Positions 1 through 64,000 of a stretch of DNA of 64,000 bases are shown in pieces. The DNA is taken from positions 4,245,001 through 4,309,000 of the forward strand of contig NC_015275.1 in assembly GCF_000178835.2 (NCBI RefSeq). Reading direction: 5' to 3'. The translations under genes and the position numbers were made by a program. The notes under the pieces are model-generated. The model worked only from the letters and a program-made list of their open reading frames with translations, was not told the origin of the DNA and did no database searches. This stretch comes from Cellulosilyticum lentocellum DSM 5427 (lineage in GTDB: Bacteria > Bacillota > Clostridia > Lachnospirales > Cellulosilyticaceae). Numbering within the stretch: position 1 is the stretch's first letter; every line of letters begins with the position of its first letter.

Positions 1-753
1 ATAGCTCATAGCCTGTGAGTCTTGAAGCTCTGGATTAATAGCATATACTTTACCTGACTCACTATTAAGTGAAAGAATTTCTTCCTTTGTATCTACAATG
101 TTGTATCCTTTCTCTTCAATAATTTCAAATGCGCTTTTTTGATCACCATTTTTACCATTTGGCTGTACTAATGAACCACCCGCAAAATAATCAAAATTAC
201 TATCTGCTAACTGGAGTGCGATATCATACATATCCTTTCTAGATACTGCATGTGCATAAAAAGCTGCTGGTGTTGCATGATCTATAGATACACTACTTAC
301 TATCCCTATTTTATATCCTTCTTTTTTAAGCTTTTCTGTAATACTTTCTGGTTTGGTTTGCTTATCTGCATTGTAACCAATTACACCACTATGTGTTTTA
401 ACACCGCTAGAAATAGCTGTTGCTGTAGAAGCTGAATCTGGGGCGAAAGATGTAGAGTCTTGGGTTGTAGCTGATCCACATACTGGAAACTGGGATACTG
501 CTAGCTTGCCTAAGTTAATACCACCTTTTTCAGTTACACCTTTATAGATTTGTGCAGAATTAACTTGTACATAAGACATACCATCCCCAATAAAATTAAA
601 TATGTATTTAGGTTTTTTGTAAGTTTGCTCTTTAGCACTCTGTACAATATTAGTCGTATTAGCTCTAGCTGGCACTGCAATTGTCCCCACTGCTGTTATG
701 CCTACAAGGGCTGTACATAAAATAGCTGTAAAAATCTTCTTTGAAAGTTTCAT
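1..753 (-). CDS. Alkaline phosphatase (PhoA family), partial, 3' end beyond window
   Basis: Secreted metal-dependent phosphomonoesterase that releases phosphate from organic esters outside the cell. The reverse-strand reading frame starts at ATG 753 after a good ribosome site (AAAGGGGAAAT) and stays open to base 1, so only the N-terminal 251 codons are present. A signal peptide (MKLSKKIFTAILCTALVGI and following) precedes the metal-binding motif NFIGDGMS (about residues 48-55). The nucleophile region PDSASTATAISSG and the metal/substrate segment DHATPAAFYAH follow, in family order. Metal ligands of the C-terminal half lie outside the window. Family assignment is firm; exact substrate is not shown. 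Confidence 0.9.
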   Translation of the reverse strand, partial: MKLSKKIFTAILCTALVGITAVGTIAVPARANTTNIVQSAKEQTYKKPKYIFNFIGDGMSYVQVNSAQIYKGVTEKGGINLGKLAVSQFPVCGSATTQDSTSFAPDSASTATAISSGVKTHSGVIGYNADKQTKPESITEKLKKEGYKIGIVSSVSIDHATPAAFYAHAVSRKDMYDIALQLADSNFDYFAGGSLVQPNGKNGDQKSAFEIIEEKGYNIVDTKEEILSLNSESGKVYAINPELQDSQAMSY

Positions 754-854
754 TCTTATTTCCCCTTTACTATTTGCTTTATTTCATGCGTTTAGTATAA
801 AAGGGAGATATTAAATCGGAGTTTGTTCTTTATTAGATTTAAGTTAACTCCTTG

Positions 855-1979
855 TTAAATCCTTCTTCTTTTCTTTTTTTCCTTTTGAGTGTACATCATA
901 CTGTCTACATACTTTAAAAATTCTTCTACACATTTATAATCACTATTGTAACTATCCATGCCATAACTAAACTTCAAGTCATAGACTTTACCGCTACTAG
1001 CATTATAAACTTTTACCCGTTCTTTAAATCTCTCCATGTATTTTATCATCTGTTTCTTATTTTGCTGCTCGCTTAAAATAAGGAATTCATCCCCACCCAT
1101 TCTAAAAATACGGTGCTTATAAGGAAAACTACCTCTTAGAATTTGAGAGAAATTTTTCAGAGCCTCATCACCTTCTTGATGTCCATATCGATCATTAATT
1201 ATCTTAAAATCATCCAGATCTATATTAATAGCTGTTAAAGTTAATTTTTGTTTCCTTGCTAATTTGGAAGTGTAACTTAAATAACTTTGTTTATTTTCCA
1301 CCATTGTGAGTGCATCATATTGAAGTCCATCTATAATGTTAAAAACATATGCACAAACTAATAAGCCACCTACTGTACTCCATATCGTTAAATAGTCTTC
1401 ACAAACAATTTGAACTCCTACAACCAAAGCGATAATAGTAAAATACATTAACCCCATAATGTACTTATAAGCTGTCAATCTTTTGTGATAGCGCCAGATA
1501 AGTAAAATGCCATAACCTAAATAAAATAGGGTAATTGTGGGAACTATCCAAAATAACTGACCTCTTATATAATCATTTTCCAAACTTACAGTTGCAATCC
1601 AGCCTGTCCTTATATTAATGAGGGTTAAAACAAAAAGGATAATAGCCGGAACGTAAATCCATCTATTACATTTTATTTTTGCTCGCAGGGCCTTTTGTAA
1701 CCAACATTCAAAATATAACACCCCTAGAAGTAAAAATACTGGCACTATAATAAATCCTAATATATTAACTATTAGATGAAGTACCCTAAAAGTAGATAAA
1801 TTCTTTGTATTAAAAATAACACTCCCTATCTCTAATAACATTATAAGTATATCGAGTCCTATTAAATACATAAACAATCTATTAATCAGCTCCGATTTAT
1901 CTAGTCTAAAAAAAGCATGTGCAATAATAATGCCTAAAATAAGTGATACTACAATATTAGTTTGTACTTGCCAAAACAT
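855..1979 (-). CDS. Membrane diguanylate cyclase (GGDEF)
   Basis: Predicted cyclic-di-GMP synthase of the inner membrane. The N-terminal half (about residues 8-225) is a run of six to seven hydrophobic segments. The C-terminal half is a GGDEF domain with the metal-binding INIDLDDFKIINDRYGH segment and an intact RMGGDEFLIL active site. No RxxD inhibitory site is seen at the usual position just before GGDEF (the residues there are PYKH), so product feedback inhibition is probably absent. The membrane part has no recognisable ligand domain. Start ATG has a GGGAGGGG site upstream. The gene is alone and divergent from adhE. Confidence 0.85.
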   Translation of the reverse strand: MFWQVQTNIVVSLILGIIIAHAFFRLDKSELINRLFMYLIGLDILIMLLEIGSVIFNTKNLSTFRVLHLIVNILGFIIVPVFLLLGVLYFECWLQKALRAKIKCNRWIYVPAIILFVLTLINIRTGWIATVSLENDYIRGQLFWIVPTITLFYLGYGILLIWRYHKRLTAYKYIMGLMYFTIIALVVGVQIVCEDYLTIWSTVGGLLVCAYVFNIIDGLQYDALTMVENKQSYLSYTSKLARKQKLTLTAINIDLDDFKIINDRYGHQEGDEALKNFSQILRGSFPYKHRIFRMGGDEFLILSEQQNKKQMIKYMERFKERVKVYNASSGKVYDLKFSYGMDSYNSDYKCVEEFLKYVDSMMYTQKEKKKRRRI

Positions 1980-2085
1980 ATCGTTATAACCCCTCCCTCT
2001 TATAGTCTATATTAACACACAATTATCTGAATTCTTAAAGATTATGTAAATTTTTTTCACTTTTATTATCTATTTATTATTCATA

Positions 2086-2114
2086 TTGACAATACTTTTT
2101 TGATGCCCTATTAT
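2086..2114 (+). promoter_or_regulatory. Candidate distal sigma-A promoter of adhE
   Basis: TTGACA at 2086-2091 and TATTAT at 2109-2114 are separated by 17 bases. It would give a leader of about 270 nt before adhE. Confidence 0.55.
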
Positions 2115-2241
2115 CTTTGTTTATTTTTTTGTTTGATATTTAACAATTACTTTTTGTTTCTATAAAAAATTATGTGCTAAATCCCAACGTTTTACCTGTT
2201 TATATTTATTAATAGTTTATAATTTTACAACAATCAATAAA

Positions 2242-2270
2242 TTGACAAAGCTACAATGTCATGTTAACAT
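2242..2270 (+). promoter_or_regulatory. Candidate proximal sigma-A promoter of adhE
   Basis: TTGACA at 2242-2247, 17-base spacer, TAACAT at 2265-2270. The -10 lies in the palindrome ATGTTAACAT (2261-2270). Confidence 0.55.
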
Positions 2271-2322
2271 CACAATATATTCACAATACATTAACAAGTT
2301 TTATTATTTTTTGTGTTTTATA

Positions 2323-2340
2323 TTGTTAAAAATATAACAA
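2323..2340 (+). promoter_or_regulatory. Rex-type redox operator upstream of adhE
   Basis: The 18-mer TTGTTAAAAATATAACAA matches the Firmicutes Rex consensus TTGTTAANNNNTTAACAA at all but one defined position. It lies between the candidate promoters and the adhE ribosome site (AAAGGAGG, 2373-2380). NADH-sensing Rex repression of adhE is well established in related bacteria. A rex gene is not in this window. Confidence 0.7.
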
Positions 2341-2388
2341 TATATCTTCACTCACTATTATACAATCACATTAAAGGAGGCTATTAAA

Positions 2389-5004
2389 ATGTCTGAAAAC
2401 AAGAAAGTTAAAGAAGAAGCACCTGTAGTTGATGCTGTAAAAATGGTAGACGAATTAGTTCAAAAAGCGAAGGTTGCTCTTGATGAGTACATGAAACTCG
2501 ATCAAGCACAAGTTGACGAAATTACTAAAGCTATGGCTCTTGCTGGTTTATCCGCTCAAATGAAACTTGCTAAGATGGCAGTTGAAGAAACAGGCCGTGG
2601 TATTTTTGAAGATAAAGTTACAAAGAATATCTTTGCAACAGAGTATATTTATCACAGTATTAAACATGAAAAAACTGTAGGTGTTATTGAAGATAACGAA
2701 GATGAAGGTTACATCGAAATTGCTGAACCAGTAGGTATCGTAGCTGGTGTTACACCAACTACAAACCCAACTTCTACAACAATGTTCAAAGCTATCACAT
2801 GTGCTAAAACACGTAATCCAATCATCTTTGGTTTCCATCCAGCTGCTCAAAACTGTTCTCGTGAAGCTGCTATCATCGTAAGAGATGCTGCTATCAAAGC
2901 TGGAGCACCTGAAAACTGTGTTCAATGGATTGATGTACCATCTATCGAAGCTACAAATGCACTTATGAATCATCCTGATGTAGCAACTGTACTTGCAACT
3001 GGTGGTTCTGCAATGGTTAAAGCTGCTTATTCTACTGGTAAACCAGCTCTTGGTGTTGGTCCTGGTAACGTACCTGCTTTCATTGAAAAAACAGCTAATC
3101 TTGAACAGTCACTTACAGACCTTATCCTTTCTAAATCATTTGATAACGGTATGATTTGTGCATCTGAACAAGCTGCTATCATTGAAGCACCAGTTTATGA
3201 TCAAGCTGTTGCTTTCATGAAAAAACAAGGTTGCTACTTTGCTACTAAAGAAGAAATTAAAAAACTTGAACCAGTTGTTATCGACCCAGTTCGTATGATG
3301 GCAGGTCCAGCTATCGTTGGTAAATATCCATATGAAATTGCAGCTCTTGCTGGTATTACTATTCCAAAAGAAACTAAAGTAATCTGCTGTGAAATTGATG
3401 GTGTTGGTGAAGCTTACCCACTTTCAAGAGAAAAACTTTCTCCAGTACTTGCTGTTGTTAAAGCAAAAGATGTTGAAGATGGTATCGTAAAAGCTGAAAC
3501 AATGGTTGAACTTGGTGGTCTTGGACATACAGCTGTTATTCATACAACTAATAATGACCTTATTGATGAATATGGTAAACGTCTTAAAGCTTGTCGTATC
3601 ATTGTAAACTCTCCATCAGCATTCGGTGGTATCGGTGATGTTTATAACTCACTTATGCCTTCACTTACACTTGGCTGTGGTTCTTACGGACATAACTCTA
3701 CATCATCAAACGTTACAGCTTCAAACTTAATCAATAAGAAAAGGGTGGCTAAGAGACGCGTGAATATGCAATGGTTTAAAATTCCAGAAAAAATCTACTT
3801 TGAAGCAGGTTCAGTACAATATTTAGCAAAAATGCCAGACATCTCTCGTGCAATGATCGTAGCTGACCCAATGATGGTTAAACTTGGTTATGTTGATAAA
3901 TTAACTTACCAATTAAATAAAAATTTAAATAAAGTTGCTATTGAAATCTTTAGCGAAGTTGAACCAGATCCAGACTTAGTAACAGTAAAAAAAGGTACAG
4001 CTGTTATGAACTCATTCCAACCAGATGTTATTATCGCTCTTGGTGGTGGTTCTGCAATGGATGCTGCTAAAGCTATGTGGTTATTCTACGAACACCCAGA
4101 AGCTGACTTCATCGGTATGGCTCAAAAATTCATGGATATCAGAAAACGTGTTTACAAATTCCCTACACTTGGTAAAAAAGCAAAAATGGTTTCTATTCCA
4201 ACAACATCAGGTACAGGTTCAGAAGTAACATCTTTCGCTGTAATCTCTGATAAATCTAAGAATATGAAATACCCACTTGCTGACTACGAATTAACACCAG
4301 ATGTAGCTATCATTGACCCAGAATTTGTTATGTCAGTTCCAGCAAGCCCAACAGCAGACACAGGTCTTGACGTTCTTACACATGCTATCGAAGCTTACGT
4401 ATCAGTTTTAGCTTCTGACTATACAGATGCTCTTGCTCTTCACGCTATTAAACTTGTATTTGAATACTTACCACGTTCATACAAAAATGGTGCTAAAGAC
4501 CCAGAAGCAAGAGAAAAAATGCACAATGCATCATGTATCGCAGGTATGGCATTTACAAATGCATTCCTTGGTATTAACCACTCACTCGCTCATAAACTTG
4601 GTGGTGAATTCCATATCGCCCATGGTCGTGCAAATGCAATTCTTCTTCCACACGTTATTGCTTACAATGGTGAAACTAACCCATCTAAATTTATGGCATT
4701 CCCTAAATACGGTAAGTTCATCGCTCCACAAAGATACCAAGACATTGCTAAAATGCTAGGTCTTAAAGCTTCTACTCCAGAAGAAGGGGTTGCATCACTT
4801 GTTAAAGCAGTTAAAGACTTAATGAAAGAACTTAACATCCCATTCACAATTAAAGAAATGAATGTAGACGAAAAAGAATTCTTAGCTAAAGTATCAGACC
4901 TTTCTTACAAAGCTTTCGAAGATCAATGTACAACAGCTAATCCTAGACTTCCAAAAGTAACAGAACTTGAAGAGCTATACAAAAAAGCTTACTACGGTAA
5001 ATAG
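2389..5004 (+). CDS. adhE: Bifunctional acetaldehyde-CoA/alcohol dehydrogenase
   Basis: Converts acetyl-CoA to acetaldehyde and then ethanol, reoxidising two NADH; cytosolic, forms spirosomes in studied homologues. 871 residues, the usual full length. Residues 1 to about 440 are the aldehyde dehydrogenase domain with catalytic Cys257 (GMICASEQ). After the conserved linker (AKRRVNMQWF) comes the iron-dependent alcohol dehydrogenase, with GGGSAMDAAK nucleotide binding and the iron-site segments TADTGLDVLTHAIEA and NHSLAHKLGGEFHIAHG. Codon use is extremely biased (CTT, GGT, GTT, CCA), typical of a very highly expressed gene and unlike its neighbours. Start is fixed by AAAGGAGG eight bases upstream. 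Two candidate promoters and a Rex-like site precede it; a strong hairpin follows. Confidence 0.98.
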   Translation: MSENKKVKEEAPVVDAVKMVDELVQKAKVALDEYMKLDQAQVDEITKAMALAGLSAQMKLAKMAVEETGRGIFEDKVTKNIFATEYIYHSIKHEKTVGVIEDNEDEGYIEIAEPVGIVAGVTPTTNPTSTTMFKAITCAKTRNPIIFGFHPAAQNCSREAAIIVRDAAIKAGAPENCVQWIDVPSIEATNALMNHPDVATVLATGGSAMVKAAYSTGKPALGVGPGNVPAFIEKTANLEQSLTDLILSKSFDNGMICASEQAAIIEAPVYDQAVAFMKKQGCYFATKEEIKKLEPVVIDPVRMMAGPAIVGKYPYEIAALAGITIPKETKVICCEIDGVGEAYPLSREKLSPVLAVVKAKDVEDGIVKAETMVELGGLGHTAVIHTTNNDLIDEYGKRLKACRIIVNSPSAFGGIGDVYNSLMPSLTLGCGSYGHNSTSSNVTASNLINKKRVAKRRVNMQWFKIPEKIYFEAGSVQYLAKMPDISRAMIVADPMMVKLGYVDKLTYQLNKNLNKVAIEIFSEVEPDPDLVTVKKGTAVMNSFQPDVIIALGGGSAMDAAKAMWLFYEHPEADFIGMAQKFMDIRKRVYKFPTLGKKAKMVSIPTTSGTGSEVTSFAVISDKSKNMKYPLADYELTPDVAIIDPEFVMSVPASPTADTGLDVLTHAIEAYVSVLASDYTDALALHAIKLVFEYLPRSYKNGAKDPEAREKMHNASCIAGMAFTNAFLGINHSLAHKLGGEFHIAHGRANAILLPHVIAYNGETNPSKFMAFPKYGKFIAPQRYQDIAKMLGLKASTPEEGVASLVKAVKDLMKELNIPFTIKEMNVDEKEFLAKVSDLSYKAFEDQCTTANPRLPKVTELEELYKKAYYGK

Positions 5005-5034
5005 TCATTTTATTTTACTCCACCTAAAAATAGA

Positions 5035-5078
5035 TGAAGAGGACACTAGTCAAACGGCTAGTGTCCTCTTCATTTTAT
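5035..5078. terminator. Bidirectional terminator between adhE and chemoreceptor gene
   Basis: Perfect 15-bp stem (5035-5049 with 5058-5072), 8-base loop, T-rich tail on the plus side (TTTTATTC). It serves convergent adhE and the minus-strand chemoreceptor gene. Confidence 0.85.
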
Positions 5079-5083
5079 TCAAA

Positions 5084-6562
5084 TTAAATATATTGTTTCA
5101 TAGCCTTTGCACTCTCTACTAATCCACTAGCAATTTCTTTTGATCTTTGCACGCAGTTATTATTATGCATCGTAGCTTCAGTCGTCATTTCTATACCTAC
5201 TAGAGTTTGCTCACTTATAGCTGCAATCTCTTGGGTATTTTTAATAAGCTGCTCATTAATCCCTACCATCTCATTAACCTTATCTGTAACAATACTTACT
5301 TGATCACTAACTTCTTTCATATACTCAGTCGTTTCATTAAAGATTTCTCCTGTATTTACAATTAGCTCATTCTGCTCATCATTGGCTCCTTTTAGCCTAG
5401 TCATTGCCTCAACAGATGCAGCAACTACTTGTTGAAGCTCATCAACAATAGCTGTAATACGACTAGCAAATTCACCACTCTGGTTAGCTAGGTTTCTAAC
5501 CTCTTCCGCTACTACTGCAAATCCTCTTCCTGCTTCTCCTGCTCTTGCACTTTCAATCGCTGCATTTAAAGAAAGGATATTCGTTTGTGCAGAGATAGCC
5601 GTAATAGCTTCAGTGATTTCATTAATCTCTTTTGATTTATCTCGTAATTCTATCATAGATTCATAAACACTTTCACAGTTCTCATTCATTACTTCTGTTT
5701 TCACATTTAGAGCTTTAACAATCTTAACCCCTTCATCCATTTGTTTTATAGTAGTATGAGAGATCTCTTCCATATTCTTTGAAGCTTCTGAAGTATCCAC
5801 AACTATGTTTTGAATATGCTCAGTTAAATTACTTTGCTCTTGCGCACTAAGTACTGCCTTCTCTGCTCCTGCAGAAATATCTCCTACTGCATCATTAATA
5901 GTACTTCCTGACTGTTCTAATTCAGTAATTGTTTGTCCTACTGCATTTGAATGTTGATCCAATTCACTTGCTATTTTTAAAACATTTTTCAGAATATCTT
6001 CTTGCTTCTCCTTAGCTTCTTCTAGCGCCCTCGTTTTTTCCTCATTAATGCTATTAGATAATTTTGTACCTATAATTGAACTAACTACAATCATAACAAT
6101 AGAAGCCATTTGAATTGTATAATCCGTAGTCAAGTTAGAACTATTAGCTTGTACTATAAATATCAGCCACCCAACTCTAGCAGTATTAGCTAATACTACC
6201 GCACTCCCAAGTACTTTAATGAAAGTCAAGTCAAAGTATAGGAAGTATAACATCATAAAAGGAATGATATAAACATAAACTAACACCCGTGTTGTTGTAA
6301 ACATACTATATACATAAATAAGAAAAAAACCTATACTAGCAGCATATTTAAACTTAAGCCCTTCTTTATCTTTCTTATAAACGAAAGAAATAATACCTGT
6401 ATAAACCAAAATAACACTAACAAATATAGCTACTGTTGTTACCGTCTTTTGCCCCTTAGCGATCTCACCAATTTGGCCTACTATTAAACAGAGGTTTAAT
6501 ATAAAGGTAAGTGCCAATACAAAACCATTTACCCTTTTTAAATCAACAACACTATTTTCCAT
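5084..6562 (-). CDS. Methyl-accepting chemotaxis protein with membrane sensor only
   Basis: Chemoreceptor that would signal to CheA/CheW. The N-terminal ~170 residues hold about six hydrophobic segments with very short loops. No periplasmic ligand domain or clear HAMP domain is seen. The rest is the coiled-coil signalling domain, whose conserved tip ([17 protein letters not shown] and [11 protein letters not shown]) lies near residues 335-360. I chose ATG 6562 (MENSVVDL) because GGGAGTGGTGAA sits just upstream; an upstream in-frame TTG at 6580 has no ribosome site. The ligand is unknown and may be sensed in the membrane. It is a single gene with no chemotaxis operon nearby. Confidence 0.88.
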
Positions 6563-6665
6563 TTCACCACTCCCAATCAACTACCTAATATTAAATATTC
6601 TTACAATATATTTCGACATAATCCTTTCTTTCTTAACATTATTTTTGTATTATAATTCAATAAAA

Positions 6666-6702
6666 TCCCAAAAAAGCTAATAACCTCCTCTTAGTTATTA
6701 GC
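6666..6702 (-). terminator. Terminator of the MoxR/DUF58/transglutaminase operon
   Basis: GCTAATAAC (6676-6684) pairs with GTTATTAGC (6694-6702). On the minus strand it is followed by TTTTTT. It lies just after the stop at 6709. Confidence 0.8.
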
Positions 6703-6708
6703 CTTTTT

Positions 6709-8841
6709 CTATCTCTTCTTCCACGCTTTACGCTTTCTTAAATACTCATAAACCCTCAAAACTTCTTCAATTTCTAATTTTGTCAAGCTCTTTCTACCAT
6801 AAAAACACGCTTCATAAGGCTTAGTAATAGCCGTTATATCTATTTGATCTTTTAATAATCTTCTACTTAACTGCTCATAGGTTTCACCCGGAAGTATATC
6901 ATAATCATATTGGCTTAGAAGTTTAAGTGTTGCCTCTATCAACCTCTTTATAGCTGTTTCAGGCAAGCCCTCTAGAAGCTTCTTTTTCCAGTAAGCATAA
7001 CTTAACACTCTAACTAGTACAACAAAAGGAATAAGTAACAACATCGGTAATAGAAGTTTACGCCCTAGGCTGAGAAGTTCATTTTCCACACCTATGCCAT
7101 CAAATCCCGTGTTTCCTACACCTGCTACGTGGTTCCCTACTTCCTCCCTTTGGCTACTACTTGGCGTAGGGTCAAAAAGCATCCATCCATAACCTGATAT
7201 ATAAACTTCTACAAAGGCATGAGCATTCTTTTCTCTTATTATATACTTGCCCTTCTCATCTTTTTCTTCAGAGTAGTAACCACATACGTATCTAGTTGGT
7301 AATCCAATGCTCCTACATAAAAGTACCATCCCACTGGCAAAGTCTTGGCAAATACCTTGCTTTTGATTAAATATAAAATCATAAACAGGATCAGCCATTA
7401 TATCCTTTTGTGGTGCCCCATAAACATAGGTATATTCACCACTATTTCTTAAGTATGCTTCAATAGTATTAGCCTTCTGTACATCGCTCATTGCTTCGCC
7501 AGTAAGTTCCTTAGCAAAACTATTTAGGTTGTAAGCCATTTGCTCCGGTACCTGTGTATACTTTGTCCTTAACCTATTATATGTTTCCTCTGACATAAAT
7601 AAAGGTTCTGTATTATTACGTATATCTCCCCTAAGTACTTCTAACCAGTCTAACCAATCCTCCCTATTTCCAACACCATCTGGATATCTAAATATTTTCA
7701 CTATCTCAGGATTTTTAGCAACATAGTTAATGGTATATCCTACTTGTTTTCTATCTTCTCCCTCCTGAAAACAAATATTATTGATATCTCCCGCCACTAA
7801 CACACTATCATCATTCGTATAAATACCTGTTAATCCATTAACAGTTAAATAATGTCTATAGTTATTTAACTCATATATATAAGCACTTTTATCTCCTTCA
7901 ATAGGAATATTTTCTTTCTCCAAATAAGGCTCTGTAATTTTCAAAAACAAGTCATATTCCCCTAAAAAGCTATTGGAGCTTATTTTTGTCAGTCTTGTAT
8001 CCGACTTATCAATGCTCCATACACCTCTGTCATAGTGGCTATAGGCTATTTCCCTTAAATATAAAGGTTCTTCACTTTGTACTTCAAAAAGGATATTTTC
8101 TGAAAGACTAGGTCTTCTATCTAATTTAACACTACTGGGTAAATCACCGATTAAACTTTTATTATATTGTTGTAGCCACTTAGCTCCCGGTAAGTATTCT
8201 AACTGTGGTACTACTTTTAACCCTATGAGAATAACAAATAACATGATTGTTAGATGTCTCAAATAACCTTTTAGCGTTACATCATAATATACCGTGTCAG
8301 AAGGCTTCTTATCATTTTTATAAAAGCTCACAAAAATAAGTCCTAGACTCAAAATAAATAAGCTAGCTCTTTTTAAATCTACGCTTACCTGCTCATTAAC
8401 TTCTAAAATTATAAATATACCAAAGACTAAAATATAAAGTGGTGGAAACCATCTATCTATTCTTCGTTTTACTACCTGTACTAGATCCTTTATCTCCAGA
8501 AATACAATAGAAATGCAACCAAGAAATAATAGAGTGCTTGTTCCTGCTTGAATAAAAAGCCCTAATAAGCCATTCATAACTACTTTATTCTCTAAGTACC
8601 TCCAACTATATAGACCTAGGCACAAGTAGAAAATAAATACTGTCGTAAACAAAATAGGCCTTTGCATTCTGGTGGTATAGAAGTAAGCTGCCAAAAGTGA
8701 TAAATTGACAAAGAGCATCCCCAAGGTAGTAGAAATAGGTTCATAGTCAAAGAACATGATTAGACTTATAGCCAAAACAAGACTTATCATAATCATCTTA
8801 AAAACTTGAAGCTGTATTTCCTTAGTATCTTCTTTAAACAT
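6709..8841 (-). CDS. Transmembrane transglutaminase-like protein (TgpA type)
   Basis: Membrane protein with an extracytoplasmic transglutaminase/papain-fold domain. About the first 220 residues contain eight or so hydrophobic segments. Then comes an external region with the catalytic triad Cys~496 (GICQDFASG), His~539 (NAHAFVEVY) and Asp~556 (LFDPTPSS). A further membrane segment near 610-630 and a cytosolic C-terminal DUF4129-like tail complete the classic TgpA layout at 710 residues. It is the last gene of a three-gene operon, overlapping the DUF58 gene by 8 bases. The biochemical substrate is not established for this family; peptide crosslinking or cleavage at the envelope is a reasonable guess. 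Confidence 0.9.
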   Translation of the reverse strand: MFKEDTKEIQLQVFKMIMISLVLAISLIMFFDYEPISTTLGMLFVNLSLLAAYFYTTRMQRPILFTTVFIFYLCLGLYSWRYLENKVVMNGLLGLFIQAGTSTLLFLGCISIVFLEIKDLVQVVKRRIDRWFPPLYILVFGIFIILEVNEQVSVDLKRASLFILSLGLIFVSFYKNDKKPSDTVYYDVTLKGYLRHLTIMLFVILIGLKVVPQLEYLPGAKWLQQYNKSLIGDLPSSVKLDRRPSLSENILFEVQSEEPLYLREIAYSHYDRGVWSIDKSDTRLTKISSNSFLGEYDLFLKITEPYLEKENIPIEGDKSAYIYELNNYRHYLTVNGLTGIYTNDDSVLVAGDINNICFQEGEDRKQVGYTINYVAKNPEIVKIFRYPDGVGNREDWLDWLEVLRGDIRNNTEPLFMSEETYNRLRTKYTQVPEQMAYNLNSFAKELTGEAMSDVQKANTIEAYLRNSGEYTYVYGAPQKDIMADPVYDFIFNQKQGICQDFASGMVLLCRSIGLPTRYVCGYYSEEKDEKGKYIIREKNAHAFVEVYISGYGWMLFDPTPSSSQREEVGNHVAGVGNTGFDGIGVENELLSLGRKLLLPMLLLIPFVVLVRVLSYAYWKKKLLEGLPETAIKRLIEATLKLLSQYDYDILPGETYEQLSRRLLKDQIDITAITKPYEACFYGRKSLTKLEIEEVLRVYEYLRKRKAWKKR

Positions 8842-10018
8842 ACCTTTTCACCTCAAACTCCTCTGCTAAATACCAAGTATTTAACAGACCTTCTCCAGAC
8901 CAAGGGCTTCTTTTCATTTCTAGTATATTTAAATATTTCTCGTCTTCTAGTTGCTCTCCCAGGTTTCTACTCAAGGTAGGTGTTAAAAACAACTTACTTA
9001 TTTCAAAAGGATAATTCTGCTTCAAATAGGCGTAAGGCCATCTTTCTTCTCCTACTCGGTCCCCTCTTCCTGTATAGCTACTTAATAGAGTGGCTAATTG
9101 CTCTACCGCCGTAATCTCAGATAAAGTAAACTGTTTCCATGCATTTTCTTCTTTGTAAATAAGGGTAACCTTTTCTTCTTGCTTTAAAAAAGCATAGGCA
9201 CAAGAAATACATGCTACTAAGACTTTATCAACTAATTTAGCCCTGTTTTCTTCTTCTGCTTCCTCACAAATAGAATCAAGTATAAAAAGATATTCCCTTT
9301 TTATTACTGCATGTTCTTCTCTTTGACGTACCATATAGATGTCACGCCTAGCTAGCAGCTTCCAATGCATTAATTTTAAAGAATCCCCTTCTACATAAGG
9401 CGCTAACTCATGGCAAACCTCTCCATCACTACTTATAACCGGTATCTGATCTTCAGCCTGAGCTTTTACCTTTATCCTATTCAAAAGATATTCCATTTTT
9501 CCTAAAGGCATAGCTTGTGGTAATACATTAACTTCTTTTTGCAAACAGCAAATTATTCGCCATTTTATAAGTCCGAAATAATCTTGAACTATAATCTCTT
9601 CTATTCCCATAAAATCTTTTCCACTATACTCACCTATGTAATCTAGGACTATTTCCTTTGTTGTATGTGGCGGCAACGTCATACATATACTTTTATATTG
9701 CTTTGAAATAGCATGATACGTTGGCTTTAAGAAAATATAAATATAGGGGCTTTGTAACCATGATTTATTTTGAATACTTAAGATTAACCCTACCCCTTCT
9801 TTTTTATTAATCCGAACCCTAGTGTCATCCTTTATAGAAAAACTTAAATGAGGCTTAACTAAAATAACATGAAGCCCAGATACTACTACCCCTATTATAC
9901 AAATCGTTAAAAACTTCATATAAGTAGCATCGGTCTTCAAATAAAGGGTAACCACCAAATACAAAATCACCAGTATAAATAGATAATTAGGTGCTACCTT
10001 ATTTTTCTTTTTATTCAT
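8834..10018 (-). CDS. DUF58 domain protein
   Basis: Middle partner of the widespread MoxR-DUF58-transglutaminase operon. Two hydrophobic segments at the N-terminus (about 10-60) anchor it. The DUF58 core with the diagnostic EGDSLKLMHWKLLARR segment lies near residues 205-222, followed by a von Willebrand A-like region. The 394-residue length is typical. It starts 2 bases after the MoxR stop and overlaps the next gene by 8 bases, so translation is probably coupled. DUF58 proteins are thought to work with the MoxR ATPase in assembling or activating envelope proteins; the exact role is unknown. Confidence 0.88.
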   Translation of the reverse strand: MNKKKNKVAPNYLFILVILYLVVTLYLKTDATYMKFLTICIIGVVVSGLHVILVKPHLSFSIKDDTRVRINKKEGVGLILSIQNKSWLQSPYIYIFLKPTYHAISKQYKSICMTLPPHTTKEIVLDYIGEYSGKDFMGIEEIIVQDYFGLIKWRIICCLQKEVNVLPQAMPLGKMEYLLNRIKVKAQAEDQIPVISSDGEVCHELAPYVEGDSLKLMHWKLLARRDIYMVRQREEHAVIKREYLFILDSICEEAEEENRAKLVDKVLVACISCAYAFLKQEEKVTLIYKEENAWKQFTLSEITAVEQLATLLSSYTGRGDRVGEERWPYAYLKQNYPFEISKLFLTPTLSRNLGEQLEDEKYLNILEMKRSPWSGEGLLNTWYLAEEFEVKRYV

Positions 10019-10020
10019 GC

Positions 10021-10947
10021 TTACACCACAATTTGAACCTTTCTAAGAGCTTCTTTAATAATACGCTCTACATGCTCTAATGATGCTTCATAGCCAGATT
10101 TAAGACGTATACGATGACCTATAATAGGCACAATCACTTTCTGAACATCATCTGGAATGACATAGTCCCTGCCGTTTAATAGAGCCCAAGCCTTTGCTCC
10201 TTTTATTAGTGCTAGACTTCCTCTAGGATTTATCCCTATTTTTATAGCTTCATGATTTGCAATAGCTTCTATTACATCCAATAAGTAATCCTTTAACTTT
10301 TCATTTACCAACACTTCTTTTGCTTGTTCTCTAAGATTTAATAAAGTCTGATTCGACATCACCGGCGCTAACTTACCCATAGGATCTTCATACTCATAGC
10401 GATTTAGAATCTCTCTCCAATCCCTTCTTACAGGATAGGTAATATAAAGTTTCATAAAAAACCTATCTAACTGCGCTTCTGGCAAAGGATAAGTTCCTTC
10501 ATTTTCTACAGCATTTTGCGTAGCAATAACCATAAAAGGTGATGGTAATCTTCTAGTTTCTCCTTCAATGGTTACTTGCCTTTCTTCCATGGCTTCTAAA
10601 AGGCTTGATTGTACTCTAGGAGAAGCTCTATTAATCTCATCTGCTAGTAAGAAATTGCATAGTGCAGCTCCTTCTTTGTAATCCATCTCACCTGTCATAC
10701 GATTATATAAATAATAGCCCGTTATATCAGAAGGAAGTACATCTGGGGTGAATTGCACCCTTTTAAATTCTCCATCTATGCTTTTGCTCAGCGCTAGAGC
10801 TAATTTCGTTTTTCCCACACCTGGCAGACCCTCCAATAAGACATGGCCTTCACTTAGCAAAGCTACTAATAAATATTCTAAGTTCTCTTTTTCCCCTATA
10901 ATCACTGATTCCATATTCTCTAACACTTTTTGTAAGGCTGTGTTCAT
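10021..10947 (-). CDS. MoxR-family AAA+ ATPase
   Basis: Chaperone-like AAA+ ATPase, 308 residues, normal for MoxR. Walker A GLPGVGKT (40-47), Walker B LLADEINRA (about 100-108), sensor ATQNAVENEGTYPLPEAQLDR and the C-terminal lid with NPRGSLALI are all intact. The first gene of the operon, its ATG follows a GGGGGAGAAT site. It is expected to act with the downstream DUF58 and transglutaminase proteins. Confidence 0.95.
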   Translation of the reverse strand: MNTALQKVLENMESVIIGEKENLEYLLVALLSEGHVLLEGLPGVGKTKLALALSKSIDGEFKRVQFTPDVLPSDITGYYLYNRMTGEMDYKEGAALCNFLLADEINRASPRVQSSLLEAMEERQVTIEGETRRLPSPFMVIATQNAVENEGTYPLPEAQLDRFFMKLYITYPVRRDWREILNRYEYEDPMGKLAPVMSNQTLLNLREQAKEVLVNEKLKDYLLDVIEAIANHEAIKIGINPRGSLALIKGAKAWALLNGRDYVIPDDVQKVIVPIIGHRIRLKSGYEASLEHVERIIKEALRKVQIVV

Positions 10948-11114
10948 TATTCTCCCCCTATACGCTATCCTGTTTGAAATTATATCGTAAATAATATTCT
11001 AACATATTAAAATTTTTAAATAAATATTTTCCTATACTTTTTATATTTTACTATCTATTGAAAGAAGAAGATTATTTTCTTATAATAGCTACATACTTTA
11101 ATGAGGTGATAACT

Positions 11115-12392
11115 GTGTTCACAAAAGAAACTAATGCTTATCTTGAATTATTGAGTACTTCTAGTACTCATTCAAATCTACATAGATTTAAAGAGCTCCT
11201 AGAAATATTAGGTAACCCTCAAGAAAAATTAAAATGTGTTCATCTAGCAGGCACTAATGGTAAAGGCTCTGTAGCTAGCTTGATCTCTGCTATCTTGCAA
11301 GAAGCAGGCTACAAAATAGGCCTTTATACTTCTCCCGACTTAGTTAGCGTCACTGAACGTATACGTATCGGAGACATTCTTATCTCAGAAAAAGACTTTG
11401 AAAGACTCCTTTTTCAAGTACGTGAAGCTGCTTCAAAGTTTCAAAATAAGTCTTTATTTACTTATTTTGAAGTTCTTACAGCCATCGCCTTTCTTTATTA
11501 TAAAGAAAACAACTGTGATGTGGTGGTTCTTGAAACAGGTTTAGGCGGGAGACATGATGCAACTAATATTATTACAGCTCCTCTCTGCGCCGTCCTCACT
11601 ACTATCTCTTATGATCATGTTCAAAGGTTAGGAAGTACCTTAAAAGAAATAGCTTACGAAAAAGCTGGTATTATCAAACCTTCTATTCCTACTATTAGTT
11701 ATCCTCAAGAACCAGAGGTTTTAGACGTCATCACCTCTACCTGCCAAATGCAAAATGCCCCTCTTTACTTCTGCGATTTAAAAGAACTTACTTTTATTAA
11801 TAATACCTTAGAGGGACAGGTCTTTAATTACAAGAACTATCAAAAACTCTCTATTCAATTATTAGGTAAGCATCAATGCTACAATGCTGCTCTTGCCATA
11901 GAAGTGATAGAGGTCCTTCTATATTTAGGCTTTACTATAAGATCTGAAGCTATTTATAAAGGTTTAGCCAAAGCCAACTGGCCTGGTCGTTTGGATATTA
12001 TCCATCATAAACCTCTTTTCCTTATAGATGGCGCTCATAACGTTCAGGGTGCTCTGGCACTGAGAGATGCTATTACTTACTACTTTAAAGGTAAGAAAAT
12101 CATTTATTTATTTGGAAGCTTAAAAGATAAGGACTATCATCAAGTCCTAGAACTTACTATGCCCCTAGGTCAGATTGCTATTTTAGTTACACCACCTAGC
12201 ACTAGAGCTATAAGGGCAGATTTACTGCAAAAGCAAATTCAGAATTACTGTCCTCAAGTATTTGCTGCAGCTACTCTTAAAGAAGGTACTGAGCTAGCCC
12301 TTTCTCTAGCTGATGAAGAAAGTGTTATTATTGCTTTTGGCTCTCTTTATTTTATAGGTGAACTCCCTAAGATTCTTGAAACTTGTCTTTAA
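11115..12392 (+). CDS. folC: Folylpolyglutamate synthase / dihydrofolate synthase
   Basis: Adds glutamate to folates (and to dihydropteroate if bifunctional), using ATP; a Mur-ligase-like cytosolic enzyme. The P-loop GTNGKGS lies at residues 46-52, GLGGRHDATN near 140, and the C-terminal segment DGAHNVQGALAL near 310. I place the start at GTG 11115, preceded by GAGGTGAT (11103-11110), giving 425 residues, the normal family size. The frame is open from a TTG at 11058, but that has no ribosome site and adds a non-homologous extension. It is divergent from the MoxR operon and monocistronic. Confidence 0.93.
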   Translation: MFTKETNAYLELLSTSSTHSNLHRFKELLEILGNPQEKLKCVHLAGTNGKGSVASLISAILQEAGYKIGLYTSPDLVSVTERIRIGDILISEKDFERLLFQVREAASKFQNKSLFTYFEVLTAIAFLYYKENNCDVVVLETGLGGRHDATNIITAPLCAVLTTISYDHVQRLGSTLKEIAYEKAGIIKPSIPTISYPQEPEVLDVITSTCQMQNAPLYFCDLKELTFINNTLEGQVFNYKNYQKLSIQLLGKHQCYNAALAIEVIEVLLYLGFTIRSEAIYKGLAKANWPGRLDIIHHKPLFLIDGAHNVQGALALRDAITYYFKGKKIIYLFGSLKDKDYHQVLELTMPLGQIAILVTPPSTRAIRADLLQKQIQNYCPQVFAAATLKEGTELALSLADEESVIIAFGSLYFIGELPKILETCL

Positions 12393-12497
12393 AACCATTC
12401 CTAGATACTGATTACTAAATTTCAATTGGCCTTAAAACTTCATTTAAAATAAGAACTCTGTCGTTATCATATTGATTAATTGGTTTCCAAATTAATA

Positions 12498-12545
12498 AAA
12501 ACACGTCTTCAGCTTACTTTAATAAGCTCTTTGAAGACGTGTTTT
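12498..12545. terminator. Bidirectional terminator between folC and DUF2871 gene
   Basis: AAAACACGTCTTC (12498-12510) pairs with GAAGACGTGTTTT (12533-12545), with an inner AGCTTA/TAAGCT stem. A/T tracts on both sides serve the convergent genes. Confidence 0.85.
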
Positions 12546-12550
12546 CCACA

Positions 12551-12955
12551 TTATTTTTCCGTTTTAATAGCCTTGCCTAAGAGCACCATAAGCCAAATTA
12601 AAGCAATAGCTAATAAAGTATGACTTAATCCAGCCATGTGATTTAAGCCTGCTATATCAAATCCTTTTACCTGTGCTACTCCTCTTGCTACCATAGTTGC
12701 TGTCATTGTTACTAATCCAACTTGATAAGTAACAAACCACGCTTTCACACTTCTAAGTTGTGATAACTGAAAGCTCTTATCTAGGAGTAAAATAACTAAG
12801 AAAAAGATAAAACCTAGTACTAACAGATGTGTATGCACACCACTTAATACTGTTTCTCCTGTAAAGTTAGACATCTTAGTTAGTTCTCTATAAAATATAC
12901 CTGCTATAAGACCCAAAATCAAATAGGTAAATGACGCATAAAAATATTTTTTCAT
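12551..12955 (-). CDS. DUF2871-family four-helix membrane protein
   Basis: Small integral membrane protein of 134 residues with four hydrophobic segments (about 6-24, 38-57, 72-92, 105-126). Conserved polar residues lie in or near helices: FYREL, SGVHTHLLVLG and NHMAGLSHTLLA. These histidines resemble the DUF2871 family, whose function is unknown. Start ATG is preceded by AAGGGGGGCTTAAG. It stands alone and shares a terminator with folC. Confidence 0.75.
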   Translation of the reverse strand: MKKYFYASFTYLILGLIAGIFYRELTKMSNFTGETVLSGVHTHLLVLGFIFFLVILLLDKSFQLSQLRSVKAWFVTYQVGLVTMTATMVARGVAQVKGFDIAGLNHMAGLSHTLLAIALIWLMVLLGKAIKTEK

Positions 12956-13223
12956 CTTAAGCCCCCCTTAATGAAAAATAACATCAGTTATATTTGTTTT
13001 CAGTTAATTACATTTTTAATAATAATTATCTTTTAAACATCATTAGTATATCAGATATTACTTTATATTGCTACTAGTATATGAAAGAAACTTTATAACA
13101 TTTAAATATTAAGATAAAAAGCCAAGAGATTGGTGAATCCCCTTGAAATAGAGTGAATTTTTTAGCAGAAAAGAATATAATAGGAAAGTGTTTTCACATT
13201 TTAATACTGACATAAGGAGTTTG

Positions 13224-14579
13224 ATGATGATGAAGGATATGACAGAAGGGACACCTTCAAAGGTGTTACTAGGTTTTGCTTTCCCTATGATGCTTAGTGG
13301 TATGTTTCAACAATTTTATAATATTGCAGATAGTGTCATCGCTGGACAATTTGCTGGTTCTAATGCTGTTGCTGCCGTAGGAGCATCTTATCCTATTACA
13401 ATGTTATTCATTGCTATTGCTACAGGAAGTGGTGTTGGTTGCAGTGTTATTGTTTCCAATTTTTTTGGTGCCAAGGACTATGCCAAACTCAAAACGACTA
13501 TTACTACTTCCATTATTACAATTATTATTTTAAGTTTAGGCCTTACCCTATTAGGTACTATCATTTGTAATCCCTTGATGCATTTAATGAACACTCCTCC
13601 AGATATTTTTGGAGATAGTGCTCTCTATCTTCGCATTTACATATGGGGGCTTATTTTTCTCTTTGTTTACAATATTACTACCTCTATTTTTAATGGTTTA
13701 GGTGATTCGAAAACACCTCTCTATTTTCTTATTTTTTCTTCTTTGTTTAATGTAGTTTTAGACTATGTATTTGTGGCTCATTTCGGCTTAGGTGTGGCTG
13801 GCGTAGCTTGGGCTACTTTTATCGCTCAAGGTATTTCTTCTATCTTATCTATTAGCTGCTTGATAGGACGCATCAAAAAGCTTAAGACTACTAAACACTA
13901 TGAGTATTTCAGTTGGTCTATATTAGGACATATTAGCCATATTGCCATCCCTAGTATTCTTCAACAATCCATTGTTTCCATCGGACAGCTACTAGTCCAA
14001 GCTTTAGTTAACTCTTATGGTACAACTGTACTTTACGGTTACTCAGCAGCTATCAAAATTGATTCGTTCTTTAAGATTGTTATTATTAGTATGGGAAATG
14101 CAGTTTCAAACTTCACGGCTCAAAACCTAGGCGGTCAAAAGCCTGAACGTGTTAAAAAGGGATATACTTCTTCCTTGCTCGTTATGCTCACTTACTGCAT
14201 TGTAACTTTCATCATCTGTCTCGTATTCAGTCCTACTCTCATCGGCATTTTCCTTGATAGCAAAACCGATCCCACACTTATTAAGGATGTTATCAGTATT
14301 GGTACTTCTTATATGATCATTGTATCTGCCGGTTACTTTGCCTGCGCTGTACTTCTAGTTAACAACGGTATACTTCGTGGCTCAGCTTATATGCTTGGTT
14401 TTACAACTGCTACTCTTACAGACTTATTTGTTCGTGTAGGTGCAGCTTACATACTAGCACATTGGTTTGGCTATAGCGCCATCTGGTACTCTATCCCTCT
14501 TGGATGGGGTATAGGTACTCTAGTATCCTTTGGCTTTTGTTTTAAAAATATGCGTAAATTATCATTGCACTCTTCTTAA
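13224..14579 (+). CDS. MATE-family multidrug/Na+ antiporter
   Basis: Integral membrane efflux protein with about 12 transmembrane helices in two MatE repeats. The sequence begins MxxMTEGTPSKVLLGFAFPM, typical of the DinF/NorM-like clade in Firmicutes, and continues with MFQQFYNIADSVIAGQFAG. An AAGGAG at 13214-13219 points to one of three consecutive ATGs (13224, 13227, 13230); 13227 has the best spacing. The open frame from GTG 13188 lacks a ribosome site. About 451 residues. Substrate unknown. The second MATE in the window (37249) is only distantly similar. Confidence 0.9.
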   Translation: MMMKDMTEGTPSKVLLGFAFPMMLSGMFQQFYNIADSVIAGQFAGSNAVAAVGASYPITMLFIAIATGSGVGCSVIVSNFFGAKDYAKLKTTITTSIITIIILSLGLTLLGTIICNPLMHLMNTPPDIFGDSALYLRIYIWGLIFLFVYNITTSIFNGLGDSKTPLYFLIFSSLFNVVLDYVFVAHFGLGVAGVAWATFIAQGISSILSISCLIGRIKKLKTTKHYEYFSWSILGHISHIAIPSILQQSIVSIGQLLVQALVNSYGTTVLYGYSAAIKIDSFFKIVIISMGNAVSNFTAQNLGGQKPERVKKGYTSSLLVMLTYCIVTFIICLVFSPTLIGIFLDSKTDPTLIKDVISIGTSYMIIVSAGYFACAVLLVNNGILRGSAYMLGFTTATLTDLFVRVGAAYILAHWFGYSAIWYSIPLGWGIGTLVSFGFCFKNMRKLSLHSS

Positions 14580-14602
14580 AAACATTAATTTTATGTAGTG
14601 AT

Positions 14603-14660
14603 ACACAAATCGAAATTTGCCTTGGACTTTACGTGCTATTTGGGCGGAACTGAGAGAGGG
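14603..14660 (+). repeat. Partial copy of the dispersed inverted-repeat element (A-end)
   Basis: The stretch AAATTTGCCTTGGACTTTA followed by AACTGAGAGAGGGTGGCT resembles the left arm of the element at 43351 (AAATTTGTCTTGGCGTTTA). It also shares the exact 18-mer ACTGAGAGAGGGTGGCTA minus its last base with 29690-29706. No matching right arm is seen here; it runs directly into the surface-protein stub. Confidence 0.5.
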
Positions 14661-14851
14661 TGGCTGAAAATACTCAATTAACTGGCTCTATTAATGAAGA
14701 AAAAAATACCGGTACAGTCAAATTAACATTAGATGCCACTAGTAAATGGACTTTAACTGGAGATTCTTATCTCAGTGAGTTCAATGGAGATTTAGCTAAC
14801 ATCACTACAAATGGCTATAAACTCTATGTTAATGGCAAACTAGCTAAATAA
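14660..14851 (+). pseudogene. 3' stub of a beta-helix surface protein gene
   Basis: A 63-codon open frame with no ribosome site begins inside the repeat sequence at a GTG. Its product (VKLTLDATSKWTLTGDSYLS, then a segment ending GYKLYVNGKLAK) looks like the extreme C-terminus of large secreted repeat proteins of Clostridia that end in TLYVNG-like strands. A stop lies in frame just upstream (14651) and no upstream coding is found. I read it as the remaining 3' end of a gene lost by insertion or recombination at the repeat. It still has its terminator (14850-14905). Confidence 0.55.
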
Positions 14852-14905
14852 AAAGTAAAAGAACATCAGATGTGTACCATGCCACTTGATGTTCTTTTAC
14901 TTTTT
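14850..14905. terminator. Strong 19-bp terminator hairpin
   Basis: AAAAAGTAAAAGAACATCA (14850-14868) pairs perfectly with 14887-14905, with T-rich flanks on both strands. It serves the surface-protein stub and the Dabb gene. Confidence 0.85.
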
Positions 14906-14954
14906 CTATTAAAACAAATAACGGATAGTACCTGTTAGGGAATAAAAATACCTT

Positions 14955-15263
14955 TTACTCACTCTCCATTTGGAAATCTATACATTTTCGATTACATAAA
15001 ATAGACCTTCCAAACTGACTTATCCTTTGATGCTCCTTATGGGTCTGGTAAGAAGCCAAAGCTTCCTCAGATTCAAATTCACTAATTAATATAAAATCAA
15101 AATCTCCTGTTTTTAGGGGCTCAGTAACTACCTTCATTGAGATTATTCCTGGAATAAGTAATTTTAACCCCTCTAATTCCTGCTTAATCTTTTCTGCATT
15201 TACATGCTTGTCCGCGTTAGAAAGACCCTCTATAAAATTCCACGCAACAATATGCTTAATCAT
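14955..15263 (-). CDS. Dabb (stress-responsive A/B barrel) domain protein
   Basis: Small dimeric alpha/beta-barrel protein of about 102 residues, with no assigned substrate. It starts MIKHIVAWNF and has the family features KIKQELEGLKLLIPGI, DFILISEFESEEALASYQ and HQRISQFGRS. I prefer ATG 15263: AGGAG lies 8 bases upstream and it gives the canonical MIKHIV start, whereas ATG 15272 abuts the AGGAG. Monocistronic; members often occur near metabolic or stress genes, which the context does not narrow. Confidence 0.82.
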   Translation of the reverse strand: MIKHIVAWNFIEGLSNADKHVNAEKIKQELEGLKLLIPGIISMKVVTEPLKTGDFDFILISEFESEEALASYQTHKEHQRISQFGRSILCNRKCIDFQMESE

Positions 15264-15328
15264 AACCCTCATCTCCTACATTTAAAATATAATTATCAAA
15301 AATACAACTTATTGAGCAAGTTGTTATT

Positions 15329-15375
15329 AAAAGTAACCCTCTCTGTTATTGTGATAAAAAATAGAGGTAACTTTT
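15329..15375 (-). terminator. Terminator of the biosynthetic cluster
   Basis: The stem formed by 15329-15342 and 15363-15375 (AAAAGT/ACTTTT ends) overlaps the stop of the phosphopantetheinyl transferase gene. A second small hairpin (ACAACTT/AAGTTGT) follows downstream on the minus strand. Confidence 0.6.
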
Positions 15376-16066
15376 AGTTATGTAGCTTATCTAATTTTGT
15401 ATAAATAGTTTCTAAAGACATGTATGTTGTAGATGCCATTTCACTATCTTCTGTACATACCGCTAATTTATGTTCCTCATCTATATTGATCATGTGTAGC
15501 ATAACGGCGTTTGTTTCTTGTGTTCTTATAAAGGCATGTTCCTTTTCGTAAATTAATTGAAAAGAGTTTATTGGTATGGCTAGTCCCCTTCCTTTATACT
15601 TAATATAGCTTTCTTTTAAGGTCCATAATGTATAAAATGCCTCTCTTTGTTGACGTCCTTTTAGTTTTGCAATAGATAGATACTCTTCTTTTAAAAAAAA
15701 TCTTCTAGCAATGTCTAAATCAGCTGCTTCTATTTGCTGTATATCCACACCAATTTCCTTATTACTCCATGCACATACCACCCACTTTCCTGAATGCGAA
15801 ATATTAAAAAATTGATTTGTACTATTGCTTAAGTAGGGTTTTCCATACTCATTGTATTCAAGATGTACTTCTTCTTTTTTAAGATGTAACTTCGTACAAA
15901 CTAAATAGTTTACTAAAACACCTGCATATAAGCTCCTTTTAGCATCTGCTTCGAATTTATATCTATTAACTCTTGCTTTTCTTTCGTTCGAAACATAATT
16001 AAATAACTGTTGATATAAATCGTTACTTATTGGTTCATTAATATCTACCATATAAATTTCTGCCAT
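15374..16066 (-). CDS. Sfp-type 4'-phosphopantetheinyl transferase
   Basis: Transfers the phosphopantetheine arm of CoA to a serine of carrier proteins, activating them. 230 residues, the usual Sfp size. Visible motifs are FNISHSGKWVVCAW (about 87-100), GVDIQ (106-110, magnesium-binding Asp108) and LWTLKESYIKYKGRG (148-161) with the catalytic Glu/Lys pair. It is the last gene of the minus-strand cluster and would load the two NRPS carrier domains and the free carrier protein encoded upstream. Start ATG has AAGGGAATC upstream. Confidence 0.93.
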   Translation of the reverse strand: MAEIYMVDINEPISNDLYQQLFNYVSNERKARVNRYKFEADAKRSLYAGVLVNYLVCTKLHLKKEEVHLEYNEYGKPYLSNSTNQFFNISHSGKWVVCAWSNKEIGVDIQQIEAADLDIARRFFLKEEYLSIAKLKGRQQREAFYTLWTLKESYIKYKGRGLAIPINSFQLIYEKEHAFIRTQETNAVMLHMINIDEEHKLAVCTEDSEMASTTYMSLETIYTKLDKLHN

Positions 16067-16096
16067 AATTAGATTCCCTTACGAAATAGCAACAGC

Positions 16097-17185
16097 TCAA
16101 TTGCTACATCCTATAAATTCTGTGTTTTCTAGTAACTCATTTAATACGTCTTCTACCTCTAAGATTTCTTTTAAAATAGAGCTATATGTACTATCAAATC
16201 TTTCTTTTCCTCTTATCTTGTTTTTTTCAATTAAGTTCTTGCACTTCACCCATAATTTTTCTGACTTCTTTAGTGCTTCAAATAATCTTTCATCTACACC
16301 CATAACCTTTTCTTGTTTCACTAATAGCTGCAGGCCTAGTGCTAATAGTCTTCGTTTCTTGTCTAATATTGAAAATAGCCAAGGTAAAAAGCCTAGTAGA
16401 TTAACAGATTCACCTTCCACTCCTGCATTTAAATCAATGCCTTCACCTTCGCTTAGCTCCATTAATTTACAGATAGCTGCTCTTCCTGTGTACTGGACAT
16501 TCCCTGTTTCTAATGTTTCTTCCGGCTTTGAATAACTCTTGATAGACTCTTCGATAGTAGCTTTAACTCTAGTTTGGAGCAAGTCCTCTTGGTCCCAGTT
16601 GAAACTTATGGTATGACATCTTAAATAATGCTTAAATATCTCATTCATTTTATCCTTAGCCATTACCCCAATATCTTTTCTTCCTTTATAAGGAATAAAA
16701 TAATCATAATTAATTTGTGCAAAAGGATCTTCTAAGTAATAATAATTTTCTTCGTCGTAATGTAAGATAAGAAATACATGACCTGGTTCAAATTCTTCAA
16801 TATTATATCCCAGAGTATAGTTAATACTAAAGTCCAATAATTCTGTTATAGTATGTACAATGACAGCTTCCCCAGAATCTAGTAAGCTTTGTAGCAAAGG
16901 AATTGCTGCTTCATTTTCCTCTTTATAATCATTCACTATGTAGTTATATTGCATTTCTTCTATAGAATTGGTGAATATTTCTTTGATCTTGTTTTTTTCA
17001 TTTAATATGATGAACAAGGATAAATCATCGATTAAAGAATAAATTAGCTCATCCGCTCTGTTCGTTTGATTCTTGGCAATTTCATAAGCACATGTTAGTA
17101 AACAATAATAGCTCATATCATAAAACATATCTTTCTTGCCTTCTTTATCGAAGTAATATTCCTTCTCTAATAGTTCCTTTGACAT
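16097..17185 (-). CDS. Putative BtrH-like acyl/peptidyl transferase or papain-like hydrolase
   Basis: 362-residue cytosolic protein of uncertain family. The N-terminal ~200 residues have a pattern seen in BtrH-like/peptidase-fold proteins: an aromatic-rich YDMSYYCLLTCAYEI segment with candidate nucleophile cysteines, SGEAVIVHTITELLDF, and EPGHVFLILHYDEENYYYLED with a conserved-looking His. The last ~340 residues of the neighbouring NRPS show the same order of features (ENIDRGYYVILHLDEYDL, then HFVHSSLIYGYD). The rest is helical. ATG 17185 follows AGGGGGGATACG; the TTG at 17203 has no site. BtrH of butirosin synthesis moves an acyl chain from a carrier protein to an amine; a similar release or transfer role is inference. 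Confidence 0.45.
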   Translation of the reverse strand: MSKELLEKEYYFDKEGKKDMFYDMSYYCLLTCAYEIAKNQTNRADELIYSLIDDLSLFIILNEKNKIKEIFTNSIEEMQYNYIVNDYKEENEAAIPLLQSLLDSGEAVIVHTITELLDFSINYTLGYNIEEFEPGHVFLILHYDEENYYYLEDPFAQINYDYFIPYKGRKDIGVMAKDKMNEIFKHYLRCHTISFNWDQEDLLQTRVKATIEESIKSYSKPEETLETGNVQYTGRAAICKLMELSEGEGIDLNAGVEGESVNLLGFLPWLFSILDKKRRLLALGLQLLVKQEKVMGVDERLFEALKKSEKLWVKCKNLIEKNKIRGKERFDSTYSSILKEILEVEDVLNELLENTEFIGCSN

Positions 17186-17224
17186 CGTATCCCCCCTATT
17201 CAAAGCATTGTTTTTCTAGACTTA

Positions 17225-17473
17225 TTACTGATTTCTTCGTATAATTTCTTCTATTTTTAAACAAAGGCTATTAAAACTCATATCATCTTCAATATCTAAG
17301 TCGTCATCCTCCACTTGGATTTCAAACTCATCTTCAATTAATGTTATCAACTTTATAAAGCTGATAGAGGTGATTATTAAATCGTATTTTAATAGACTCT
17401 CATCTAGGATGTTTCTCTGCTGGGTTTCTGTAACGCTTGCTACTATCTCTCTTAATCTATCTCTAACTTCCAT
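17225..17473 (-). CDS. Free acyl/peptidyl carrier protein
   Basis: 82-residue acidic four-helix carrier protein. The attachment motif is ITSISFIKL with predicted phosphopantetheine serine Ser36, in place of the more usual DSL. Helix II (SFIKLITLIEDEFEIQV) is normal. It lies 2 bases after the acyl ligase stop, has an AAGGAG site, and is followed by the putative transferase gene. The likely roles are to receive an acyl or aminoacyl group from that ligase and to be primed by the cluster's Sfp-type enzyme. Confidence 0.82.
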   Translation of the reverse strand: MEVRDRLREIVASVTETQQRNILDESLLKYDLIITSISFIKLITLIEDEFEIQVEDDDLDIEDDMSFNSLCLKIEEIIRRNQ

Positions 17474-17475
17474 TT

Positions 17476-18915
17476 TTATCTCCTTTTTATTTTATTAGAT
17501 GCTGTTTTTTCTATACTATCTACACAATAGAACTTTTTTGGTGTCTTGTAACTAGCTAGTACTCCCTTGCAATAGTCTAATAAAACTTGTAAATCAAATA
17601 CTTTACCTGGTGCGATTACTACTTCGGCTACTACTATTTCTCCAACACTTTTACTTACTTCTGCATAAACCTTTATTTCGCTAATCATTTCGTGCTTCTG
17701 AATAATAAATTCTACTTCTTCTGGGAAGATATTACGTCCTCCTGAAATAATAACGTTCTTCTTTCTACCTTTAATCCAAACATAGCCTTCTTCATCCATT
17801 TCTCCTATGTCTCCTGTACGGAACCAACCGTCTTCTGACAACGCGCCTTCTCTACCATAGTACCCTAACATAATATACGGACTTTTAATGATGATTTCAC
17901 CTGGCACATTATTAGGTAAGCTCTTGCCTTGATCATCCACTATCTTAATTTGTACATTTTTAAATGCTTTTCCTACCGACTCTCCTTTATGATCCCAATC
18001 ATCATATTTCTTATGACATATAGCTGCTGCTTCTGACATTCCATATAATTGCAGCATCTTAGTTGGTTGTATTTTTTCCTTAATTAGGTTAAAGGTCTCT
18101 TCATCGATTTTCTCTCCACCTATGAGCACACATTCTAATGAAGCGATTTGATGTCTCATTGGATCATAGGAAGTTGCAATTGACTTTAGTAAAGAAGGTA
18201 CCATAGCACAACTTGTAACTTTTTCTGTGTCTACTATATTAAAAAATTTATTAATACGAATTTTTCCATCATACATAATACTGGTTAACCCAATACAAAT
18301 ATTGAATAGTAATTGTTGCACATTTATAAATGCAGCACATAGTGGTACTATAATAAGTGATATGTCTTCCTCTGTCATAGGGATATACTCTCTAAAAGCA
18401 ACTATACTCTCAGCAAGATGATTATGACTATGCATTACTAGCTTAGAGTCACCAGTGGTACCTGATGTTGGGAAAATAATAGCTCCTTGATTTCCATCGC
18501 CTTGATTTTCAAGGACTATTTCTGATGGCATAGTAGATATCTCAAGTGGCAATTCATCGATGTAGATAATGTGCATCTGCTTTTCTAAATTCTGAAACTT
18601 TTCCCTGTACTCACTTAGTGTCACTATAGCTTGTGTCTGGCTTTCTGTCATAATATCTAATACTTCATTCTCTGTTAATTGTGTATTAAAGGATACAATG
18701 ATTTTCCCTGCATATAAAATTCCATAGTAACCTATAACATAATTAATAGAATTAGGTATAAATAAGCCTATTAACTCCGAAGTTTCTTGGGTTAGAATTT
18801 CTGAAAGTGCATAACACTTTTGATTAAGATGACGGTATGTTATTGCTTGTTCCTTATATTTTACAGCTATACGATCACTGTACTGATGCTTTAACAAGTA
18901 CTCTGATAAATTCAT
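17476..18915 (-). CDS. AMP-forming acyl/amino acid ligase (ANL superfamily)
   Basis: Adenylates a carboxylic acid and passes it to CoA or, more likely here, to the adjacent carrier protein. The A3 core FPTSGTTGDSKLVMHSHNHL is near residues 148-165, the aromatic/Thr motif QLYGMSEAA near 295, GWFRTGDIGEMDEEGYVWIKG near 370, and the hinge and C-terminal lysine SNKIKRR at the very end. 479 residues is slightly short because the C-terminus stops right after the catalytic Lys. It shows fatty/aryl acid ligase character rather than an NRPS A domain. It lies 98 bases after the glycosyltransferase stop, with no terminator between. Confidence 0.85.
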   Translation of the reverse strand: MNLSEYLLKHQYSDRIAVKYKEQAITYRHLNQKCYALSEILTQETSELIGLFIPNSINYVIGYYGILYAGKIIVSFNTQLTENEVLDIMTESQTQAIVTLSEYREKFQNLEKQMHIIYIDELPLEISTMPSEIVLENQGDGNQGAIIFPTSGTTGDSKLVMHSHNHLAESIVAFREYIPMTEEDISLIIVPLCAAFINVQQLLFNICIGLTSIMYDGKIRINKFFNIVDTEKVTSCAMVPSLLKSIATSYDPMRHQIASLECVLIGGEKIDEETFNLIKEKIQPTKMLQLYGMSEAAAICHKKYDDWDHKGESVGKAFKNVQIKIVDDQGKSLPNNVPGEIIIKSPYIMLGYYGREGALSEDGWFRTGDIGEMDEEGYVWIKGRKKNVIISGGRNIFPEEVEFIIQKHEMISEIKVYAEVSKSVGEIVVAEVVIAPGKVFDLQVLLDYCKGVLASYKTPKKFYCVDSIEKTASNKIKRR

Positions 18916-19013
18916 ACTTTATTCCTCTTTTCTATTTGTTATATTGTTTATAATTTTTTAGTTTTGTTGTTAAATTTATATCTTTTAGTACCGCTAGGCT
19001 CACTCTTTATGCT

Positions 19014-20123
19014 TCAAATCTGATTGTCACACACCTCTTCTATTTCTTTGGTTTGCTTAGAGACAGGATAATACTTCACCACTTTTCCACGAACATCTTG
19101 TAATTGTATCCAGATATCTAAATCTGTTGTTTCTACATAATCATAAATAATGATATTGGTCGTTTCTAACTCTAAAGCTTGCTGTATTACTTCCTTTATT
19201 TCCTCTAATGTTTCTTCTTCCTTAAAGTTAATAATCATGCAATTTTCTGTAGAAGATAAAGGTGTTTCTATAGATTTATACCTTGTTGCAATACTTCTAA
19301 ATAATTGTTTTAGCTTATCATTATCTAGTCCCATAGCTTGTGGATGTTTTTTTATAAAGACTTCAGAATTGTAATCCACCTCTTCTTCTTGATTCTTTTG
19401 TACAAACTTGCCTTGCTTAATACCGTGGAATTGATGAACAACTTGATTTTTACTATTAAAAACAATTTTTAAACCTAATTCATACATACGGTATATAAGT
19501 TCAATATCTTCTATTCCCCACTTTTTTAGATCCTCATCAAAACCATTAACTTTATTAAGCCATATTTTAGGAACTGCTAGATTACATGTAAAACAATATA
19601 AAAAGGGTGCTTTCATTGTTGCTGCATTATATGATAAATCATTAAATACCTCTTCTCGAAATTCAGGTATTGCCCCCTTATCTTTAAAATAGTCATTATC
19701 AAATAGGCTACCGTTTTCACCTGCCATATCCTCTGCCGGTTCTTGTAGTAAGATTCTCGTTCCTACCACTATCATATCTTTCTTCAAGCGATAACAACGG
19801 TCTATTTCCTCCAAAAAATTAGGTTTAACAATTATATCTGCATCAATAAAAACGATGTATTCCCCTTCTGCCTTTGCAATTCCAGCATTCCTGGCTTTAG
19901 CCCTACTAGACATCTCATTTCTTTCTAGATAAACATACTTCATGCTATATTTCTTATTAATATTGTTAATAGCTTCATAGGTATCTCTATCTGAACCATC
20001 ATCAACAACGATAACCTCATAATCATCTCTGTCTATGGGTGTCTGGTGGTTTAATGCAAATAAGGCATTTCTTAGAAGCTTTTCATTGTTGTATGTAGGA
20101 ATAATAAAACTATATTTAATCAT
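19014..20123 (-). CDS. GT2-family glycosyltransferase
   Basis: GT-A fold inverting glycosyltransferase, 369 residues. N-terminal IIPTYNNEKLLRNAL, VIVVDDGSDRDTYEAI, the DAD metal site (Asp94-Asp96 in FIDADIIV) and the acceptor-side GFDEDLKKWGIEDIELIYR are all present. Past residue ~290 a C-terminal extension has no recognised domain. It begins 15 bases after the NRPS stop with a strong AAAGGAGGGAGG site, so it is cotranscribed. It may glycosylate the peptide product or a linked lipid; the donor sugar is unknown. Confidence 0.85.
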   Translation of the reverse strand: MIKYSFIIPTYNNEKLLRNALFALNHQTPIDRDDYEVIVVDDGSDRDTYEAINNINKKYSMKYVYLERNEMSSRAKARNAGIAKAEGEYIVFIDADIIVKPNFLEEIDRCYRLKKDMIVVGTRILLQEPAEDMAGENGSLFDNDYFKDKGAIPEFREEVFNDLSYNAATMKAPFLYCFTCNLAVPKIWLNKVNGFDEDLKKWGIEDIELIYRMYELGLKIVFNSKNQVVHQFHGIKQGKFVQKNQEEEVDYNSEVFIKKHPQAMGLDNDKLKQLFRSIATRYKSIETPLSSTENCMIINFKEEETLEEIKEVIQQALELETTNIIIYDYVETTDLDIWIQLQDVRGKVVKYYPVSKQTKEIEEVCDNQI

Positions 20124-20138
20124 CCCCCTCCCTCCTTT

Positions 20139-23100
20139 CTAATTTGTGCTTTTCACATCTGGAGTATATGTTAAAAGCTTTCGCAGCAAAGTCTCTTCTT
20201 TCTTAGACATTTGCTTAAGTTCATTAATAGTATTTAAGATTGTTTCTTTTTGCCCCTTATCTAAAGGAATGTCTAAATCTTGCAAGGCCTTAAACTTCAA
20301 CCTTACTACGTTAAAGGCTTGTACTAATCCTTTATAAGCTTCATAAGTATCTGTAAATTCTAAAGTGACATGATAGTGCTCACCAATATAGCTAAAGCGT
20401 TCTAATAGGCCTACCTTATGTTCATAGATCAAATGAATAGCACGATAATCAATGCAAATTTTTTCTTCTAACGTATTTTCTAGCCCTTCAAGCATTACAT
20501 CATAAACTTTAGTCCCATAAGCAACAAACTTAACAGGAAGTCCCAAATTATACAGTGTATATCCATCACTATATCCTTCTATATAATCGCTTAACTTTTC
20601 CTTGAATCGTCTTAAGCTAAAAGGAAATGCTTGCTCTGGTGTTTTGGGTTTAATGAGCTGCAGCGCAGACCATTCACACCAATGCGCACTTTCTTTGTAA
20701 TATAACTTTCCTGCCTCATACGCTTTCATAATGGTTGCTTCGTCATAAATTAAAGGTTTAAATGTCATTTGGTCATCGAAACTGATAAGATAAATTAGTT
20801 TTTTGCTAATGTCATACCCATAAATTAATGAACTATGAACAAAGTGTTCTTTTTTATAAGCCCATTTGTTTGGTAAGTCATATTCATCCAAATGTAAAAT
20901 GACATAATAGCCGCGATCGATATTTTCATGAATATAAGTAATGATGTTATCTTCATGACTAAGTAGGTTATAGCCTAAGCAGATTACATCTGCCACATCT
21001 GCATAGTTGTCATAAGGTTCTAGATAGTTAAGTTCAATATATCCTTTTTCATTTTTGTAAGAAAAAATCTGAACAAAATTGCTGTAATACCATCCATAGT
21101 AGGTTTCATAGGCCAGTATAATGCACATAGGTAAGCTTCTATGTAAATAGGTGGTCATTTTTCTTTGCATACTTACTTTTAGTAAAACTGCACTTGCTGT
21201 TTCCTGTGTACTTGCTACTTCTTCCATTTCCTTATGTATTAAAATAAGCTTATGGTTTTCTATATAGCTCGCTAAATCCTCCACGGTACGATGTGCATAA
21301 AGTATCTCAATAGATATGTCCCAACCTTCCTTTAATAGGTTCGCTTGTAGCGTAATAAGGCTTAATGAGTCTGCACCTATCTCAAAAAAGTCCTCATCCT
21401 TTTTTATACTTGGGCAACTAAAGCTTGTTTTACATATTGTCTTTAGTTGCATTTCCATAGGTGATAACTTTTCTACCTCTGTAGCTACTCCATTAGAGGG
21501 TTGATAGTTTAATAATGCTTTTTCATCAATTTTACCGTTAGGGGTAAGAGGCATTTGAGATACATTAACAAAGTAACTTGGTACCATATAATAAGGTAGT
21601 CTGGACTTTAACGCCTTACGTAATCTTCTAACCTGTATGGGTTCATATGCCACATAATACGCATAAAGCTGAGTGTTCTGTCCTTCTATTTGAGGTAGCA
21701 CAACACATTCTTTTATTCCTTCTAGCTCTACAATTGTGTTTTCTATTTCACCTAATTCTACACGGTACCCTCTGATTTGAACTTGATCATCCATTCGTCT
21801 TATAAAATCCACCTCACCGTTAAATAGCCATCTTCCTAAATCTCCTGTATGATAGAGCTTTTCTCCTGGACAATATGGATTTTCTATAAACTTTTCTTTG
21901 GTTAACTCCGCATGATTTAAATAGCCTTTAGCAACACCTCTTCCGCCAACACAAATTTCTCCCTTAACACCTATAGGTACAAGCTTAAGGTATTTATCAA
22001 CTATGTAAACATGGCAATTGCTAATAGGCTTTCCTATTGTTATTTTTCTTTGACTACTTACTTCTCTTAAAATGGTACTAGCTACTGTATTTTCAGTAGG
22101 ACCATACTCATTAGTTAATTCTACTTCTGGAAGTATCCTTTCACTTAACTTCACCGTCTCCACATCTAATCTATCTCCAGCAACACACACTACCTTCAAC
22201 TGATTGTTATATGGAGTTAGGTGGCTACTTAATAAGATACTCTTATATAAGGCTGGTACCATTACAAAGTGAGTAATATGTTCTTGTATAATCTCTTTTG
22301 CCAAATAACTAGGGTCTTTGCTCTTATTATTAGTAACAAAAATTGTTGTTGCACCTGCAATAATAGGTGAAAAAAAGCTAGCCACAAATCCATCAAATGC
22401 AACTGAAAATGTTTGTAATACTTTATCCTTGCTATTAAAATCATATTCTGCTCTTCTCCATAAGAGTGTGTTAACTACATTTTCATGTGCTACCATAACA
22501 CCCTTAGGTTTACCTGTAGAACCAGAGGTATAAATAACGTAAGCTAAATCACTAGGTTCATTATCTTTTTTTAACAAATCCCCCTTTTTATAAAGCAAAG
22601 GATCTTCTATATCTATTATGGTTCCCTTAAAATCTACTACTGACTTTAATTTATCTTGAGTTAGTAGTATCGTCACATCACTATCTTGCAAAATATGACT
22701 AACCCTTTCTTTAGGGTAAATAGGATCAATAGGTAGATACGCTCCTCCTGCCTTTAAGATTCCAAACAAACTTATAATCATTTCTAAGGAGGTTTCCGCA
22801 AATACACCAACTATTGTATTTCTCTTTACCCCTAACCCTTGTAACTTGCATGCCAATGCATGAGCTTTTTCATCTAATTCTTGATAACTTAACTTCTTAT
22901 CTTCTAGTTGAACAGCAATTTGATTAGGTGATAACCTCACTTGCTCTTCAAATAATTCATGTACTAAATACGACTGTCTTGTAATGCTATAATCATTATT
23001 AAATAGCATCATATAATGCTTATCTCTGTTGCTAACTGCATCTATGTCTTTGAGCAAAATATTTGATTGTTCTAAAATGGTCTCTAAAACCATTTGAAAA

Positions 23101-26100
23101 CTTGCTGCTAAACGACTAATGGTATCTTCATTATATAAGTCAGTGCAGTAGTTAAATTCAAATATCAACTTGTCTGCTAATGGCTGTGTAACAAGTGTAA
23201 GGTCGAAGCGCGATGCTTTGTTCTCTATGATATACGGTGTAGTAATAAACCCCTCTAAGCTTAAATACTCTTCTTCAGTATTTTGCAAAACAAAGGCTAC
23301 ATCAAATATAGGGTTATGACTAGCATCTTTTACTAAATTAAGCTTAGCGGCTAATTTATCAAAAGGATAGTTTTGATTATCATAAGCTTCTAATAGCTGT
23401 TGTTTTGTTTCCTCTAAAAATTGTCCAAAGGATTTATCCCCACTGGGATATAAGCGTATTGGTAGTGTATTTACAAACATGCCTACTATTCCTTGTAATT
23501 CCTCTTGATCTCTCCCTGCGATTGGCATACCTATAATTAAGTCATCCTGCCCACTATACTTGGCTAAAACAACGGCATAAACAGCTAATAGCACCATATT
23601 CAGGGTAATACGATTTTGCTCACAAAATTTATCAAGTACATTCATAAGTGTGTGTGATACTTCTAGGTAATGACTATTACCTTCAAAGCTCTGCTTATAA
23701 GGCCTATTCTTATCTAGAGGCATTTCTAGAATAGGGATTTCTCCACTAAAATGCCTTAACCAATAGTCTTCTTGCTTCTTAAGCCTATCATTATAGGCCT
23801 CACTTTGTTGCCAATATGAGTAATCTGTATACTGAAATGCTACTTCTTGTAACTCTTCACCGTTATAGCATTTCCCCAGTTCTTCTATAACCAAACCACA
23901 TGAAAAACCATCTGCAATGATATGGTGTACATCTATTAGTAATACATACTTTTCCCTTTCCAATTCATACACCTTAGCCCTAATTAGTGGTGGCTTAGTT
24001 AGATCGAAAGGCTGAATGTATGATTGAATATCTCCAGTTAGCTTATCATCCTCTACCGCTTCATAATCTAAGCAAAAGGAAACGCTTTCATGAACTTTTT
24101 GAATTACCTCACCTTCTTGCATTATAAAACTTGTGCGAAAAGCAACATGTCTACTAATAATCGTTCGAAAGGCTTCTTCTAGGCGGTTAATCTCTAATTT
24201 ACCTTTAAGAAGAAACGCTTCTGGCATATTATAATTAATACTTTTTGAAGCTAGACTCGTTAAAATATATATTCTCTTTTGCGCTGAAGATGCCAAGAAA
24301 CAATCTAGTTGAGGTGCCTTATCCAAAGAATCTATAGCTATTTTAGGTAAGGTCTGTTTATGTTTATTTTGAATAAGCTGGCTTAAACCTTTTGCAGTAG
24401 GATAAGTAAAGATATGTTTTAAGTCTAAATCAATCTCATATTTACTTTTAATAGCGTTAATAACCTTAGTTGCTCTTAAACTATGCCCTCCCATTTGGAA
24501 AAAGTCGTCATTCGCTCCTACTCTCGTTACGCCTAACACCTGGCTAAATAGGTTACATATGGCTTCTTCTACTTCATTCTCAGGCGCTACATAACTACTA
24601 ACATAAGATATAGGTGGCAATTGGCGCTTATCTAATTTACCATTCGTAGTTCGTGGTATGTATTGTATCTGAAGCATTCCATTTGGAATCATATAATCTG
24701 GCAAATTTTCTTTCAGTCGTATCTTTAGTAAATCTATGTCTATAGGTTGCTCTGATACCAAATAAGCACATAAATAGCTTTCATCAAACTTATTTTTCTG
24801 TACTACTACTACTGCCTCTTGAATGAATGGATATTTTCTGATGACCATTTCAATTTCTTCTAATTCAATACGCAATCCTCGAATCTTGACTTGCTCATCT
24901 ATACGTCCTAAGTAATCCACATTTCCATCATCTAGCCATCTTGCCAAGTCACCTGTTCTATATAGTTTTCCCTCTCCAAAGGGATTAGAAATGAACTTTT
25001 CTTCTGTTAGCTCTGTGTGATTTAAGTACCCTTTTGCAACACATGTACCGGCAATACATAATTCACCAGGCACTCCTATAGGTAGAAGTCTTCCCTTGGA
25101 ATCCAATATGTATATCTGCGTATCTCCTACAGGTTTACCTATTGGTAATCGTCCTTTTTCAGTCCCTTTATATTCATAAGAAAGTGCATTAATAGTACAT
25201 TCGGTAGGTCCGTAGGTATTATAAACTTGTCTATTATTTTTCCAGTATTTAAGCACATCTAAACGTGCCTGTTCTCCACCTGATTCTAGAAGCCTCAAAC
25301 TTCTACAGCTACTGGCCTCTAATTCATTAATAACTGTTGGTGTTAAGCCTGCAAAGGTTACTTGCTTCTCATTAATATAAGCTCCTAAAGCCTCCATGTT
25401 CACTATATACTTATCTGTTGCTATACACACAGTTGCCCCACTTAAAAGAGCTCCAAAAATATCCCATACCGATTGATCAAAGGAAATGCTTGCAAACTGC
25501 AACAGAATATCCTCAGAAGTGATATGATACCACTTTTGATAAACACTAACGACGTGGCAAAGATTACGTTGAGTAATCATAACACCTTTAGGTTTCCCAG
25601 TTGTTCCTGAGGTATAAATTAAATAAGCTATATCATCTAGTTTATTGACTATTGTAAGATTATCTCTCCATTGTTCTTTGCTTATATTAATTTTTGCTAA
25701 ATTTACCTTTTTCCATGGTCCCTTTAGACGATCTAAAGAAACGTCCCCCACAATTAATTTGGCCTTACAATCTTTTAAAATGAACTCAATTCTCTCTTCT
25801 GGATATTTAGGATCAATAGGAACATACGCTCCTCCAGCTTTTAGAATACCTAGGATTCCTTCTAATACCCTAATTGAACGTTGCATAATAAGACCCACAT
25901 AATCATTGGGTTTTAGACCCTGGTTTCTTAAATAATGTGCTATTTGATTAGCCTTTTCATTTAACTGCTCATAAGTGATGGTTTGCTCCTCGCAAATAGC
26001 GGCTATTCCTTTGGGATTCTTCTCTACTTCTGCTTCAAACCATTGTATAATGGTTTGCTCAGTATCTACCTTGCAGGTCTTATTAAAGTGCTTTTTTATT

Positions 26101-26630
26101 TGAAATGAATCTTCTTCTGTTAGCATCGTTAATGTTTGAACTGATTTAGAAGCCTTGTGTATCATCTCTTCTAGTAGCTTTTGATAATGTCTTTGTAACC
26201 TCTTAATGACTTGCTTTGTAAAAAGAGTAGTATCGTAGTGCCAAATTAACGCAACTCCTGCCCCCTCCTCTTTCATGACTATCGCCAGCTTACCCGATAA
26301 ACTTTCTTCTCTATATTGTTGTGCTTTCATAAAGCATACTTCTGCTACCTGCGCACTTTTCTCCTCAAGGCTCCTTATACACTCCTTCTGGATTTCCTGA
26401 TAAAATGTCATACAAATCTTATCTTCAAATACATTTCCTACCACAGGATATACTGGTATATCCTGTACTTTGCCATCTAATATTTCCTCCAAAGATATCC
26501 CAATACTAATCTCCTCTTGTCGTGTATATTTACTAAGAAGTATAAATAGCCCGCTTAGTAAAAATGCTTCCACACTAAGATGTATTTCTTTTACAAACTT
26601 CTTTATAGATGCACTTACTAAATGGTCCAA
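20139..26630 (-). CDS. Two-module nonribosomal peptide synthetase with unusual C-terminal domain
   Basis: 2163 codons from TTG 26630. In order: the C-terminal half only of a condensation domain without HHxxxDG (1 to ~190); A1 (YTSGTTGKPKG near 342, TGDLARWLDDGNVDYLGR); T1 (FFQMGGHSL, Ser near 713); full condensation domain (HHIIADG near 903); A2 (YTSGSTGKPKG near 1371); T2 (FFEIGADSL, Ser near 1752); then a ~370-residue domain (1790-2163) that is not a thioesterase or reductase and shares features with the protein at 16097. It should join two amino acids. The 5' end is abnormal: the frame is open up to the ABC-gene stop with no ATG, GTG or TTG before 26630, and TTG 26630 has no ribosome site. 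An ATG overlapping that stop (26716) is out of frame. Confidence 0.9.
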   Translation of the reverse strand: MDHLVSASIKKFVKEIHLSVEAFLLSGLFILLSKYTRQEEISIGISLEEILDGKVQDIPVYPVVGNVFEDKICMTFYQEIQKECIRSLEEKSAQVAEVCFMKAQQYREESLSGKLAIVMKEEGAGVALIWHYDTTLFTKQVIKRLQRHYQKLLEEMIHKASKSVQTLTMLTEEDSFQIKKHFNKTCKVDTEQTIIQWFEAEVEKNPKGIAAICEEQTITYEQLNEKANQIAHYLRNQGLKPNDYVGLIMQRSIRVLEGILGILKAGGAYVPIDPKYPEERIEFILKDCKAKLIVGDVSLDRLKGPWKKVNLAKINISKEQWRDNLTIVNKLDDIAYLIYTSGTTGKPKGVMITQRNLCHVVSVYQKWYHITSEDILLQFASISFDQSVWDIFGALLSGATVCIATDKYIVNMEALGAYINEKQVTFAGLTPTVINELEASSCRSLRLLESGGEQARLDVLKYWKNNRQVYNTYGPTECTINALSYEYKGTEKGRLPIGKPVGDTQIYILDSKGRLLPIGVPGELCIAGTCVAKGYLNHTELTEEKFISNPFGEGKLYRTGDLARWLDDGNVDYLGRIDEQVKIRGLRIELEEIEMVIRKYPFIQEAVVVVQKNKFDESYLCAYLVSEQPIDIDLLKIRLKENLPDYMIPNGMLQIQYIPRTTNGKLDKRQLPPISYVSSYVAPENEVEEAICNLFSQVLGVTRVGANDDFFQMGGHSLRATKVINAIKSKYEIDLDLKHIFTYPTAKGLSQLIQNKHKQTLPKIAIDSLDKAPQLDCFLASSAQKRIYILTSLASKSINYNMPEAFLLKGKLEINRLEEAFRTIISRHVAFRTSFIMQEGEVIQKVHESVSFCLDYEAVEDDKLTGDIQSYIQPFDLTKPPLIRAKVYELEREKYVLLIDVHHIIADGFSCGLVIEELGKCYNGEELQEVAFQYTDYSYWQQSEAYNDRLKKQEDYWLRHFSGEIPILEMPLDKNRPYKQSFEGNSHYLEVSHTLMNVLDKFCEQNRITLNMVLLAVYAVVLAKYSGQDDLIIGMPIAGRDQEELQGIVGMFVNTLPIRLYPSGDKSFGQFLEETKQQLLEAYDNQNYPFDKLAAKLNLVKDASHNPIFDVAFVLQNTEEEYLSLEGFITTPYIIENKASRFDLTLVTQPLADKLIFEFNYCTDLYNEDTISRLAASFQMVLETILEQSNILLKDIDAVSNRDKHYMMLFNNDYSITRQSYLVHELFEEQVRLSPNQIAVQLEDKKLSYQELDEKAHALACKLQGLGVKRNTIVGVFAETSLEMIISLFGILKAGGAYLPIDPIYPKERVSHILQDSDVTILLTQDKLKSVVDFKGTIIDIEDPLLYKKGDLLKKDNEPSDLAYVIYTSGSTGKPKGVMVAHENVVNTLLWRRAEYDFNSKDKVLQTFSVAFDGFVASFFSPIIAGATTIFVTNNKSKDPSYLAKEIIQEHITHFVMVPALYKSILLSSHLTPYNNQLKVVCVAGDRLDVETVKLSERILPEVELTNEYGPTENTVASTILREVSSQRKITIGKPISNCHVYIVDKYLKLVPIGVKGEICVGGRGVAKGYLNHAELTKEKFIENPYCPGEKLYHTGDLGRWLFNGEVDFIRRMDDQVQIRGYRVELGEIENTIVELEGIKECVVLPQIEGQNTQLYAYYVAYEPIQVRRLRKALKSRLPYYMVPSYFVNVSQMPLTPNGKIDEKALLNYQPSNGVATEVEKLSPMEMQLKTICKTSFSCPSIKKDEDFFEIGADSLSLITLQANLLKEGWDISIEILYAHRTVEDLASYIENHKLILIHKEMEEVASTQETASAVLLKVSMQRKMTTYLHRSLPMCIILAYETYYGWYYSNFVQIFSYKNEKGYIELNYLEPYDNYADVADVICLGYNLLSHEDNIITYIHENIDRGYYVILHLDEYDLPNKWAYKKEHFVHSSLIYGYDISKKLIYLISFDDQMTFKPLIYDEATIMKAYEAGKLYYKESAHWCEWSALQLIKPKTPEQAFPFSLRRFKEKLSDYIEGYSDGYTLYNLGLPVKFVAYGTKVYDVMLEGLENTLEEKICIDYRAIHLIYEHKVGLLERFSYIGEHYHVTLEFTDTYEAYKGLVQAFNVVRLKFKALQDLDIPLDKGQKETILNTINELKQMSKKEETLLRKLLTYTPDVKSTN

Positions 26631-26715
26631 AAGCTGGTAGCTTGTTCTAGTAACTTCTCCTATTTCGGGTAGTTCATTAGTGTCTATCAGCAGGTTCCAA
26701 TGAATGCTAGGTTCA

Positions 26716-28446
26716 TTAACTTACAGCATCTGTATCATCCTCTCCTGTATTTTTCATTTGATGTTCAGCATGATAAAGTTTGTAAAACACCTGTCTCTTT
26801 TCTAGCAGTTCTTGAAATCCCCCTTGTTCTACTACTCGTCCGTCTTCCATCACAATGATTCGGTCATATCTTTTTAATAGGCTATCCATCAACTTGTGAG
26901 TAACAGAAACAACAGTTACATCTTGCAAATTAAGTATTGTATCTTCTATAGCATAAGCAACTTTACTATCTAATGAAGATGTATATTCATCTAATAGCAA
27001 GATTGGCTTTCGCTGAATCAGAGCCCTAGCAATAGCTACTCTTTGACGTTGTCCACCTGATAGCTTGTTACCATCCTCTCCTAGCGTTTCGTCCTCTCCA
27101 TAGGTCCTTTTATTTAAGAATTCATTTATAGCACTCTTCTGCATTGCTTCTTCTATCTCAGATTCTTGAAAGCATTTCCCTAATGTTATGTTTTCTTTAA
27201 GGGATTTATCAAACAAATAGACATTCTGATGAATGATAGCTAATTGCTGGTATAACGAAGACTTTAAAACTTCCTGTAACTGTTGACCGTCTATAGTAAT
27301 ATGTCCACTCCTTGGTATATACTCGTCTAAAAGTAGCTTTAATAAAGTAGATTTACCACTACCACTAGCTCCAACAATGGCATACTTCTTATTCTTTTCA
27401 AACTGAAGAGAAACACTCTTTAATATGTCATACCCCTCTTCGTAACCAAATGTCACATCTTCAACTTGTATACTACTCTTAAATTCCTTTAACTCAATAA
27501 ATCTATTTTCATCTACATCTTCAATATCTATAAAAGCCAGCAATCTGTCTTTTACAATTTGCATGCTTTTTATCATCGTTATTTTTTCTATAATCATAGT
27601 GATAGGTTCTCCTAAATTAACTCCAAGCTGTACAATGGCAAACAAGGTACCTATTGTCAAATTTCCTTTAATAACAAAATATCCACCTAACCCTATAGCA
27701 ACTAATTGTGTCATAATGCTTAAATAGCTAGCCAATGCATTAGTTCTAGAAGTTGCTTCAATGGCCGTATAATTTCTTTTCTCCACTTCCTTATTGCACT
27801 CTTGAAACTCTTCTATGATCTGATCATCCATATGATACGATTTAACGACCTCATATCCTAAAAACATATCTTTTAATTTCTTAGTTAACTCACTTAGTCC
27901 CTCACTATATCTGGCTCTTGTAGATGCTAACCTATTACCAAATACTTTAGGAATAAATAAAATGATAGTTGAAGTTAAAATCATGGCCAGAGCAATCCAG
28001 ATATTAAACCATATTAATACCCCTGTACTTCCAACAATGATCACTAGATCCATAACGATTCCTAATGCAGGATTAATATAATTCTTATCCATAAGATGGA
28101 TGTCATTTGTCAAACTCGAAAGATATACCGAAGTGTTTTCCTTATAAAAGCTAGTATAGTCTTGTCTAAATAAGCCCTTAAAAATTTTTTTCTTAAAGTG
28201 ACATAGTGTCTTGGTCATATAATAAGCTTCAATCGTCCGATTAAGATAATCCATCAACCCAACAATCACAAAATAGCCTATCGCCCATAAAATGGTCCTA
28301 TAAAATTGCTGGGAGTTTCCTGAGACTGCTGCATCTACAATACGCTGTAAGCAAATTGACACAGACACAAAAATAATTCCTATTAAAATTTTAAGCATAA
28401 AAACAATTGAAAATAGCAATTTATACTTCAGTATAATCTTCTTCAT
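26716..28446 (-). CDS. ABC exporter, fused membrane and ATPase domains
   Basis: Homodimeric type IV ABC exporter half-transporter, 576 residues. Six transmembrane helices span about 10-300. The nucleotide-binding domain has Walker A GASGSGKST (~360), the signature LSGGQRQRVAIARAL (~465), Walker B PILLLDEYTSSLDS (~485) and the switch His (VVSVTHKLMD). No N-terminal C39 peptidase is present, so it does not process leader peptides. It is the first gene of the cluster, behind a good promoter, and its stop overlaps an ATG by one base (TAATG). Likely exports the NRPS product and gives self-protection. Confidence 0.92.
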   Translation of the reverse strand: MKKIILKYKLLFSIVFMLKILIGIIFVSVSICLQRIVDAAVSGNSQQFYRTILWAIGYFVIVGLMDYLNRTIEAYYMTKTLCHFKKKIFKGLFRQDYTSFYKENTSVYLSSLTNDIHLMDKNYINPALGIVMDLVIIVGSTGVLIWFNIWIALAMILTSTIILFIPKVFGNRLASTRARYSEGLSELTKKLKDMFLGYEVVKSYHMDDQIIEEFQECNKEVEKRNYTAIEATSRTNALASYLSIMTQLVAIGLGGYFVIKGNLTIGTLFAIVQLGVNLGEPITMIIEKITMIKSMQIVKDRLLAFIDIEDVDENRFIELKEFKSSIQVEDVTFGYEEGYDILKSVSLQFEKNKKYAIVGASGSGKSTLLKLLLDEYIPRSGHITIDGQQLQEVLKSSLYQQLAIIHQNVYLFDKSLKENITLGKCFQESEIEEAMQKSAINEFLNKRTYGEDETLGEDGNKLSGGQRQRVAIARALIQRKPILLLDEYTSSLDSKVAYAIEDTILNLQDVTVVSVTHKLMDSLLKRYDRIIVMEDGRVVEQGGFQELLEKRQVFYKLYHAEHQMKNTGEDDTDAVS

Positions 28447-28536
28447 TTAATCTCACCCTCTTATCCTTCTCTTTCTTTAATCACACATTTGCTTCATTTT
28501 TAGTGTTTCTTTGTACTATTCAGTTTTTGCTTGAAA

Positions 28537-28565
28537 ATTTTAGGTAAACTTTAATTTAATGTCAG
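28537..28565 (-). promoter_or_regulatory. Sigma-A promoter of the NRPS cluster
   Basis: On the minus strand: -35 CTGACA (28565-28560), 17-base spacer, -10 TAAAAT (28542-28537). It would start transcription about 85 bases before the ABC exporter gene. Confidence 0.6.
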
Positions 28566-29109
28566 AATTTGTATTTCTTTATTATAAAATATATTACATA
28601 TAATACATTATTTTACACATATTTTTAATTGAATTTTTTGTCATTTTTATATATTAACTACATTTTTTACACTTAATTTAGTGTATTGTGCAATTCACAC
28701 AATATAATCAGATTATCTATCATGTATTATTTCATTTTATACAAAACAAAAAGTGTTATAAAAAGCCACTAAATGACAGCTACTATAACACCTTTATTGT
28801 AAAAATATTATTTTTCTGGTAAATAAATAGGTATGTTTGCCCATAGAGTACAAAAAAATCTACTAATATGGACTTAGATCATAAGATATAAAATAGCTAT
28901 ATGTATAAACTAAAACCATAAAATTTATACATAAAAATAATAAATTTTAAGCCTGTATTATTCACAAAAACATCTTGACACCTTATATCTATCCGAGTCT
29001 ATTTATTAGTCAGATATGAGATGTTTTTTACCTTCTAAATGATCAGAATCCTTATAAAAGGATAGAGTCTACCCCTCCCCATAGAACCTATGAGCTAGAG
29101 ATTTATGCG
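28566..29109. other. AT-rich gene-free stretch with two hairpins
   Basis: No convincing gene. It holds a GTGTTATA/TATAACAC hairpin (28753-28791) and a longer one (28966-29029: AAAAACATCT with AGATGTTTTTT, plus ATATCT/AGATAT) ending in a T run on the plus strand. The second lies beside the IS1380 relic and may be its old flank or terminator. Confidence 0.5.
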
Positions 29110-29121
29110 ATTTTAAAGGTC

Positions 29122-29465
29122 TTATTCCACTAACGGTAAAGCACATAGATTTTGCATTATCTCTTCAAATAGATGCTTGTATGGGTGGCTACTACAGAGT
29201 TTAAATGTTACTTTACGAGCGTGTCTAGCTACTTTGACAGCAACCTTAATAACTTTTTTGCGAATGGTTTCCATTTGAAAGCTCTGCACATCTTTTGCCA
29301 TACATAATCTTCTGAACCAATTGTTAAAGTTATAGGCAAGCATTGAAATCTGTAGCTTGTTTCTATTTGCTGCAAAGCTAGTGCTACTCATGCGGTCAAA
29401 TTCAAAACCATTTTGCCTTCTTTGATGAAGTTCTCCATCGTACCATGATTGTAATAAAATAAATT
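29122..29465 (-). pseudogene. IS1380-family transposase remnant
   Basis: Only the C-terminal ~105 codons of an IS1380-type transposase survive. The residues NGFEFDRMSSTSFAANRNK, QISMLAYNFNNWFRRL and RHARKVTFKLCSSHPYKHLF are the typical C-terminal end. Just upstream the frame is broken: NHGTMENFIKEGK lies in one frame and NGFEFDRM in another, with a shift near 29410-29425. Coding similarity stops near 29465. Full-length members are about 440 residues, so this is a dead fragment at the border of the NRPS cluster. Confidence 0.7.
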
Positions 29466-29671
29466 AGAAAGTCTTCTTTGTAAGTGATTTTGTTTGCAAC
29501 TTAACACTAATACAAAAGGGACTTTTTTTCTATATTTTTTGCACCCATTAGGTGCAAGTCTTTATTTTGAATAATGGTTGTATTTAAAGAGATACAGGGC
29601 TGTCAAATAAAACTTGTGAATAATGCAGGATTATTATTTCTCTTTGTCAAACACTGCAGAAGAGTGATTTT

Positions 29672-29834
29672 ACGCATTATTGTTGGTAGAACTGAGAGAG
29701 GGTGGCTACCTGTCGTGGTTCCGCTCCGTATTTTCAGTAGGCACTAAGCTATAACGCATACGTGCTGAGGAGCCGTCTTGCGCCTTGATTAGAGCCTATT
29801 TAGATAGTTGTAAAAGTTAATTTCCAGGGTCTGG
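29672..29834 (+). repeat. Dispersed repeat, modules shared with 14.6, 34.4 and 43.4 kb
   Basis: The 5' part (29690-29707, ACTGAGAGAGGGTGGCTA) matches 14649-14665. The following CCTGTCGTGGTTCCG and GCACTAAG resemble the loop of the 43.4-kb hairpin. The segment 29728-29834 aligns with 34427-34533 at roughly 70% identity by eye, sharing TGCTGAGGAGCC, TATTTAG and GTCTGG in register. No coding potential was found. Confidence 0.6.
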
Positions 29835-29843
29835 ACCAAAGAA

Positions 29844-29886
29844 ACACATCTTCAAGTATATACAGTACTTGAAGATGTGTTTTTTT
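29844..29886 (+). terminator. Perfect 15-bp terminator after the repeat
   Basis: ACACATCTTCAAGTA (29844-29858) pairs with 29866-29880, then TTTTTT. No gene reads into it from the left, so it may belong to the repeat element or to an unannotated transcript. Confidence 0.75.
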
Positions 29887-29920
29887 CGTTATCTAACTGC
29901 TATTAACATACTCTGTCGTT

Positions 29921-30067
29921 ACGCCTTCTTTCCAGGCTGCCTCAATGTCGTGGGTGTTTATGAGGTCAATAACGTTTGTGAAAATGAGGGGGAGGGCTAT
30001 TTGGAAGATAGCCTCCCCCTCATTTTCCTCCAGACGTGATTCTCATAAATGCCCCCGACAAATTTCT
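29921..30067. repeat. Long imperfect hairpin element, copy 1
   Basis: Arms 29946-30000 and 30008-30061 form an imperfect inverted repeat of about 54 bp with a 7-base loop. Both contain TTTATGAG and AAAATGAGGGGGAG. The right end and a flank beginning ACGCCTTCTTTCCA are also found, reverse-complemented, at 43558-43640. It lies just past the stop of the PPOX gene at 30070 and may also serve as its terminator. Confidence 0.75.
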
Positions 30068-30069
30068 AT

Positions 30070-30489
30070 TTATAATACTCCCCTTGCCTCTTTCCAATCA
30101 ACTAGGAGATTGTAACGTTGGGTGTTAAAACGTAACACACAATAATTGGGATCTTCAGGACCACTAAAATGATTAGTGAGGCCCTCATACCACATTTCCT
30201 TTTTTATATCTAAATCTGTCACGATTTCCATTGTCCCAACTAGTGTAATATTATAATCCTCGGCATTAAAACAAACACTAGCCCTATTACACTTATCAAT
30301 TCGATTAGTTCTTATACTGCCTAGTCCTGTGCAAAATGTAAGCCATTTGATACCATTTGCTTTAGAGGCTGTTATAGTAGAGGCCGTTGGATAGCCATCT
30401 AAATCCACTAGAGCTAATACACAATAAGAATTTTCACCTGTATTTTTCTGAACAATTTCACCTGCTCGTGCTATAATCTCTTCATGCAT
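30070..30489 (-). CDS. Pyridoxamine 5'-phosphate oxidase-fold protein
   Basis: 139-residue split-barrel flavin/heme-binding fold protein of the general-stress PPOX group. Features are VLALVDLDGYPTASTITASK, WLTFCTGLGSIRTNRIDKCNRASVCF and the C-terminal NTQRYNLLVDWKE. Substrate is unknown; such proteins commonly bind FMN or F420-like cofactors. It is 15 bases after a VOC-family gene and has AGGGGGAT upstream, so it belongs to a small operon with that gene and the DUF3795/PPOX pair. Confidence 0.82.
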   Translation of the reverse strand: MHEEIIARAGEIVQKNTGENSYCVLALVDLDGYPTASTITASKANGIKWLTFCTGLGSIRTNRIDKCNRASVCFNAEDYNITLVGTMEIVTDLDIKKEMWYEGLTNHFSGPEDPNYCVLRFNTQRYNLLVDWKEARGVL

Positions 30490-30504
30490 TTTTTATCCCC
30501 CTAT

Positions 30505-30864
30505 CTATATCACAAAAAGGCACCAGCGAACTTTGAACTTATCAACAAAATCCACCATACATGGGCTAAAGAAACAAGGACCTAGTGGAACATTTACCAC
30601 ACTATCTTCTTTCAAAATTTCATAAGCTCTTCTTACATCTTCTTCTTTTTTCATTTTAACATCTATTTGAAAGACTGTTCCTGTTACTGGTGTATCTTCG
30701 GCAGTAGCTATTGCTATTTTTTGACCATAAGCTTCTATTTCTGAATGAAGTACTGTTCTTTCAGGTGTATAATCAATACACTTTAGTTCTGCATCAAAGG
30801 CTTCTTTATAAAGCGCTATGGCTTCTTCTGCATTACTCACATATAGCTGTATCATAAATTCCAT
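30505..30864 (-). CDS. VOC-superfamily (PhnB-like) protein
   Basis: 119-residue glyoxalase/bleomycin-resistance fold protein. The PhnB-like start MIQLYVSNAEEAIALYKEAF is followed by VLHSEIEAYGQKIAIA and FQIDVKMKKEEDVRRAYEIL. The usual C-terminal metal-ligand segment is altered (FFSPCMVDFVDKFKVRWCL), so metal binding is not assured. Start has AAGGGGAGAAAATC. Function in this family is usually unassigned. Confidence 0.8.
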   Translation of the reverse strand: MEFMIQLYVSNAEEAIALYKEAFDAELKCIDYTPERTVLHSEIEAYGQKIAIATAEDTPVTGTVFQIDVKMKKEEDVRRAYEILKEDSVVNVPLGPCFFSPCMVDFVDKFKVRWCLFVI

Positions 30865-30903
30865 GATTTTCTCCCCTTTAAACTAAAACTTATTAAATCC
30901 CTA

Positions 30904-31359
30904 TTATTTATATTTACATGTTCTAAATTTACCTTCAATCCAAAATGTCGCCTCAATTGTATGAAACTTAAGCAATCGAAATTTGGGATCATCAATGCCT
31001 TTTGGAAAAAATTTTCTATCAGCTTCATTCCAAAGCTGCAGTTGAAATGCTTTATCTTCAATAAATTCCACATCTCCTATAAGCGTCACACTGTCTCCTT
31101 CTAAGGTATAACACACACTAGCTCTAGGATTATTTTCAAAATGCGTGGCTTTTCCATTTAAATGAGAACGCTTCGATGTTACAAAATAGATATCTTTGAA
31201 ATCCTCCGCCTTCAATTTGGAAAGTGCACAAATTCTTGGATATCCTTTTTCATTTATAGAAGCCAAAGTTAATACATCACATTTTCCAAGTAATAAATTC
31301 GCCTTATCTTCTAGCTCTTTAATTCTCTCTTTTTGTATATCACTAGCCTTTTTCTCCAC
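30904..31359 (-). CDS. Pyridoxamine 5'-phosphate oxidase-fold protein, second
   Basis: 151-residue PPOX-fold protein (LTLASINEKGYPRICALSKL, IYFVTSKRSHLNGKATHFENNPRASVCY, DSVTLIGDVEFI). I choose GTG 31359 (VEKKASDIQKER) because AAGAGG lies 9 bases upstream. The longer frame to 31533 would overlap the DUF3795 gene and adds no homologous sequence. It is about 35% similar by eye to the PPOX protein at 30070 and lies in the same run of genes. Confidence 0.75.
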   Translation of the reverse strand: MEKKASDIQKERIKELEDKANLLLGKCDVLTLASINEKGYPRICALSKLKAEDFKDIYFVTSKRSHLNGKATHFENNPRASVCYTLEGDSVTLIGDVEFIEDKAFQLQLWNEADRKFFPKGIDDPKFRLLKFHTIEATFWIEGKFRTCKYK

Positions 31360-31399
31360 TATGTATAACCTCTTTTCTAAGCAGAGCTGCTTTATTACA

Positions 31400-31657
31400 T
31401 TACTCCACCCACTTTTTACATTGTTCAATACGTTTGCCATTATCGCCTTGCTCTTTGTCATAAGCAAAACCATGAAGTGTATCACAAGGAAATTGTCCAC
31501 ACTGACCGCAATGCTCATGTTTTTTATCCACACAACACGACTGCACTGAACAGCTTTCTCCCCAGAAAGGCTTGTCGATATTCACACATCCCTTACATCC
31601 TACCTGTTCCTTGTAACTGCACTCATCACATAATATGCCACATCTTGATTGTATCAT
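31400..31657 (-). CDS. DUF3795 cysteine-rich protein
   Basis: 85-residue protein with eleven cysteines arranged as in DUF3795 (RCGILCDECSY, VGCKGCVNI, SCCVDKKHEHCGQCGQFPC). The spacing suggests metal or Fe-S binding. Start ATG has GAGGGGGAAG upstream. It precedes the PPOX gene by about 40 bases. The function of the family is unknown. Confidence 0.82.
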   Translation of the reverse strand: MIQSRCGILCDECSYKEQVGCKGCVNIDKPFWGESCSVQSCCVDKKHEHCGQCGQFPCDTLHGFAYDKEQGDNGKRIEQCKKWVE

Positions 31658-31778
31658 TGGTATCTTCCCCCTCGTTCTGTTATAGCTACTATTAACTTAT
31701 AAAATGATATATCCTAACTATTCATCTTTCACTATAATTGCAGTACTTTGACAGTTACGATATATTCTATATACTAAT

Positions 31779-32609
31779 TTAAAATTTATAATTTTCATTG
31801 TAAAAAACGGACATATTTTCACGATAAGCTTTCGGACTTACCCCTACTACTGCCCTGAAATCATGAATAAAATGAGCTTGGTCATAATACCCTAGAAACT
31901 GAGCAATTTCAGTAAGTTCTTTAGGACTACTATTTATTTGTTTAACAGCATTATTGATTCTTAATAGCCTTAAATAGGTTTTCACATTAATCCCTAGACT
32001 TTCATTAAATAATCTATTCAGATGTCTGGGACTATAAAATGTATACTCTGATAAATCTTTCACTGTTAAAATCCCTTTATTTTGCCTAAGATAGGGCAGT
32101 AAAGGCGTTACCTTATTGGATTGAGTTTGATTAATAAAGGTAAAATACTTAAATAGAACTGTATCTAATGCCTTGATTACTTCATCCAAAGACCCACTAG
32201 CTTCTATTAGTACTTTTAAGTCTTTCTCTAGAGTCTTGCTGAGCTCCTCTAGTGGCATTTGCAAATCAGTTACACTGTCTTGATTTAAACGAATAAATTG
32301 AGCTATACCTCCCGGCATAAACTCAATAAACATTCTAAGTGGCACCTGCGTTCGATCATCTCCCACAACTACTGCCTTTGTAGTAGGTCCCCAAAAATAG
32401 CCACTTAAATCATTACCATCGTAAGTCATTACAATACAGCCACTGGCATCTGGTAATACAGTAAGCAGCCTACTTTTTTGGTTTGTAGATTCAACGGTAC
32501 CTTTGCTACCAAACTGAAAAGTATAATGTGCAATATAGGGGGCAAGTACGAGTGGGGGCTTTATATAATAACAATTTTTGCTTTGATAAATAACCCTCGT
32601 TTGTTTCAT
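31779..32609 (-). CDS. AraC-family transcriptional regulator
   Basis: 276 residues. The N-terminal ~170 residues are a cupin-like sensor of the DUF6597 type (SRLLTVLPDASGCIVM). The C-terminal ~100 residues contain two helix-turn-helix motifs (VKDLSEYTFYSPRHLNRLF and LTEIAQFLGYYDQAHFIHDF, ending VVGVSPKAYR). Start has GGAAGGAGC upstream. It may control the downstream DUF3795/PPOX/VOC genes or the MFS gene on the same strand, but no binding site was identified. Confidence 0.9.
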   Translation of the reverse strand: MKQTRVIYQSKNCYYIKPPLVLAPYIAHYTFQFGSKGTVESTNQKSRLLTVLPDASGCIVMTYDGNDLSGYFWGPTTKAVVVGDDRTQVPLRMFIEFMPGGIAQFIRLNQDSVTDLQMPLEELSKTLEKDLKVLIEASGSLDEVIKALDTVLFKYFTFINQTQSNKVTPLLPYLRQNKGILTVKDLSEYTFYSPRHLNRLFNESLGINVKTYLRLLRINNAVKQINSSPKELTEIAQFLGYYDQAHFIHDFRAVVGVSPKAYRENMSVFYNENYKF

Positions 32610-32697
32610 CTCTTCTTGCTCCTTCCTATATAGTTTTAGTATTAATTACTCTTTTTCATTATTATGCTCCTTGTTACATTTGACACTAAAAATCACT

Positions 32698-34149
32698 TCA
32701 TTCGTTCAGACTTCTTATATCCTTGCTTCTTCTAAACAAAAGACATCCTACAAATCCAATAATGCCAAGTAATACAAGAATCACAGCCATTCCGGAACCT
32801 TGGCCACGTCCTACTAAATAACTTAAATAGCCTGCTAACTTACTATCTGAAAGCATCAGTGGTTCAAATACTTGATCAGCTAAAGCTCCTCCTAGAAAAT
32901 AGCCAATAGGAATGCTCACATACTGCAGCGTATCTCTTGCCGAAAACACCCTTCCTTGTAATTCCACAGGCACCTTGGTTCTCATAACATACTCCACACT
33001 AGCTGTAAAAAAAGGAATAAACAAATTTCCCATAAATACAGCCGCCATCCATATATAATAGTTCCTTCCTATTCCTAATAAGGTGTTGCATACCAAAAAC
33101 GAGAAGGTAATAGTATTGAAGATCATAGAGATATGGTTCTTCGTAGGCTTTCTAATAGATACTGCTATACTCCCAATAATGCCTGCAACACCTATAGTTG
33201 ATGTTACTAAACCTAATTGCACATTATTATAATTGGTTCTAGCTAGAATCATCGTTGAAAGATTGCTACTATAAATGGCTACAATCAGATTTACAAAACC
33301 CATAAATAAAATAAACTTTAAAATACCCTTTTGTTCTTTAATATAGCTTATACCTTCTAAACAAGTTTTAAATGGATTAACTCGCTTCGATGACCTTTGA
33401 ATCACTTGTGGTATTTTTATAAATACAGCCAATGATATAAAAGCAAATGCAAAAGTGATAAGGTCAATAGCTAAAACTATCTCTAATCCACCAAAAGCAT
33501 ATACTGCTGTCGCTATAATCGGTGTCAATATACTCATCATCGCTCCCGAAAAAGACTGCATACCACTTACCTTCGTATAATACTTTTTACTTATTAGTAA
33601 ACTAACCGCTACACTTGCAGCTGGTGTTTGAAAAGCTTGTGTAATGCCTATAACAACATTAATGAGGCATAAATTCACTAACGTTAACTTACCTAAGCAA
33701 AATAACACTAGCACACTAGCACTACCTAATGCCGCTACTGTATCAGCTACTAACATAACACTTTTCTTATTCCATCTATCCACCAAAGAACCCGCTAAAA
33801 AGCTGAGTAAGATTCTAGGAAGCTGAGATGACATGGCTAATATGGAAGTGAGCATCACCGAATTTCTTTGACTAAATGCCCAAATAACCAAGGCAAAGCT
33901 AGTCATATTACTTCCTAATCCTGACAAAAGTTGTCCTAGCCATAAGATTGTAAATGTTTTTAGCTCCCCCAATACTTCTCTTCCACTGGCCCTATCGCTA
34001 ATTTCACCTCTATTTGTTCTTTGATGATTTAGTTTCTTATTCTCTTGGTCTTCATTGCTTATCCCGTTATTACTTGTTTTTTTACGATTTATACTTTGAT
34101 TATTTATATGTACATTATTAAGTATCTTATTTTCTATTTGCTTTTTCAT
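32698..34149 (-). CDS. MFS transporter, DHA3-like drug efflux type
   Basis: 483 residues, 12 predicted transmembrane helices from about 65 onward. The family features LWLGQLLSGLGSNMTSFAL and LVDRWNKKSVMLVADTVAALG (motif A region) are typical of the macrolide/enterobactin-exporter-like group. The first ~60 residues are an unusual polar Asn/Lys/Arg-rich extension. A shorter start is possible, but AAAGGAG supports ATG 34149. Substrate unknown. Confidence 0.85.
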   Translation of the reverse strand: MKKQIENKILNNVHINNQSINRKKTSNNGISNEDQENKKLNHQRTNRGEISDRASGREVLGELKTFTILWLGQLLSGLGSNMTSFALVIWAFSQRNSVMLTSILAMSSQLPRILLSFLAGSLVDRWNKKSVMLVADTVAALGSASVLVLFCLGKLTLVNLCLINVVIGITQAFQTPAASVAVSLLISKKYYTKVSGMQSFSGAMMSILTPIIATAVYAFGGLEIVLAIDLITFAFAFISLAVFIKIPQVIQRSSKRVNPFKTCLEGISYIKEQKGILKFILFMGFVNLIVAIYSSNLSTMILARTNYNNVQLGLVTSTIGVAGIIGSIAVSIRKPTKNHISMIFNTITFSFLVCNTLLGIGRNYYIWMAAVFMGNLFIPFFTASVEYVMRTKVPVELQGRVFSARDTLQYVSIPIGYFLGGALADQVFEPLMLSDSKLAGYLSYLVGRGQGSGMAVILVLLGIIGFVGCLLFRRSKDIRSLNE

Positions 34150-34187
34150 ATTAACTTTGCTCCTTTTAATTTAAAATAAAGGTTCTT

Positions 34188-34253
34188 TTGCAAAGTCAAT
34201 GTGAACGGCAGATCTATTTACTCCATGCAATCACTGCCTACCTTGACTTTGCA
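34188..34253. repeat. Small inverted repeat related to the 43.4-kb element loop
   Basis: TTGCAAAGTCAA (34188-34199) pairs with TTGACTTTGCA (34243-34253), with an inner GGCAG/CTGCC. The segment TGAACGGCAGA followed by CTGCCTA is also present in the middle of the 43.4-kb hairpin (43462-43497). Confidence 0.5.
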
Positions 34254-34426
34254 TGGAGCTGTTTTCTTACTCTCTTTTTTACTACCACTTGAATCACCTT
34301 CTTTAAATAGTTGCTATTTCATTATCTGTTGCTATACCCTTTATTATAAACTATCTTTTTTATTTTTCACCCTATTACTCTCAATATATTTCGAAAATTT
34401 ATAACTATTTGGATGCTATTGTAAAA

Positions 34427-34586
34427 GTATTTCAGGTAGGTTCTACTCTATGTCATAGGTATGCTGAGGAGCCATCTTATGCCCTAAGTAAGGTTTATTT
34501 AGGTATCTAAGAAAGTTCATTTCATGAGTCTGGCACACTAAAAGGCCAAAGCTAGGAATCTCCTAACTTCGGCCTTTTAGTGTGCC
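34427..34586. repeat. Dispersed repeat copy followed by a perfect hairpin
   Basis: 34427-34533 aligns with 29728-29834 (common blocks TGCTGAGGAGCC, TATTTAG, GTCTGG). It is followed at once by a perfect 16-bp stem (34532-34547 with 34571-34586), whose sequence differs from the hairpin behind the 29.7-kb copy. The rest of 34150-34591 is AT-rich with no gene. Confidence 0.6.
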
Positions 34587-34591
34587 TTATA

Positions 34592-35500
34592 TTATTGAAT
34601 AGACTCAGCTATTTTAATAAGCTGTTCTTTATCTATTTTCCCTTGAGTCCTTATGCCGTATAATACACCATTAGCTTCCCAGTCAATATTATCTTCTCCT
34701 GTCATAATGGCCTTTACGCCACTTACTTGAACCTCTTCTACTATTTCATCTGTTCCTAGAGAATAAGCTGTTTCCTCGTCTGCATATCTTTGCTGCATGT
34801 AGATAGATTCTCCCGTAGCTTGATTAAGAAAATATAAGCTAATATACTTACTATCCTTTACTTCTTTATCAGCTTCCTTATAAAACTCTGCGCGGTCAAA
34901 TGCATAGCCTTCTGGTAAATAAGAAGGCAGCTTTACTTCAAAACAAGTATACTGATTTAATAAATTCTTATCCTTTACAATTAAAGTATTATTTACCTCA
35001 TATAGAGCTTCCTCTTTCTCTGTAGTGAGCTTTCCTGTATTCATATCAATATCAACAATCTTTTCTCCATCTTTTGTATAAACGGCTTCAATCTCTTTGT
35101 CAAATGTAGTAACAGGCTTTCCTTCTTGATCAAATAATCTACCTTCTAATACTTGTGGAAATGGATAGCTTTCTATATCTGGCGTTTCATATTGAACGAC
35201 TTCTATATTGCCTAAAGAAATCATTTTTACAATGTTCTCCATTATTTCTTTAGCAAATGTAGTCTGAGATAGCAACGCTGTACCTATTAATGCTGCCGCT
35301 ACTATACCTGATATCTTCTTCATACTGATTGTTTTCTTCATTGCTATAGCCTCTTTTCTATTTACTTTGGTTAAGACATTCTTCCTCACTTTTTCTTTAT
35401 TACTTACAAGGCTAAAATCTTGACTATATAATTGAGATTCTAATATTTGAAGCTCTCTATCTAAATCATCTACATTCTTTGTGTTTGTGGCTCTCATCAT
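34592..35500 (-). CDS. Membrane anti-sigma factor, DUF4367-like C-terminus
   Basis: 302-residue single-pass protein. A cytosolic N-terminal ~60 residues would bind the sigma factor, one transmembrane segment (about 63-83, ISGIVAAALIGTALLSQTTF) follows, and the outer part ends in a DUF4367-like domain (EVKLPSYLPEGYAFDRAEFY, TGEDNIDWEANGVLYGI). The gene overlaps the upstream sigma gene by 35 bases with its own GAGGAGG site, the typical translationally coupled arrangement. The signal it senses is unknown. Confidence 0.82.
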   Translation of the reverse strand: MMRATNTKNVDDLDRELQILESQLYSQDFSLVSNKEKVRKNVLTKVNRKEAIAMKKTISMKKISGIVAAALIGTALLSQTTFAKEIMENIVKMISLGNIEVVQYETPDIESYPFPQVLEGRLFDQEGKPVTTFDKEIEAVYTKDGEKIVDIDMNTGKLTTEKEEALYEVNNTLIVKDKNLLNQYTCFEVKLPSYLPEGYAFDRAEFYKEADKEVKDSKYISLYFLNQATGESIYMQQRYADEETAYSLGTDEIVEEVQVSGVKAIMTGEDNIDWEANGVLYGIRTQGKIDKEQLIKIAESIQ

Positions 35501-36047
35501 TTTCCTCCTCTAGCCTTGTTTTTAATTTTTTAAGGGTACGACATAAAATAACACTTACATGCTTTTCATTAAGATTCATTAAAATTCCAATTTCCTTATT
35601 AGAGAGATTTCCTCCATACTTATAAGCAATTATATTTCTTTCACGTTCATTTAGCTTTTTTATAGCTTTCAGTATCTCCGTCTGTTGCTCCATTTCTAAA
35701 ATGATATGTTCAGGACCTTTTTCCTTAGAGATTGTTTCAAAGACATGCTCTAATGGCTCCCATGGATACTTCTTTCTACTCCTATAATAATCATTCATAG
35801 TGTTTCGCACGATTGTAAATAACCATACTTCAAACTTTCCTTTATCAGCTGTATAAGTCTGTAGTCTAGTAAATACTTTTTCAAAGGTTTGGCTTGTTAA
35901 ATCCTCTGATACATCTTGATTATGCGTTCTATAATAGTTGTAGTTATAGACTCGTTTATAATATGCTTCGAAGATATATGTAAAATCTAAGGACTCTACG
36001 TTTTGTGTAGCCTCTAAAGCTCTAGTATTTTGTATTGCCTGCTCCAT
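35466..36047 (-). CDS. ECF-type RNA polymerase sigma factor
   Basis: 193-residue sigma-70 family protein. Region 2 (NYYRTHNQDVSEDLTSQTFE, EVWLFTIVRNTMNDYYR) and region 4 (LNERERNIIAYKYGGNLSNKEIGILMNLNEKHVSVILCRTLKKL) are present. It is the first gene of a sigma/anti-sigma pair, with GGGGAGG upstream. Such pairs usually control envelope-stress or antimicrobial-peptide responses and their own promoter; targets are not visible here. Confidence 0.92.
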   Translation of the reverse strand: MEQAIQNTRALEATQNVESLDFTYIFEAYYKRVYNYNYYRTHNQDVSEDLTSQTFEKVFTRLQTYTADKGKFEVWLFTIVRNTMNDYYRSRKKYPWEPLEHVFETISKEKGPEHIILEMEQQTEILKAIKKLNERERNIIAYKYGGNLSNKEIGILMNLNEKHVSVILCRTLKKLKTRLEEENDESHKHKECR

Positions 36048-36173
36048 TTACTCTTCCTCCCCATTAATGAAGTTATCCCTTAGCTAAGTTTCACTTCATA
36101 AGTTAATACGCGTTACTTGTTGTTTTACTACATAAAAAATAAATTTTATAAAAATTAAAATGAGAATATGTTG

Positions 36174-36208
36174 AAAAGCCCCAGCTAATGATTCTGGCTA
36201 GGGCTTTT
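36174..36208 (-). terminator. Terminator after the QueG-like gene
   Basis: AAAAGCCC (36174-36181) pairs with GGGCTTTT (36201-36208), with an inner AGC/GCT. On the minus strand a T run ends the stem. Confidence 0.6.
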
Positions 36209-36302
36209 AGCATATGCTCTATTACTTTAACTTCTCAATCTATTCCTTATTGAAGCTTTTCTCTTTGACTTTGAAAAACGTCGTATACTCCATGTATACA
36301 AT

Positions 36303-36986
36303 CTATGTATTCAAATACTTACTAGCATAAGGACATACTTCAAAGCATTTACCACACAAAGTAATCTCTTTACCTACCTTCTCTTTTGCTATCTGTCTTG
36401 CTTTTTCTCTGCATGCATAAGAGTTAAAAAACTCATCTCTATCCATTCCTACTTTCCAAATTTTCCCCGATATAGCTTGGCTAGGACAGGCTATGGTGCA
36501 CTCATTACAACTGCCACATCTAGATACTGTAATTGGCTCATCACACCTTAATGGGGCATTAGTTAATATGGAAGATAATCTTACTGCTGGACCAAAGACC
36601 TCTGTTACAAGTAAAGCACTTTTTCCAATCCAACCTAATCCTGCCCTAGTAGCTACTGTTTTATGTGGCAATACAGTTCTATGCTCCTCATTAGTATGAA
36701 CAGCTGTTGTTGTTTGTGCTAATGCTTCATAGCCATGCCCCTTTAAAAAGGTTGCTCCCCTACTTACTATTTGGTTTAACTTTTCATTTAATGCAAAATA
36801 AGCTTCATAATAAGCTTTCGTTGGCCCATCATGTATCCCTAGGACTATATCTGCTGGTAATTTCACTGCAATTGCTACTCCTATAGGTAATTTACTTTCT
36901 GGAATACAACTCATGTCTGCAAAACCTACCAACGATGCTCCTTCTTTACAAAGAAATGTTTTAAATTCACTATCTATCTCCTTCAT
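36303..36986 (-). CDS. Short QueG-like [4Fe-4S] protein
   Basis: 228-residue iron-sulfur protein resembling the C-terminal two-thirds of epoxyqueuosine reductase. Two cluster motifs are present: CGSCNECTIACP and CGKCFEVCP, with an additional upstream Cys. The central HKTVATRAGLGWIGKSALLVT is also QueG-like. True QueG is 300-380 residues with a cobalamin-binding part, so this may be a paralogue with another reduction role. I choose ATG 36986 (AGAAGGGAAAAT upstream); ATG 37022 has no site. Confidence 0.75.
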   Translation of the reverse strand: MKEIDSEFKTFLCKEGASLVGFADMSCIPESKLPIGVAIAVKLPADIVLGIHDGPTKAYYEAYFALNEKLNQIVSRGATFLKGHGYEALAQTTTAVHTNEEHRTVLPHKTVATRAGLGWIGKSALLVTEVFGPAVRLSSILTNAPLRCDEPITVSRCGSCNECTIACPSQAISGKIWKVGMDRDEFFNSYACREKARQIAKEKVGKEITLCGKCFEVCPYASKYLNT

Positions 36987-37111
36987 ATTTTCCCTTCTTT
37001 TAGTTATTATCCTGTCAGCCATCTATAATCTTCATCATTTCTTATCTATAGAATAAGCTTAGATAAGACACCAGTCTAGCCTTTATTAGAATACTCATCC
37101 TACATAAACAA

Positions 37112-37160
37112 AAAGGGTTGTTACAAAGGTAACATTTCATCACCATTATAACAACCCTTT
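37112..37160 (-). terminator. Terminator after second MATE gene
   Basis: AAAGGGTTGTTA (37112-37123) pairs with TAACAACCCTTT (37149-37160), and the minus strand continues TTTTTGTTT. Confidence 0.8.
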
Positions 37161-37248
37161 GGTATTAGTACTTCTTATTTATACACAACTTCTCTATTAA
37201 AAGCTTTAATTATTCACATCTTATACCCATAAATGTGTTTGATTCACC

Positions 37249-38661
37249 CTAGGTCTCTTGACTAACTACTACTTGACTAAATTCCATTGGTGTTTCTTTT
37301 ATGGGTTGCTCTTGCACTACAATACTCTTTTCTTTCCATTTACCTTGAGCGTAACGTATGCAACTAATAACTGCTGTTAATGTCCATGTGAAACCTGTTG
37401 TAAACCAAATACTTAACATCCCAATGAAAGGTACGAAAGTAAGTGGTTTTGCAAAACCTACTCTTCCCCCTACTTCCACAAAGCCTGATAACATCGCAAA
37501 ATTAACATCACCAGAACCATTGAGTACATTTCTAGTTACATAAATCATACCTAAAGCTGAATAGAATACACTAGTAATACGAATACCTCTAGCCCCTTCT
37601 ATAATAACTTCTTGATTATCTGTAAACATCCTCATAATCGTTTCTCCACCAAGCCATGCCACAGGTAGCATAATGATACTAAATATAGTACTAATCATAG
37701 TTCCTGCCCAGAAACCTTTCTTTACTCTATCTATTTTACCTGCTCCAATATTTTGTCCTGTATAAGTAGCAATTGCAGCACCTAAAGAAGCAAATGGCTG
37801 TTGTACTAATTGTTCAAAACGCGTCTGTGCAGTAAAAGCAGCTACAATTGTTGGCCCGAACCCATTTACTACTCTTTGAAGTACAATACATGAAATAGCA
37901 ATCATCGCATTCTGCAATGCTACTGGTAAACCTAAGAAAGTACATTGTTTAAAAATATGTAAATCTGGTACACACTCTTTAAGTGGAATTTTAAAAATAG
38001 GTACCTTTATCCAAGCATATACGAGGCAACCAATAGCAGCAATAATCTGTGCAGTAACAGTGGCTATAGCTACACCTAAGACACCCATCTTAAATACAAT
38101 AACAAACAATAAGTCTAAGCCTACATTGACTATACATGCCACAGCTAAAAATATTAACGGTGTTTTTGAATCTCCTAACGCTCTAAGTACGGCTGCTACC
38201 CCATTATAAATAGCTACTGCTATAAGCCCACCACAAGTTACTTGTAAGTATAAGACAGCATCATCTAACATCACATCTGGTGTCTTTAGCATAACCATAA
38301 CCGGTCTTGCAGCAACAATCCCTATAACTCCCATAATCAAGGCGCTAATAGCCATAACATACAAAGATGTCGCTATAGCTTTCTTTACTTTATCTATTTC
38401 TCCCGCACCGAAAAACTGGGAGATTATAATTCCTATCCCTGCTGCTAGACCAAAACTTAGAGAGAAAAATAAAAAGCCAATCGCTCCCGTGGCTCCTACT
38501 GAACCTAAGGCATTCTCTCCTACAAACTTTCCTACAATAATTGCATCTGCCATATTATACAGTTGCTGAAATAAGTTTCCTATTAACATAGGAATAGAAA
38601 ACATGAGTAATAGCCTTATAGGGCTACCTTTAGTCATATCTTGTGTATAACCTCTCGCCAT
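37249..38661 (-). CDS. MATE-family efflux transporter, second
   Basis: 470 residues, about 12 transmembrane helices. The DinF/NorM-like start MTKGSPIRLLLMFSIPMLIGNLFQQLYNMADAIIVGKFVG is seen in two parts, and the second repeat contains NAMIAISCIVLQRVVNGFG. The last ~25 residues are polar and cytosolic. Start ATG has GAAGGAGAGAGGATT upstream. It is monocistronic, with a near-consensus promoter at 38723-38751 and its own terminator. Substrate unknown. Confidence 0.92.
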   Translation of the reverse strand: MARGYTQDMTKGSPIRLLLMFSIPMLIGNLFQQLYNMADAIIVGKFVGENALGSVGATGAIGFLFFSLSFGLAAGIGIIISQFFGAGEIDKVKKAIATSLYVMAISALIMGVIGIVAARPVMVMLKTPDVMLDDAVLYLQVTCGGLIAVAIYNGVAAVLRALGDSKTPLIFLAVACIVNVGLDLLFVIVFKMGVLGVAIATVTAQIIAAIGCLVYAWIKVPIFKIPLKECVPDLHIFKQCTFLGLPVALQNAMIAISCIVLQRVVNGFGPTIVAAFTAQTRFEQLVQQPFASLGAAIATYTGQNIGAGKIDRVKKGFWAGTMISTIFSIIMLPVAWLGGETIMRMFTDNQEVIIEGARGIRITSVFYSALGMIYVTRNVLNGSGDVNFAMLSGFVEVGGRVGFAKPLTFVPFIGMLSIWFTTGFTWTLTAVISCIRYAQGKWKEKSIVVQEQPIKETPMEFSQVVVSQET

Positions 38662-38722
38662 AATCCTCTCTCCTTCAACCTCTCATTAAAGCTTACGCTT
38701 TATTTTCCCTATCAATTTACAT

Positions 38723-38751
38723 ATTATAAGCACTGCCCTAATCATAGTCAA
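38723..38751 (-). promoter_or_regulatory. Sigma-A promoter of second MATE gene
   Basis: -35 TTGACT (38751-38746), 17-base spacer, perfect -10 TATAAT (38728-38723). The remainder of 38752-39009 is AT-rich with no supported gene. Confidence 0.75.
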
Positions 38752-39009
38752 TTGCCATAACCCTTATTTTTCATGTATTTTCGTATACTCTTTTTTAATT
38801 TTCCAATCTGTAATCTACATATGAACTACTCTTATGTATACCGTTTAATCGTTTTATCTTATTCCTTGATTATGTTAACTCTATTTATGATAAATCCGGA
38901 ACATCTGATTAATCCTAGTCCTAATCTCATCTCTCGTTTGTCTTTACTAATTAATGCATCTACCAAAGGTCATAGTCCTATGGATATTATCTATTACTGT
39001 ATAAAACAT

Positions 39010-39060
39010 AAGGTAGTTATAAGTACTCCTCTATCTACCTATAACTACCTTATCTTTTTA
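39010..39060. terminator. Hairpin after the U32 gene pair
   Basis: AAGGTAGTTATA (39010-39021) pairs with TATAACTACCTT (39040-39051). T-rich on both sides (ATCTTTTTA plus, ATGTTTTA minus). It closes the minus-strand U32 operon. Confidence 0.7.
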
Positions 39061-39093
39061 TATTTCTATAAAGCTCTTTCTTTTAGGAAGGAC

Positions 39094-40050
39094 TTAAAAT
39101 CTTACCTCTGGATAATAGCAAGATAATCCTAATTTACACATCATGACTCTGTCTTCTGGAAAGTGCATCTTATCTAAATACTCTTCTTTAGACCCGCACC
39201 TTTTAGCAAGGTCTATATTATCCTTAATAATTTTAATATCCTTGCAAATATATTGCCATTCATCTGAACGGCCTACAATTTTACACGCAGCAATACCCAT
39301 TTCTACAAAATCATAAATGCCACATAAACCACAGGCATAATTATGAAAGGAGTTGTTATAAATCATATCATTAAGTTCGGCTGTATTCTTGCTATGAAAA
39401 TCATTATTTTTTAGCCGTAGCTCTTTACCGGCATGTTTAATACTGCTACAAATAGAGCAGCGTTCCTTTCGATGAAGTCCCAAACAATTCGAATCAGAAA
39501 AACTACAACCATTGCGCATCATAAAGATTTCATACTCTGCTTCTGGTGCTGCTTTTTTAATAGCTTCTATTTCTGCAATAGCTAAATCTCTTGGTAAAAT
39601 AATACGCTTTGTGCCCTTTTCTTGATAAAAGATAGCAATATCTTTATTATATACACCACTAATAGTACTGATAACAGAGGGAACACCTATTTCTCTGGCT
39701 AAAATCACTTGTTCTATACAAGATACAATTACCCCATCAACGCCTGCCTCTTTCACGTGCTCAAAATAACGTTTCATAAATGCTAATTGTTCATCCGAAT
39801 AAATGCTCGAATTAAAAGTGATATAAACCTCTTTCCCCTTTGCTTTTATAGCCTTAACGATTTGCAAAACTGTATCTAGGTCATACGGATTGGAGATTTC
39901 CTTGAAACCAGACATACGGTTAATATCTGCAAAGTCCCCAAAGGTATCACTCCACTCCTTATCAAAAAAGCCGATATAAAACTCCCCAGCTCCTGCTTCT
40001 ATATAATCATCTATATGCTCTAGATTATTAAGTGGCGCTAATACTTTCAT
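39094..40050 (-). CDS. U32-family peptidase-like protein
   Basis: 318-residue TIM-barrel-like U32 protein. The N-terminal MKVLAPLNNLEHIDDYIEAGAGEFYIG is the typical U32 start. A cysteine set (MRNGCSFSDSNCLG, ERCSICSS, YACGLCGIYDF) fits the Fe-S ligands described for UbiU-type U32 proteins. Its start overlaps the stop of the upstream gene by 4 bases (ATGA), so the two are translationally coupled. U32 members act in collagen/peptide cleavage, tRNA or 23S rRNA hydroxylation, and anaerobic ubiquinone hydroxylation; which applies is unknown, and ubiquinone is not expected in this organism. Confidence 0.8.
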   Translation of the reverse strand: MKVLAPLNNLEHIDDYIEAGAGEFYIGFFDKEWSDTFGDFADINRMSGFKEISNPYDLDTVLQIVKAIKAKGKEVYITFNSSIYSDEQLAFMKRYFEHVKEAGVDGVIVSCIEQVILAREIGVPSVISTISGVYNKDIAIFYQEKGTKRIILPRDLAIAEIEAIKKAAPEAEYEIFMMRNGCSFSDSNCLGLHRKERCSICSSIKHAGKELRLKNNDFHSKNTAELNDMIYNNSFHNYACGLCGIYDFVEMGIAACKIVGRSDEWQYICKDIKIIKDNIDLAKRCGSKEEYLDKMHFPEDRVMMCKLGLSCYYPEVRF

Positions 40051-40886
40051 TTTCCCACCTCCAAATCAATAGGAAAGTAAATCATTCTCATATGCTCTAG
40101 CTCATAAATGCTGCATTCTCTGTTCTCAAAGTAAATCGTTTTCCCTATTCTGAGCCACTCCCTATCATCCTCCAAGTCATAGCTAATGATATGAGAACTA
40201 CATTCATGAGTACAAGGATTATTGGGCCTAAACTTTTTATCAATTTCTTTATTAAGCGAAGCATATTCACAAATATGTCCTGTCGTCATATAACAATACG
40301 GTCCATGAATCCCTACTATAAGTTCTTCTGGTGCTTCTCTAAAATTGATTCCCACATGGGTTGGGTCAAACTCAACCCCTTTTACTTTAAAAGCCTTGAC
40401 CAACTCTAACATATACTTGTTAAAAATTTTAGGGCTTAAAACCTGATTAAAGTATTCCTCATATCTAGGATCTCTATAATCTTTAGTAAACAATCTTCCT
40501 AAATGAAGAGAAACATGATATCTATCACTAACATATGCCAGCATACCATAGTCATTAACCACAACTTCATCTATTATTTTGCCTAACCACTCTTTGATGA
40601 TAGCTAGTTTTTCCTTTCCTCTTTTTAAATCCTTTTCTGAAAAGGTAGGGACTACTAAAGTAAGTGCTACACCTTCTTTTTCACAAAACCCTCTTAACTC
40701 ATCTAGCATCTCTTTTGATTGATGAAGAAAATATTGACCACAAAAATAAGAGCCTATATAAATACGCTCACATTTATCAAATCCTGCTATTTCATTAGCC
40801 TTTGTTATTATCTCCTGAAAATCTGGTATCAGCTCATACAAGTGATGTATAATTTCACACAGATTTAAACAGTTTAACTGACTCAT
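40047..40886 (-). CDS. Divergent U32-like partner protein
   Basis: 279-residue protein not clearly assigned to a family by eye. Its strands IYIGSYFCGQYFLHQSKEML, VALTLVVPTF and IIDEVVVNDYGMLAYV follow the U32 barrel pattern. A cysteine group appears late (CEYASLN, NPCTHECSSHI). The gene is directly upstream of and overlaps the U32 gene, recalling UbiV-UbiU heterodimers. I choose ATG 40886 (MSQLNCLNL) with AGGAG 8 bases upstream; the frame extends to 40970 without a ribosome site. Confidence 0.5.
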   Translation of the reverse strand: MSQLNCLNLCEIIHHLYELIPDFQEIITKANEIAGFDKCERIYIGSYFCGQYFLHQSKEMLDELRGFCEKEGVALTLVVPTFSEKDLKRGKEKLAIIKEWLGKIIDEVVVNDYGMLAYVSDRYHVSLHLGRLFTKDYRDPRYEEYFNQVLSPKIFNKYMLELVKAFKVKGVEFDPTHVGINFREAPEELIVGIHGPYCYMTTGHICEYASLNKEIDKKFRPNNPCTHECSSHIISYDLEDDREWLRIGKTIYFENRECSIYELEHMRMIYFPIDLEVGK

Positions 40887-41090
40887 TACTTTTACTCCTA
40901 ACACTTTTGCTATTATTATCATATTATCTCTTTTATAATGTCCTACTAGCGAAAAAACTATTCGCCCCATCTTGATATGAGTAAGCTACAAAAAAATAAT
41001 CATAGAAGAGCCAAAAATACAATAATATTTGAAAAATAGCATCTATTATGTTAAACTATTCAAATTAATCATTTTTAAGGAGGTAATTTT

Positions 41091-41651
41091 ATGAAACATT
41101 TAGGAACAGTTACCCTAGAAACACCACGTCTTATTTTAAGAAGGTTTAGTTTAGAGGACTCAGAAACGATGTTTAACAATTGGGCCAGTGATGATGAGGT
41201 TACAAGATTTTTAACTTGGCCTACTCATACCAGCGTGCAAACTACCCGTGAAATTATCTCTATGTGGATTAATGAATATACTAGTGAAAAATGCTATCAG
41301 TGGTGCATTGAACTAAGGCAAACTCATGAAGCTATTGGTAGCATTGGCATTGTTCACCTGTCAGAAGAAATTTCTTCCGCCGAAATTGGATACTGCATTG
41401 GTAAGGCTTACTGGCACCAAGGTATTACCTCTGAGGCCTTAGCAGCAATTATAGCTTTCTTATTTAATCAAGTAGGTGTTAACCGCATTGAAGCTAGACA
41501 CGATAGCAATAATCCTAACTCCGGAAAAGTAATGCTGAACTGTGGCCTAAAATATGAAGGAACAAGACTTATGGCTGATAGAAATAATTCCGGTATTTGT
41601 GACGTAGTCCTCTATGGACTTATTGCTAGAGACTATACGCCTACCATTTAG
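41091..41651 (+). CDS. GNAT acetyltransferase (RimJ/RimL-like)
   Basis: 186-residue acetyl-CoA-dependent N-acetyltransferase. Seen: the start ETPRLILRRFSLEDSETMFNNWASD, AIGSIGIVHLSEEISSAEIGYCIG, WHQGITSEALAAIIAFLF (acetyl-CoA loop) and the end NPNSGKVMLNCGLKYEGTRL. Start follows AAGGAGGTAATTTT. It could modify a protein N-terminus or small amines; no partner nearby. Downstream 41652-41894 holds no gene, only a hairpin (AAGAGACTG 41770-41778 with CAGTCTCTT 41862-41870). Confidence 0.9.
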   Translation: MKHLGTVTLETPRLILRRFSLEDSETMFNNWASDDEVTRFLTWPTHTSVQTTREIISMWINEYTSEKCYQWCIELRQTHEAIGSIGIVHLSEEISSAEIGYCIGKAYWHQGITSEALAAIIAFLFNQVGVNRIEARHDSNNPNSGKVMLNCGLKYEGTRLMADRNNSGICDVVLYGLIARDYTPTI

Positions 41652-41894
41652 TTAAGCCCCATTACTTTTCATAGCCTAGAAAAAACTATGGCTATAGACT
41701 ACATAAAACTATTTCCTTACAAACTTCTACGAGGTAGCTGATATAAAGCATTTCCTTTCACGAAAAATGAAGAGACTGCTACGAACTTACCTCAAACACA
41801 AGATTGTATATAAGCAAATCAATTGCTGAGTTACATCTTATATTGAAGTATTATTTCGCTACAGTCTCTTATTATTATCATCTTTACTTTAAAA

Positions 41895-42833
41895 TCATTT
41901 AGCAATTTTAAGATCCACTTGCACACTCGTGCTTGCCGCTTGAGTAGAGTCAAACTGATAACTATAGTATGCCCTATAAGTACCTGCTACTAAATCTAAC
42001 TTCCAATCATTCACTGTACACTCATTAGCTACATTTTTATAAACCTCTTTGCCGTTCTGATCTTGCATAGAAACCATCATTGTCCCTTTTTCTGCCCTAA
42101 AATCTAAATCAAGATAATAGGTGCCACTCTTTTTAATTTCAATATCACTACTACTTCGAGGCAGATTTTCTTGAGGCATCTCAATATAATTAAAATTTTC
42201 ATTAAAAACTGTATCAGAACCACTAGAGTAAAAAAACATACTTGCAACTAATAAAATAATTGCTGCTGGAAAGGTCCATTGAAATGGGATATAGAATATT
42301 TCTTTCTTACCGGCTCTTCTTAATTTTGTAGATATAAGTCCTAACCCCATAGTTAGGCCTAGTATAGCAAAGACAAGTCCTTCTATAACTATTAGACTTT
42401 GATGGTTTACTATACCCATTGCAAAATAAGCAATTGCCATTACTGCATAAATCCCTGCAAATATTGTAAGTAATCTAAGCCACCTATTTTGCATTTCATA
42501 CAAAGACTCTCTATCTGTGTATATTTTAGCCTCATCTTCTTCCATTCCCTCTTGGTATAGCTTTCTAAAATAATGCCAACCGTTAAAAGTAGAATTAATA
42601 TACTCCCATCCCTGTTCTTCAAAAATGTCTTTGTATCTTATAAAGTCTTTTATGTCTGTATTATAATCTAATTGATAGATATATCTTACACTATTATCCC
42701 TTTTAAATTCACTATGAAAACATCCTCCCTTAGTGAGTTGTAACCCCTTCTTTGAAGCTTCATTTAAGGCCTTCTCCTCTTTTTCATATTCCCAAGCTGC
42801 ATACCATTTATAACTCTTAACCTTATCCTTCAT
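41895..42833 (-). CDS. DUF2812 membrane protein
   Basis: 312 residues. An N-terminal DUF2812 domain (WYAAWEYEKEEKALNEASKK, YIYQLDYNTDIKDF, EEQGWEYINSTFNGWHYFRK) is followed by two or three transmembrane segments (about 125-220) and an outer C-terminal beta-rich domain of ~95 residues (KSGTYYLDLDFRAEKGTMMV). It starts 1 base after the PadR-type regulator's stop. PadR-DUF2812 pairs are common in Firmicutes; the DUF2812 protein is thought to be a target or sensor for the regulator, with no known biochemical activity. Confidence 0.82.
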   Translation of the reverse strand: MKDKVKSYKWYAAWEYEKEEKALNEASKKGLQLTKGGCFHSEFKRDNSVRYIYQLDYNTDIKDFIRYKDIFEEQGWEYINSTFNGWHYFRKLYQEGMEEDEAKIYTDRESLYEMQNRWLRLLTIFAGIYAVMAIAYFAMGIVNHQSLIVIEGLVFAILGLTMGLGLISTKLRRAGKKEIFYIPFQWTFPAAIILLVASMFFYSSGSDTVFNENFNYIEMPQENLPRSSSDIEIKKSGTYYLDLDFRAEKGTMMVSMQDQNGKEVYKNVANECTVNDWKLDLVAGTYRAYYSYQFDSTQAASTSVQVDLKIAK

Positions 42834-42834
42834 T

Positions 42835-43164
42835 TTATTTTCCCCCCAATATCATTTCAGATCCTTTAACTAATCGTTTTAACCTTGTAACCTCTTGCTC
42901 TAATATTTCTTTGCCCAGTGGTGTTAGTTCGTATAATCTTTTTCTTTTATCTTCTGGGTTTTCACTTTCTGTTTCTCTAATCCAACCTTTTTTCATCATA
43001 TTACTTGTAGCACCATACATAGTTCCTGAGCCTATTTTCACATTACCTTCTGATAGGATTATGGTATCTTGCATAATGCCATAACCATGATTAGGTTTAT
43101 TGTAAAGGCAAAGGAGAATGTAATAGTAGCTTTCTGTTAAAGGTTCATTCTTAGCTTTAAGCAT
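42835..43164 (-). CDS. PadR-family transcriptional regulator
   Basis: 109-residue winged-helix regulator (PLTESYYYILLCLYNKPNHGYGIM, GTMYGATSNMMKKGWI, DKRKRLYELTPLGKEIL). I choose ATG 43164 (MLKAKNEP), with AGGAG 8 bases upstream; ATG 43170 is only 2 bases from it, and the frame to 43275 would run into the operator. The length is then typical. A perfect 20-bp inverted repeat covers its predicted promoter, indicating autoregulation with the DUF2812 gene. Confidence 0.9.
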   Translation of the reverse strand: MLKAKNEPLTESYYYILLCLYNKPNHGYGIMQDTIILSEGNVKIGSGTMYGATSNMMKKGWIRETESENPEDKRKRLYELTPLGKEILEQEVTRLKRLVKGSEMILGGK

Positions 43165-43233
43165 GTGCATAACTCCTCTCTTCTTTATCTCATTCATATA
43201 TTTTGTATCTGACCCAATATGTGTCGTCAAGCA

Positions 43234-43282
43234 ATATGTCGTGATACGATATATACTGTGTTTATATCGTATCACGACATAT
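43234..43282. promoter_or_regulatory. Perfect 20-bp inverted repeat, probable PadR operator
   Basis: ATATGTCGTGATACGATATA (43234-43253) and its exact complement (43263-43282) flank a 9-base centre. Each arm contains the near-palindrome TCGTGATACGA. It covers the -10 of the PadR promoter. Confidence 0.75.
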
Positions 43283-43294
43283 ATCGAGTGTCAA
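43266..43294 (-). promoter_or_regulatory. Promoter of the PadR-DUF2812 operon
   Basis: -35 TTGACA (43294-43289), 17-base spacer, -10 TACGAT (43271-43266). The -10 lies inside the 20-bp inverted repeat. Confidence 0.6.
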
Positions 43295-43344
43295 CATACT
43301 TTTGTTTTTTAATAAATTCTTTATAATCACCCGGCTATTACTAC

Positions 43345-43640
43345 AAATAAAAATTTGTCTTGGCGTTTATGAGAAATACGTCTGAGAGAAAATGAGTGAG
43401 TATGGGTGCCTTCCGTTGTTCCGGTTCACATTTTTTGAAGCACTAAGTTCACTTATTTAGATGAACGGCAGAACTCACTTCGTTCAAACAACTGCCTAAA
43501 ACCCATCTAAAACGTTCACTAAGTGCTTCTAAAAATGCTCCCAAGTCACTACTCCAGGCACCCATACCCACTCATTTTCACCAACGTTGTTGACCTCATA
43601 AACATCCAAGACAGTGAAGCAGCGTGGAAAGAAGGCGTTT
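43345..43640. repeat. Long imperfect hairpin element, copy 2
   Basis: Outer arms 43351-43410 and 43558-43612 pair over about 55 bp: TGTCTTGG, TTTATGAG, and the exact GGCACCCATACC/GGTATGGGTGCC-type core ending AAAATGAGTG. Inner arms GAAGCACTAAGT (43437) and ACTAAGTGCTTC (43518), then TTTAGATG/CATCTAAA and GGCAG/CTGCC, continue the fold. The right flank (43613-43640) is the complement of ACGCCTTCTTTCCA at 29921. No reading frame of note. Confidence 0.8.
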
Positions 43641-43671
43641 GTATAGCTGAATAGTTATAAGATAATTACTG

Positions 43672-44463
43672 TTAACTGCTGGCACTTTTATAGTGCTTAA
43701 GCCCATATTTCCAGAACTTTAGCATAATTGTTGTAAATAGAATCACTATTAGAGTAGCATAAATCAGTCCCTCTATACTGATAGACTTGCTTAAAATCTT
43801 TGCTGGTATGGTAGCCATAATGCCATAGGGTAATACAACACAAAATAAAAGCTTAAAAATCCCCTTAAATAAGTTGCCCGGTATCTTCATACACATTTCT
43901 ATACATTCTCCCTCTAATCGATCAATACTAGAAGTAGAAATAACAAAGAAGCTTATAGTTCGTAAAATCACTTCCATATCGTAATATAAAATGCACATTA
44001 ATAGAACAAATACCACATAGAGAAGAACCGTCTCCATTCCAATCGATACCTTCAACTGACTTATGCCATAAGCTATAATCACGATACTAAAAAAAAGAAG
44101 TGGCACAGAACCTATGTCAATATTTTCTAGACTTAATCTTAGTAAAGGATTAATAGGCTTTGTTAAATAGTGGTCTAAGCCCCCTTCTTTTATCTTAGTG
44201 GGAATATTAATCACGCCAAAGAAATACACCACCATATTAATGGCATTAATTAAAGAGAAGGTTCCTATAAAAACTATCATTTCGCCTCTTCCCCATGCTC
44301 CAATTGCTTCTACTTGCCCATAAATAGCGTTAAAACTTAAGAGCTGAAATATAAATAAACTGCCATCTACAAAAAGACTTCCAAAGAAGCTTAGTCTAAA
44401 AACCATCATTTGCGAAAGCCTTAGCTTTAAAAGAAGCTTTATAAATCTTAATTCTCTTCTCAT
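43672..44463 (-). CDS. ABC-2 type transporter permease
   Basis: 263 residues, six hydrophobic segments, ABC-2 permease of the DUF990-like group (IPTKIKEGGLDHYLTKPINPLLRL is characteristic). It is the last gene of a three-gene operon and overlaps the preceding permease by 4 bases. With the ATPase at 45229 it probably forms a heteromeric exporter, substrate unknown. Confidence 0.85.
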   Translation of the reverse strand: MRRELRFIKLLLKLRLSQMMVFRLSFFGSLFVDGSLFIFQLLSFNAIYGQVEAIGAWGRGEMIVFIGTFSLINAINMVVYFFGVINIPTKIKEGGLDHYLTKPINPLLRLSLENIDIGSVPLLFFSIVIIAYGISQLKVSIGMETVLLYVVFVLLMCILYYDMEVILRTISFFVISTSSIDRLEGECIEMCMKIPGNLFKGIFKLLFCVVLPYGIMATIPAKILSKSISIEGLIYATLIVILFTTIMLKFWKYGLKHYKSASS

Positions 44464-45254
44464 ATTCCCACCCCGTCATATCTTACTCTTAGCCTTTGGT
44501 ATAAATAGTGATTAATAAACTTAAAAGCCATAATCCATAGTGCCACTATTACTATGCCTTTACCTAACTCCTCATCATTTCTCCCCATCAAAAGCATAGT
44601 TGGCAAATAGGAGCTATAATAAAATGGTAGTAATTTAATGACTTCCACCACTGCACTTGGAAGAAGAACTAGAGGAATGATGCCTCCTGATATAAAGCTC
44701 ATCAAGTTAGACTCAATCATAATGAATAGCCATATATTCTGAAAGATAAAAGCTAATAAGCCGATAAAGTAATGAAATTGAATCATGAAGTAGGCGCTTC
44801 CCATAAATAATAAAACAGCTCCTAGGATAAGCTTTATCTCTCCTGTTAGTAGCAGTGGCACTTGAAATATAATAACCCACATAAGAGTTGCTACTATGCT
44901 AAGGAAAAAGTAAGTGACAAGGCTTCCTAGGGTCTTGCTAACGTAGTATCTCTGAATGTTAATAGGAAGTATCATGTATTTAGAAAAGGTACCTCCTCTA
45001 ATCTGATTGTTCATATCTTCGCTTACACTTCTAGATGCATCTAAATTAGATAAAAATGACTGAATCACATAGTAAGATAACATACCACCAAAGGTAAATC
45101 CGCCTATTTCGGCTTGATTTTCAAAAATGGTACTCCAAAGAACATAAGCAAATAAAATCTTAGTAATAGTAAAGATAACTTTAAAAGCTAAATCAAAACG
45201 CCATATAAGCTGGGTTTTACAATAAACTTTAGCAACTGCTAAGCTCTTGTTCAT
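44460..45254 (-). CDS. ABC-2 type transporter permease
   Basis: 264 residues with six predicted helices and the ABC-2 motif RGGTFSKYMILPINIQRYYVSKT. I use ATG 45254 (MNKSLAVAKVY), inside the end of the ATPase gene, with GAGGGTGG upstream; ATG 45275 has no site. It overlaps the ATPase gene by 26 bases and the next permease by 4, indicating tight coupling. Confidence 0.85.
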   Translation of the reverse strand: MNKSLAVAKVYCKTQLIWRFDLAFKVIFTITKILFAYVLWSTIFENQAEIGGFTFGGMLSYYVIQSFLSNLDASRSVSEDMNNQIRGGTFSKYMILPINIQRYYVSKTLGSLVTYFFLSIVATLMWVIIFQVPLLLTGEIKLILGAVLLFMGSAYFMIQFHYFIGLLAFIFQNIWLFIMIESNLMSFISGGIIPLVLLPSAVVEVIKLLPFYYSSYLPTMLLMGRNDEELGKGIVIVALWIMAFKFINHYLYQRLRVRYDGVGI

Positions 45255-46230
45255 CCTGACCACCCTCTTCCTCATAAATGCGCCTAGCTACTTCTCCAAT
45301 ATCCTCTTCTTCAATGCTAAAATCCAAAATAATATTTTCTCTTAATAAATTCCCCAGTAATTCTCCTGTCCTCTCATTTGGCATGATTAAGGTGAGTTCA
45401 TTTCCCTTTTCCTCAATGACCTTTATTTCAGAAAGTAGACTAGGCCTTTCCCCTTCGAACTGAAGTGTTACCTTCTTAAACTTCTGATACTTATCGAATA
45501 ACTCATGAGTACTGCCATCATAGAGTTTCTTGCCATGATTAATCACAATGCACCTATCACAAAGCTTTTTAATATCTTCCATGTAGTGAGAGGTTAATAG
45601 CACCGTAGTTCCCTTTTCTTCATTAACTTTCTTTAAAAAACCACGAATTTGTTGCTGCGTTGTAGCATCTAAACCAATAGTAGGTTCATCAAGAAAAAGG
45701 ATTTTAGGATTATGAAGTAAGGAAACTATTAATTCCATCTTCATGCGTTCACCTAAAGACAAGGTTCTTACTTGCACATTCATTAAATCTTGGACCTGAA
45801 AAAGTTCTATAAAATAGTCCACATTCTCTCTGTATAAATTCTCTGGTAAATCATAAAGTTCCTTGAAAAGATAAAAAGTATCTGCTGGCGTCAGTTCAAA
45901 AAACAACTGACTTTTTTGTCCCATAACTACTGCATACTGGTACTTTAAAGCATTTTCTAGCTTATTAGGATAATAGCCTAGTACTTGTATTTCTCCAGCG
46001 CTAGGTGGAATAATCCCCGTTAACATTTTAATGAAAGTAGTCTTACCTGCACCATTAGGACCTATTAGTCCCACCATCTCTCCTTGCTCTATTTCTAAAC
46101 TTAAATCTGAAACAGCAGTCTTGTAAATATACTCACGTTTAAATAAACTTTTAATACTGCCTTTCATCCCCTCTTCTTTCTTATACCTTTTATACTTCTT
46201 AGTTAAATGTTCCACTGAAATAATAGCCAC
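45229..46230 (-). CDS. ABC transporter ATP-binding protein
   Basis: About 333 residues. Walker A GLIGPNGAGKTTFIKML, Q-loop VVMGQKSQLFF, signature TLSLGERMKMELIVSL (degenerate LSGGQ as LSLGE, as in the Nod/YhiH-like ABC-2 group), Walker B ILFLDEPTIGLD and switch HYMEDI are intact. GTG 46230 is preferred because GGGGAGG lies 7 bases upstream. ATG 46236 is only one or two bases from it, and ATG 46251 lies before it. It leads the operon with two ABC-2 permeases. Confidence 0.9.
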   Translation of the reverse strand: MAIISVEHLTKKYKRYKKEEGMKGSIKSLFKREYIYKTAVSDLSLEIEQGEMVGLIGPNGAGKTTFIKMLTGIIPPSAGEIQVLGYYPNKLENALKYQYAVVMGQKSQLFFELTPADTFYLFKELYDLPENLYRENVDYFIELFQVQDLMNVQVRTLSLGERMKMELIVSLLHNPKILFLDEPTIGLDATTQQQIRGFLKKVNEEKGTTVLLTSHYMEDIKKLCDRCIVINHGKKLYDGSTHELFDKYQKFKKVTLQFEGERPSLLSEIKVIEEKGNELTLIMPNERTGELLGNLLRENIILDFSIEEEDIGEVARRIYEEEGGQDEQELSSC

Positions 46231-46337
46231 TCTCATTCCTCCCCACATCATCTTTACACTCTATATGTTATCAGTTATCTTCAGAAAATATAGACTTATA
46301 ATTCGCTTTGTGTTATCCTATAGCTAGAGGTCTAGAT

Positions 46338-46369
46338 AAGTGGCGCTATCAATTAGCGCCACTTTTTTA
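46338..46369. terminator. Terminator hairpin between mutS2-like gene and ABC operon
   Basis: AAGTGGCGCTA (46338-46348) pairs with TAGCGCCACTT (46354-46364). The T run is on the plus side (TTTTTTATT); on the minus strand only TTATCT follows. Confidence 0.65.
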
Positions 46370-48547
46370 TTGGTACGATTGCCAGTTTGCTTCTTCTTCA
46401 CTTTCGTAAGTAGCACTCATCCCTTCTTGATAACCCTTAGTCATTTTCTTCTTAGCTTTGCGATTGGCAACACTATCAAAAACTATAGAGAAATCATAAT
46501 CAGCTGGATAAAGTTCACTAGTAGCTACTAGAAGTTTAAGCCTTTTAGCTGCCACCCATCTTTTAGAGCCTTTGATTTGCACCCCTATCTTGCCTTCTTC
46601 ATTGACCGTATGAAAAACCAGGCCTTTTTCTTTATTGGGGAAAACAAGAACACTATCTCCTACATGAAAGCTTTTTGCTTTTGCTGATGCCTTCTCTTTA
46701 CGTTCGGATTGACCTTTAAGCTGAGGAGTAGCTGCTACTTTTCCCAATTCACTATCTAGTGCTTTGATTAGTCCTTGCGCTTTCTCTATAGCCTCACTAT
46801 TATTGGTCTTCTTATTGACTATATGATTAGTAGGAATCTCCTTGTTTGTATTAACTTCTTCCTTCCCCCTTGTACCTTCTACTCTACTTGAATCATGGTT
46901 CCCTGATACCTGAGTCTGTGGCTTTTCATTACCTATTGTATTGCTATCACCGTTTTCTAAAGTTTGAGTTTTTGTCCTTTTATCAATTGCTTTATTCATA
47001 TAATCATCTTGTGACATCACTTGCTCTTTATAGGTGTAGCTATTTGCAAGCCGAATCAGTGATTTTGGAAAGCCTAGCTTTTCTGCAATATAAAAGGCAC
47101 AGCTCTCTCCAGCTTCTCCAATTTCTAATTTATAAAGCGGCTTAAGGCTTTCTTTATCAAAGCACATTCTAGCATTTTGATAGCCTTCGGCTTCTGTAGC
47201 ATATTCCTTTACTTCTGGATAGTGAGTTGTTGCTACTAATAGGCATTCCTTTTGGCGAAGTGCTTCTAAAATAGCGATGGCAATCCCCATTCCTTCTGCT
47301 GGGTCTGTTCCTGAACCTAATTCATCTAATAAAACTAAACTGTCTTTAGTGGTTTGTTTTAAGATGTCAATAATATTCACAATATGAGAAGAAAAAGTAG
47401 ATAAACTTTCTTCTATACTTTGGCCATCACCTATATCACATAAAATCTGATTAAACATCTTAAAAGTACTTCCCTCTGCCACAGGCACATGCAGACCGCA
47501 CTGAGCCATCATAGATAAAAGTCCTACTGTTTTAAGAGCTACTGTTTTCCCTCCTGTATTAGGCCCTGTCACAATAATGCCTCTAATACCAGCCTTCATG
47601 TAAAAGTCTAGTGGCACACACTTTTCTTTATTTAATAGTGGATGTCTACCCTCTTTGATCTCTAACTTTCCTGTTACACTCACCTTTACCGCTCTTGCTT
47701 GGAGCTGTTGTGAAAGCTTAGCTTTGGCAAAGGCCACATCTAGAACCTCCATCATCTCCATATTAAGACGCATATCTGAAATATAATTTTCCACCTCATT
47801 TGTCAAGCTATAAAGTACCTTTCTCACTTCGTTATCTTCTTCAATTTCTAGAAGCCTTAGCTCCTCTTGAAGCTTACCTACTGCTGATGGTTCAATAAAG
47901 ACGGTGCTTCCTGTTCTAGAAGTATCTAGTACTGCTCCCTCCACCTGACTTTTGTACTCTCTTTTAACAGCTAAGGCATAACGACCTCCACGCTCAATAA
48001 TATAAAAATCAGCTAGATAGTCTTTCTTTCCACGCATGATTTTTTCAAGGCGTTGTTTGACTTGTTCTCTTTTGACTTCTATATCACGCCTTATCCCCTT
48101 GAGCGCTGTAGATGCTTCACTATCTACTTGGTTATTACGAATACTTAATTCAATAAGTTCTTTAAGGACATCTAGGTCACAAAAACCTCTACCATAGGTA
48201 GCCAGATTGCAATCTAGAAACTCTGCTCGTGATAGATAACGTCTCATATTGTTGCATCCTTTAATAAAGGATGCCACTAACATCAATTCTTCTGGCATTA
48301 GTAAGGTACCTATGCTTACCCTCTCTAGCATGCTTTCCATGTACTGCATAGAACTAATGGGTGGTGTCCCTAAACTATCTAAGATTCTTCTGGCCTCGGT
48401 AGTCTCCCTCATCTTAAGCTGACAAATTTTCTCATCCAACATCATCTCTAAGCCTAATAACTTTTGTTTTGCTTTATCAGATACAGCCATTTCGCTAAGC
48501 AGCTTTAAAATCTTGTTAAATTCTAATATTTCTACAGTTTGTTTCAT
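46367..48547 (-). CDS. mutS2: MutS2-type ATPase lacking the Smr nuclease domain
   Basis: 726 residues. MutS core and clamp-like coiled coil (about 1-290), then ATPase with Walker A VTGPNTGGKTVALKT (~323), Walker B LVLLDELGSGTDPAEG and the switch ATTHYPEVKEYA. After a low-complexity linker (~520-620) comes a KOW/SH3-like segment (VGDSVLVFPNKEKGLVF), then ~50 residues ending SYQ. Normal MutS2 is about 780-790 residues and ends in an Smr endonuclease with LDLHG; none is seen here. It may act in recombination control or ribosome rescue without cutting. Start has AAGGAGAGC. Confidence 0.85.
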   Translation of the reverse strand: MKQTVEILEFNKILKLLSEMAVSDKAKQKLLGLEMMLDEKICQLKMRETTEARRILDSLGTPPISSMQYMESMLERVSIGTLLMPEELMLVASFIKGCNNMRRYLSRAEFLDCNLATYGRGFCDLDVLKELIELSIRNNQVDSEASTALKGIRRDIEVKREQVKQRLEKIMRGKKDYLADFYIIERGGRYALAVKREYKSQVEGAVLDTSRTGSTVFIEPSAVGKLQEELRLLEIEEDNEVRKVLYSLTNEVENYISDMRLNMEMMEVLDVAFAKAKLSQQLQARAVKVSVTGKLEIKEGRHPLLNKEKCVPLDFYMKAGIRGIIVTGPNTGGKTVALKTVGLLSMMAQCGLHVPVAEGSTFKMFNQILCDIGDGQSIEESLSTFSSHIVNIIDILKQTTKDSLVLLDELGSGTDPAEGMGIAIAILEALRQKECLLVATTHYPEVKEYATEAEGYQNARMCFDKESLKPLYKLEIGEAGESCAFYIAEKLGFPKSLIRLANSYTYKEQVMSQDDYMNKAIDKRTKTQTLENGDSNTIGNEKPQTQVSGNHDSSRVEGTRGKEEVNTNKEIPTNHIVNKKTNNSEAIEKAQGLIKALDSELGKVAATPQLKGQSERKEKASAKAKSFHVGDSVLVFPNKEKGLVFHTVNEEGKIGVQIKGSKRWVAAKRLKLLVATSELYPADYDFSIVFDSVANRKAKKKMTKGYQEGMSATYESEEEANWQSYQ

Positions 48548-49094
48548 CGTTGCTCTCCTTATATCCTTATATAATTTATTTCTTATTTTCTCATTTTGAT
48601 TAACAATTTTATTTTCATTTTATAAGAAGATCAAGACTCATTTATTAAGTTGGTTCTACTTTAAAAATAAAAAAGCCCCTAAGTACTTCTGCCTTTTGCA
48701 AAAAGACATCATCTTAGAGACTTAATAAAGATTACTAAATAAAACGCTGAGCTATAAACAGACTCTCTCCGTTTTAATTACGTAATCATATGAACCAATG
48801 CAAAACAATATAAAAAGGCATAGATAGACTATGCCTTTAGAATTTACATTGGATTTCCGTAAAAGGTTTGGGTTTATTAAGCATTCTGAAAAGGCAGAAG
48901 AGGTTGCCACTTAACTTAAAGGCGCACTCAAACAGACCATAACCTTGTATGATCCAAAAAGCCTTCTTAGCTGGTGACACACTATTAAATTAGTACTTGA
49001 TCTCCTTTATCAGATACAATTAACAAACACTTCTTCCTCTCTGTTATTATTTACTTTATAATAATACTTAAAAAATCTAAAGTCAAGAAAATAA
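48548..49094. other. Gene-poor stretch with hairpin and possible coding relic
   Basis: No intact gene. A hairpin AAAGGCATAG/CTATGCCTTT lies at 48813-48840. On the plus strand 48843-48970 reads as two short pieces in different frames (FRKRFGFIKHSEKAEEVAT, then LKGALKQTITLYDPKSLLSW) that could be a decayed protein fragment; the family is not recognised. Confidence 0.3.
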
Positions 49095-49132
49095 AAGTAT
49101 TGCTAATGGTTCATTTGCCACTAGCAATACTT
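49095..49132 (-). terminator. Terminator of the von Willebrand A protein gene
   Basis: AAGTATTGCTA (from 49095) pairs with TAGCAATACTT (to 49132), with TGG/CCA inside. The minus strand continues TTTATTTTC. Confidence 0.75.
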
Positions 49133-49139
49133 CTCCACA

Positions 49140-51851
49140 TTAATTAATCTTCGCAATCTCTATATAGTTCACACCAATTTGCTCACTCTTTGATAAGTTA
49201 GCATATTCTGCATCATAGTAAATACCATCATATATACCAGCATCTTTAATTCGTTCAGCACCTGCAACCACAGCAGTTACATTTCTAGTATTATTTGAGC
49301 TATTATCGATATAGGTTGCAATATATTCATCATATTTTACTGTCTCTTGCATATTAGTTGGAATATAAACTGTGATTCTATAAACTTCTCCGCCATTGGC
49401 AATAAATGGTTTTGCCGAGCTCTCTTTATTAAATTCAACAGTTATTACTTCATCATTTATTCCTGGTGTAGACATAGTATAATAATCACTGTCAACTATT
49501 GACCAAGACTTATTTCCTAATCCATCAACAGATGCTAGTTTTTCAACTCTTACTTGTACCCTTGGCATGGTGAATTTCATTAGTTTGGTTCCTGCCATTG
49601 TTTCATCAAGTAAAGATTTAACATTAATTTTATAAGTAATGTCTTTTGTATATTTATCAAATTTTACTTCTGTTGCAACATTAGTAACACCTTCTGGTTG
49701 AATAACATTATACCCTTTATCCACAGTTGCTTTTAACTCAGTATTACCATGACCTGTAGGTAAGGTATTGTTTACATTAGGTACAGCTACTGTTGCCTCC
49801 TTACGATATGAATCAGGATTAGGATCGGTGTCTGGTCCAACTTTAACTCCAAGGATATCCTCAACTGTGCCTCCTACTATTTCACAACTTAGTTCTGCTA
49901 AAGTTGTATCTCCTGTAGGTTCTATTTCTAGAGTACTAGAATTAACCCTTGTATCTAGACCAACTTTTAAGTTTGGAATTTGAGCATCATCATCTGGCAC
50001 CTTAAGCCATGCAGAAGCTGAGGTTCCTGCATAAACTTTAGTCGCTGACTCTTTCTCACTATCAACACTATAGATATCAAATTTTATACCTGCCCAGAGT
50101 GCCTTTTTAGAAATACTAGGTATAGGCAATACCTTAGCTACTCCTGTACTATCTAAATAATCTATTTGTGCTTGTGAACTTATTGGATAAGCTACTCCCA
50201 ATGCCCCACTTGTCATATTGACTCTATAACGAATGATAGCTGGTATCCCTTCATTTAACTTACCAATATCCCACTTAACTTGTTTGCTATCTGTATTTAA
50301 TATTTGTCCTTGTGTGTAAATAACATTTTTATCAGACCAGTCTGCACTATCAATATTACCTAAATCTACTTTAGCGGCACCATAGTTTGCTAAACTACTA
50401 TCAACGACAATCTGAAATTCATTTGATAAAGCATCAGACATTTCACATTTACTTCCTGCTTCTTGAATTTCTCCTGCTATTTCCGCGAATATCTCATTTA
50501 ATGCATTACCTGTATCATCCGCTAAATAAAACTTAGCTTTATTTGTTGATTGATCTACACTAGCACAATCAAATAATTCCTTTGCTCCATTTGAGCCACT
50601 TGCTATACCTGCTCCTATAGTATAGACTATGCATCCTTTGTTCTTAGCACTATTTGCTGCTGTTCTAGAGTTTCCTGCATTAGATTCTCCATCGCTTAAT
50701 ACAACAATCATCTTATTAGGTGCCGTGCTATTTGATAATATTTGGCTTGCAATTTCAATTCCCCTACCTGTATTAGTTCCATCTGTTCCTAGTACATTAT
50801 ATGCTGATTCAATTCCGGATTTAAGATTGCTGTTAGTAACTTTAGAAGCTGTTCCCGCATAAGTTACTACACTAATATTAACATCTTCTTTTTCTTGTAA
50901 AGTATCTAAAAAGGTATAACTTGCATCTTTTACTTTATCAGCTCTGCTTACATAACAAGAATTTGCTATGAAATCTCCTGGTAAAGTATGTGTATGATTT
51001 TGAGTACATTTTAAAATATAATATTCTTCATCATAACAGTCAGCATTATGTCTATGCCACCTATTGCTATTGGTACATGTAAGTACTGTACACTTTTGTG
51101 CATTAGGGTTGTTTTTATCAACTACACCTTGCCCCATGCTACCAGATCTGTCTAGAACTAATACAACATCTGTTGCTTCTTGTAAAACAACATTTTTACC
51201 TTCAACTTTTACTTCTATTTCCCAAACATTTTTTGCTGCTAATTCTTTTGCTGTTTTTGTTACAGTAAGTCCATCTTGGGTCACCACTACTACATCTGCT
51301 GATGAGGCCGCTACGTTAGAAGAACTATATCGTGAAAAGCCACCTTTAGAAGAGCCATCAGCCTTTACAGTGGTTTTAAAAACAACACGTTTATTATGTG
51401 CCTGAGAAGTCAGCTCCATAAAATTAATCTCATCAACTTCAACTTTGTAGTCAGTCGTCAGCCAGTTAGGATCATTTGTCACCTGCCCTGATTGATCTAA
51501 CCAGTCCTCTACCCATTTACCGTTCTCATCTTTATAGGTAAATAAAGTACCTATTTTAATATTTCCACCAGTCTTGTAAACATAGGCATCAATATAAAAA
51601 TTTGCCGTACAGCTTATATTGAATCGTTCATTTTCATTTTGCGCAGTAGTGTTAGACTTATGCAAAGATACAGTTACTTGACTAACCTCGTTATTATTAT
51701 AAATAACAGGTATTTTTCTATAGCCACCATCCGCTTTTTTAACCTCACTAGGTATTCTGTCTATTAACTCTGCTGCAAATACATTGCATACCTGTAATGT
51801 CATCATGATAGATAATAAGATACCTACTACTCTTCTTTTTATCTTCTTCAT
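49140..51851 (-). CDS. Secreted von Willebrand factor A protein with Cys/His-rich insert
   Basis: 903 residues. A signal peptide ends near VFAAE (about 27). An N-terminal ~200-residue beta-rich part precedes a VWA domain (about 225-455) with intact MIDAS: DRSGSMG, TNTGRG and VLSDGES. Between DRSGSMG and the first helix is an insert of ~55 residues rich in Cys and His (CTVLTC, HRHNADCY, LKCTQNHTHTL, NSCYVS), probably metal-binding. The C-terminal ~430 residues are beta-sandwich-like without a named domain. No LPXTG, SLH or dockerin is seen, so it is likely released or bound non-covalently. Start has AGGAGGGG. Confidence 0.8.
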   Translation of the reverse strand: MKKIKRRVVGILLSIMMTLQVCNVFAAELIDRIPSEVKKADGGYRKIPVIYNNNEVSQVTVSLHKSNTTAQNENERFNISCTANFYIDAYVYKTGGNIKIGTLFTYKDENGKWVEDWLDQSGQVTNDPNWLTTDYKVEVDEINFMELTSQAHNKRVVFKTTVKADGSSKGGFSRYSSSNVAASSADVVVVTQDGLTVTKTAKELAAKNVWEIEVKVEGKNVVLQEATDVVLVLDRSGSMGQGVVDKNNPNAQKCTVLTCTNSNRWHRHNADCYDEEYYILKCTQNHTHTLPGDFIANSCYVSRADKVKDASYTFLDTLQEKEDVNISVVTYAGTASKVTNSNLKSGIESAYNVLGTDGTNTGRGIEIASQILSNSTAPNKMIVVLSDGESNAGNSRTAANSAKNKGCIVYTIGAGIASGSNGAKELFDCASVDQSTNKAKFYLADDTGNALNEIFAEIAGEIQEAGSKCEMSDALSNEFQIVVDSSLANYGAAKVDLGNIDSADWSDKNVIYTQGQILNTDSKQVKWDIGKLNEGIPAIIRYRVNMTSGALGVAYPISSQAQIDYLDSTGVAKVLPIPSISKKALWAGIKFDIYSVDSEKESATKVYAGTSASAWLKVPDDDAQIPNLKVGLDTRVNSSTLEIEPTGDTTLAELSCEIVGGTVEDILGVKVGPDTDPNPDSYRKEATVAVPNVNNTLPTGHGNTELKATVDKGYNVIQPEGVTNVATEVKFDKYTKDITYKINVKSLLDETMAGTKLMKFTMPRVQVRVEKLASVDGLGNKSWSIVDSDYYTMSTPGINDEVITVEFNKESSAKPFIANGGEVYRITVYIPTNMQETVKYDEYIATYIDNSSNNTRNVTAVVAGAERIKDAGIYDGIYYDAEYANLSKSEQIGVNYIEIAKIN

Positions 51852-51879
51852 TCTACCCCTCCTATAAATAATCTAAATG

Positions 51880-51911
51880 ATACAACATCTTCTTGTATTA
51901 TTTTGTTGTAT
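51880..51911. promoter_or_regulatory. Inverted repeat upstream of the von Willebrand A gene
   Basis: ATACAACA (51880-51887) and TGTTGTAT (51904-51911) are complementary with a 16-base centre, 29 bases before the start codon. Possible operator; no regulator is linked. Confidence 0.3.
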
Positions 51912-52019
51912 ATTCTAATTATATTACATTTTTCTGAGTTTTTAAATGAATTATTTTTACTATTTTTAGAATATATTTTATTCATTTTTATCATATTGTA
52001 ATATTTTGTCTATATTGTT

Positions 52020-53507
52020 TTAGTTTTCAAAATAGCAAACAACAGGTACACCTGATTCTATATTAGAAAAAATATCTCCTGCTACTTTACTAGGTAGATT
52101 AACACAGCCATGAGAACCATTGGTACGATAAATTTCTCCACCAAAAGCATCTCTCCAACTTGCATCATGAAGACCTATCCCCCCATTAAAAGGCATCCAA
52201 TACTTAACAGGTGTTGCATACCCTGGGCCTCTTAAAACAGCGTTTGGTTTTTTATAATCTAAGGTGTACGTTCCTTCTGGTGTATCATAATGTTTTTTTA
52301 GATTACCTGTTACTATATCACTCTTTACAACAAGCTTTCCTTCCTTATAAAACCACATATATTGCTTAGATAGATTAATCTCTACATAAGTTGAACCAAT
52401 ATCATCTTTTCCTAGTTTAAGCGCACTTTGAGTATAAAGGGGCATCCTTTTCACTGGTTTTCCTTGCTTTAGTAGTTCAATGACTTCGCCTATTTCATCT
52501 TGTACATTGAGTTTCCAGCCATAATCTCCCCCTTTTACCTTTACTCTTCTACCTGTACTTGTAGTAAAATATCTTTCTTGCCCTAAAGTATCATAACTAT
52601 TTGCAAGCCCTATGATATAATCTGCAACGGCTTCTTCATCTAATACAACCTGCATTTGTTCATTAACACTTAACCATGAACTAATTTGTGTTTGACCTAT
52701 CACTTCTTGTTTATCTCCAAAGTCATAAGTAATCTCTGCCTTTAGATAATGATTAAGCTCATCTTGTAGATTTTTTAATTTTTTAGATTCCTTATCATAT
52801 AATGCTTTTTTATAGCATGACTGCTTATCTAAATCTAGGATTTTATCTTCTGCTTTAATTGCCTTGCTTACAGCCGTATAAAGCACAATTGGATCTACTG
52901 TATTGCCTTTATCACCTTCTACAATCTGGTAGGAACCATCTATGTACTTGATACTTGCATCTACTGGTTTTCTGATATATTGATCTGTTAAACAAGTTAA
53001 TGTATTTACTTTATCTTGAAGTAATTGTGGATTATAACTAATCTCCTTAGTCACTTCTAAATGGGTAGCTTCAAAGATATGCCAGGGCCAGCTCCATGGG
53101 TTTTGATTTTCCTTGGCTTCTGTAATACCCTTTGACATCTGATAAACCAGTTCTATATCACTGCCTTTAATTAACTCTAGCTGCCCCTGCCTTTCTCTAA
53201 GCTCTAATATATAATACTTACTCGTATCTTCTACCTTGGTTACTGCTTCCTCTAGATTGCTTCCACCTATTTTTATGCCATTCATCTGAGTTCCCCAATA
53301 AAAATGTCCAGTAAAATAAATAACGCCTCCTATATACAAGAGGCTTAAACTTCCTATGGTCATGCTAATTGCTATGAAAAGCTTCTTATTTTTGATTCTT
53401 TTTTTAAGACTCTCTTTTATTTTTTTGCTTATAGTGCATACTGTCTGTAATAGCTTGATATTTAGTACTTTGCATTTAACACTATTTAATTGATCTTTCC
53501 ATTTCAT
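52020..53507 (-). CDS. L,D-transpeptidase (YkuD) with peptidoglycan-binding domains
   Basis: 495 residues, membrane-anchored cell-wall enzyme that makes 3-3 peptide crosslinks. A transmembrane helix (about 45-70) follows a basic cytosolic segment. Two PG_binding_4-like regions (about 80-350, e.g. LNQMNGIKIGG-like GTQMNGIKIGGSNLEEAV) precede the YkuD domain (about 370-495). That has YVEINLSKQYMWFYKEGKLV and the catalytic NGSHGCVNLPSKVA with nucleophile Cys. Start ATG follows ATGGGGAATATGAA. Monocistronic. Confidence 0.93.
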   Translation of the reverse strand: MKWKDQLNSVKCKVLNIKLLQTVCTISKKIKESLKKRIKNKKLFIAISMTIGSLSLLYIGGVIYFTGHFYWGTQMNGIKIGGSNLEEAVTKVEDTSKYYILELRERQGQLELIKGSDIELVYQMSKGITEAKENQNPWSWPWHIFEATHLEVTKEISYNPQLLQDKVNTLTCLTDQYIRKPVDASIKYIDGSYQIVEGDKGNTVDPIVLYTAVSKAIKAEDKILDLDKQSCYKKALYDKESKKLKNLQDELNHYLKAEITYDFGDKQEVIGQTQISSWLSVNEQMQVVLDEEAVADYIIGLANSYDTLGQERYFTTSTGRRVKVKGGDYGWKLNVQDEIGEVIELLKQGKPVKRMPLYTQSALKLGKDDIGSTYVEINLSKQYMWFYKEGKLVVKSDIVTGNLKKHYDTPEGTYTLDYKKPNAVLRGPGYATPVKYWMPFNGGIGLHDASWRDAFGGEIYRTNGSHGCVNLPSKVAGDIFSNIESGVPVVCYFEN

Positions 53508-53607
53508 TTCATATTCCCCATTTACTCCGATTCAATATCCTATCATATGTAAATGGTCTTTCATTTAGTACAAATAAAAGGGTTCTATAGCTGAACTAAT
53601 GACTTAG

Positions 53608-53668
53608 AAAAAAGAGTTGTTTCAGCTTAGCTACCACCATAGCCTTTATTGCTGAAACAACTCTTTTT
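53608..53668 (-). terminator. Terminator of trpB
   Basis: AAAAAGAGTTGTTTCAGC (to 53626) pairs perfectly with 53651-53668, and the minus strand ends in TTTTTT. Confidence 0.85.
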
Positions 53669-53680
53669 CCTTTTTAACTT

Positions 53681-54859
53681 CTATTGATTTTCTTTTAAAT
53701 AATCGGCTATTGCCTCAACATCTTTATCTCCACGGCCTGAAACCGTAACAATAATGGCTTCCTCTGGCTTACAGGTAGGTGCATATTTCATAGCATAAGC
53801 TAATGCATGAGAACTCTCAATCGCTGGCAAAATACCTTCTGTTTTACAAAGGGTTAGAAGTGCTTCAACAGCTTCAGCATCTGTAATAGTGACATATTTG
53901 CCTCTACCTATCTCATTTAGATAAGCATGTTCTGGTCCTATTCCTGGGTAATCAAGCCCTGGTGAAATAGAATAAACAGGCGCAACTTCTTTGTTTTCAT
54001 CTAATACACAAAGCGTCTTCATCCCATGTAATACTGTTGGCTCACCCTTAGCTATAGTAGCTGCATGCATAGGGGTATCAATTCCTTTACCTGCTGCTTC
54101 TACGCCAATTAGCTCAACTTCTGAATCCTCTATATAGGCCGCAAAAGAACCTATAGCATTGCTACCACCACCTACACAAGCAATAATTGCTTTAGGGAGC
54201 TTCCCTTCTTTTTCTAGAATTTGTGCCCTAGATTCTTCACTAATGACTTTTTGGAAGTGCTTTACAATAGTTGGGTAAGGATGTGGTCCTACTGCTGAGC
54301 CAAGTACATAAAAGGTATCATCAGAAGCATTTACCCATGCATCAATAGCTTCATCAACGGCTTCTTTTAAGGTCTGAGTACCTGAAGTAGCTGCTACTAC
54401 CTTTGCCCCTAGCATTTCCATACGAAATACATTAAGTGCTTGCCTTTTCATATCTTCTTTGCCCATATAAACAGTGCATTCCATACCCATAAGTGCTGCT
54501 ACTGTTGCTGTTGCAACACCATGTTGACCAGCTCCTGTTTCAGCAATTACCTTCTTTTTACCCATACGTTTTGCAAGTAATACTTGCCCTAGTACGTTGT
54601 TAATCTTGTGAGCTCCTGTATGATTAAGGTCTTCTCTTTTTAAATAAATTTTAGCGCCCCCACAAGCTTTCGTTAAGTTGTCTGCATAATAAAGTGGTGA
54701 CTGACGACCTACATAGTCTTTTAAGTAATAATTAAGTTCTGCATTAAACTCTTCATCATCACGATACTTTAAGAAAACTTCTTCTAACTCTTTAAGTGCT
54801 TTAAGCTGTGCTTCTGGCACATAAGCGCCACCAAAACTTCCGAATACATCTTTTAACAT
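53681..54859 (-). CDS. trpB: Tryptophan synthase beta subunit
   Basis: PLP enzyme joining indole and serine. 392 residues from ATG 54859 (GGAGGGATTGATT upstream); the in-frame TTG at 54874 lies in that site. Motifs of the TrpB1 type: FGGAYVPE, the PLP lysine in [26 protein letters not shown], the phosphate loop [12 protein letters not shown] and VSGRGDKD. No trpA or other trp gene is in the window. A T-box leader precedes it, so expression should respond to an uncharged tRNA. Confidence 0.97.
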
Positions 54860-54988
54860 AATCAATCCCTCCAATTAGTTTTATTAGTAACTCATTTCTA
54901 TGAATAGTTACTATGGTTTCAATCAAATGAGGAATTTTCTAGAACCCTAGGGACTAGCTTTTTGGATTTACACCTTATGCTTGCAAAC

Positions 54989-55281
54989 AAAAAGAGCCCT
55001 ATCGTCCATGGGACGATAGAACTCGTGGTGCCACCCAAATTATATCTTTGAAAGGTTACTCCCCTAGAAAGATATCACTTTAACAGATACGGCATTTATG
55101 ATGCGATATCCTGTTCCTATAACGTAGAACTTACGACTCTGACTACTCTTAGTTCACCAGGCATCTCCCAAACCCATTCCTTATAATCTCCTGTACTGGA
55201 CCTTTCACCAATCGCCAGCTCGCTGAGGCACTTAATTATAAGTACTCTTTTTGTTCCTAGAATTTAATTCCGATTTAATTA
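54989..55281 (-). promoter_or_regulatory. T-box riboswitch leader of trpB
   Basis: On the minus strand the leader has Stem I (AGCGAGCTGGCGATTGGTGAAAG..., GGAATGGGTTTGGGAGATG), the CGTTA block, the T-box sequence GGGTGGCACCACG (55036-55024) and a terminator (stem 54994-55007 with 55011-55024, then TTTTT). The specifier region reads GCC-TGG-TGAA-CTA-AGAGTAG. TGG would fit Trp, but the triplet right after GAA is CTA, so the cognate tRNA should be checked. Confidence 0.88.
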
Positions 55282-55287
55282 CTATTT

Positions 55288-55316
55288 ATGATATGCAATT
55301 CTTAATAGATTGTCAA
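55288..55316 (-). promoter_or_regulatory. Sigma-A promoter of the trpB leader
   Basis: -35 TTGACA (55316-55311), 17-base spacer, -10 TATCAT (55293-55288). The IS630 end lies only about 30 bases upstream. Confidence 0.75.
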
Positions 55317-55347
55317 TATTTTTTATATATTTCATATTTTATTATAT

Positions 55348-56605
55348 TATAGATAAACCATTTTAAATACTGTTATATGTTTGTATGATTTCTGTTATTT
55401 TTCATATCCTAAGTAAAAAAGGATTAGGAGATGACATTTATGAGCAGAACAACTTCCGTAACAGCTGAACTTCATGGATACTCGTTAGAAGAACTAAAAA
55501 ATTAAGAAGATCTTATTCTACAGAGATAGGTAGGAATGTTCTTACGACAGTTGTTATGCTTATAGAAGGCAATTCAGTTAAACAAATTGCAGATTTTCTT
55601 GCAGTACGTTTAATTACTGTTTATACCTATATAAATCGTTGGAATGAGCTTGGTATTTCTTCTTTAGAAGACTATAGAGGTAGAACCCCTTCTAATTGCA
55701 AAATGACAGCTGAAATGGAACATGATCTTTTAGAAGTGGTTCAGCATAATATCCCTAATGATTTTGAGTTTCTAGGCAATGTTTGGACTGCCAAGCTTTT
55801 ATCAGATTATCTTAATCAAAACTACGGGATAAGGCTATGCCCACAATGTATTAGAGATACACTTCATAAAAACAACTATAGCTTCAAACGAGCTCAAAAA
55901 AGACCAAGTAAAGGTGTAAAATCTGAGCAAGAATCGTTTAAAAAAATGATAGAAACTACGAGTACTGTAGAAAACGATTCTGATAGTGTTTTGTATGTTA
56001 TGGACGAAACTGCCCTAAGAACAGAATCTGATAACAGGAGAACTTGGAGTCCAGTTGGGGTGTCCCCTATCTTAGAAAGCAATGGTTCTCATCAAGGGGT
56101 TAATATTATTGGTGCAACAGAAATAACCAAAAACTTTGATACAATAGCCGATATATATGATGCAGCACATACTATCAAAGGTAAAGAAATAAAAGAATTT
56201 TTAAGTGAACTATTAGAACGTAATCTTGGAAAGAAGGTGTATGTTGTTTTAGATAATGCTAAAACACATAATAATCATGAGATTCAAGAGTTCTGGAGTC
56301 AAAATACTAATAGGTTAGTACTTATTAATACCCCCGTTTATTCACCACAACTTAATCCACAAGAAAACATTTGGAACTTGCTTAAGAATAAAGTGTATAC
56401 AGTAGGTGCTAAAGAGAGTACTGATGCACTCTTTGAAGAAGTTAATCATCTATATAATCAATTCAATGATGATAAAGGGCTAATTAAAAACATCGTTAAT
56501 CCCAGAAATTACTACTTCAAGTCCAGAATATAAGTAGGTATTTTAGTCCTACTTATTTCCTGAAATATTACAACATTATTTAGTTTTATAAATGGTTTAT
56601 CTATA
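55348..56605 (+). mobile_element. IS630-family insertion sequence
   Basis: Ends are the 16-bp inverted repeat TATAGATAAACCATTT (55348-55363) and its complement (56590-56605), with TA at both outer edges as expected for TA-targeting IS630/Tc1 elements. The element is about 1.26 kb and holds one transposase gene in two frames. Confidence 0.8.
55440..56533 (+). CDS. IS630 transposase, two frames joined by probable -1 frameshift
   Basis: DDE transposase of about 364 residues when joined. The first frame starts at ATG 55440 (AGGAG 9 bases upstream): MSRTTSVTAELHGYSLEELK, stopping at TAA 55503. The protein continues in the -1 frame (KLRRSYSTEIGRNVL) to 56533. The join is at A-AAA-AAT (55496-55502), a classic slippery heptamer. 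The second frame has the helix-turn-helix NSVKQIADFLAVRLITVYTYINRW and the catalytic D, D, E in VMDETALR, VVLDNAKTH and SPQLNPQENIWNLLK. All catalytic residues are intact, so it may be active. Confidence 0.85.
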
Positions 56606-56776
56606 TTATGTACTTTTTTCTCGCTATAATCATTAGCATATTTGAGATAATGCCTTTATGAGAGTTACGAAGATAAAACTCCCAATATAACAACATAAAA
56701 TATTTAAACCACCTTATAATAATAGTGTAGTTGTATTCCTTAGTATCAACTACACTATTATTATATTCTATACTTT

Positions 56777-57379
56777 CTATTCAATATATTCTCTTACACG
56801 TAAACCAATTCCCATTTCTTCTGCAAGTTTTCTACTAGCTTCAATTTGTTCTTTTGATATTACCTTATCTACTACAGAAAAAGTCACGCTTCCAATATAC
56901 TTTTTACAATCCGTGGCAAATTTAAGAAGTGCATCAAACGACTCTATGCCAAAACGAGGTCTTGCTACCTTTAAATACGCTTCTTTATTAGGTGCATTTA
57001 AGCTTATTGAAATGGCATCTACATATCCCTCTAAGAGCTCTGCTGTTGGCTTATTATGAATAAGATCCGCTAAACCATTGGTATTTACACGAATTTTAAT
57101 TTTACTCTTTTCTCTAATGTATTTGCATACTTCTATAACTGTTTCAATTCTGGTAAGTGGCTCACCATAACCACAAAAGACGATTTGGTCATAGCTATCT
57201 AAATTATAATTCTTTAGATCATCTAAAATTTCCTCCAGACTTGGATCATGAGGTAACCACAAGTTATCATTTTGGCCTACAGTATCATGGTCAATTCTTA
57301 CACAGAAGGTACAGGAACAAGGACATTTGTTCGTTAAGTTGACATATAAACTATTTTCTATTTGGTAAATAATCGTCAT
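56777..57379 (-). CDS. TatD-associated radical SAM protein
   Basis: 200-residue radical SAM enzyme. The cluster motif CPCSCTFC (CxxxCxxC) is in TNKCPCSCTFCVRID, followed by FCGYGEPLTR, VNTNGLADLI and ISISLNAPN. The short length and RIDHDTVGQNDNLWL region match the TatD-linked radical SAM group of Firmicutes; a tatD gene is not visible here. Its start overlaps the stop of the ECF transporter gene by one base (TAATG), so it belongs to the B6 operon. Reaction unknown. Confidence 0.82.
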   Translation of the reverse strand: MTIIYQIENSLYVNLTNKCPCSCTFCVRIDHDTVGQNDNLWLPHDPSLEEILDDLKNYNLDSYDQIVFCGYGEPLTRIETVIEVCKYIREKSKIKIRVNTNGLADLIHNKPTAELLEGYVDAISISLNAPNKEAYLKVARPRFGIESFDALLKFATDCKKYIGSVTFSVVDKVISKEQIEASRKLAEEMGIGLRVREYIE

Positions 57380-57906
57380 TACACATTTCCCCTTAGTTGT
57401 CTTTTTAATTTATTTTTTACTCCCATCATATCAAAAGCATAACCCATAGCTAAAAATACAATAGCACTACCTAGTGGTTGTAATAAACCTGGTAATACAG
57501 CTGCAAGACCAGCCATAAAGTTACCTGTCATAATGGCATCAGCAAGAAAATACCCAAATACACCTGTTAAACCTGCTAATACCACTGCTACTACGTTTCT
57601 TATGCAAATAAACTTACCTTTACCACTTGTAAAATAGATCACTAATAATGGCTTAATAAGCATTGTTGGTATCACCCACACCATACCTCCCGGTGTAATG
57701 GCATCTGATAAAGCAGCACCAATAGCACCTGCTGCCATAGCATAAGGCAATGGCAGTATGCAAGCTGCTAAATAAATCATACTATCTCCCACATGAATAA
57801 CATGTGCCCCTATTCCCGTTGGAATATTAATACGTGTCACTACAAAAATAATAGCTGCAAATAAAGCCGTCATAACTAATGTTCTTGTTTTTTCTGATTG
57901 ATTCAT
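57379..57906 (-). CDS. ECF transporter S-component, probably vitamin B6 related
   Basis: 175-residue membrane protein with five to six helices, the substrate-binding component of an energy-coupling factor transporter (TALFAAIIFVVTRINIPTG, HVGDSMIYLAACILPLPYAM, GGMVWVIPTMLIKPLLV). It overlaps the pyridoxamine kinase gene by 4 bases (ATGA), so uptake of pyridoxine or pyridoxamine is likely. The shared EcfA/EcfT module is not in the window. Confidence 0.85.
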   Translation of the reverse strand: MNQSEKTRTLVMTALFAAIIFVVTRINIPTGIGAHVIHVGDSMIYLAACILPLPYAMAAGAIGAALSDAITPGGMVWVIPTMLIKPLLVIYFTSGKGKFICIRNVVAVVLAGLTGVFGYFLADAIMTGNFMAGLAAVLPGLLQPLGSAIVFLAMGYAFDMMGVKNKLKRQLRGNV

Positions 57907-58733
57907 TTTATACTCAGCTCCTTTAAAAACGGCTCATACATAATTCCCTCTTTTGTGCTCAAATTAAAGTCCGATGTATATGTAATGGCCTGGCTTATAA
58001 ATGTACTTGCTATATCAACTGCTTCTTCTAGACTATAACCATGGGTTAAATATCCACATAGCACAGAAGCAAAAATATCTCCTGTTCCACTATAGGACTT
58101 ACCATTATAAGCTACTTCTTTCATAAAGTAGATAGCCTTATTAAAGTCTAGCCCTATATTCATTAATCGCTCAGGATGTGCTTCATCACAAACTCCGGTA
58201 ATAACAATCTGTTTAGGCCCTAATTTAGCTAGTTCTTTGGCATAGCTTTTAATCTTCTCTTGGTTAATGCCCCAAGCTAAATCATAGCCTGTTAATAGTG
58301 AAAACTCTGTTATATTAGGTGTAATAATATCTGCTTTAGCTACTAACTCCTTCATATGGGTAGGATACGCTTCATCATAAATACTATAAAGTTCACCATT
58401 ATCCCCCATAACTGGATCTATTAAAACCAGCGTTTTATCTTCTTTAAAAAGCTGAATAAATTCTAATACAATTTTGATCTGCTCTTTAGATCCCAAAAAG
58501 CCAGAATAAATACTATCAAAACGATATCCAATGTCCTTCCAATGCTGAAAAAACTGTCCCATATAAGGGGTAAAATCTAAAAAAGAAAATGAATCAAACC
58601 CTGTTTGATTTGATAAAATAGCCGTTGGCAATGGACAAGCCTGCACCTGTAATGTATTTAACAAGGTGAGTGCTACTGTTAAAGAGCACCTGCCTATACC
58701 TGATAGATCATTAATAACTGCTGCCTTTTTCAT
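57903..58733 (-). CDS. Pyridoxamine/pyridoxal kinase
   Basis: 276-residue ribokinase-fold enzyme that phosphorylates B6 vitamers for PLP salvage. Features: the start KAAVINDLSGIGRCSLTVAL, PLPTAILSNQTGF, VLIDPVMGDNG, and the anion-hole/catalytic SGTGDIFASVLCGYL. Start follows AAGGAGGCTCCT. First gene of the operon with the ECF S-component and radical SAM gene, divergent from the MocR-type regulator across a shared palindrome. Confidence 0.9.
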   Translation of the reverse strand: MKKAAVINDLSGIGRCSLTVALTLLNTLQVQACPLPTAILSNQTGFDSFSFLDFTPYMGQFFQHWKDIGYRFDSIYSGFLGSKEQIKIVLEFIQLFKEDKTLVLIDPVMGDNGELYSIYDEAYPTHMKELVAKADIITPNITEFSLLTGYDLAWGINQEKIKSYAKELAKLGPKQIVITGVCDEAHPERLMNIGLDFNKAIYFMKEVAYNGKSYSGTGDIFASVLCGYLTHGYSLEEAVDIASTFISQAITYTSDFNLSTKEGIMYEPFLKELSIK

Positions 58734-58800
58734 AGGAGCCTCCTTAAGAAAGTATCTTTGTTATTTAATGCTTTACAACTCTTCTGTTTTTTTATAAACT

Positions 58801-58818
58801 AATTGTATCGATACAATT
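58801..58818. promoter_or_regulatory. Perfect 18-bp palindrome, probable MocR/PdxR operator
   Basis: AATTGTATCGATACAATT lies in the 162-base gap between the divergent B6 operon and the MocR regulator gene. Position and symmetry fit a shared operator. Confidence 0.65.
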
Positions 58819-58895
58819 TAGTATTTCTTGTAAATTAATATATGTATTTTCACACAATTCCCTATTATGGTCAATACAAGACAAGGAGCTTTTTT

Positions 58896-60302
58896 ATGAA
58901 TATAAACATTGTACCGTTACAATTTGATTTGAATTCAACTGAACCCCTTTATGCTCAGCTTTTTCATTATTTAAAAGATCTTATTATTAAGGGGGACTTA
59001 GCTTTTGGAGATAAATTACCTGCTATTAGAAGCTTTGCTAAAGCGTTAGAAGTCAATAATATTACAGTTATTAATGCTTATAAGCAACTAGAGCATACTG
59101 GTTATGTGACTTCTAAACAAGGAAGTGGCTACTATGTTTCTAAGCGTCTTACTGAGGAAGCCTCTGTTTTTACACCCAAGCCACTTTATCAACAGGAACT
59201 TATTAACTTTTCTAGTGCTTCTCCTGACCCTGGCATTTTCCCTACTGAAACTTTCAAGGAGTATATCGTAGAGGTTATGGATCGTGATAAAGGCTATGCC
59301 TTTGGTTATCAAGAAGTTAATGGTTTTATGAAGCTTAGAGAAGTACTGGCACAGTTTTTAAAACAAACTTATGATATTGAAACCAAAGCTGAACTCATTC
59401 AAATGGTATCAGGTGCTCAACAAGGTTTAGATATTATTGCTAAGAGTCTTTTATATTCTGGTGATAGTGTGATTACGGAAAATCCTACCTATAACGGTGC
59501 TGTAGATGTTTTTAAATCTAGAGGTTGTCGTATTGTCCCTGTTTCCCTTACCCCACAAGGCCTTGATTTAATTGAATTTGAAAAGAAAGTTAAGATTTGT
59601 AAACCTAAACTTGTTTATATCATGCCTAACTTTCAAAATCCTACAACTATCTGTTATAACAAGGCTACACTTCTAGCCTTGCTTAAGCTAGCTCATACCT
59701 ATGATTTTTATCTATTAGAAGAAGATTCTATGTGGGAACTAACTTATGGTACTCGGGGATCTTTATCTCTCAAATCCCTTGACGCAGAAGATAGAGTTAT
59801 CTATCTTAAAAGTTTTTCCAAGCTTCTTATGCCTGGGCTTCGTATAGGTTTTATTATCATGCCAGAGGCTTTAGTAGAAGCCTTTACCCGTACTAAGCAA
59901 ACCACGGATATTTCTTCTTCTGGCCTGATGCAACGCGCATTAGAGCTTTATTTTAAAAATAACAAATGGGAAGAACACATTCATTACATGAAAAGAATAT
60001 ATAAAGACCGCTATGAATGTATGCTTAGTAAACTATTAGAACTTGAAAATGATGAGGTAGAGCTTTATAAACCTCAAGGTGGCGTTTGCTTTTGGCTTCG
60101 TTTACCTAAAGGGATGTCTGCTCAGCATCTTTATGAAAAATGTCATAAGAAGGGGCTACTCATTTTCCCTTCCCCTATTTTCTTTCCTCATTTAGATCCT
60201 TCTAAAGACCGCTACATTAGGCTCAGCTTTGCAGCTTGTGGCATTACTGATATTCAAAAAGGAACTGATATCCTAACTGAGTGTATTCGGACCTATCACT
60301 AG
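58896..60302 (+). CDS. MocR-type regulator (GntR HTH plus aminotransferase domain)
   Basis: 468 residues from ATG 58896, which has AAGGAG eight bases upstream; the frame is open to 58842 without a site. N-terminal GntR winged helix (PLYAQLFHYLKDLIIKGDL, NNITVINAYKQLEHTGYV) is followed by a fold-type I aminotransferase domain with VSGAQQGLDIIAKSLL, MPNFQNPT, the PLP lysine in YLKSFSKLLMPGLRIGF and RLSFAAC. The adjacent B6 salvage genes suggest it is PdxR-like, sensing PLP and controlling the divergent operon. Confidence 0.9.
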   Translation: MNINIVPLQFDLNSTEPLYAQLFHYLKDLIIKGDLAFGDKLPAIRSFAKALEVNNITVINAYKQLEHTGYVTSKQGSGYYVSKRLTEEASVFTPKPLYQQELINFSSASPDPGIFPTETFKEYIVEVMDRDKGYAFGYQEVNGFMKLREVLAQFLKQTYDIETKAELIQMVSGAQQGLDIIAKSLLYSGDSVITENPTYNGAVDVFKSRGCRIVPVSLTPQGLDLIEFEKKVKICKPKLVYIMPNFQNPTTICYNKATLLALLKLAHTYDFYLLEEDSMWELTYGTRGSLSLKSLDAEDRVIYLKSFSKLLMPGLRIGFIIMPEALVEAFTRTKQTTDISSSGLMQRALELYFKNNKWEEHIHYMKRIYKDRYECMLSKLLELENDEVELYKPQGGVCFWLRLPKGMSAQHLYEKCHKKGLLIFPSPIFFPHLDPSKDRYIRLSFAACGITDIQKGTDILTECIRTYH

Positions 60303-60333
60303 GAAATCATCTCATTATTACTGCTAAATTTTT

Positions 60334-60380
60334 AGTTTAATTAAGCCGTTAGACATGTCTTCTAACGGCTTAATTAAACT
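60334..60380. terminator. Convergent 20-bp terminator
   Basis: 60334-60353 pairs perfectly with 60361-60380 (AGTTTAATTAAGCCGTTAGA arm). It separates the MocR gene from the convergent glycosyltransferase gene and overlaps the latter's stop. Confidence 0.85.
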
Positions 60381-61884
60381 ATTCTTTTCTACGATAAAGA
60401 TATCCTGAACTATTCTCTGCTACTTTTTCATAATCCTCTTGAATTTCATTTAGCAAATAATGATTGTTTCCTGCCGCTTCATAATAGGTCACAATCCATT
60501 TAGGTCTTTGACTTGTTACAAAGTGGTTAACACCTTCTTCTATAGCTAGGTCTGACTTTGCCATCCAGCTCTGCATTGTAAAATAGTTATAACAAGGCAT
60601 CATATCATTAATATAAAACCACATGGCAGGTACATCATAACCAAACACTTGATTTCTTTCTTCCTCTGGTATGTACGCCCCTAATACCTTGGCTTGATCC
60701 TTATAATCTTTTATGATACTTCTTCTTTCAAAAGGCTTGCCGATACTATAGCAGTTATAACTCATCAAAGCGATAGCTACTAGTATCACTAAATTAAACC
60801 TTAAACCTAAAAACTTTTTTAAATCTTTAGTTGCATGCTTTAAAATAAGCATACTTGCCAAAGCTACAACGGGCATTGCTATGACTAAATAATGAATATA
60901 TTCTCTTCCTCCAATAACTACGCTGAGTAAAACAACTACTGTACTTGCTCCTAGAAATATTGTATATAAGTTATCCTTATATATCTTACATCTAATAAAA
61001 GCATATAGACTTATACAGAGGTAGAAAAAAATGCTTCTTTTAAAATGACTATCTAAATGCACACTCCTCCTCATTGTTGTTATACCTTCGCTGCAATACT
61101 TTAAATTATGAAGTATGGTAGCATTTAACATTTCCAAAGTATTTCCCTGCTGAAAATGATACAGAAAAAGTGGAAGAGAAATAGTCACTATACCTAAAAT
61201 ACCATAGACAATATACCTACTAGCCTTATTAGGCATATACTTCAGCGTATAAATCCCGATAAAGCCTATAACAACTGCAATTAATGCAATATTATTAGGC
61301 CTCATAAAAAATACAAGGCTCAAGTAAACACCTAATAAATAGGCTTGTGAGCTAGTGAGTTCCTTCTTTTCATCCTCTATCCAATTGATAAAAATAGCCA
61401 AACTTAGTATACAAAATAAGTTGCCAAATTCCTCTGTGTAATTACCACCAGCTAAAAATAAGCAAGTTCCCCAAAGGTAAATCATAGGCACTAATACAGC
61501 TGAAGGTGTTTTTACTAGCTTATATGCTAATTGATACAACACCCTCACTGATATAAACATACATATCACTTCTAAACACCATACACCAAAGGGTCCTTTT
61601 ATGATTAATTGTGGTAATGCATTAATAAAAAAGATGATAGGCCCTTTATGATCAAATAAACTCTTGTAAAGTATACCTCCTTGGGTTAGGTTTTTCCCCA
61701 TTAATAAGTAGATGCCCCCATCTTCTCCTAACCGTTCAACTAAAGGACTATTGTTATAAGCAAATATACTCATCATAATTAATGTTATAATGCCCAGGAA
61801 AGCATAAACTACATTATTTTCAATAGTTCCCTGATTATATATATACTTTACCTGTGTTTTCTTCATTTTACCTTTATTTGTCAC
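60379..61884 (-). CDS. Polytopic GT-C (GT39-like) glycosyltransferase
   Basis: 501 residues with about ten to eleven transmembrane segments. The first outer loop carries LGEDGGIYLLMGKNLTQGG, an acidic catalytic site as in ArnT/PMT-like GT-C enzymes, and FDHKGPIIFFINAL. A C-terminal extracytoplasmic region (about 395-501) has VFGYDVPAMWFYIND. Such enzymes move sugars from lipid carriers to surface polymers or proteins. GTG 61884 has AAGAAGG 8 bases upstream; ATG 61866 is an alternative. Confidence 0.75.
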   Translation of the reverse strand: MTNKGKMKKTQVKYIYNQGTIENNVVYAFLGIITLIMMSIFAYNNSPLVERLGEDGGIYLLMGKNLTQGGILYKSLFDHKGPIIFFINALPQLIIKGPFGVWCLEVICMFISVRVLYQLAYKLVKTPSAVLVPMIYLWGTCLFLAGGNYTEEFGNLFCILSLAIFINWIEDEKKELTSSQAYLLGVYLSLVFFMRPNNIALIAVVIGFIGIYTLKYMPNKASRYIVYGILGIVTISLPLFLYHFQQGNTLEMLNATILHNLKYCSEGITTMRRSVHLDSHFKRSIFFYLCISLYAFIRCKIYKDNLYTIFLGASTVVVLLSVVIGGREYIHYLVIAMPVVALASMLILKHATKDLKKFLGLRFNLVILVAIALMSYNCYSIGKPFERRSIIKDYKDQAKVLGAYIPEEERNQVFGYDVPAMWFYINDMMPCYNYFTMQSWMAKSDLAIEEGVNHFVTSQRPKWIVTYYEAAGNNHYLLNEIQEDYEKVAENSSGYLYRRKE

Positions 61885-61958
61885 TTTTTCGCCTTCTTCC
61901 TGCTTATGTTCACTACCTCTATTTTCTCACTGCTCTACAAAATAAATTAAAACAAAAG

Positions 61959-62001
61959 ATGGCTAGTAGCTAGCCTTATAAGGCTACTAACCATCTTTTA
62001 T
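61959..62001 (-). terminator. Terminator of the terminal surface-protein gene
   Basis: AGATGG-TAGTAGC pairs with GCTACTA-CCATCT around a TAGCCTTATAAG loop. The minus strand continues TTTTGTTTTAATT. Confidence 0.75.
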
Positions 62002-62013
62002 TATATCACTTTA

Positions 62014-64000
62014 TTATTTTACTATCTCAATACTCTTAGAAGATGGAATCCAAAGTACATTGGCTCCTAAATTTTCAGATATATAGCGAATAGGTACGAG
62101 TGTCCTTGATTCTTGTATAAGCATTCCCTGATCACTACCTACTTCTATTGTTTGACCATCTAATGTAATCACTACTTTTTTATTTTTAGCATCCCATTTT
62201 ACTTCTGCGCCCAAGCTTTCAGCTATGAATCTTAATGGAACTACTGTACTACCACCTACAATCTGTGGAGCCACATCATTCGTCCTAGGGCTATCATTTA
62301 AAGTACTTATTAAATTCCCTATCTGTAAGTTCACTTTAACTAGTTCAGCTACTTCTGCCATTCCATAAAGGCCTGGCTCAGTAAGATGGGCGGAAAACTT
62401 ACCTGTTGCCTCATCATAAGTGCCTCCTAATTTTACCACCTTGTAACTACCATCTTCTTTTTGTTCATATTTTACAAAGGTGAGCTTTGTACTATCTCCA
62501 AATCTTACTTTTGACAAGTCAATGGTTACTGTTAATGGTTCTCTGAAGACTGATTGTATTTGGCTACTTCCAAATCCTATAGAAAGCGTTGCTTCCGAAC
62601 CTCCAACCATTGTTATTTTTCCCTCTTGACTTACTTTAAGTTTAATATCTTCTAATTTAACTACTTCTATTGCTGGTAAAGACATTGTCAAATTAGTAAC
62701 ACCTGGATTTGCTAATAGTATTTCTTTTAATGTACTTGGATCAGCTGTTAAACTTATATTTCCAGATTGAATCACTAATGGCTGCCCTGAGTTTATAAGG
62801 CTATTAACCGTATCTACTGGAACTGTTGCTACATTATTTGAATTAACTGATACAACTAATGGTTCTCCTGCAGCGGGCAACGTTATCGTTGGCTCAACCT
62901 TGGCAGGGCTTGTTGAACTTGATGAGCTTGATGAACCTGATGAGCTTGACGTACTTGTAGTAAAGGTTGATACCTGACTTTCTGTCATGCCTTCTTTGGT
63001 TTCTATGTAGGCTTTTACTTCATAAGTTGTATTGCTCGTTAGCCCTGTTACCTTTGTTGAAAAGTTCATTTCATTCACATTTGTAGTAGATGCTTTTATC
63101 TCTGTCCATTTACTATCTGCAGCTTTCTTATATTTAAAACCTTGGTTAGTTAATGAATTATCTGATACATACTTTGTAGTAAAAGTAGCCGTACTCGTAG
63201 TAACACCACTTATTTGTGCTTTTTCAACACTCTGTGGCCTCTTGCTTGTTGTAAATGTCACTACCTCTCCTTCTTTTGTTCCCTCACTCGTTGTAATATA
63301 TGCCTTGACACTATACTCAGTATTAGGTAAAAGATTATCTAGAGTTGCCGTTAGGCTACTATTATTTACAGTTGCATCTACATGTTGCCACTGGCTTATC
63401 TCTTCACTTGTTTTCTTATATTTAAAGCCTTGTGCTATTAATGAATCATCTGAAAGGTAACTTGCTGTAAAGCTTGCTCCTTGTGTTGTAATGCTTTCTA
63501 CTTCTGTGGTTCCGACTTCAAAATCTTTAAGTGTTCTAAAAGTTATTTCTTCAGTTTCTATTTTTCCTGTTACTGTTGTAAGATAAGCCTTTACTTTATA
63601 GCTTATATTTTTAGAAAGGCTACCTGCCTCAGCTGTCATTTGATTATTACTTACAGTCGTTTCTAAAGCTGTCCACTCTTCTGTTCCTGCCTTTGCTATT
63701 TTGATACCCTTGTCAGTTAATGCATTACCGATGCTATATGTTACTGATAGCTTTGCAGAGTTCTTTGTAATCTCACTTACAACTGGATTTGAAATACTTT
63801 TATTCTTCCAGATAGCTTCTATCTTAATAGCAGGTTGACCTGATATATCAGTAGCATCTTCATCACTTAGGCTATAAATAGCTCCTGGTAATAATGTTGC
63901 TGTTCCTATCTTCCAACCTGATAATTCATAACCCGCTTTTGTTACCTCTGTAGCAGTTGGTAAAATCACAGTATATCCCGCATAAGCATACCACAGATTT
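62014..64000 (-). CDS. Modular surface/secreted protein, N-terminus beyond window
   Basis: The frame is open past base 64000; the GTG at 63969 is internal (NLWYAYAGYTVILPTATE reads through it). The visible ~661 residues are: the end of an InlB B-type repeat (GYELSGWKIG); three fibronectin-like repeats of ~85 residues sharing LTNQGFKYKK, VKAYI and FTTS-type strands; a Ser-rich linker (SSSSGSSSSSSS) near 350; a ~190-residue beta domain; and a C-terminal copper amine oxidase N1-like pair (STVVPLRFIAESLGAEVKWD, RTLVPIRYISENLGANVLW). This last domain is common on secreted clostridial proteins and probably binds the cell wall. Confidence 0.85.
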   Translation of the reverse strand, partial: NLWYAYAGYTVILPTATEVTKAGYELSGWKIGTATLLPGAIYSLSDEDATDISGQPAIKIEAIWKNKSISNPVVSEITKNSAKLSVTYSIGNALTDKGIKIAKAGTEEWTALETTVSNNQMTAEAGSLSKNISYKVKAYLTTVTGKIETEEITFRTLKDFEVGTTEVESITTQGASFTASYLSDDSLIAQGFKYKKTSEEISQWQHVDATVNNSSLTATLDNLLPNTEYSVKAYITTSEGTKEGEVVTFTTSKRPQSVEKAQISGVTTSTATFTTKYVSDNSLTNQGFKYKKAADSKWTEIKASTTNVNEMNFSTKVTGLTSNTTYEVKAYIETKEGMTESQVSTFTTSTSSSSGSSSSSSSTSPAKVEPTITLPAAGEPLVVSVNSNNVATVPVDTVNSLINSGQPLVIQSGNISLTADPSTLKEILLANPGVTNLTMSLPAIEVVKLEDIKLKVSQEGKITMVGGSEATLSIGFGSSQIQSVFREPLTVTIDLSKVRFGDSTKLTFVKYEQKEDGSYKVVKLGGTYDEATGKFSAHLTEPGLYGMAEVAELVKVNLQIGNLISTLNDSPRTNDVAPQIVGGSTVVPLRFIAESLGAEVKWDAKNKKVVITLDGQTIEVGSDQGMLIQESRTLVPIRYISENLGANVLWIPSSKSIEIVK

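What the first reader, a model, noticed from the sequence alone, without database searches (positions are those of the whole stretch)
15374..28565. NRPS cluster whose synthetase ends in a non-thioesterase, BtrH-like domain
Seen: one promoter (28537-28565) reads an ABC exporter, a two-module NRPS, a GT2 enzyme, an acyl ligase, a free carrier protein, a stand-alone protein and an Sfp-type transferase. The synthetase ends after T2 with ~370 residues that have no GxSxG thioesterase or NAD(P)-reductase signature, but share an ordered pattern (GYYVILHLDEYDL then HFVHSSLIYGYD) with the separate protein at 16097. Known: BtrH in butirosin synthesis transfers an acyl group from a carrier protein to an amine. 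Inference: the fused domain is a new kind of release/transfer domain and the product is an acylated or glycosylated dipeptide.
Basis: partly seen in the sequence, partly recalled or inferred. Interest (0 to 1): 0.78.

Follow-up and report, generated by a model that had tools for sequence, protein, structure and literature searches.

The report
Peptide synthetase ending in BtrH-type domain
A cellulose-degrading clostridium carries a small peptide-making enzyme that ends not in the usual thioesterase but in a papain-fold acyl-transfer domain related to the butirosin enzyme BtrH; the same ending recurs in at least nine other synthetase genes of related bacteria, so it looks like an overlooked way of finishing or passing on a non-ribosomal peptide.

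Summary
Seven collinear genes (15374-28446, minus strand) encode an ABC exporter, a dimodular NRPS, a GT2 enzyme, an acyl ligase, a free carrier protein, a stand-alone BtrH-like protein and an Sfp-type transferase. The last ~355 NRPS residues show no thioesterase or reductase match. They are remotely but clearly homologous to full-length BtrH (profile-profile probability 97%, E 1e-11). A moderate AlphaFold model matches AziU3, CtaG (closthioamide peptidyl transferase) and phytochelatin synthase. The stand-alone protein is also BtrH-like, but of another subfamily.

New here: the fused domain belongs to a Cys-bearing clade (23 sequences, support 100/99; Cys invariant, Asp and His nearly so). All 15 carrier-fused copies keep this Cys; free relatives outside the clade mostly have Ser. 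The clade ends NRPSs or carrier didomains in nine genomes of four families, sometimes in tandem, like tandem thioesterases. A glycosyltransferase gene adjoins it in 8 of 20 loci.

Most likely mechanism: Cys-dependent transfer of the peptidyl chain from the last carrier to an amine or other nucleophile, with ligase, ACP and stand-alone BtrH-like protein as a second acyl-transfer set replacing the truncated starter C domain. Catalysis, acceptor and product are untested. Novelty: new variant of a known kind.

The parts
26716..28446 (-). ABC exporter (transmembrane plus ATPase in one chain)
   Evidence: Pfam ABC_membrane and ABC_tran; orthologue in C. ruminicola
20139..26630 (-). NRPS, 2163 aa, C(partial)-A-T-C-A-T-BtrH-like; TTG start not certain, frame open up to 26720
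26106..26630 (-). truncated starter C domain: only the C-lobe, no HHxxxDG
   Evidence: C-domain match covers only the end of the model, positions 375-452; single HHxxxDG in the protein lies in C2; same truncation in C. ruminicola
24606..26039 (-). adenylation domain A1
24372..24566 (-). carrier domain T1 (GGHSL)
23016..24296 (-). condensation domain C2 with HHIIADG
21516..22988 (-). adenylation domain A2
21231..21473 (-). carrier domain T2 (GADSL)
20142..21206 (-). BtrH-like C-terminal domain (BTD), 355 aa
21123..21125 (-). codon of BTD Cys28, presumed nucleophile
   Evidence: invariant in 23 Cys-clade members; Ser in most free relatives outside the clade
20886..20888 (-). codon of BTD Asp107
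   Evidence: at least 90% conserved
20835..20837 (-). codon of BTD His124, presumed catalytic
   Evidence: at least 90% conserved
19014..20123 (-). GT2 glycosyltransferase
   Evidence: Pfam Glycos_transf_2 and Glyco_transf_7C; relatives directly beside BTD in other genomes
17476..18915 (-). AMP-forming acyl ligase
   Evidence: 52% identical orthologue
17225..17473 (-). free acyl carrier protein
   Evidence: PP-binding
16097..17203 (-). stand-alone BtrH-like protein BTH2 (ATG alternative start 17185); Cys34, His142, Asp159
15374..16066 (-). Sfp-type phosphopantetheinyl transferase
28537..28565 (-). possible sigma-70 type promoter CTGACA-17-TAAAAT
   Evidence: not above chance as a class

Best explanation
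The NRPS ends in a BtrH-type, papain-like acyltransferase domain (BTD) that stands in the place of a thioesterase. Shown: its homology to full-length BtrH, its place after the last carrier, its membership of a Cys-bearing clade that recurs at NRPS termini. Inferred: Cys28 takes the dipeptidyl chain from T2 as an acyl-enzyme, and His124 (with Asp107) helps pass it to an amine or another nucleophile, so that the chain is released as an amide or ester or by hydrolysis. Inferred: the ligase loads an acid onto the free ACP, and the stand-alone BtrH-like protein moves that acyl group onto an amine, most likely the amino end of the growing peptide, which replaces the starter C domain that has lost its catalytic half. 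Inferred: GT2 glycosylates the product or supplies a glycosidic acceptor, and the ABC protein exports it.
For: Homology to BtrH including the helical C-terminal part: hhalign 97.4%, E 1.4e-11 and 97.1% against a second BtrH subgroup. An AlphaFold model of moderate quality (pLDDT 61.9) finds AziU3 (E 1e-7), CtaG C11A/H128A (E 9e-6) and the acyl-enzyme forming phytochelatin synthase. C28 is invariant, D107 and H124 at least 90% conserved in 23 clade members; in a full-length alignment C28 falls on the nucleophile Cys16 of canonical BtrH. Cys is present in 15 of 15 carrier-fused copies. The fusion to C-termini occurs in several families, with tandem BTD-BTD ends in two genomes, a layout known for thioesterases (own knowledge). 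Another NRPS (G105) ends C-A-T with a differently related BtrH-like domain that has its own Cys, His and Asp. No TE or R domain in the NRPS. Ligase, ACP and BtrH-type genes also stand together in L044, where the contig shows A-T-BTD and no C domain. BtrH is a carrier-to-aminoglycoside acyltransferase and CtaG is assigned as a carrier-to-amine peptidyl transferase (PMC10318531; PMC6772006).
Against: No activity is shown. The Asp that follows the His in canonical BtrH is Ser or Gly in this clade. Most free relatives outside the clade have Ser, Ala or Gly at the Cys position, so the ancestral function may not be Cys catalysis. The N-terminal region around Cys28 is poorly modelled (pLDDT below 50), so Cys-His proximity could not be checked. 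AziU3, the best fold match, is not an acyltransferase (own knowledge). Some clade members are free proteins without a carrier gene beside them (L151, L153).
Confidence: 0.5

Rival explanations
1. BTD is a docking platform, not a release enzyme: like the X domain of glycopeptide synthetases it holds the glycosyltransferase beside T2 so that the bound peptide is glycosylated on line, and release is done by another enzyme or by hydrolysis.
For: A glycosyltransferase gene is directly beside BTD in 8 of 20 Cys-clade loci: GT2 relatives in the window, L042, L044, L151, L153, a GT2 in L164, EryCIII-like enzymes on both sides of T-BTD in L159 and L160. Free BTD-GT2 pairs exist (L151, L153). Third catalytic residue lost.
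Against: Cys kept in all 23 and Asp and His in nearly all members; 11 of 20 loci show no glycosyltransferase nearby; no other release enzyme in the cluster.
Confidence: 0.2
2. BTD is a condensing domain in cis: as CtaG is thought to do in trans, it joins the acyl group from the ligase-loaded ACP to the amine of the chain on T2 (N-capping), and the stand-alone protein does the release, or release is spontaneous.
For: CtaG is assigned to move an aryl group from one carrier to the amine on another (PMC6772006) and matches the model. L044 has A-T-BTD with ligase and ACP and no visible C domain.
Against: In most loci BTD is at the very end of long NRPSs that already have C domains; a tandem BTD would be hard to explain; the ligase-ACP pair already has its own stand-alone BtrH-like partner.
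Confidence: 0.18
3. BTD alters the bound chain without acyl transfer (for example ring closure), as its structural relative AziU3 does.
For: AziU3-AziU2 is the best fold match; Ser-type free relatives lie in many carrier-protein clusters.
Against: No aziridine-type partner gene in the cluster; the fused clade, unlike the Ser types, keeps a Cys.
Confidence: 0.07
4. BTD is an inactive relic.
For: The residue after the His is degenerate; free relatives with Ala or Gly at the Cys position exist.
Against: Cys, Asp, His and other residues are conserved over deep divergence (branch lengths); conserved fusion in nine genomes.
Confidence: 0.05

Closest known systems
BtrH (butirosin biosynthesis, Pfam BtrH_N PF14399 plus DUF4872)
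   Same: Full-length profile similarity, Cys and His aligned, vDxyyL...H motif; works with an acyl carrier protein
   Different: BTD is fused to an NRPS; scores below Pfam's cut-off; the Asp after the His is Ser or Gly
CtaG, peptidyl transferase of closthioamide biosynthesis (Ruminiclostridium cellulolyticum; PDB 9qvp, 9qvl)
   Same: Fold match of the whole chain; Cys and His variants were deposited; carrier-bound substrates; same kind of host
AziU3 (azinomycin, PDB 8gs1, 7wuw)
   Same: Best fold match, full length
   Different: Crystallised in complex with AziU2, other chemistry; stand-alone
Type I thioesterase and tandem TE of NRPSs
   Same: Position after the last carrier; tandem copies occur
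   Different: Papain-like Cys-His fold, not an alpha/beta hydrolase
X domain of glycopeptide antibiotic NRPSs
   Same: C-terminal extra domain next to tailoring enzymes
   Different: X has the condensation-domain fold

Membership tests
BtrH_N (PF14399) | Score over Pfam's curated cut-off (29.7 bits) | tested here: not met
   BTD 17.8-21.6 bits, BTH2 23-23.5 bits
BtrH superfamily (BtrH-like papain fold) | Profile homology over BtrH_N and the C-terminal helical region | tested here: met
   BTD 97.4% E 1.4e-11; BTH2 90.9% E 1.1e-6; 97.1% and 95.7% against a second subgroup
BtrH superfamily (BtrH-like papain fold) | Nucleophile Cys and catalytic His | tested here: met
   BTD C28, H124; BTH2 C34, H142
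BtrH superfamily (BtrH-like papain fold) | Asp after the His (canonical BtrH D142) | tested here: not met
   Ser/Gly in the fused clade; met in BTH2, D159
BtrH superfamily (BtrH-like papain fold) | Papain-like fold | tested here: inconclusive
   BTD: moderate model, fold matches to AziU3, CtaG, phytochelatin synthase; BTH2 model too poor
BtrH superfamily (BtrH-like papain fold) | Acyl transfer from a carrier protein | not testable with these tools
   needs enzymology
NRPS with type I thioesterase or reductase release | Terminal TE or R domain | tested here: not met
   no such Pfam or NCBIfam match in residues after T2
NRPS | A, C and T domains with core motifs | tested here: met
CtaG-type peptidyl transferases | Sequence homology to CtaG | tested here: inconclusive
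   fold match E 9e-6 but no sequence hit with profiles A2, A5, A6, A10

The most novel reading that the evidence does not exclude
Clostridia use a distinct class of NRPS terminal domain, a Cys-dependent BtrH/CtaG-type transferase, that hands the finished peptide to an amine or to a sugar made with its neighbouring glycosyltransferase, including tandem versions. This would be a further enzyme fold for chain release in cis and would define a family of glycosylated or amide-capped clostridial peptides.
Probability: 0.35. Interest if true: 0.8.

Novelty: new variant of a known kind. Interest (0 to 1): 0.62.

Why it matters
How NRPS chains are released decides what the product is. A papain-fold transferase built into the terminus would explain clostridial NRPSs that lack a thioesterase, give a genome-mining handle (nine genomes of four families here), and offer a release domain that might make amides or glyco-conjugates. 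It also links three known stand-alone enzymes (BtrH, CtaG, AziU3) to assembly-line enzymes.

Tried and rejected
A first pattern, 'Cys only when fused', from four fused members was dropped after one search showed eight free proteins with Cys in the same clade; what stays is that all fused copies have Cys. An NRPS start at 26720 was rejected because the codon is GTT; 26630 (TTG) is kept as the first listed start. Homology of the Dabb gene 14955-15272 to the gene downstream of the C. ruminicola cluster was rejected (that gene is FUSC_2-like). Fold search with the poor BTH2 model gave mainly helical bundles. Sequence searches of the PDB with four profiles found neither CtaG nor AziU3. A-domain signature regions were read by hand but no confident substrate was assigned. 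A genome-contig scan with the seven-row alignment failed for lack of conserved stretches. Paper searches found no report of an NRPS-terminal BtrH domain, but most subscription journals are not held.
Full report
WHAT IS THERE. The window lies in a single-contig 4,714,237-base genome. From its length I take it to be Cellulosilyticum lentocellum (memory); the nearest genome with the cluster is C. ruminicola JCM 14822. On the minus strand seven genes follow one another from 28446 to 15374: ABC exporter, NRPS, GT2 glycosyltransferase, AMP-forming ligase, carrier protein, a 368-aa protein (here BTH2) and an Sfp-type transferase. C. ruminicola has the same order without the last gene, at about 52-64% protein identity. 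Several of its genes, ABC, NRPS and GT2, are broken by apparent frameshifts in the draft. The cluster ends next to a Dabb and a MatE gene on one side and a transposase remnant on the other. It holds the only multidomain NRPS found in this genome with the C-domain model.

THE SYNTHETASE. The 2163-aa NRPS is C(partial)-A-T-C-A-T-BTD. The first C domain is only a C-lobe; the sole HHxxxDG is in C2, and C. ruminicola shows the same truncation. After T2 come about 355 residues with no thioesterase or reductase match.

WHAT THE LAST DOMAIN IS. Pfam gives only a sub-threshold BtrH_N hit. A seven-row and then a 30-row alignment of relatives against eight canonical BtrH proteins gives hhalign probability 97.4%, E 1.4e-11, through the C-terminal helices. 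BTH2 with two relatives gives 90.9%, E 1.1e-6, over the full length with its Cys on the BtrH Cys. BTD and BTH2 compared directly give only 6%, so they are two different branches. An unfused BTD relative and a BTH2 relative are neighbours in another genome (L124), so the two types go together. The AlphaFold model of BTD, from three sequences, is of moderate quality (pLDDT 61.9, pTM 0.58). Its Foldseek matches with E below 0.001 are AziU3 and CtaG only, followed by the papain-like phytochelatin synthase. The BTH2 model is too poor to use.

THE CATALYTIC POSITIONS. In the 30-row family the putative nucleophile is Cys in four rows, Ser in twenty, and Ala, Gly, Thr or Pro in the rest. With the class-level search the Cys clade grew to 23 sequences, support 100/99. 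In it C28 is invariant, and D107 and H124 are at least 90% conserved. All 15 copies fused to a carrier or NRPS have Cys; 8 free ones do too. The tree needs two changes of state, read here as one fusion and one return to a free protein. In a full-length alignment C28 falls on Cys16 of canonical BtrH, though that stretch is of low confidence. The Asp that follows the His in BtrH is Ser or Gly here.

RECURRENCE. Fused BTD of the Cys clade: window and C. ruminicola (C-A-T-C-A-T-BTD), C. ruminicola second cluster (A-T-BTD), G700 (T-BTD at a contig start), G808 and G838 (...C-A-T-BTD-BTD, tandem), G1008 and G969 (C-A-T-BTD and C-A-T-C-BTD), G887 (C-A-T-C-BTD), G909 and G969 (T-BTD didomain): nine genomes of four families of the same phylum. 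More divergent cases are G170 (C-T-C-BTD, BtrH_N over the cut-off, but Pro at the Cys position), a partial hit at the end of a 3588-aa NRPS (G1057), and G105 (C-A-T followed by a differently related BtrH-like domain that keeps Cys, His and Asp). Stand-alone BtrH_N proteins are the rule: in the 383 + 399 genomes nearly all matches lie in frames of about 200-590 aa. Of 29 BTD loci, 21 have a ligase or NRPS domain, a carrier or a PPTase within 10 kb, counting the fused T of L126.

GLYCOSYLTRANSFERASE LINK. A glycosyltransferase gene is directly next to a Cys-clade BTD in 8 of 20 loci examined and within three genes in a ninth: GT2 relatives in the window, L042, L044, and beside free BTDs in L151 and L153 (E 2e-104, 2e-95); a GT2 in L164; EryCIII-like enzymes on both sides of the T-BTD protein in L159 and L160; one in L154. 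This was not tested against a background rate.

MECHANISM. BtrH moves an acyl group from a carrier protein to an aminoglycoside (PMC10318531), and BtrH-family proteins have been proposed as transacylases of acyl carriers (PMC2922099). CtaG is assigned to move an aryl group from one carrier to an amine on another (PMC6772006). I infer that BTD does the same with the chain on T2, taking the thioesterase's place, and that ligase, ACP and BTH2 form a second transfer set that caps the amino end, which would make up for the broken starter C domain. The acceptor, the order of steps and the product are unknown. Rivals are a docking role for the glycosyltransferase, a condensing role in cis, and ring-forming chemistry as in AziU3.

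VERDICT. Observation confirmed; interpretation partly supported and widened: not a lone oddity but a recurrent clostridial NRPS ending. Known fold and enzyme class, new placement: new variant of a known kind.

Noticed in passing
L150:9931-18027 and L152:6529-14406: NRPSs that end in two tandem BtrH-like domains, a layout like tandem thioesterases; both copies keep Cys, Asp and His.
   Followed up: partly
L160:9136-10566, L159:9509-10942: Free-standing carrier-BTD didomain proteins between two EryCIII-like glycosyltransferase genes, in genomes that by length look like R. cellulolyticum H10 and Clostridium sp. BNL1100.
   Followed up: partly
L130:9545-13870: NRPS (C-A-T) with a different BtrH-like C-terminal domain that keeps Cys, His and Asp; apparently an independent fusion.
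   Followed up: partly
L044:296-13102: Cluster with ligase, ACP, a PaaK-like protein without Pfam match, two BtrH-type genes over or near the Pfam cut-off, ABC genes, A-T-BTD and GT2. The ligase/ACP/PaaK-like/BTD/ABC set recurs in L049, L128 and partly L134.
   Followed up: partly
free BTD relatives, e.g. L005, L008, L009, L016: Large family of free BtrH-like proteins with Ser in place of the nucleophile Cys, often several per genome and next to carrier-protein genes; function unknown.
   Followed up: partly
window 28640-28700: Palindromic stretches (ACACTTAATTTAGTGT, GTGTGAATTGCACAATACAC) upstream of the operon, possible operator sites.
   Followed up: no
window 29122-29391: Remnant of a DDE transposase just upstream of the cluster.
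   Followed up: no
G000:C1:4412759-4413421 (L138): A lone condensation-domain-like match in a 444-aa frame elsewhere in the same genome.
   Followed up: no
C. ruminicola L042, L044: ABC, NRPS and GT2 genes are split by frameshifts in the draft genome; probably sequencing errors.
   Followed up: no

Follow-up and report, generated by a model that had tools for sequence, protein, structure and literature searches.

In integron attC sites, the recognised form is a folded single strand with extrahelical bases. The ends of IS200/IS605 elements and the REP sequences are likewise recognised as folded single strands (PMC6006769); as described in PMC6006769 and PMC3733652, REP, BIME and REPIN sequences are intergenic and multicopy, form inverted dimers and fold into hairpins of 21-65 nt with a short conserved foot, GTAG or GTGG, on their 5' side. 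TIRtrons, which carry the motif GGGGWSAS, and TIRYT are presented in PMC3733652 as inverted repeats in dimers or clusters that flank Y1 genes. MITEs, including the hairpin-forming MITE of Thiomargarita as characterised in PMC4853749, are non-coding, with inverted ends, a large hairpin and many intergenic copies.

Here we describe a family of long hairpins in Cellulosilyticum lentocellum DSM 5427, seen in a window of 64,000 nt (positions 4,245,001 to 4,309,000 of NC_015275.1) and in the rest of its chromosome. The family resembles REPs and REPINs in its intergenic, multicopy occurrence, in its inverted dimers (head to head at 20 of 37 places) and in a folded strand whose hairpin has a short conserved foot on its 5' side, but its hairpins reach ~300 nt, the foot is TTAG and the loop is conserved as well. 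TTAG is present in 33 of 33 aligned tips, as the search pattern demanded, and GTAG is absent before the outer stem too. Like TIRtrons and TIRYT, the family has inverted repeats in dimers or clusters; unlike them, its hairpins do not flank Y1 genes and their sequence is different. It shares with MITEs the dispersal of non-coding DNA over 37 places, the large hairpin and the inversion of the A-ends at both outer ends of the pairs, and it departs from them in a covarying tip common to several phyla, with no clear target duplication and no parent IS come across. The likeness to attC would lie in a recognised folded strand; the family's long hairpin has its conserved bases at the tip and in the bulge.

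Results

According to the original prediction, a hairpin with arms at 29946-30000 and 30008-30061 of the window and a 7-base loop repeats, in inverted orientation, both ends of an element at 43.4 kb and lacks its interior of ~145 bases. Both arms were found in the sequence. By BLAST of the region, 29946-30060 matched its own complement at 76% over 121 columns, and the strand folded as DNA at -36.2 kcal/mol, compared with -12.3 ± 2.6 kcal/mol for 200 dinucleotide shuffles, none of which reached it (z = -9.1). This hairpin, the arms of which contain bulges, was missed by an ungapped repeat finder set to arms of at least 20 nt. Further, BLAST against the 43.4-kb copy in inverted orientation gave 89% identity over 72 nt for the B-end (E 2e-22) and 80% over 56 nt for the A-end (E 3e-8), values that rule out a similarity of short words at chance level. 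The inner arms of the 43.4-kb copy, which folds with z = -9.65, are separated by 144 nt, so that the claims on arms, ends and interior all proved correct. The two hairpins are copies of one non-coding repeat family. The limits of the 29.9-kb copy set by an HMM of the family are a little wider than those first noted, and its outer A-end abuts the stop codon of a minus-strand PNPOx-like gene (30070-30489). The features of the two copies are as follows.

29913..30077, plus strand: tip-deleted hairpin copy, B-end left and A-end right (HMM matches at chromosome positions 4274913-4275014 and 4275002-4275077; alignment to copies L046 and L047; fold)
29913..30014, plus strand: B-end arm of the 29.9-kb copy (HMM positions 3-105; 89% to the 43.4-kb copy over 72 nt)
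30002..30077, plus strand: A-end arm of the 29.9-kb copy (HMM positions 235-311; sequence; neighbouring ORF)
43338..43640, minus strand: intact long form, a single hairpin (HMM match 4288338-4288640; fold)
43472..43501, minus strand: conserved tip of the 43.4-kb copy, TTTTAG ... TGTTTGA ... GAGTT (whole-genome pattern search)

The long form (~300 nt) is the norm in the family. Alignment of the 29.9-kb copy (153 nt) with its siblings L046 and L047 (300-303 nt) showed ~147 nt to be missing, with a deletion joint, TGGAAG, that is included in the 7-base loop and that the siblings have once per arm. The missing interior is the hairpin tip, where conservation within the family is highest. Two further places, at 3736287-3736494 and 3329687-3329820 (HMM), also lack the tip and have other breakpoints. 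Based on the TGGAAG joint and on these losses at different breakpoints, the long form is ancestral and the short form at 29.9 kb a deletion, not a cargo-free element. The tip was deleted between the TGGAAG repeats of the two arms, which fits the expectation for replication slippage across a hairpin, and the copy is probably no longer mobile. Of the suggestion that this is a defined element with optional cargo, the first part is borne out by a dispersed element with reproducible ends; the cargo is not, since the supposed insert is the conserved tip.

The genome is a single contig of 4,714,237 bases with dnaA at position 43. Whole-genome BLAST returned at least 33 matches for the 153-nt short copy and at least 61 for a long copy. 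The HMM, of 317 positions and built from 29 copies, was run against ~1.26 Mb comprising 40 stretches around known copies, the window and 20 control stretches of 20 kb (1.0-2.92 Mb); 64 matches, which merged into 37 places, were obtained in the copy-bearing stretches and the window, and none in the controls. All 37 places are intergenic, with no ORF of 100 aa or more overlapping any of them, and their flanks differ; long B1-type copies at different sites are 94-98% identical. At 14 of the places, that at 29.9 kb included, the outer end lies within ~25 nt of a gene's 3' end (counted from the table of copies). All 32 whole-genome matches to a looser tip pattern fell outside 0.743-3.189 Mb, i.e. 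in the origin half; a fragment at 3.06 Mb makes the gap slightly smaller, and about half of the chromosome, away from dnaA, is copy-free, with a probability of ~2e-9 under uniform spread if the copies are independent.

Among 27 neighbour relations within places, 20 were minus-plus, none was plus-minus and 7 were same-strand, these last being end fragments or one hairpin split by deletion. Hairpins are therefore paired head to head, with A-ends outward, at 20 of the 37 places and tail to tail at none, and the sequence between the paired hairpins is the variable part. The 29.9-kb copy is the right half of such a pair, with a neighbour on the left, and between the two lies part of a longer repeated block.

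29681..29750, minus strand: decayed fragment of the left-hand partner hairpin, which faces the 29.9-kb copy head to head (HMM match 4274681-4274750, positions 201-269, E 7e-7)
29736..29889, plus strand: 3' part of a repeated ~510-nt non-coding block (~86-89% to L046/L047; inverted repeat)
Chromosome 416847-417357; 4020650-4021169; 364256-364760; 487342-487852; 3059834-3060268: copies of the ~510-nt block

The similarity of the block to L046/L047 spans a shared stretch of ~280 nt, continuing into the B-end, and the block ends with a terminator-like hairpin at 29835-29889. It occurs in the genome at no fewer than five places with 90-100% identity, has no long open frame, and combines a promoter-like start (TCGG..ACATATATATAAGTGTAA) with a strong terminator. 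The start motif is also found 5' of small genes in genomes of the same genus (L237-L239), which by eye are of the DUF1659/DUF2922 type and stand beside a sigma-factor gene, and part of the block is matched at 78% in another genus (G007, L236). Searches of the block gave no match in Rfam, none in plasmids, and two chance-level matches in phages. The block may be a non-coding RNA gene of a new kind. Niameybacter massiliensis has units of 760-960 nt in which the A-type ends are inverted and either end forms a hairpin; the left end was read by eye. As a separate observation, a frame-broken DDE_Tnp_1_4 (PF13701) transposase relic is present on the minus strand at ~29110-29425 of the window.

The tip consists, in order, of a TTTTAG bulge, an inner stem, TGTYTGA, a mini-hairpin and GAGTT. 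Covariation was assessed in 50 distinct tips, the kinship of which inflates the test: canonical pairs numbered 98 of 100 in the two positions of the mini-helix (permutation mean 62), 222 of 250 in the five inner pairs (mean 135) and 338 of 350 in the seven outer pairs (mean 249), and none of 2000 permutations matched the observed pairing. Yet the pairs span the GC, AT, CG and TA types, and the tip covaries very strongly. The stems diverge between genera with pairing kept. A G-T pair next to the bulge is invariant in all 50 tips, and the TTAG, TGT, TGA, GAGTT and CGTT columns are invariant in 33 aligned tips, for which the selecting pattern demanded most of these letters. Moreover, in each of 38 long copies the strand read from B to A gave the better fold, by a mean of 16.5 kcal/mol, although these copies are related and do not represent independent events. 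With the same reservation as to relatedness, transition mismatches between the arms were more often G-T than A-C (77 vs. 36, p = 1.4e-4), an excess that comes mostly from the C. lentocellum genome (53 to 20) and falls short of significance elsewhere (other groups: 10 to 5, 13 to 11 and 1 to 0). Contrary to this polarity, in a Fusobacterium hairpin with a tip match it was the complementary strand that folded slightly better.

A strict tip pattern was present in 6 of 24 Cellulosilyticaceae genomes (reversed control, 0) and in 2 of the 398 genomes of a phylum sample, C. lentocellum itself included. In named genomes, 26 stretches matched: 11 from Niameybacter, 2 from C. ruminicola, 5 from Clostridia bins and 8 others, from Helicobacteraceae, Spongiibacteraceae (two), Cytophagales, Nitrospirales, Aminicenantes and Bacteriovoracaceae bins and from Vibrio maerlii. 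In 7 of these 8 distant matches a predicted hairpin, judged by eye, has the motif at its tip or close to it; the Bacteriovoracaceae stretch (L147) has the pattern without a hairpin and was dropped as chance. Arms are shorter outside the family: once hairpins had been filtered by a long-arm score and near-duplicates removed, one was left from 17 non-family loci. A DNA pattern of the B-end had no match in the named genomes. Viral contigs gave no match to the strict pattern and 106 stretches with a shorter one; in 19 of 80 analysed, arm complementarity exceeded the maximum of random-position controls, and at least 8 of the 19 represent one locus in related contigs, which by eye are P2-like prophages. 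One prophage hairpin had no match among named phages, and a literature word search on the tip sequence found no related paper.

An exact empty site, as had been proposed for a check, was not found. Closest to one comes the genome G019: there the orthologous neighbouring gene (78% identity) stops at the equivalent position and is not followed by a hairpin of the family. When flanks of 12 head-to-head pairs were compared (five further pairs, in which the terminus was not recognised, were dropped), the longest shared word was 5 nt, and short matches were weakly in excess (p = 0.016 for the sum); there is no clear target-site duplication.

Rfam covariance models had no match to the hairpin family, only sub-threshold microRNA matches to terminator-like hairpins. 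The sole Rfam match in the window is a T-box leader at 55006-55267 on the minus strand (120 bits), unrelated to the hairpins. RAYT-size genes at L169, L158, L161, L168, L192 and L160 were without the tip, several having GGGGAC or other repeats. It may be added that GGGGAC(G)-type inverted repeats, similar to the TIRtron GGGGWSAS, surround RAYT-size Y1 genes at L161, L192, L158, L168 and L200 in Cellulosilyticaceae. A further locus, L182, was considered as an autonomous element and rejected, as it consists of broken IS genes clustered between two hairpins.

Discussion

We consider it probable that the 29.9-kb copy belongs to a non-autonomous mobile element with inverted terminal hairpins, now degraded, of which it forms the right half. 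The complete unit would be two hairpins of ~300 nt standing head to head, A-ends outermost, and flanking up to ~0.9 kb of non-coding DNA, sometimes with the ~510-nt block, while single hairpins would exist as well; a putative trans-acting enzyme would recognise the folded single strand at the tip and move the element. The model builds on many copies (64 HMM matches, spread over 37 places whose flanks differ, and near-identical long copies at different sites), intergenic sites without ORF overlap, a fixed pair orientation (20 of 37 head to head, none tail to tail, and the same arrangement in N. massiliensis), strand-polar folding in 38 of 38 long copies with a covarying tip, repeated tip deletions, including that with the TGGAAG joint, and the ortholog in G019 that ends at the same point without a family hairpin. 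From these observations we infer the step from folding to mobility. Against mobility count the failure to find a driving enzyme, a clear target-site duplication or an exact empty site, the Fusobacterium hairpin with its slightly better-folding complement, the copy-free half of the chromosome, for which simple transposition does not account, and the fact that strand-polar folding would suit an RNA too.

Indeed, the hairpins, with or without the block, could be transcribed as a structured RNA whose tip, with its bulge, tandem G-A and mini-hairpin, binds a protein, and which was spread by recombination or on other elements. Such an RNA would explain the better-folding B-to-A strand, the surplus of G-T over A-C mismatches, the G-T pair beside the bulge and the promoter-like start and terminator of the central block. 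We nevertheless find it unlikely, as paired hairpins are oppositely directed, leaving one antisense to any through transcript, as the terminator, where the block is present, stands just ahead of the right hairpin, as, in the viral contigs that were inspected, the motif strand sometimes runs against the flanking genes on either side, and as Rfam has no match. Still less probable, in our view, is an ordinary MITE of a DDE transposon, in which a DDE transposase would cut at the A-ends, these being terminal inverted repeats, and the hairpin would merely follow from the length of such repeats. The A-ends are outermost in 20 pairs, as this would require, and the DDE_Tnp_1_4 relic lies ~0.3-0.6 kb to the left of the partner at 29681-29750; however, the tip and not the termini is most conserved, the stems keep their pairing between genera while diverging, every single end is already a full hairpin, target duplication is not clear, and no DDE gene between A-ends came to notice.

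A REP-like repeat driven by a RAYT or other Y1 transposase would account for the folding of the strands, the inverted dimers and the location between genes, and RAYT-size Y1 genes do occur in C. lentocellum and in several hairpin-bearing relatives. Because the foot differs and linkage to a RAYT gene is lacking, we do not place the family within REP/RAYT, and family search, flank inspection and motif search did not support such a transposase as driver: the flanks of these genes bear GGGGAC-type repeats or nothing, the tip was met, among the Y1 loci searched, only at L182, V. maerlii and a Spongiibacteraceae bin have the tip with no Y1 match, and RAYT-size genes are also found in genomes without the strict tip. 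This origin is thus very improbable.

Returning to the mobile element with terminal hairpins, we tentatively raise a wider possibility, to which we give less credence than to mobility of the C. lentocellum family: that a class of mobile DNA across several bacterial phyla is defined by a folded-strand tip (TTTTTA bulge, inner stem, TGTTTGA, mini-hairpin with a GNA-type loop, GAGTT) and moved by a single-strand enzyme outside the RAYT/IS200 family, the Cellulosilyticaceae form being an inverted-terminal-hairpin element able to carry a non-coding RNA gene. If so, the tip, conserved from Clostridia to Vibrio, Cytophagales and prophage-like contigs, would be the recognition site of a new enzyme, and the tip hairpin a ready substrate with which to fish for it. 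Tip loss makes a mode of hairpin decay visible, and the comparison of copies has brought to light, between two hairpins, a dispersed non-coding block that has a terminator of its own. Finally, the copies at 729707 and 3189160 share the same flank past the A-end, and the genes next to them are both 397 aa long, a sign of a larger segmental duplication.
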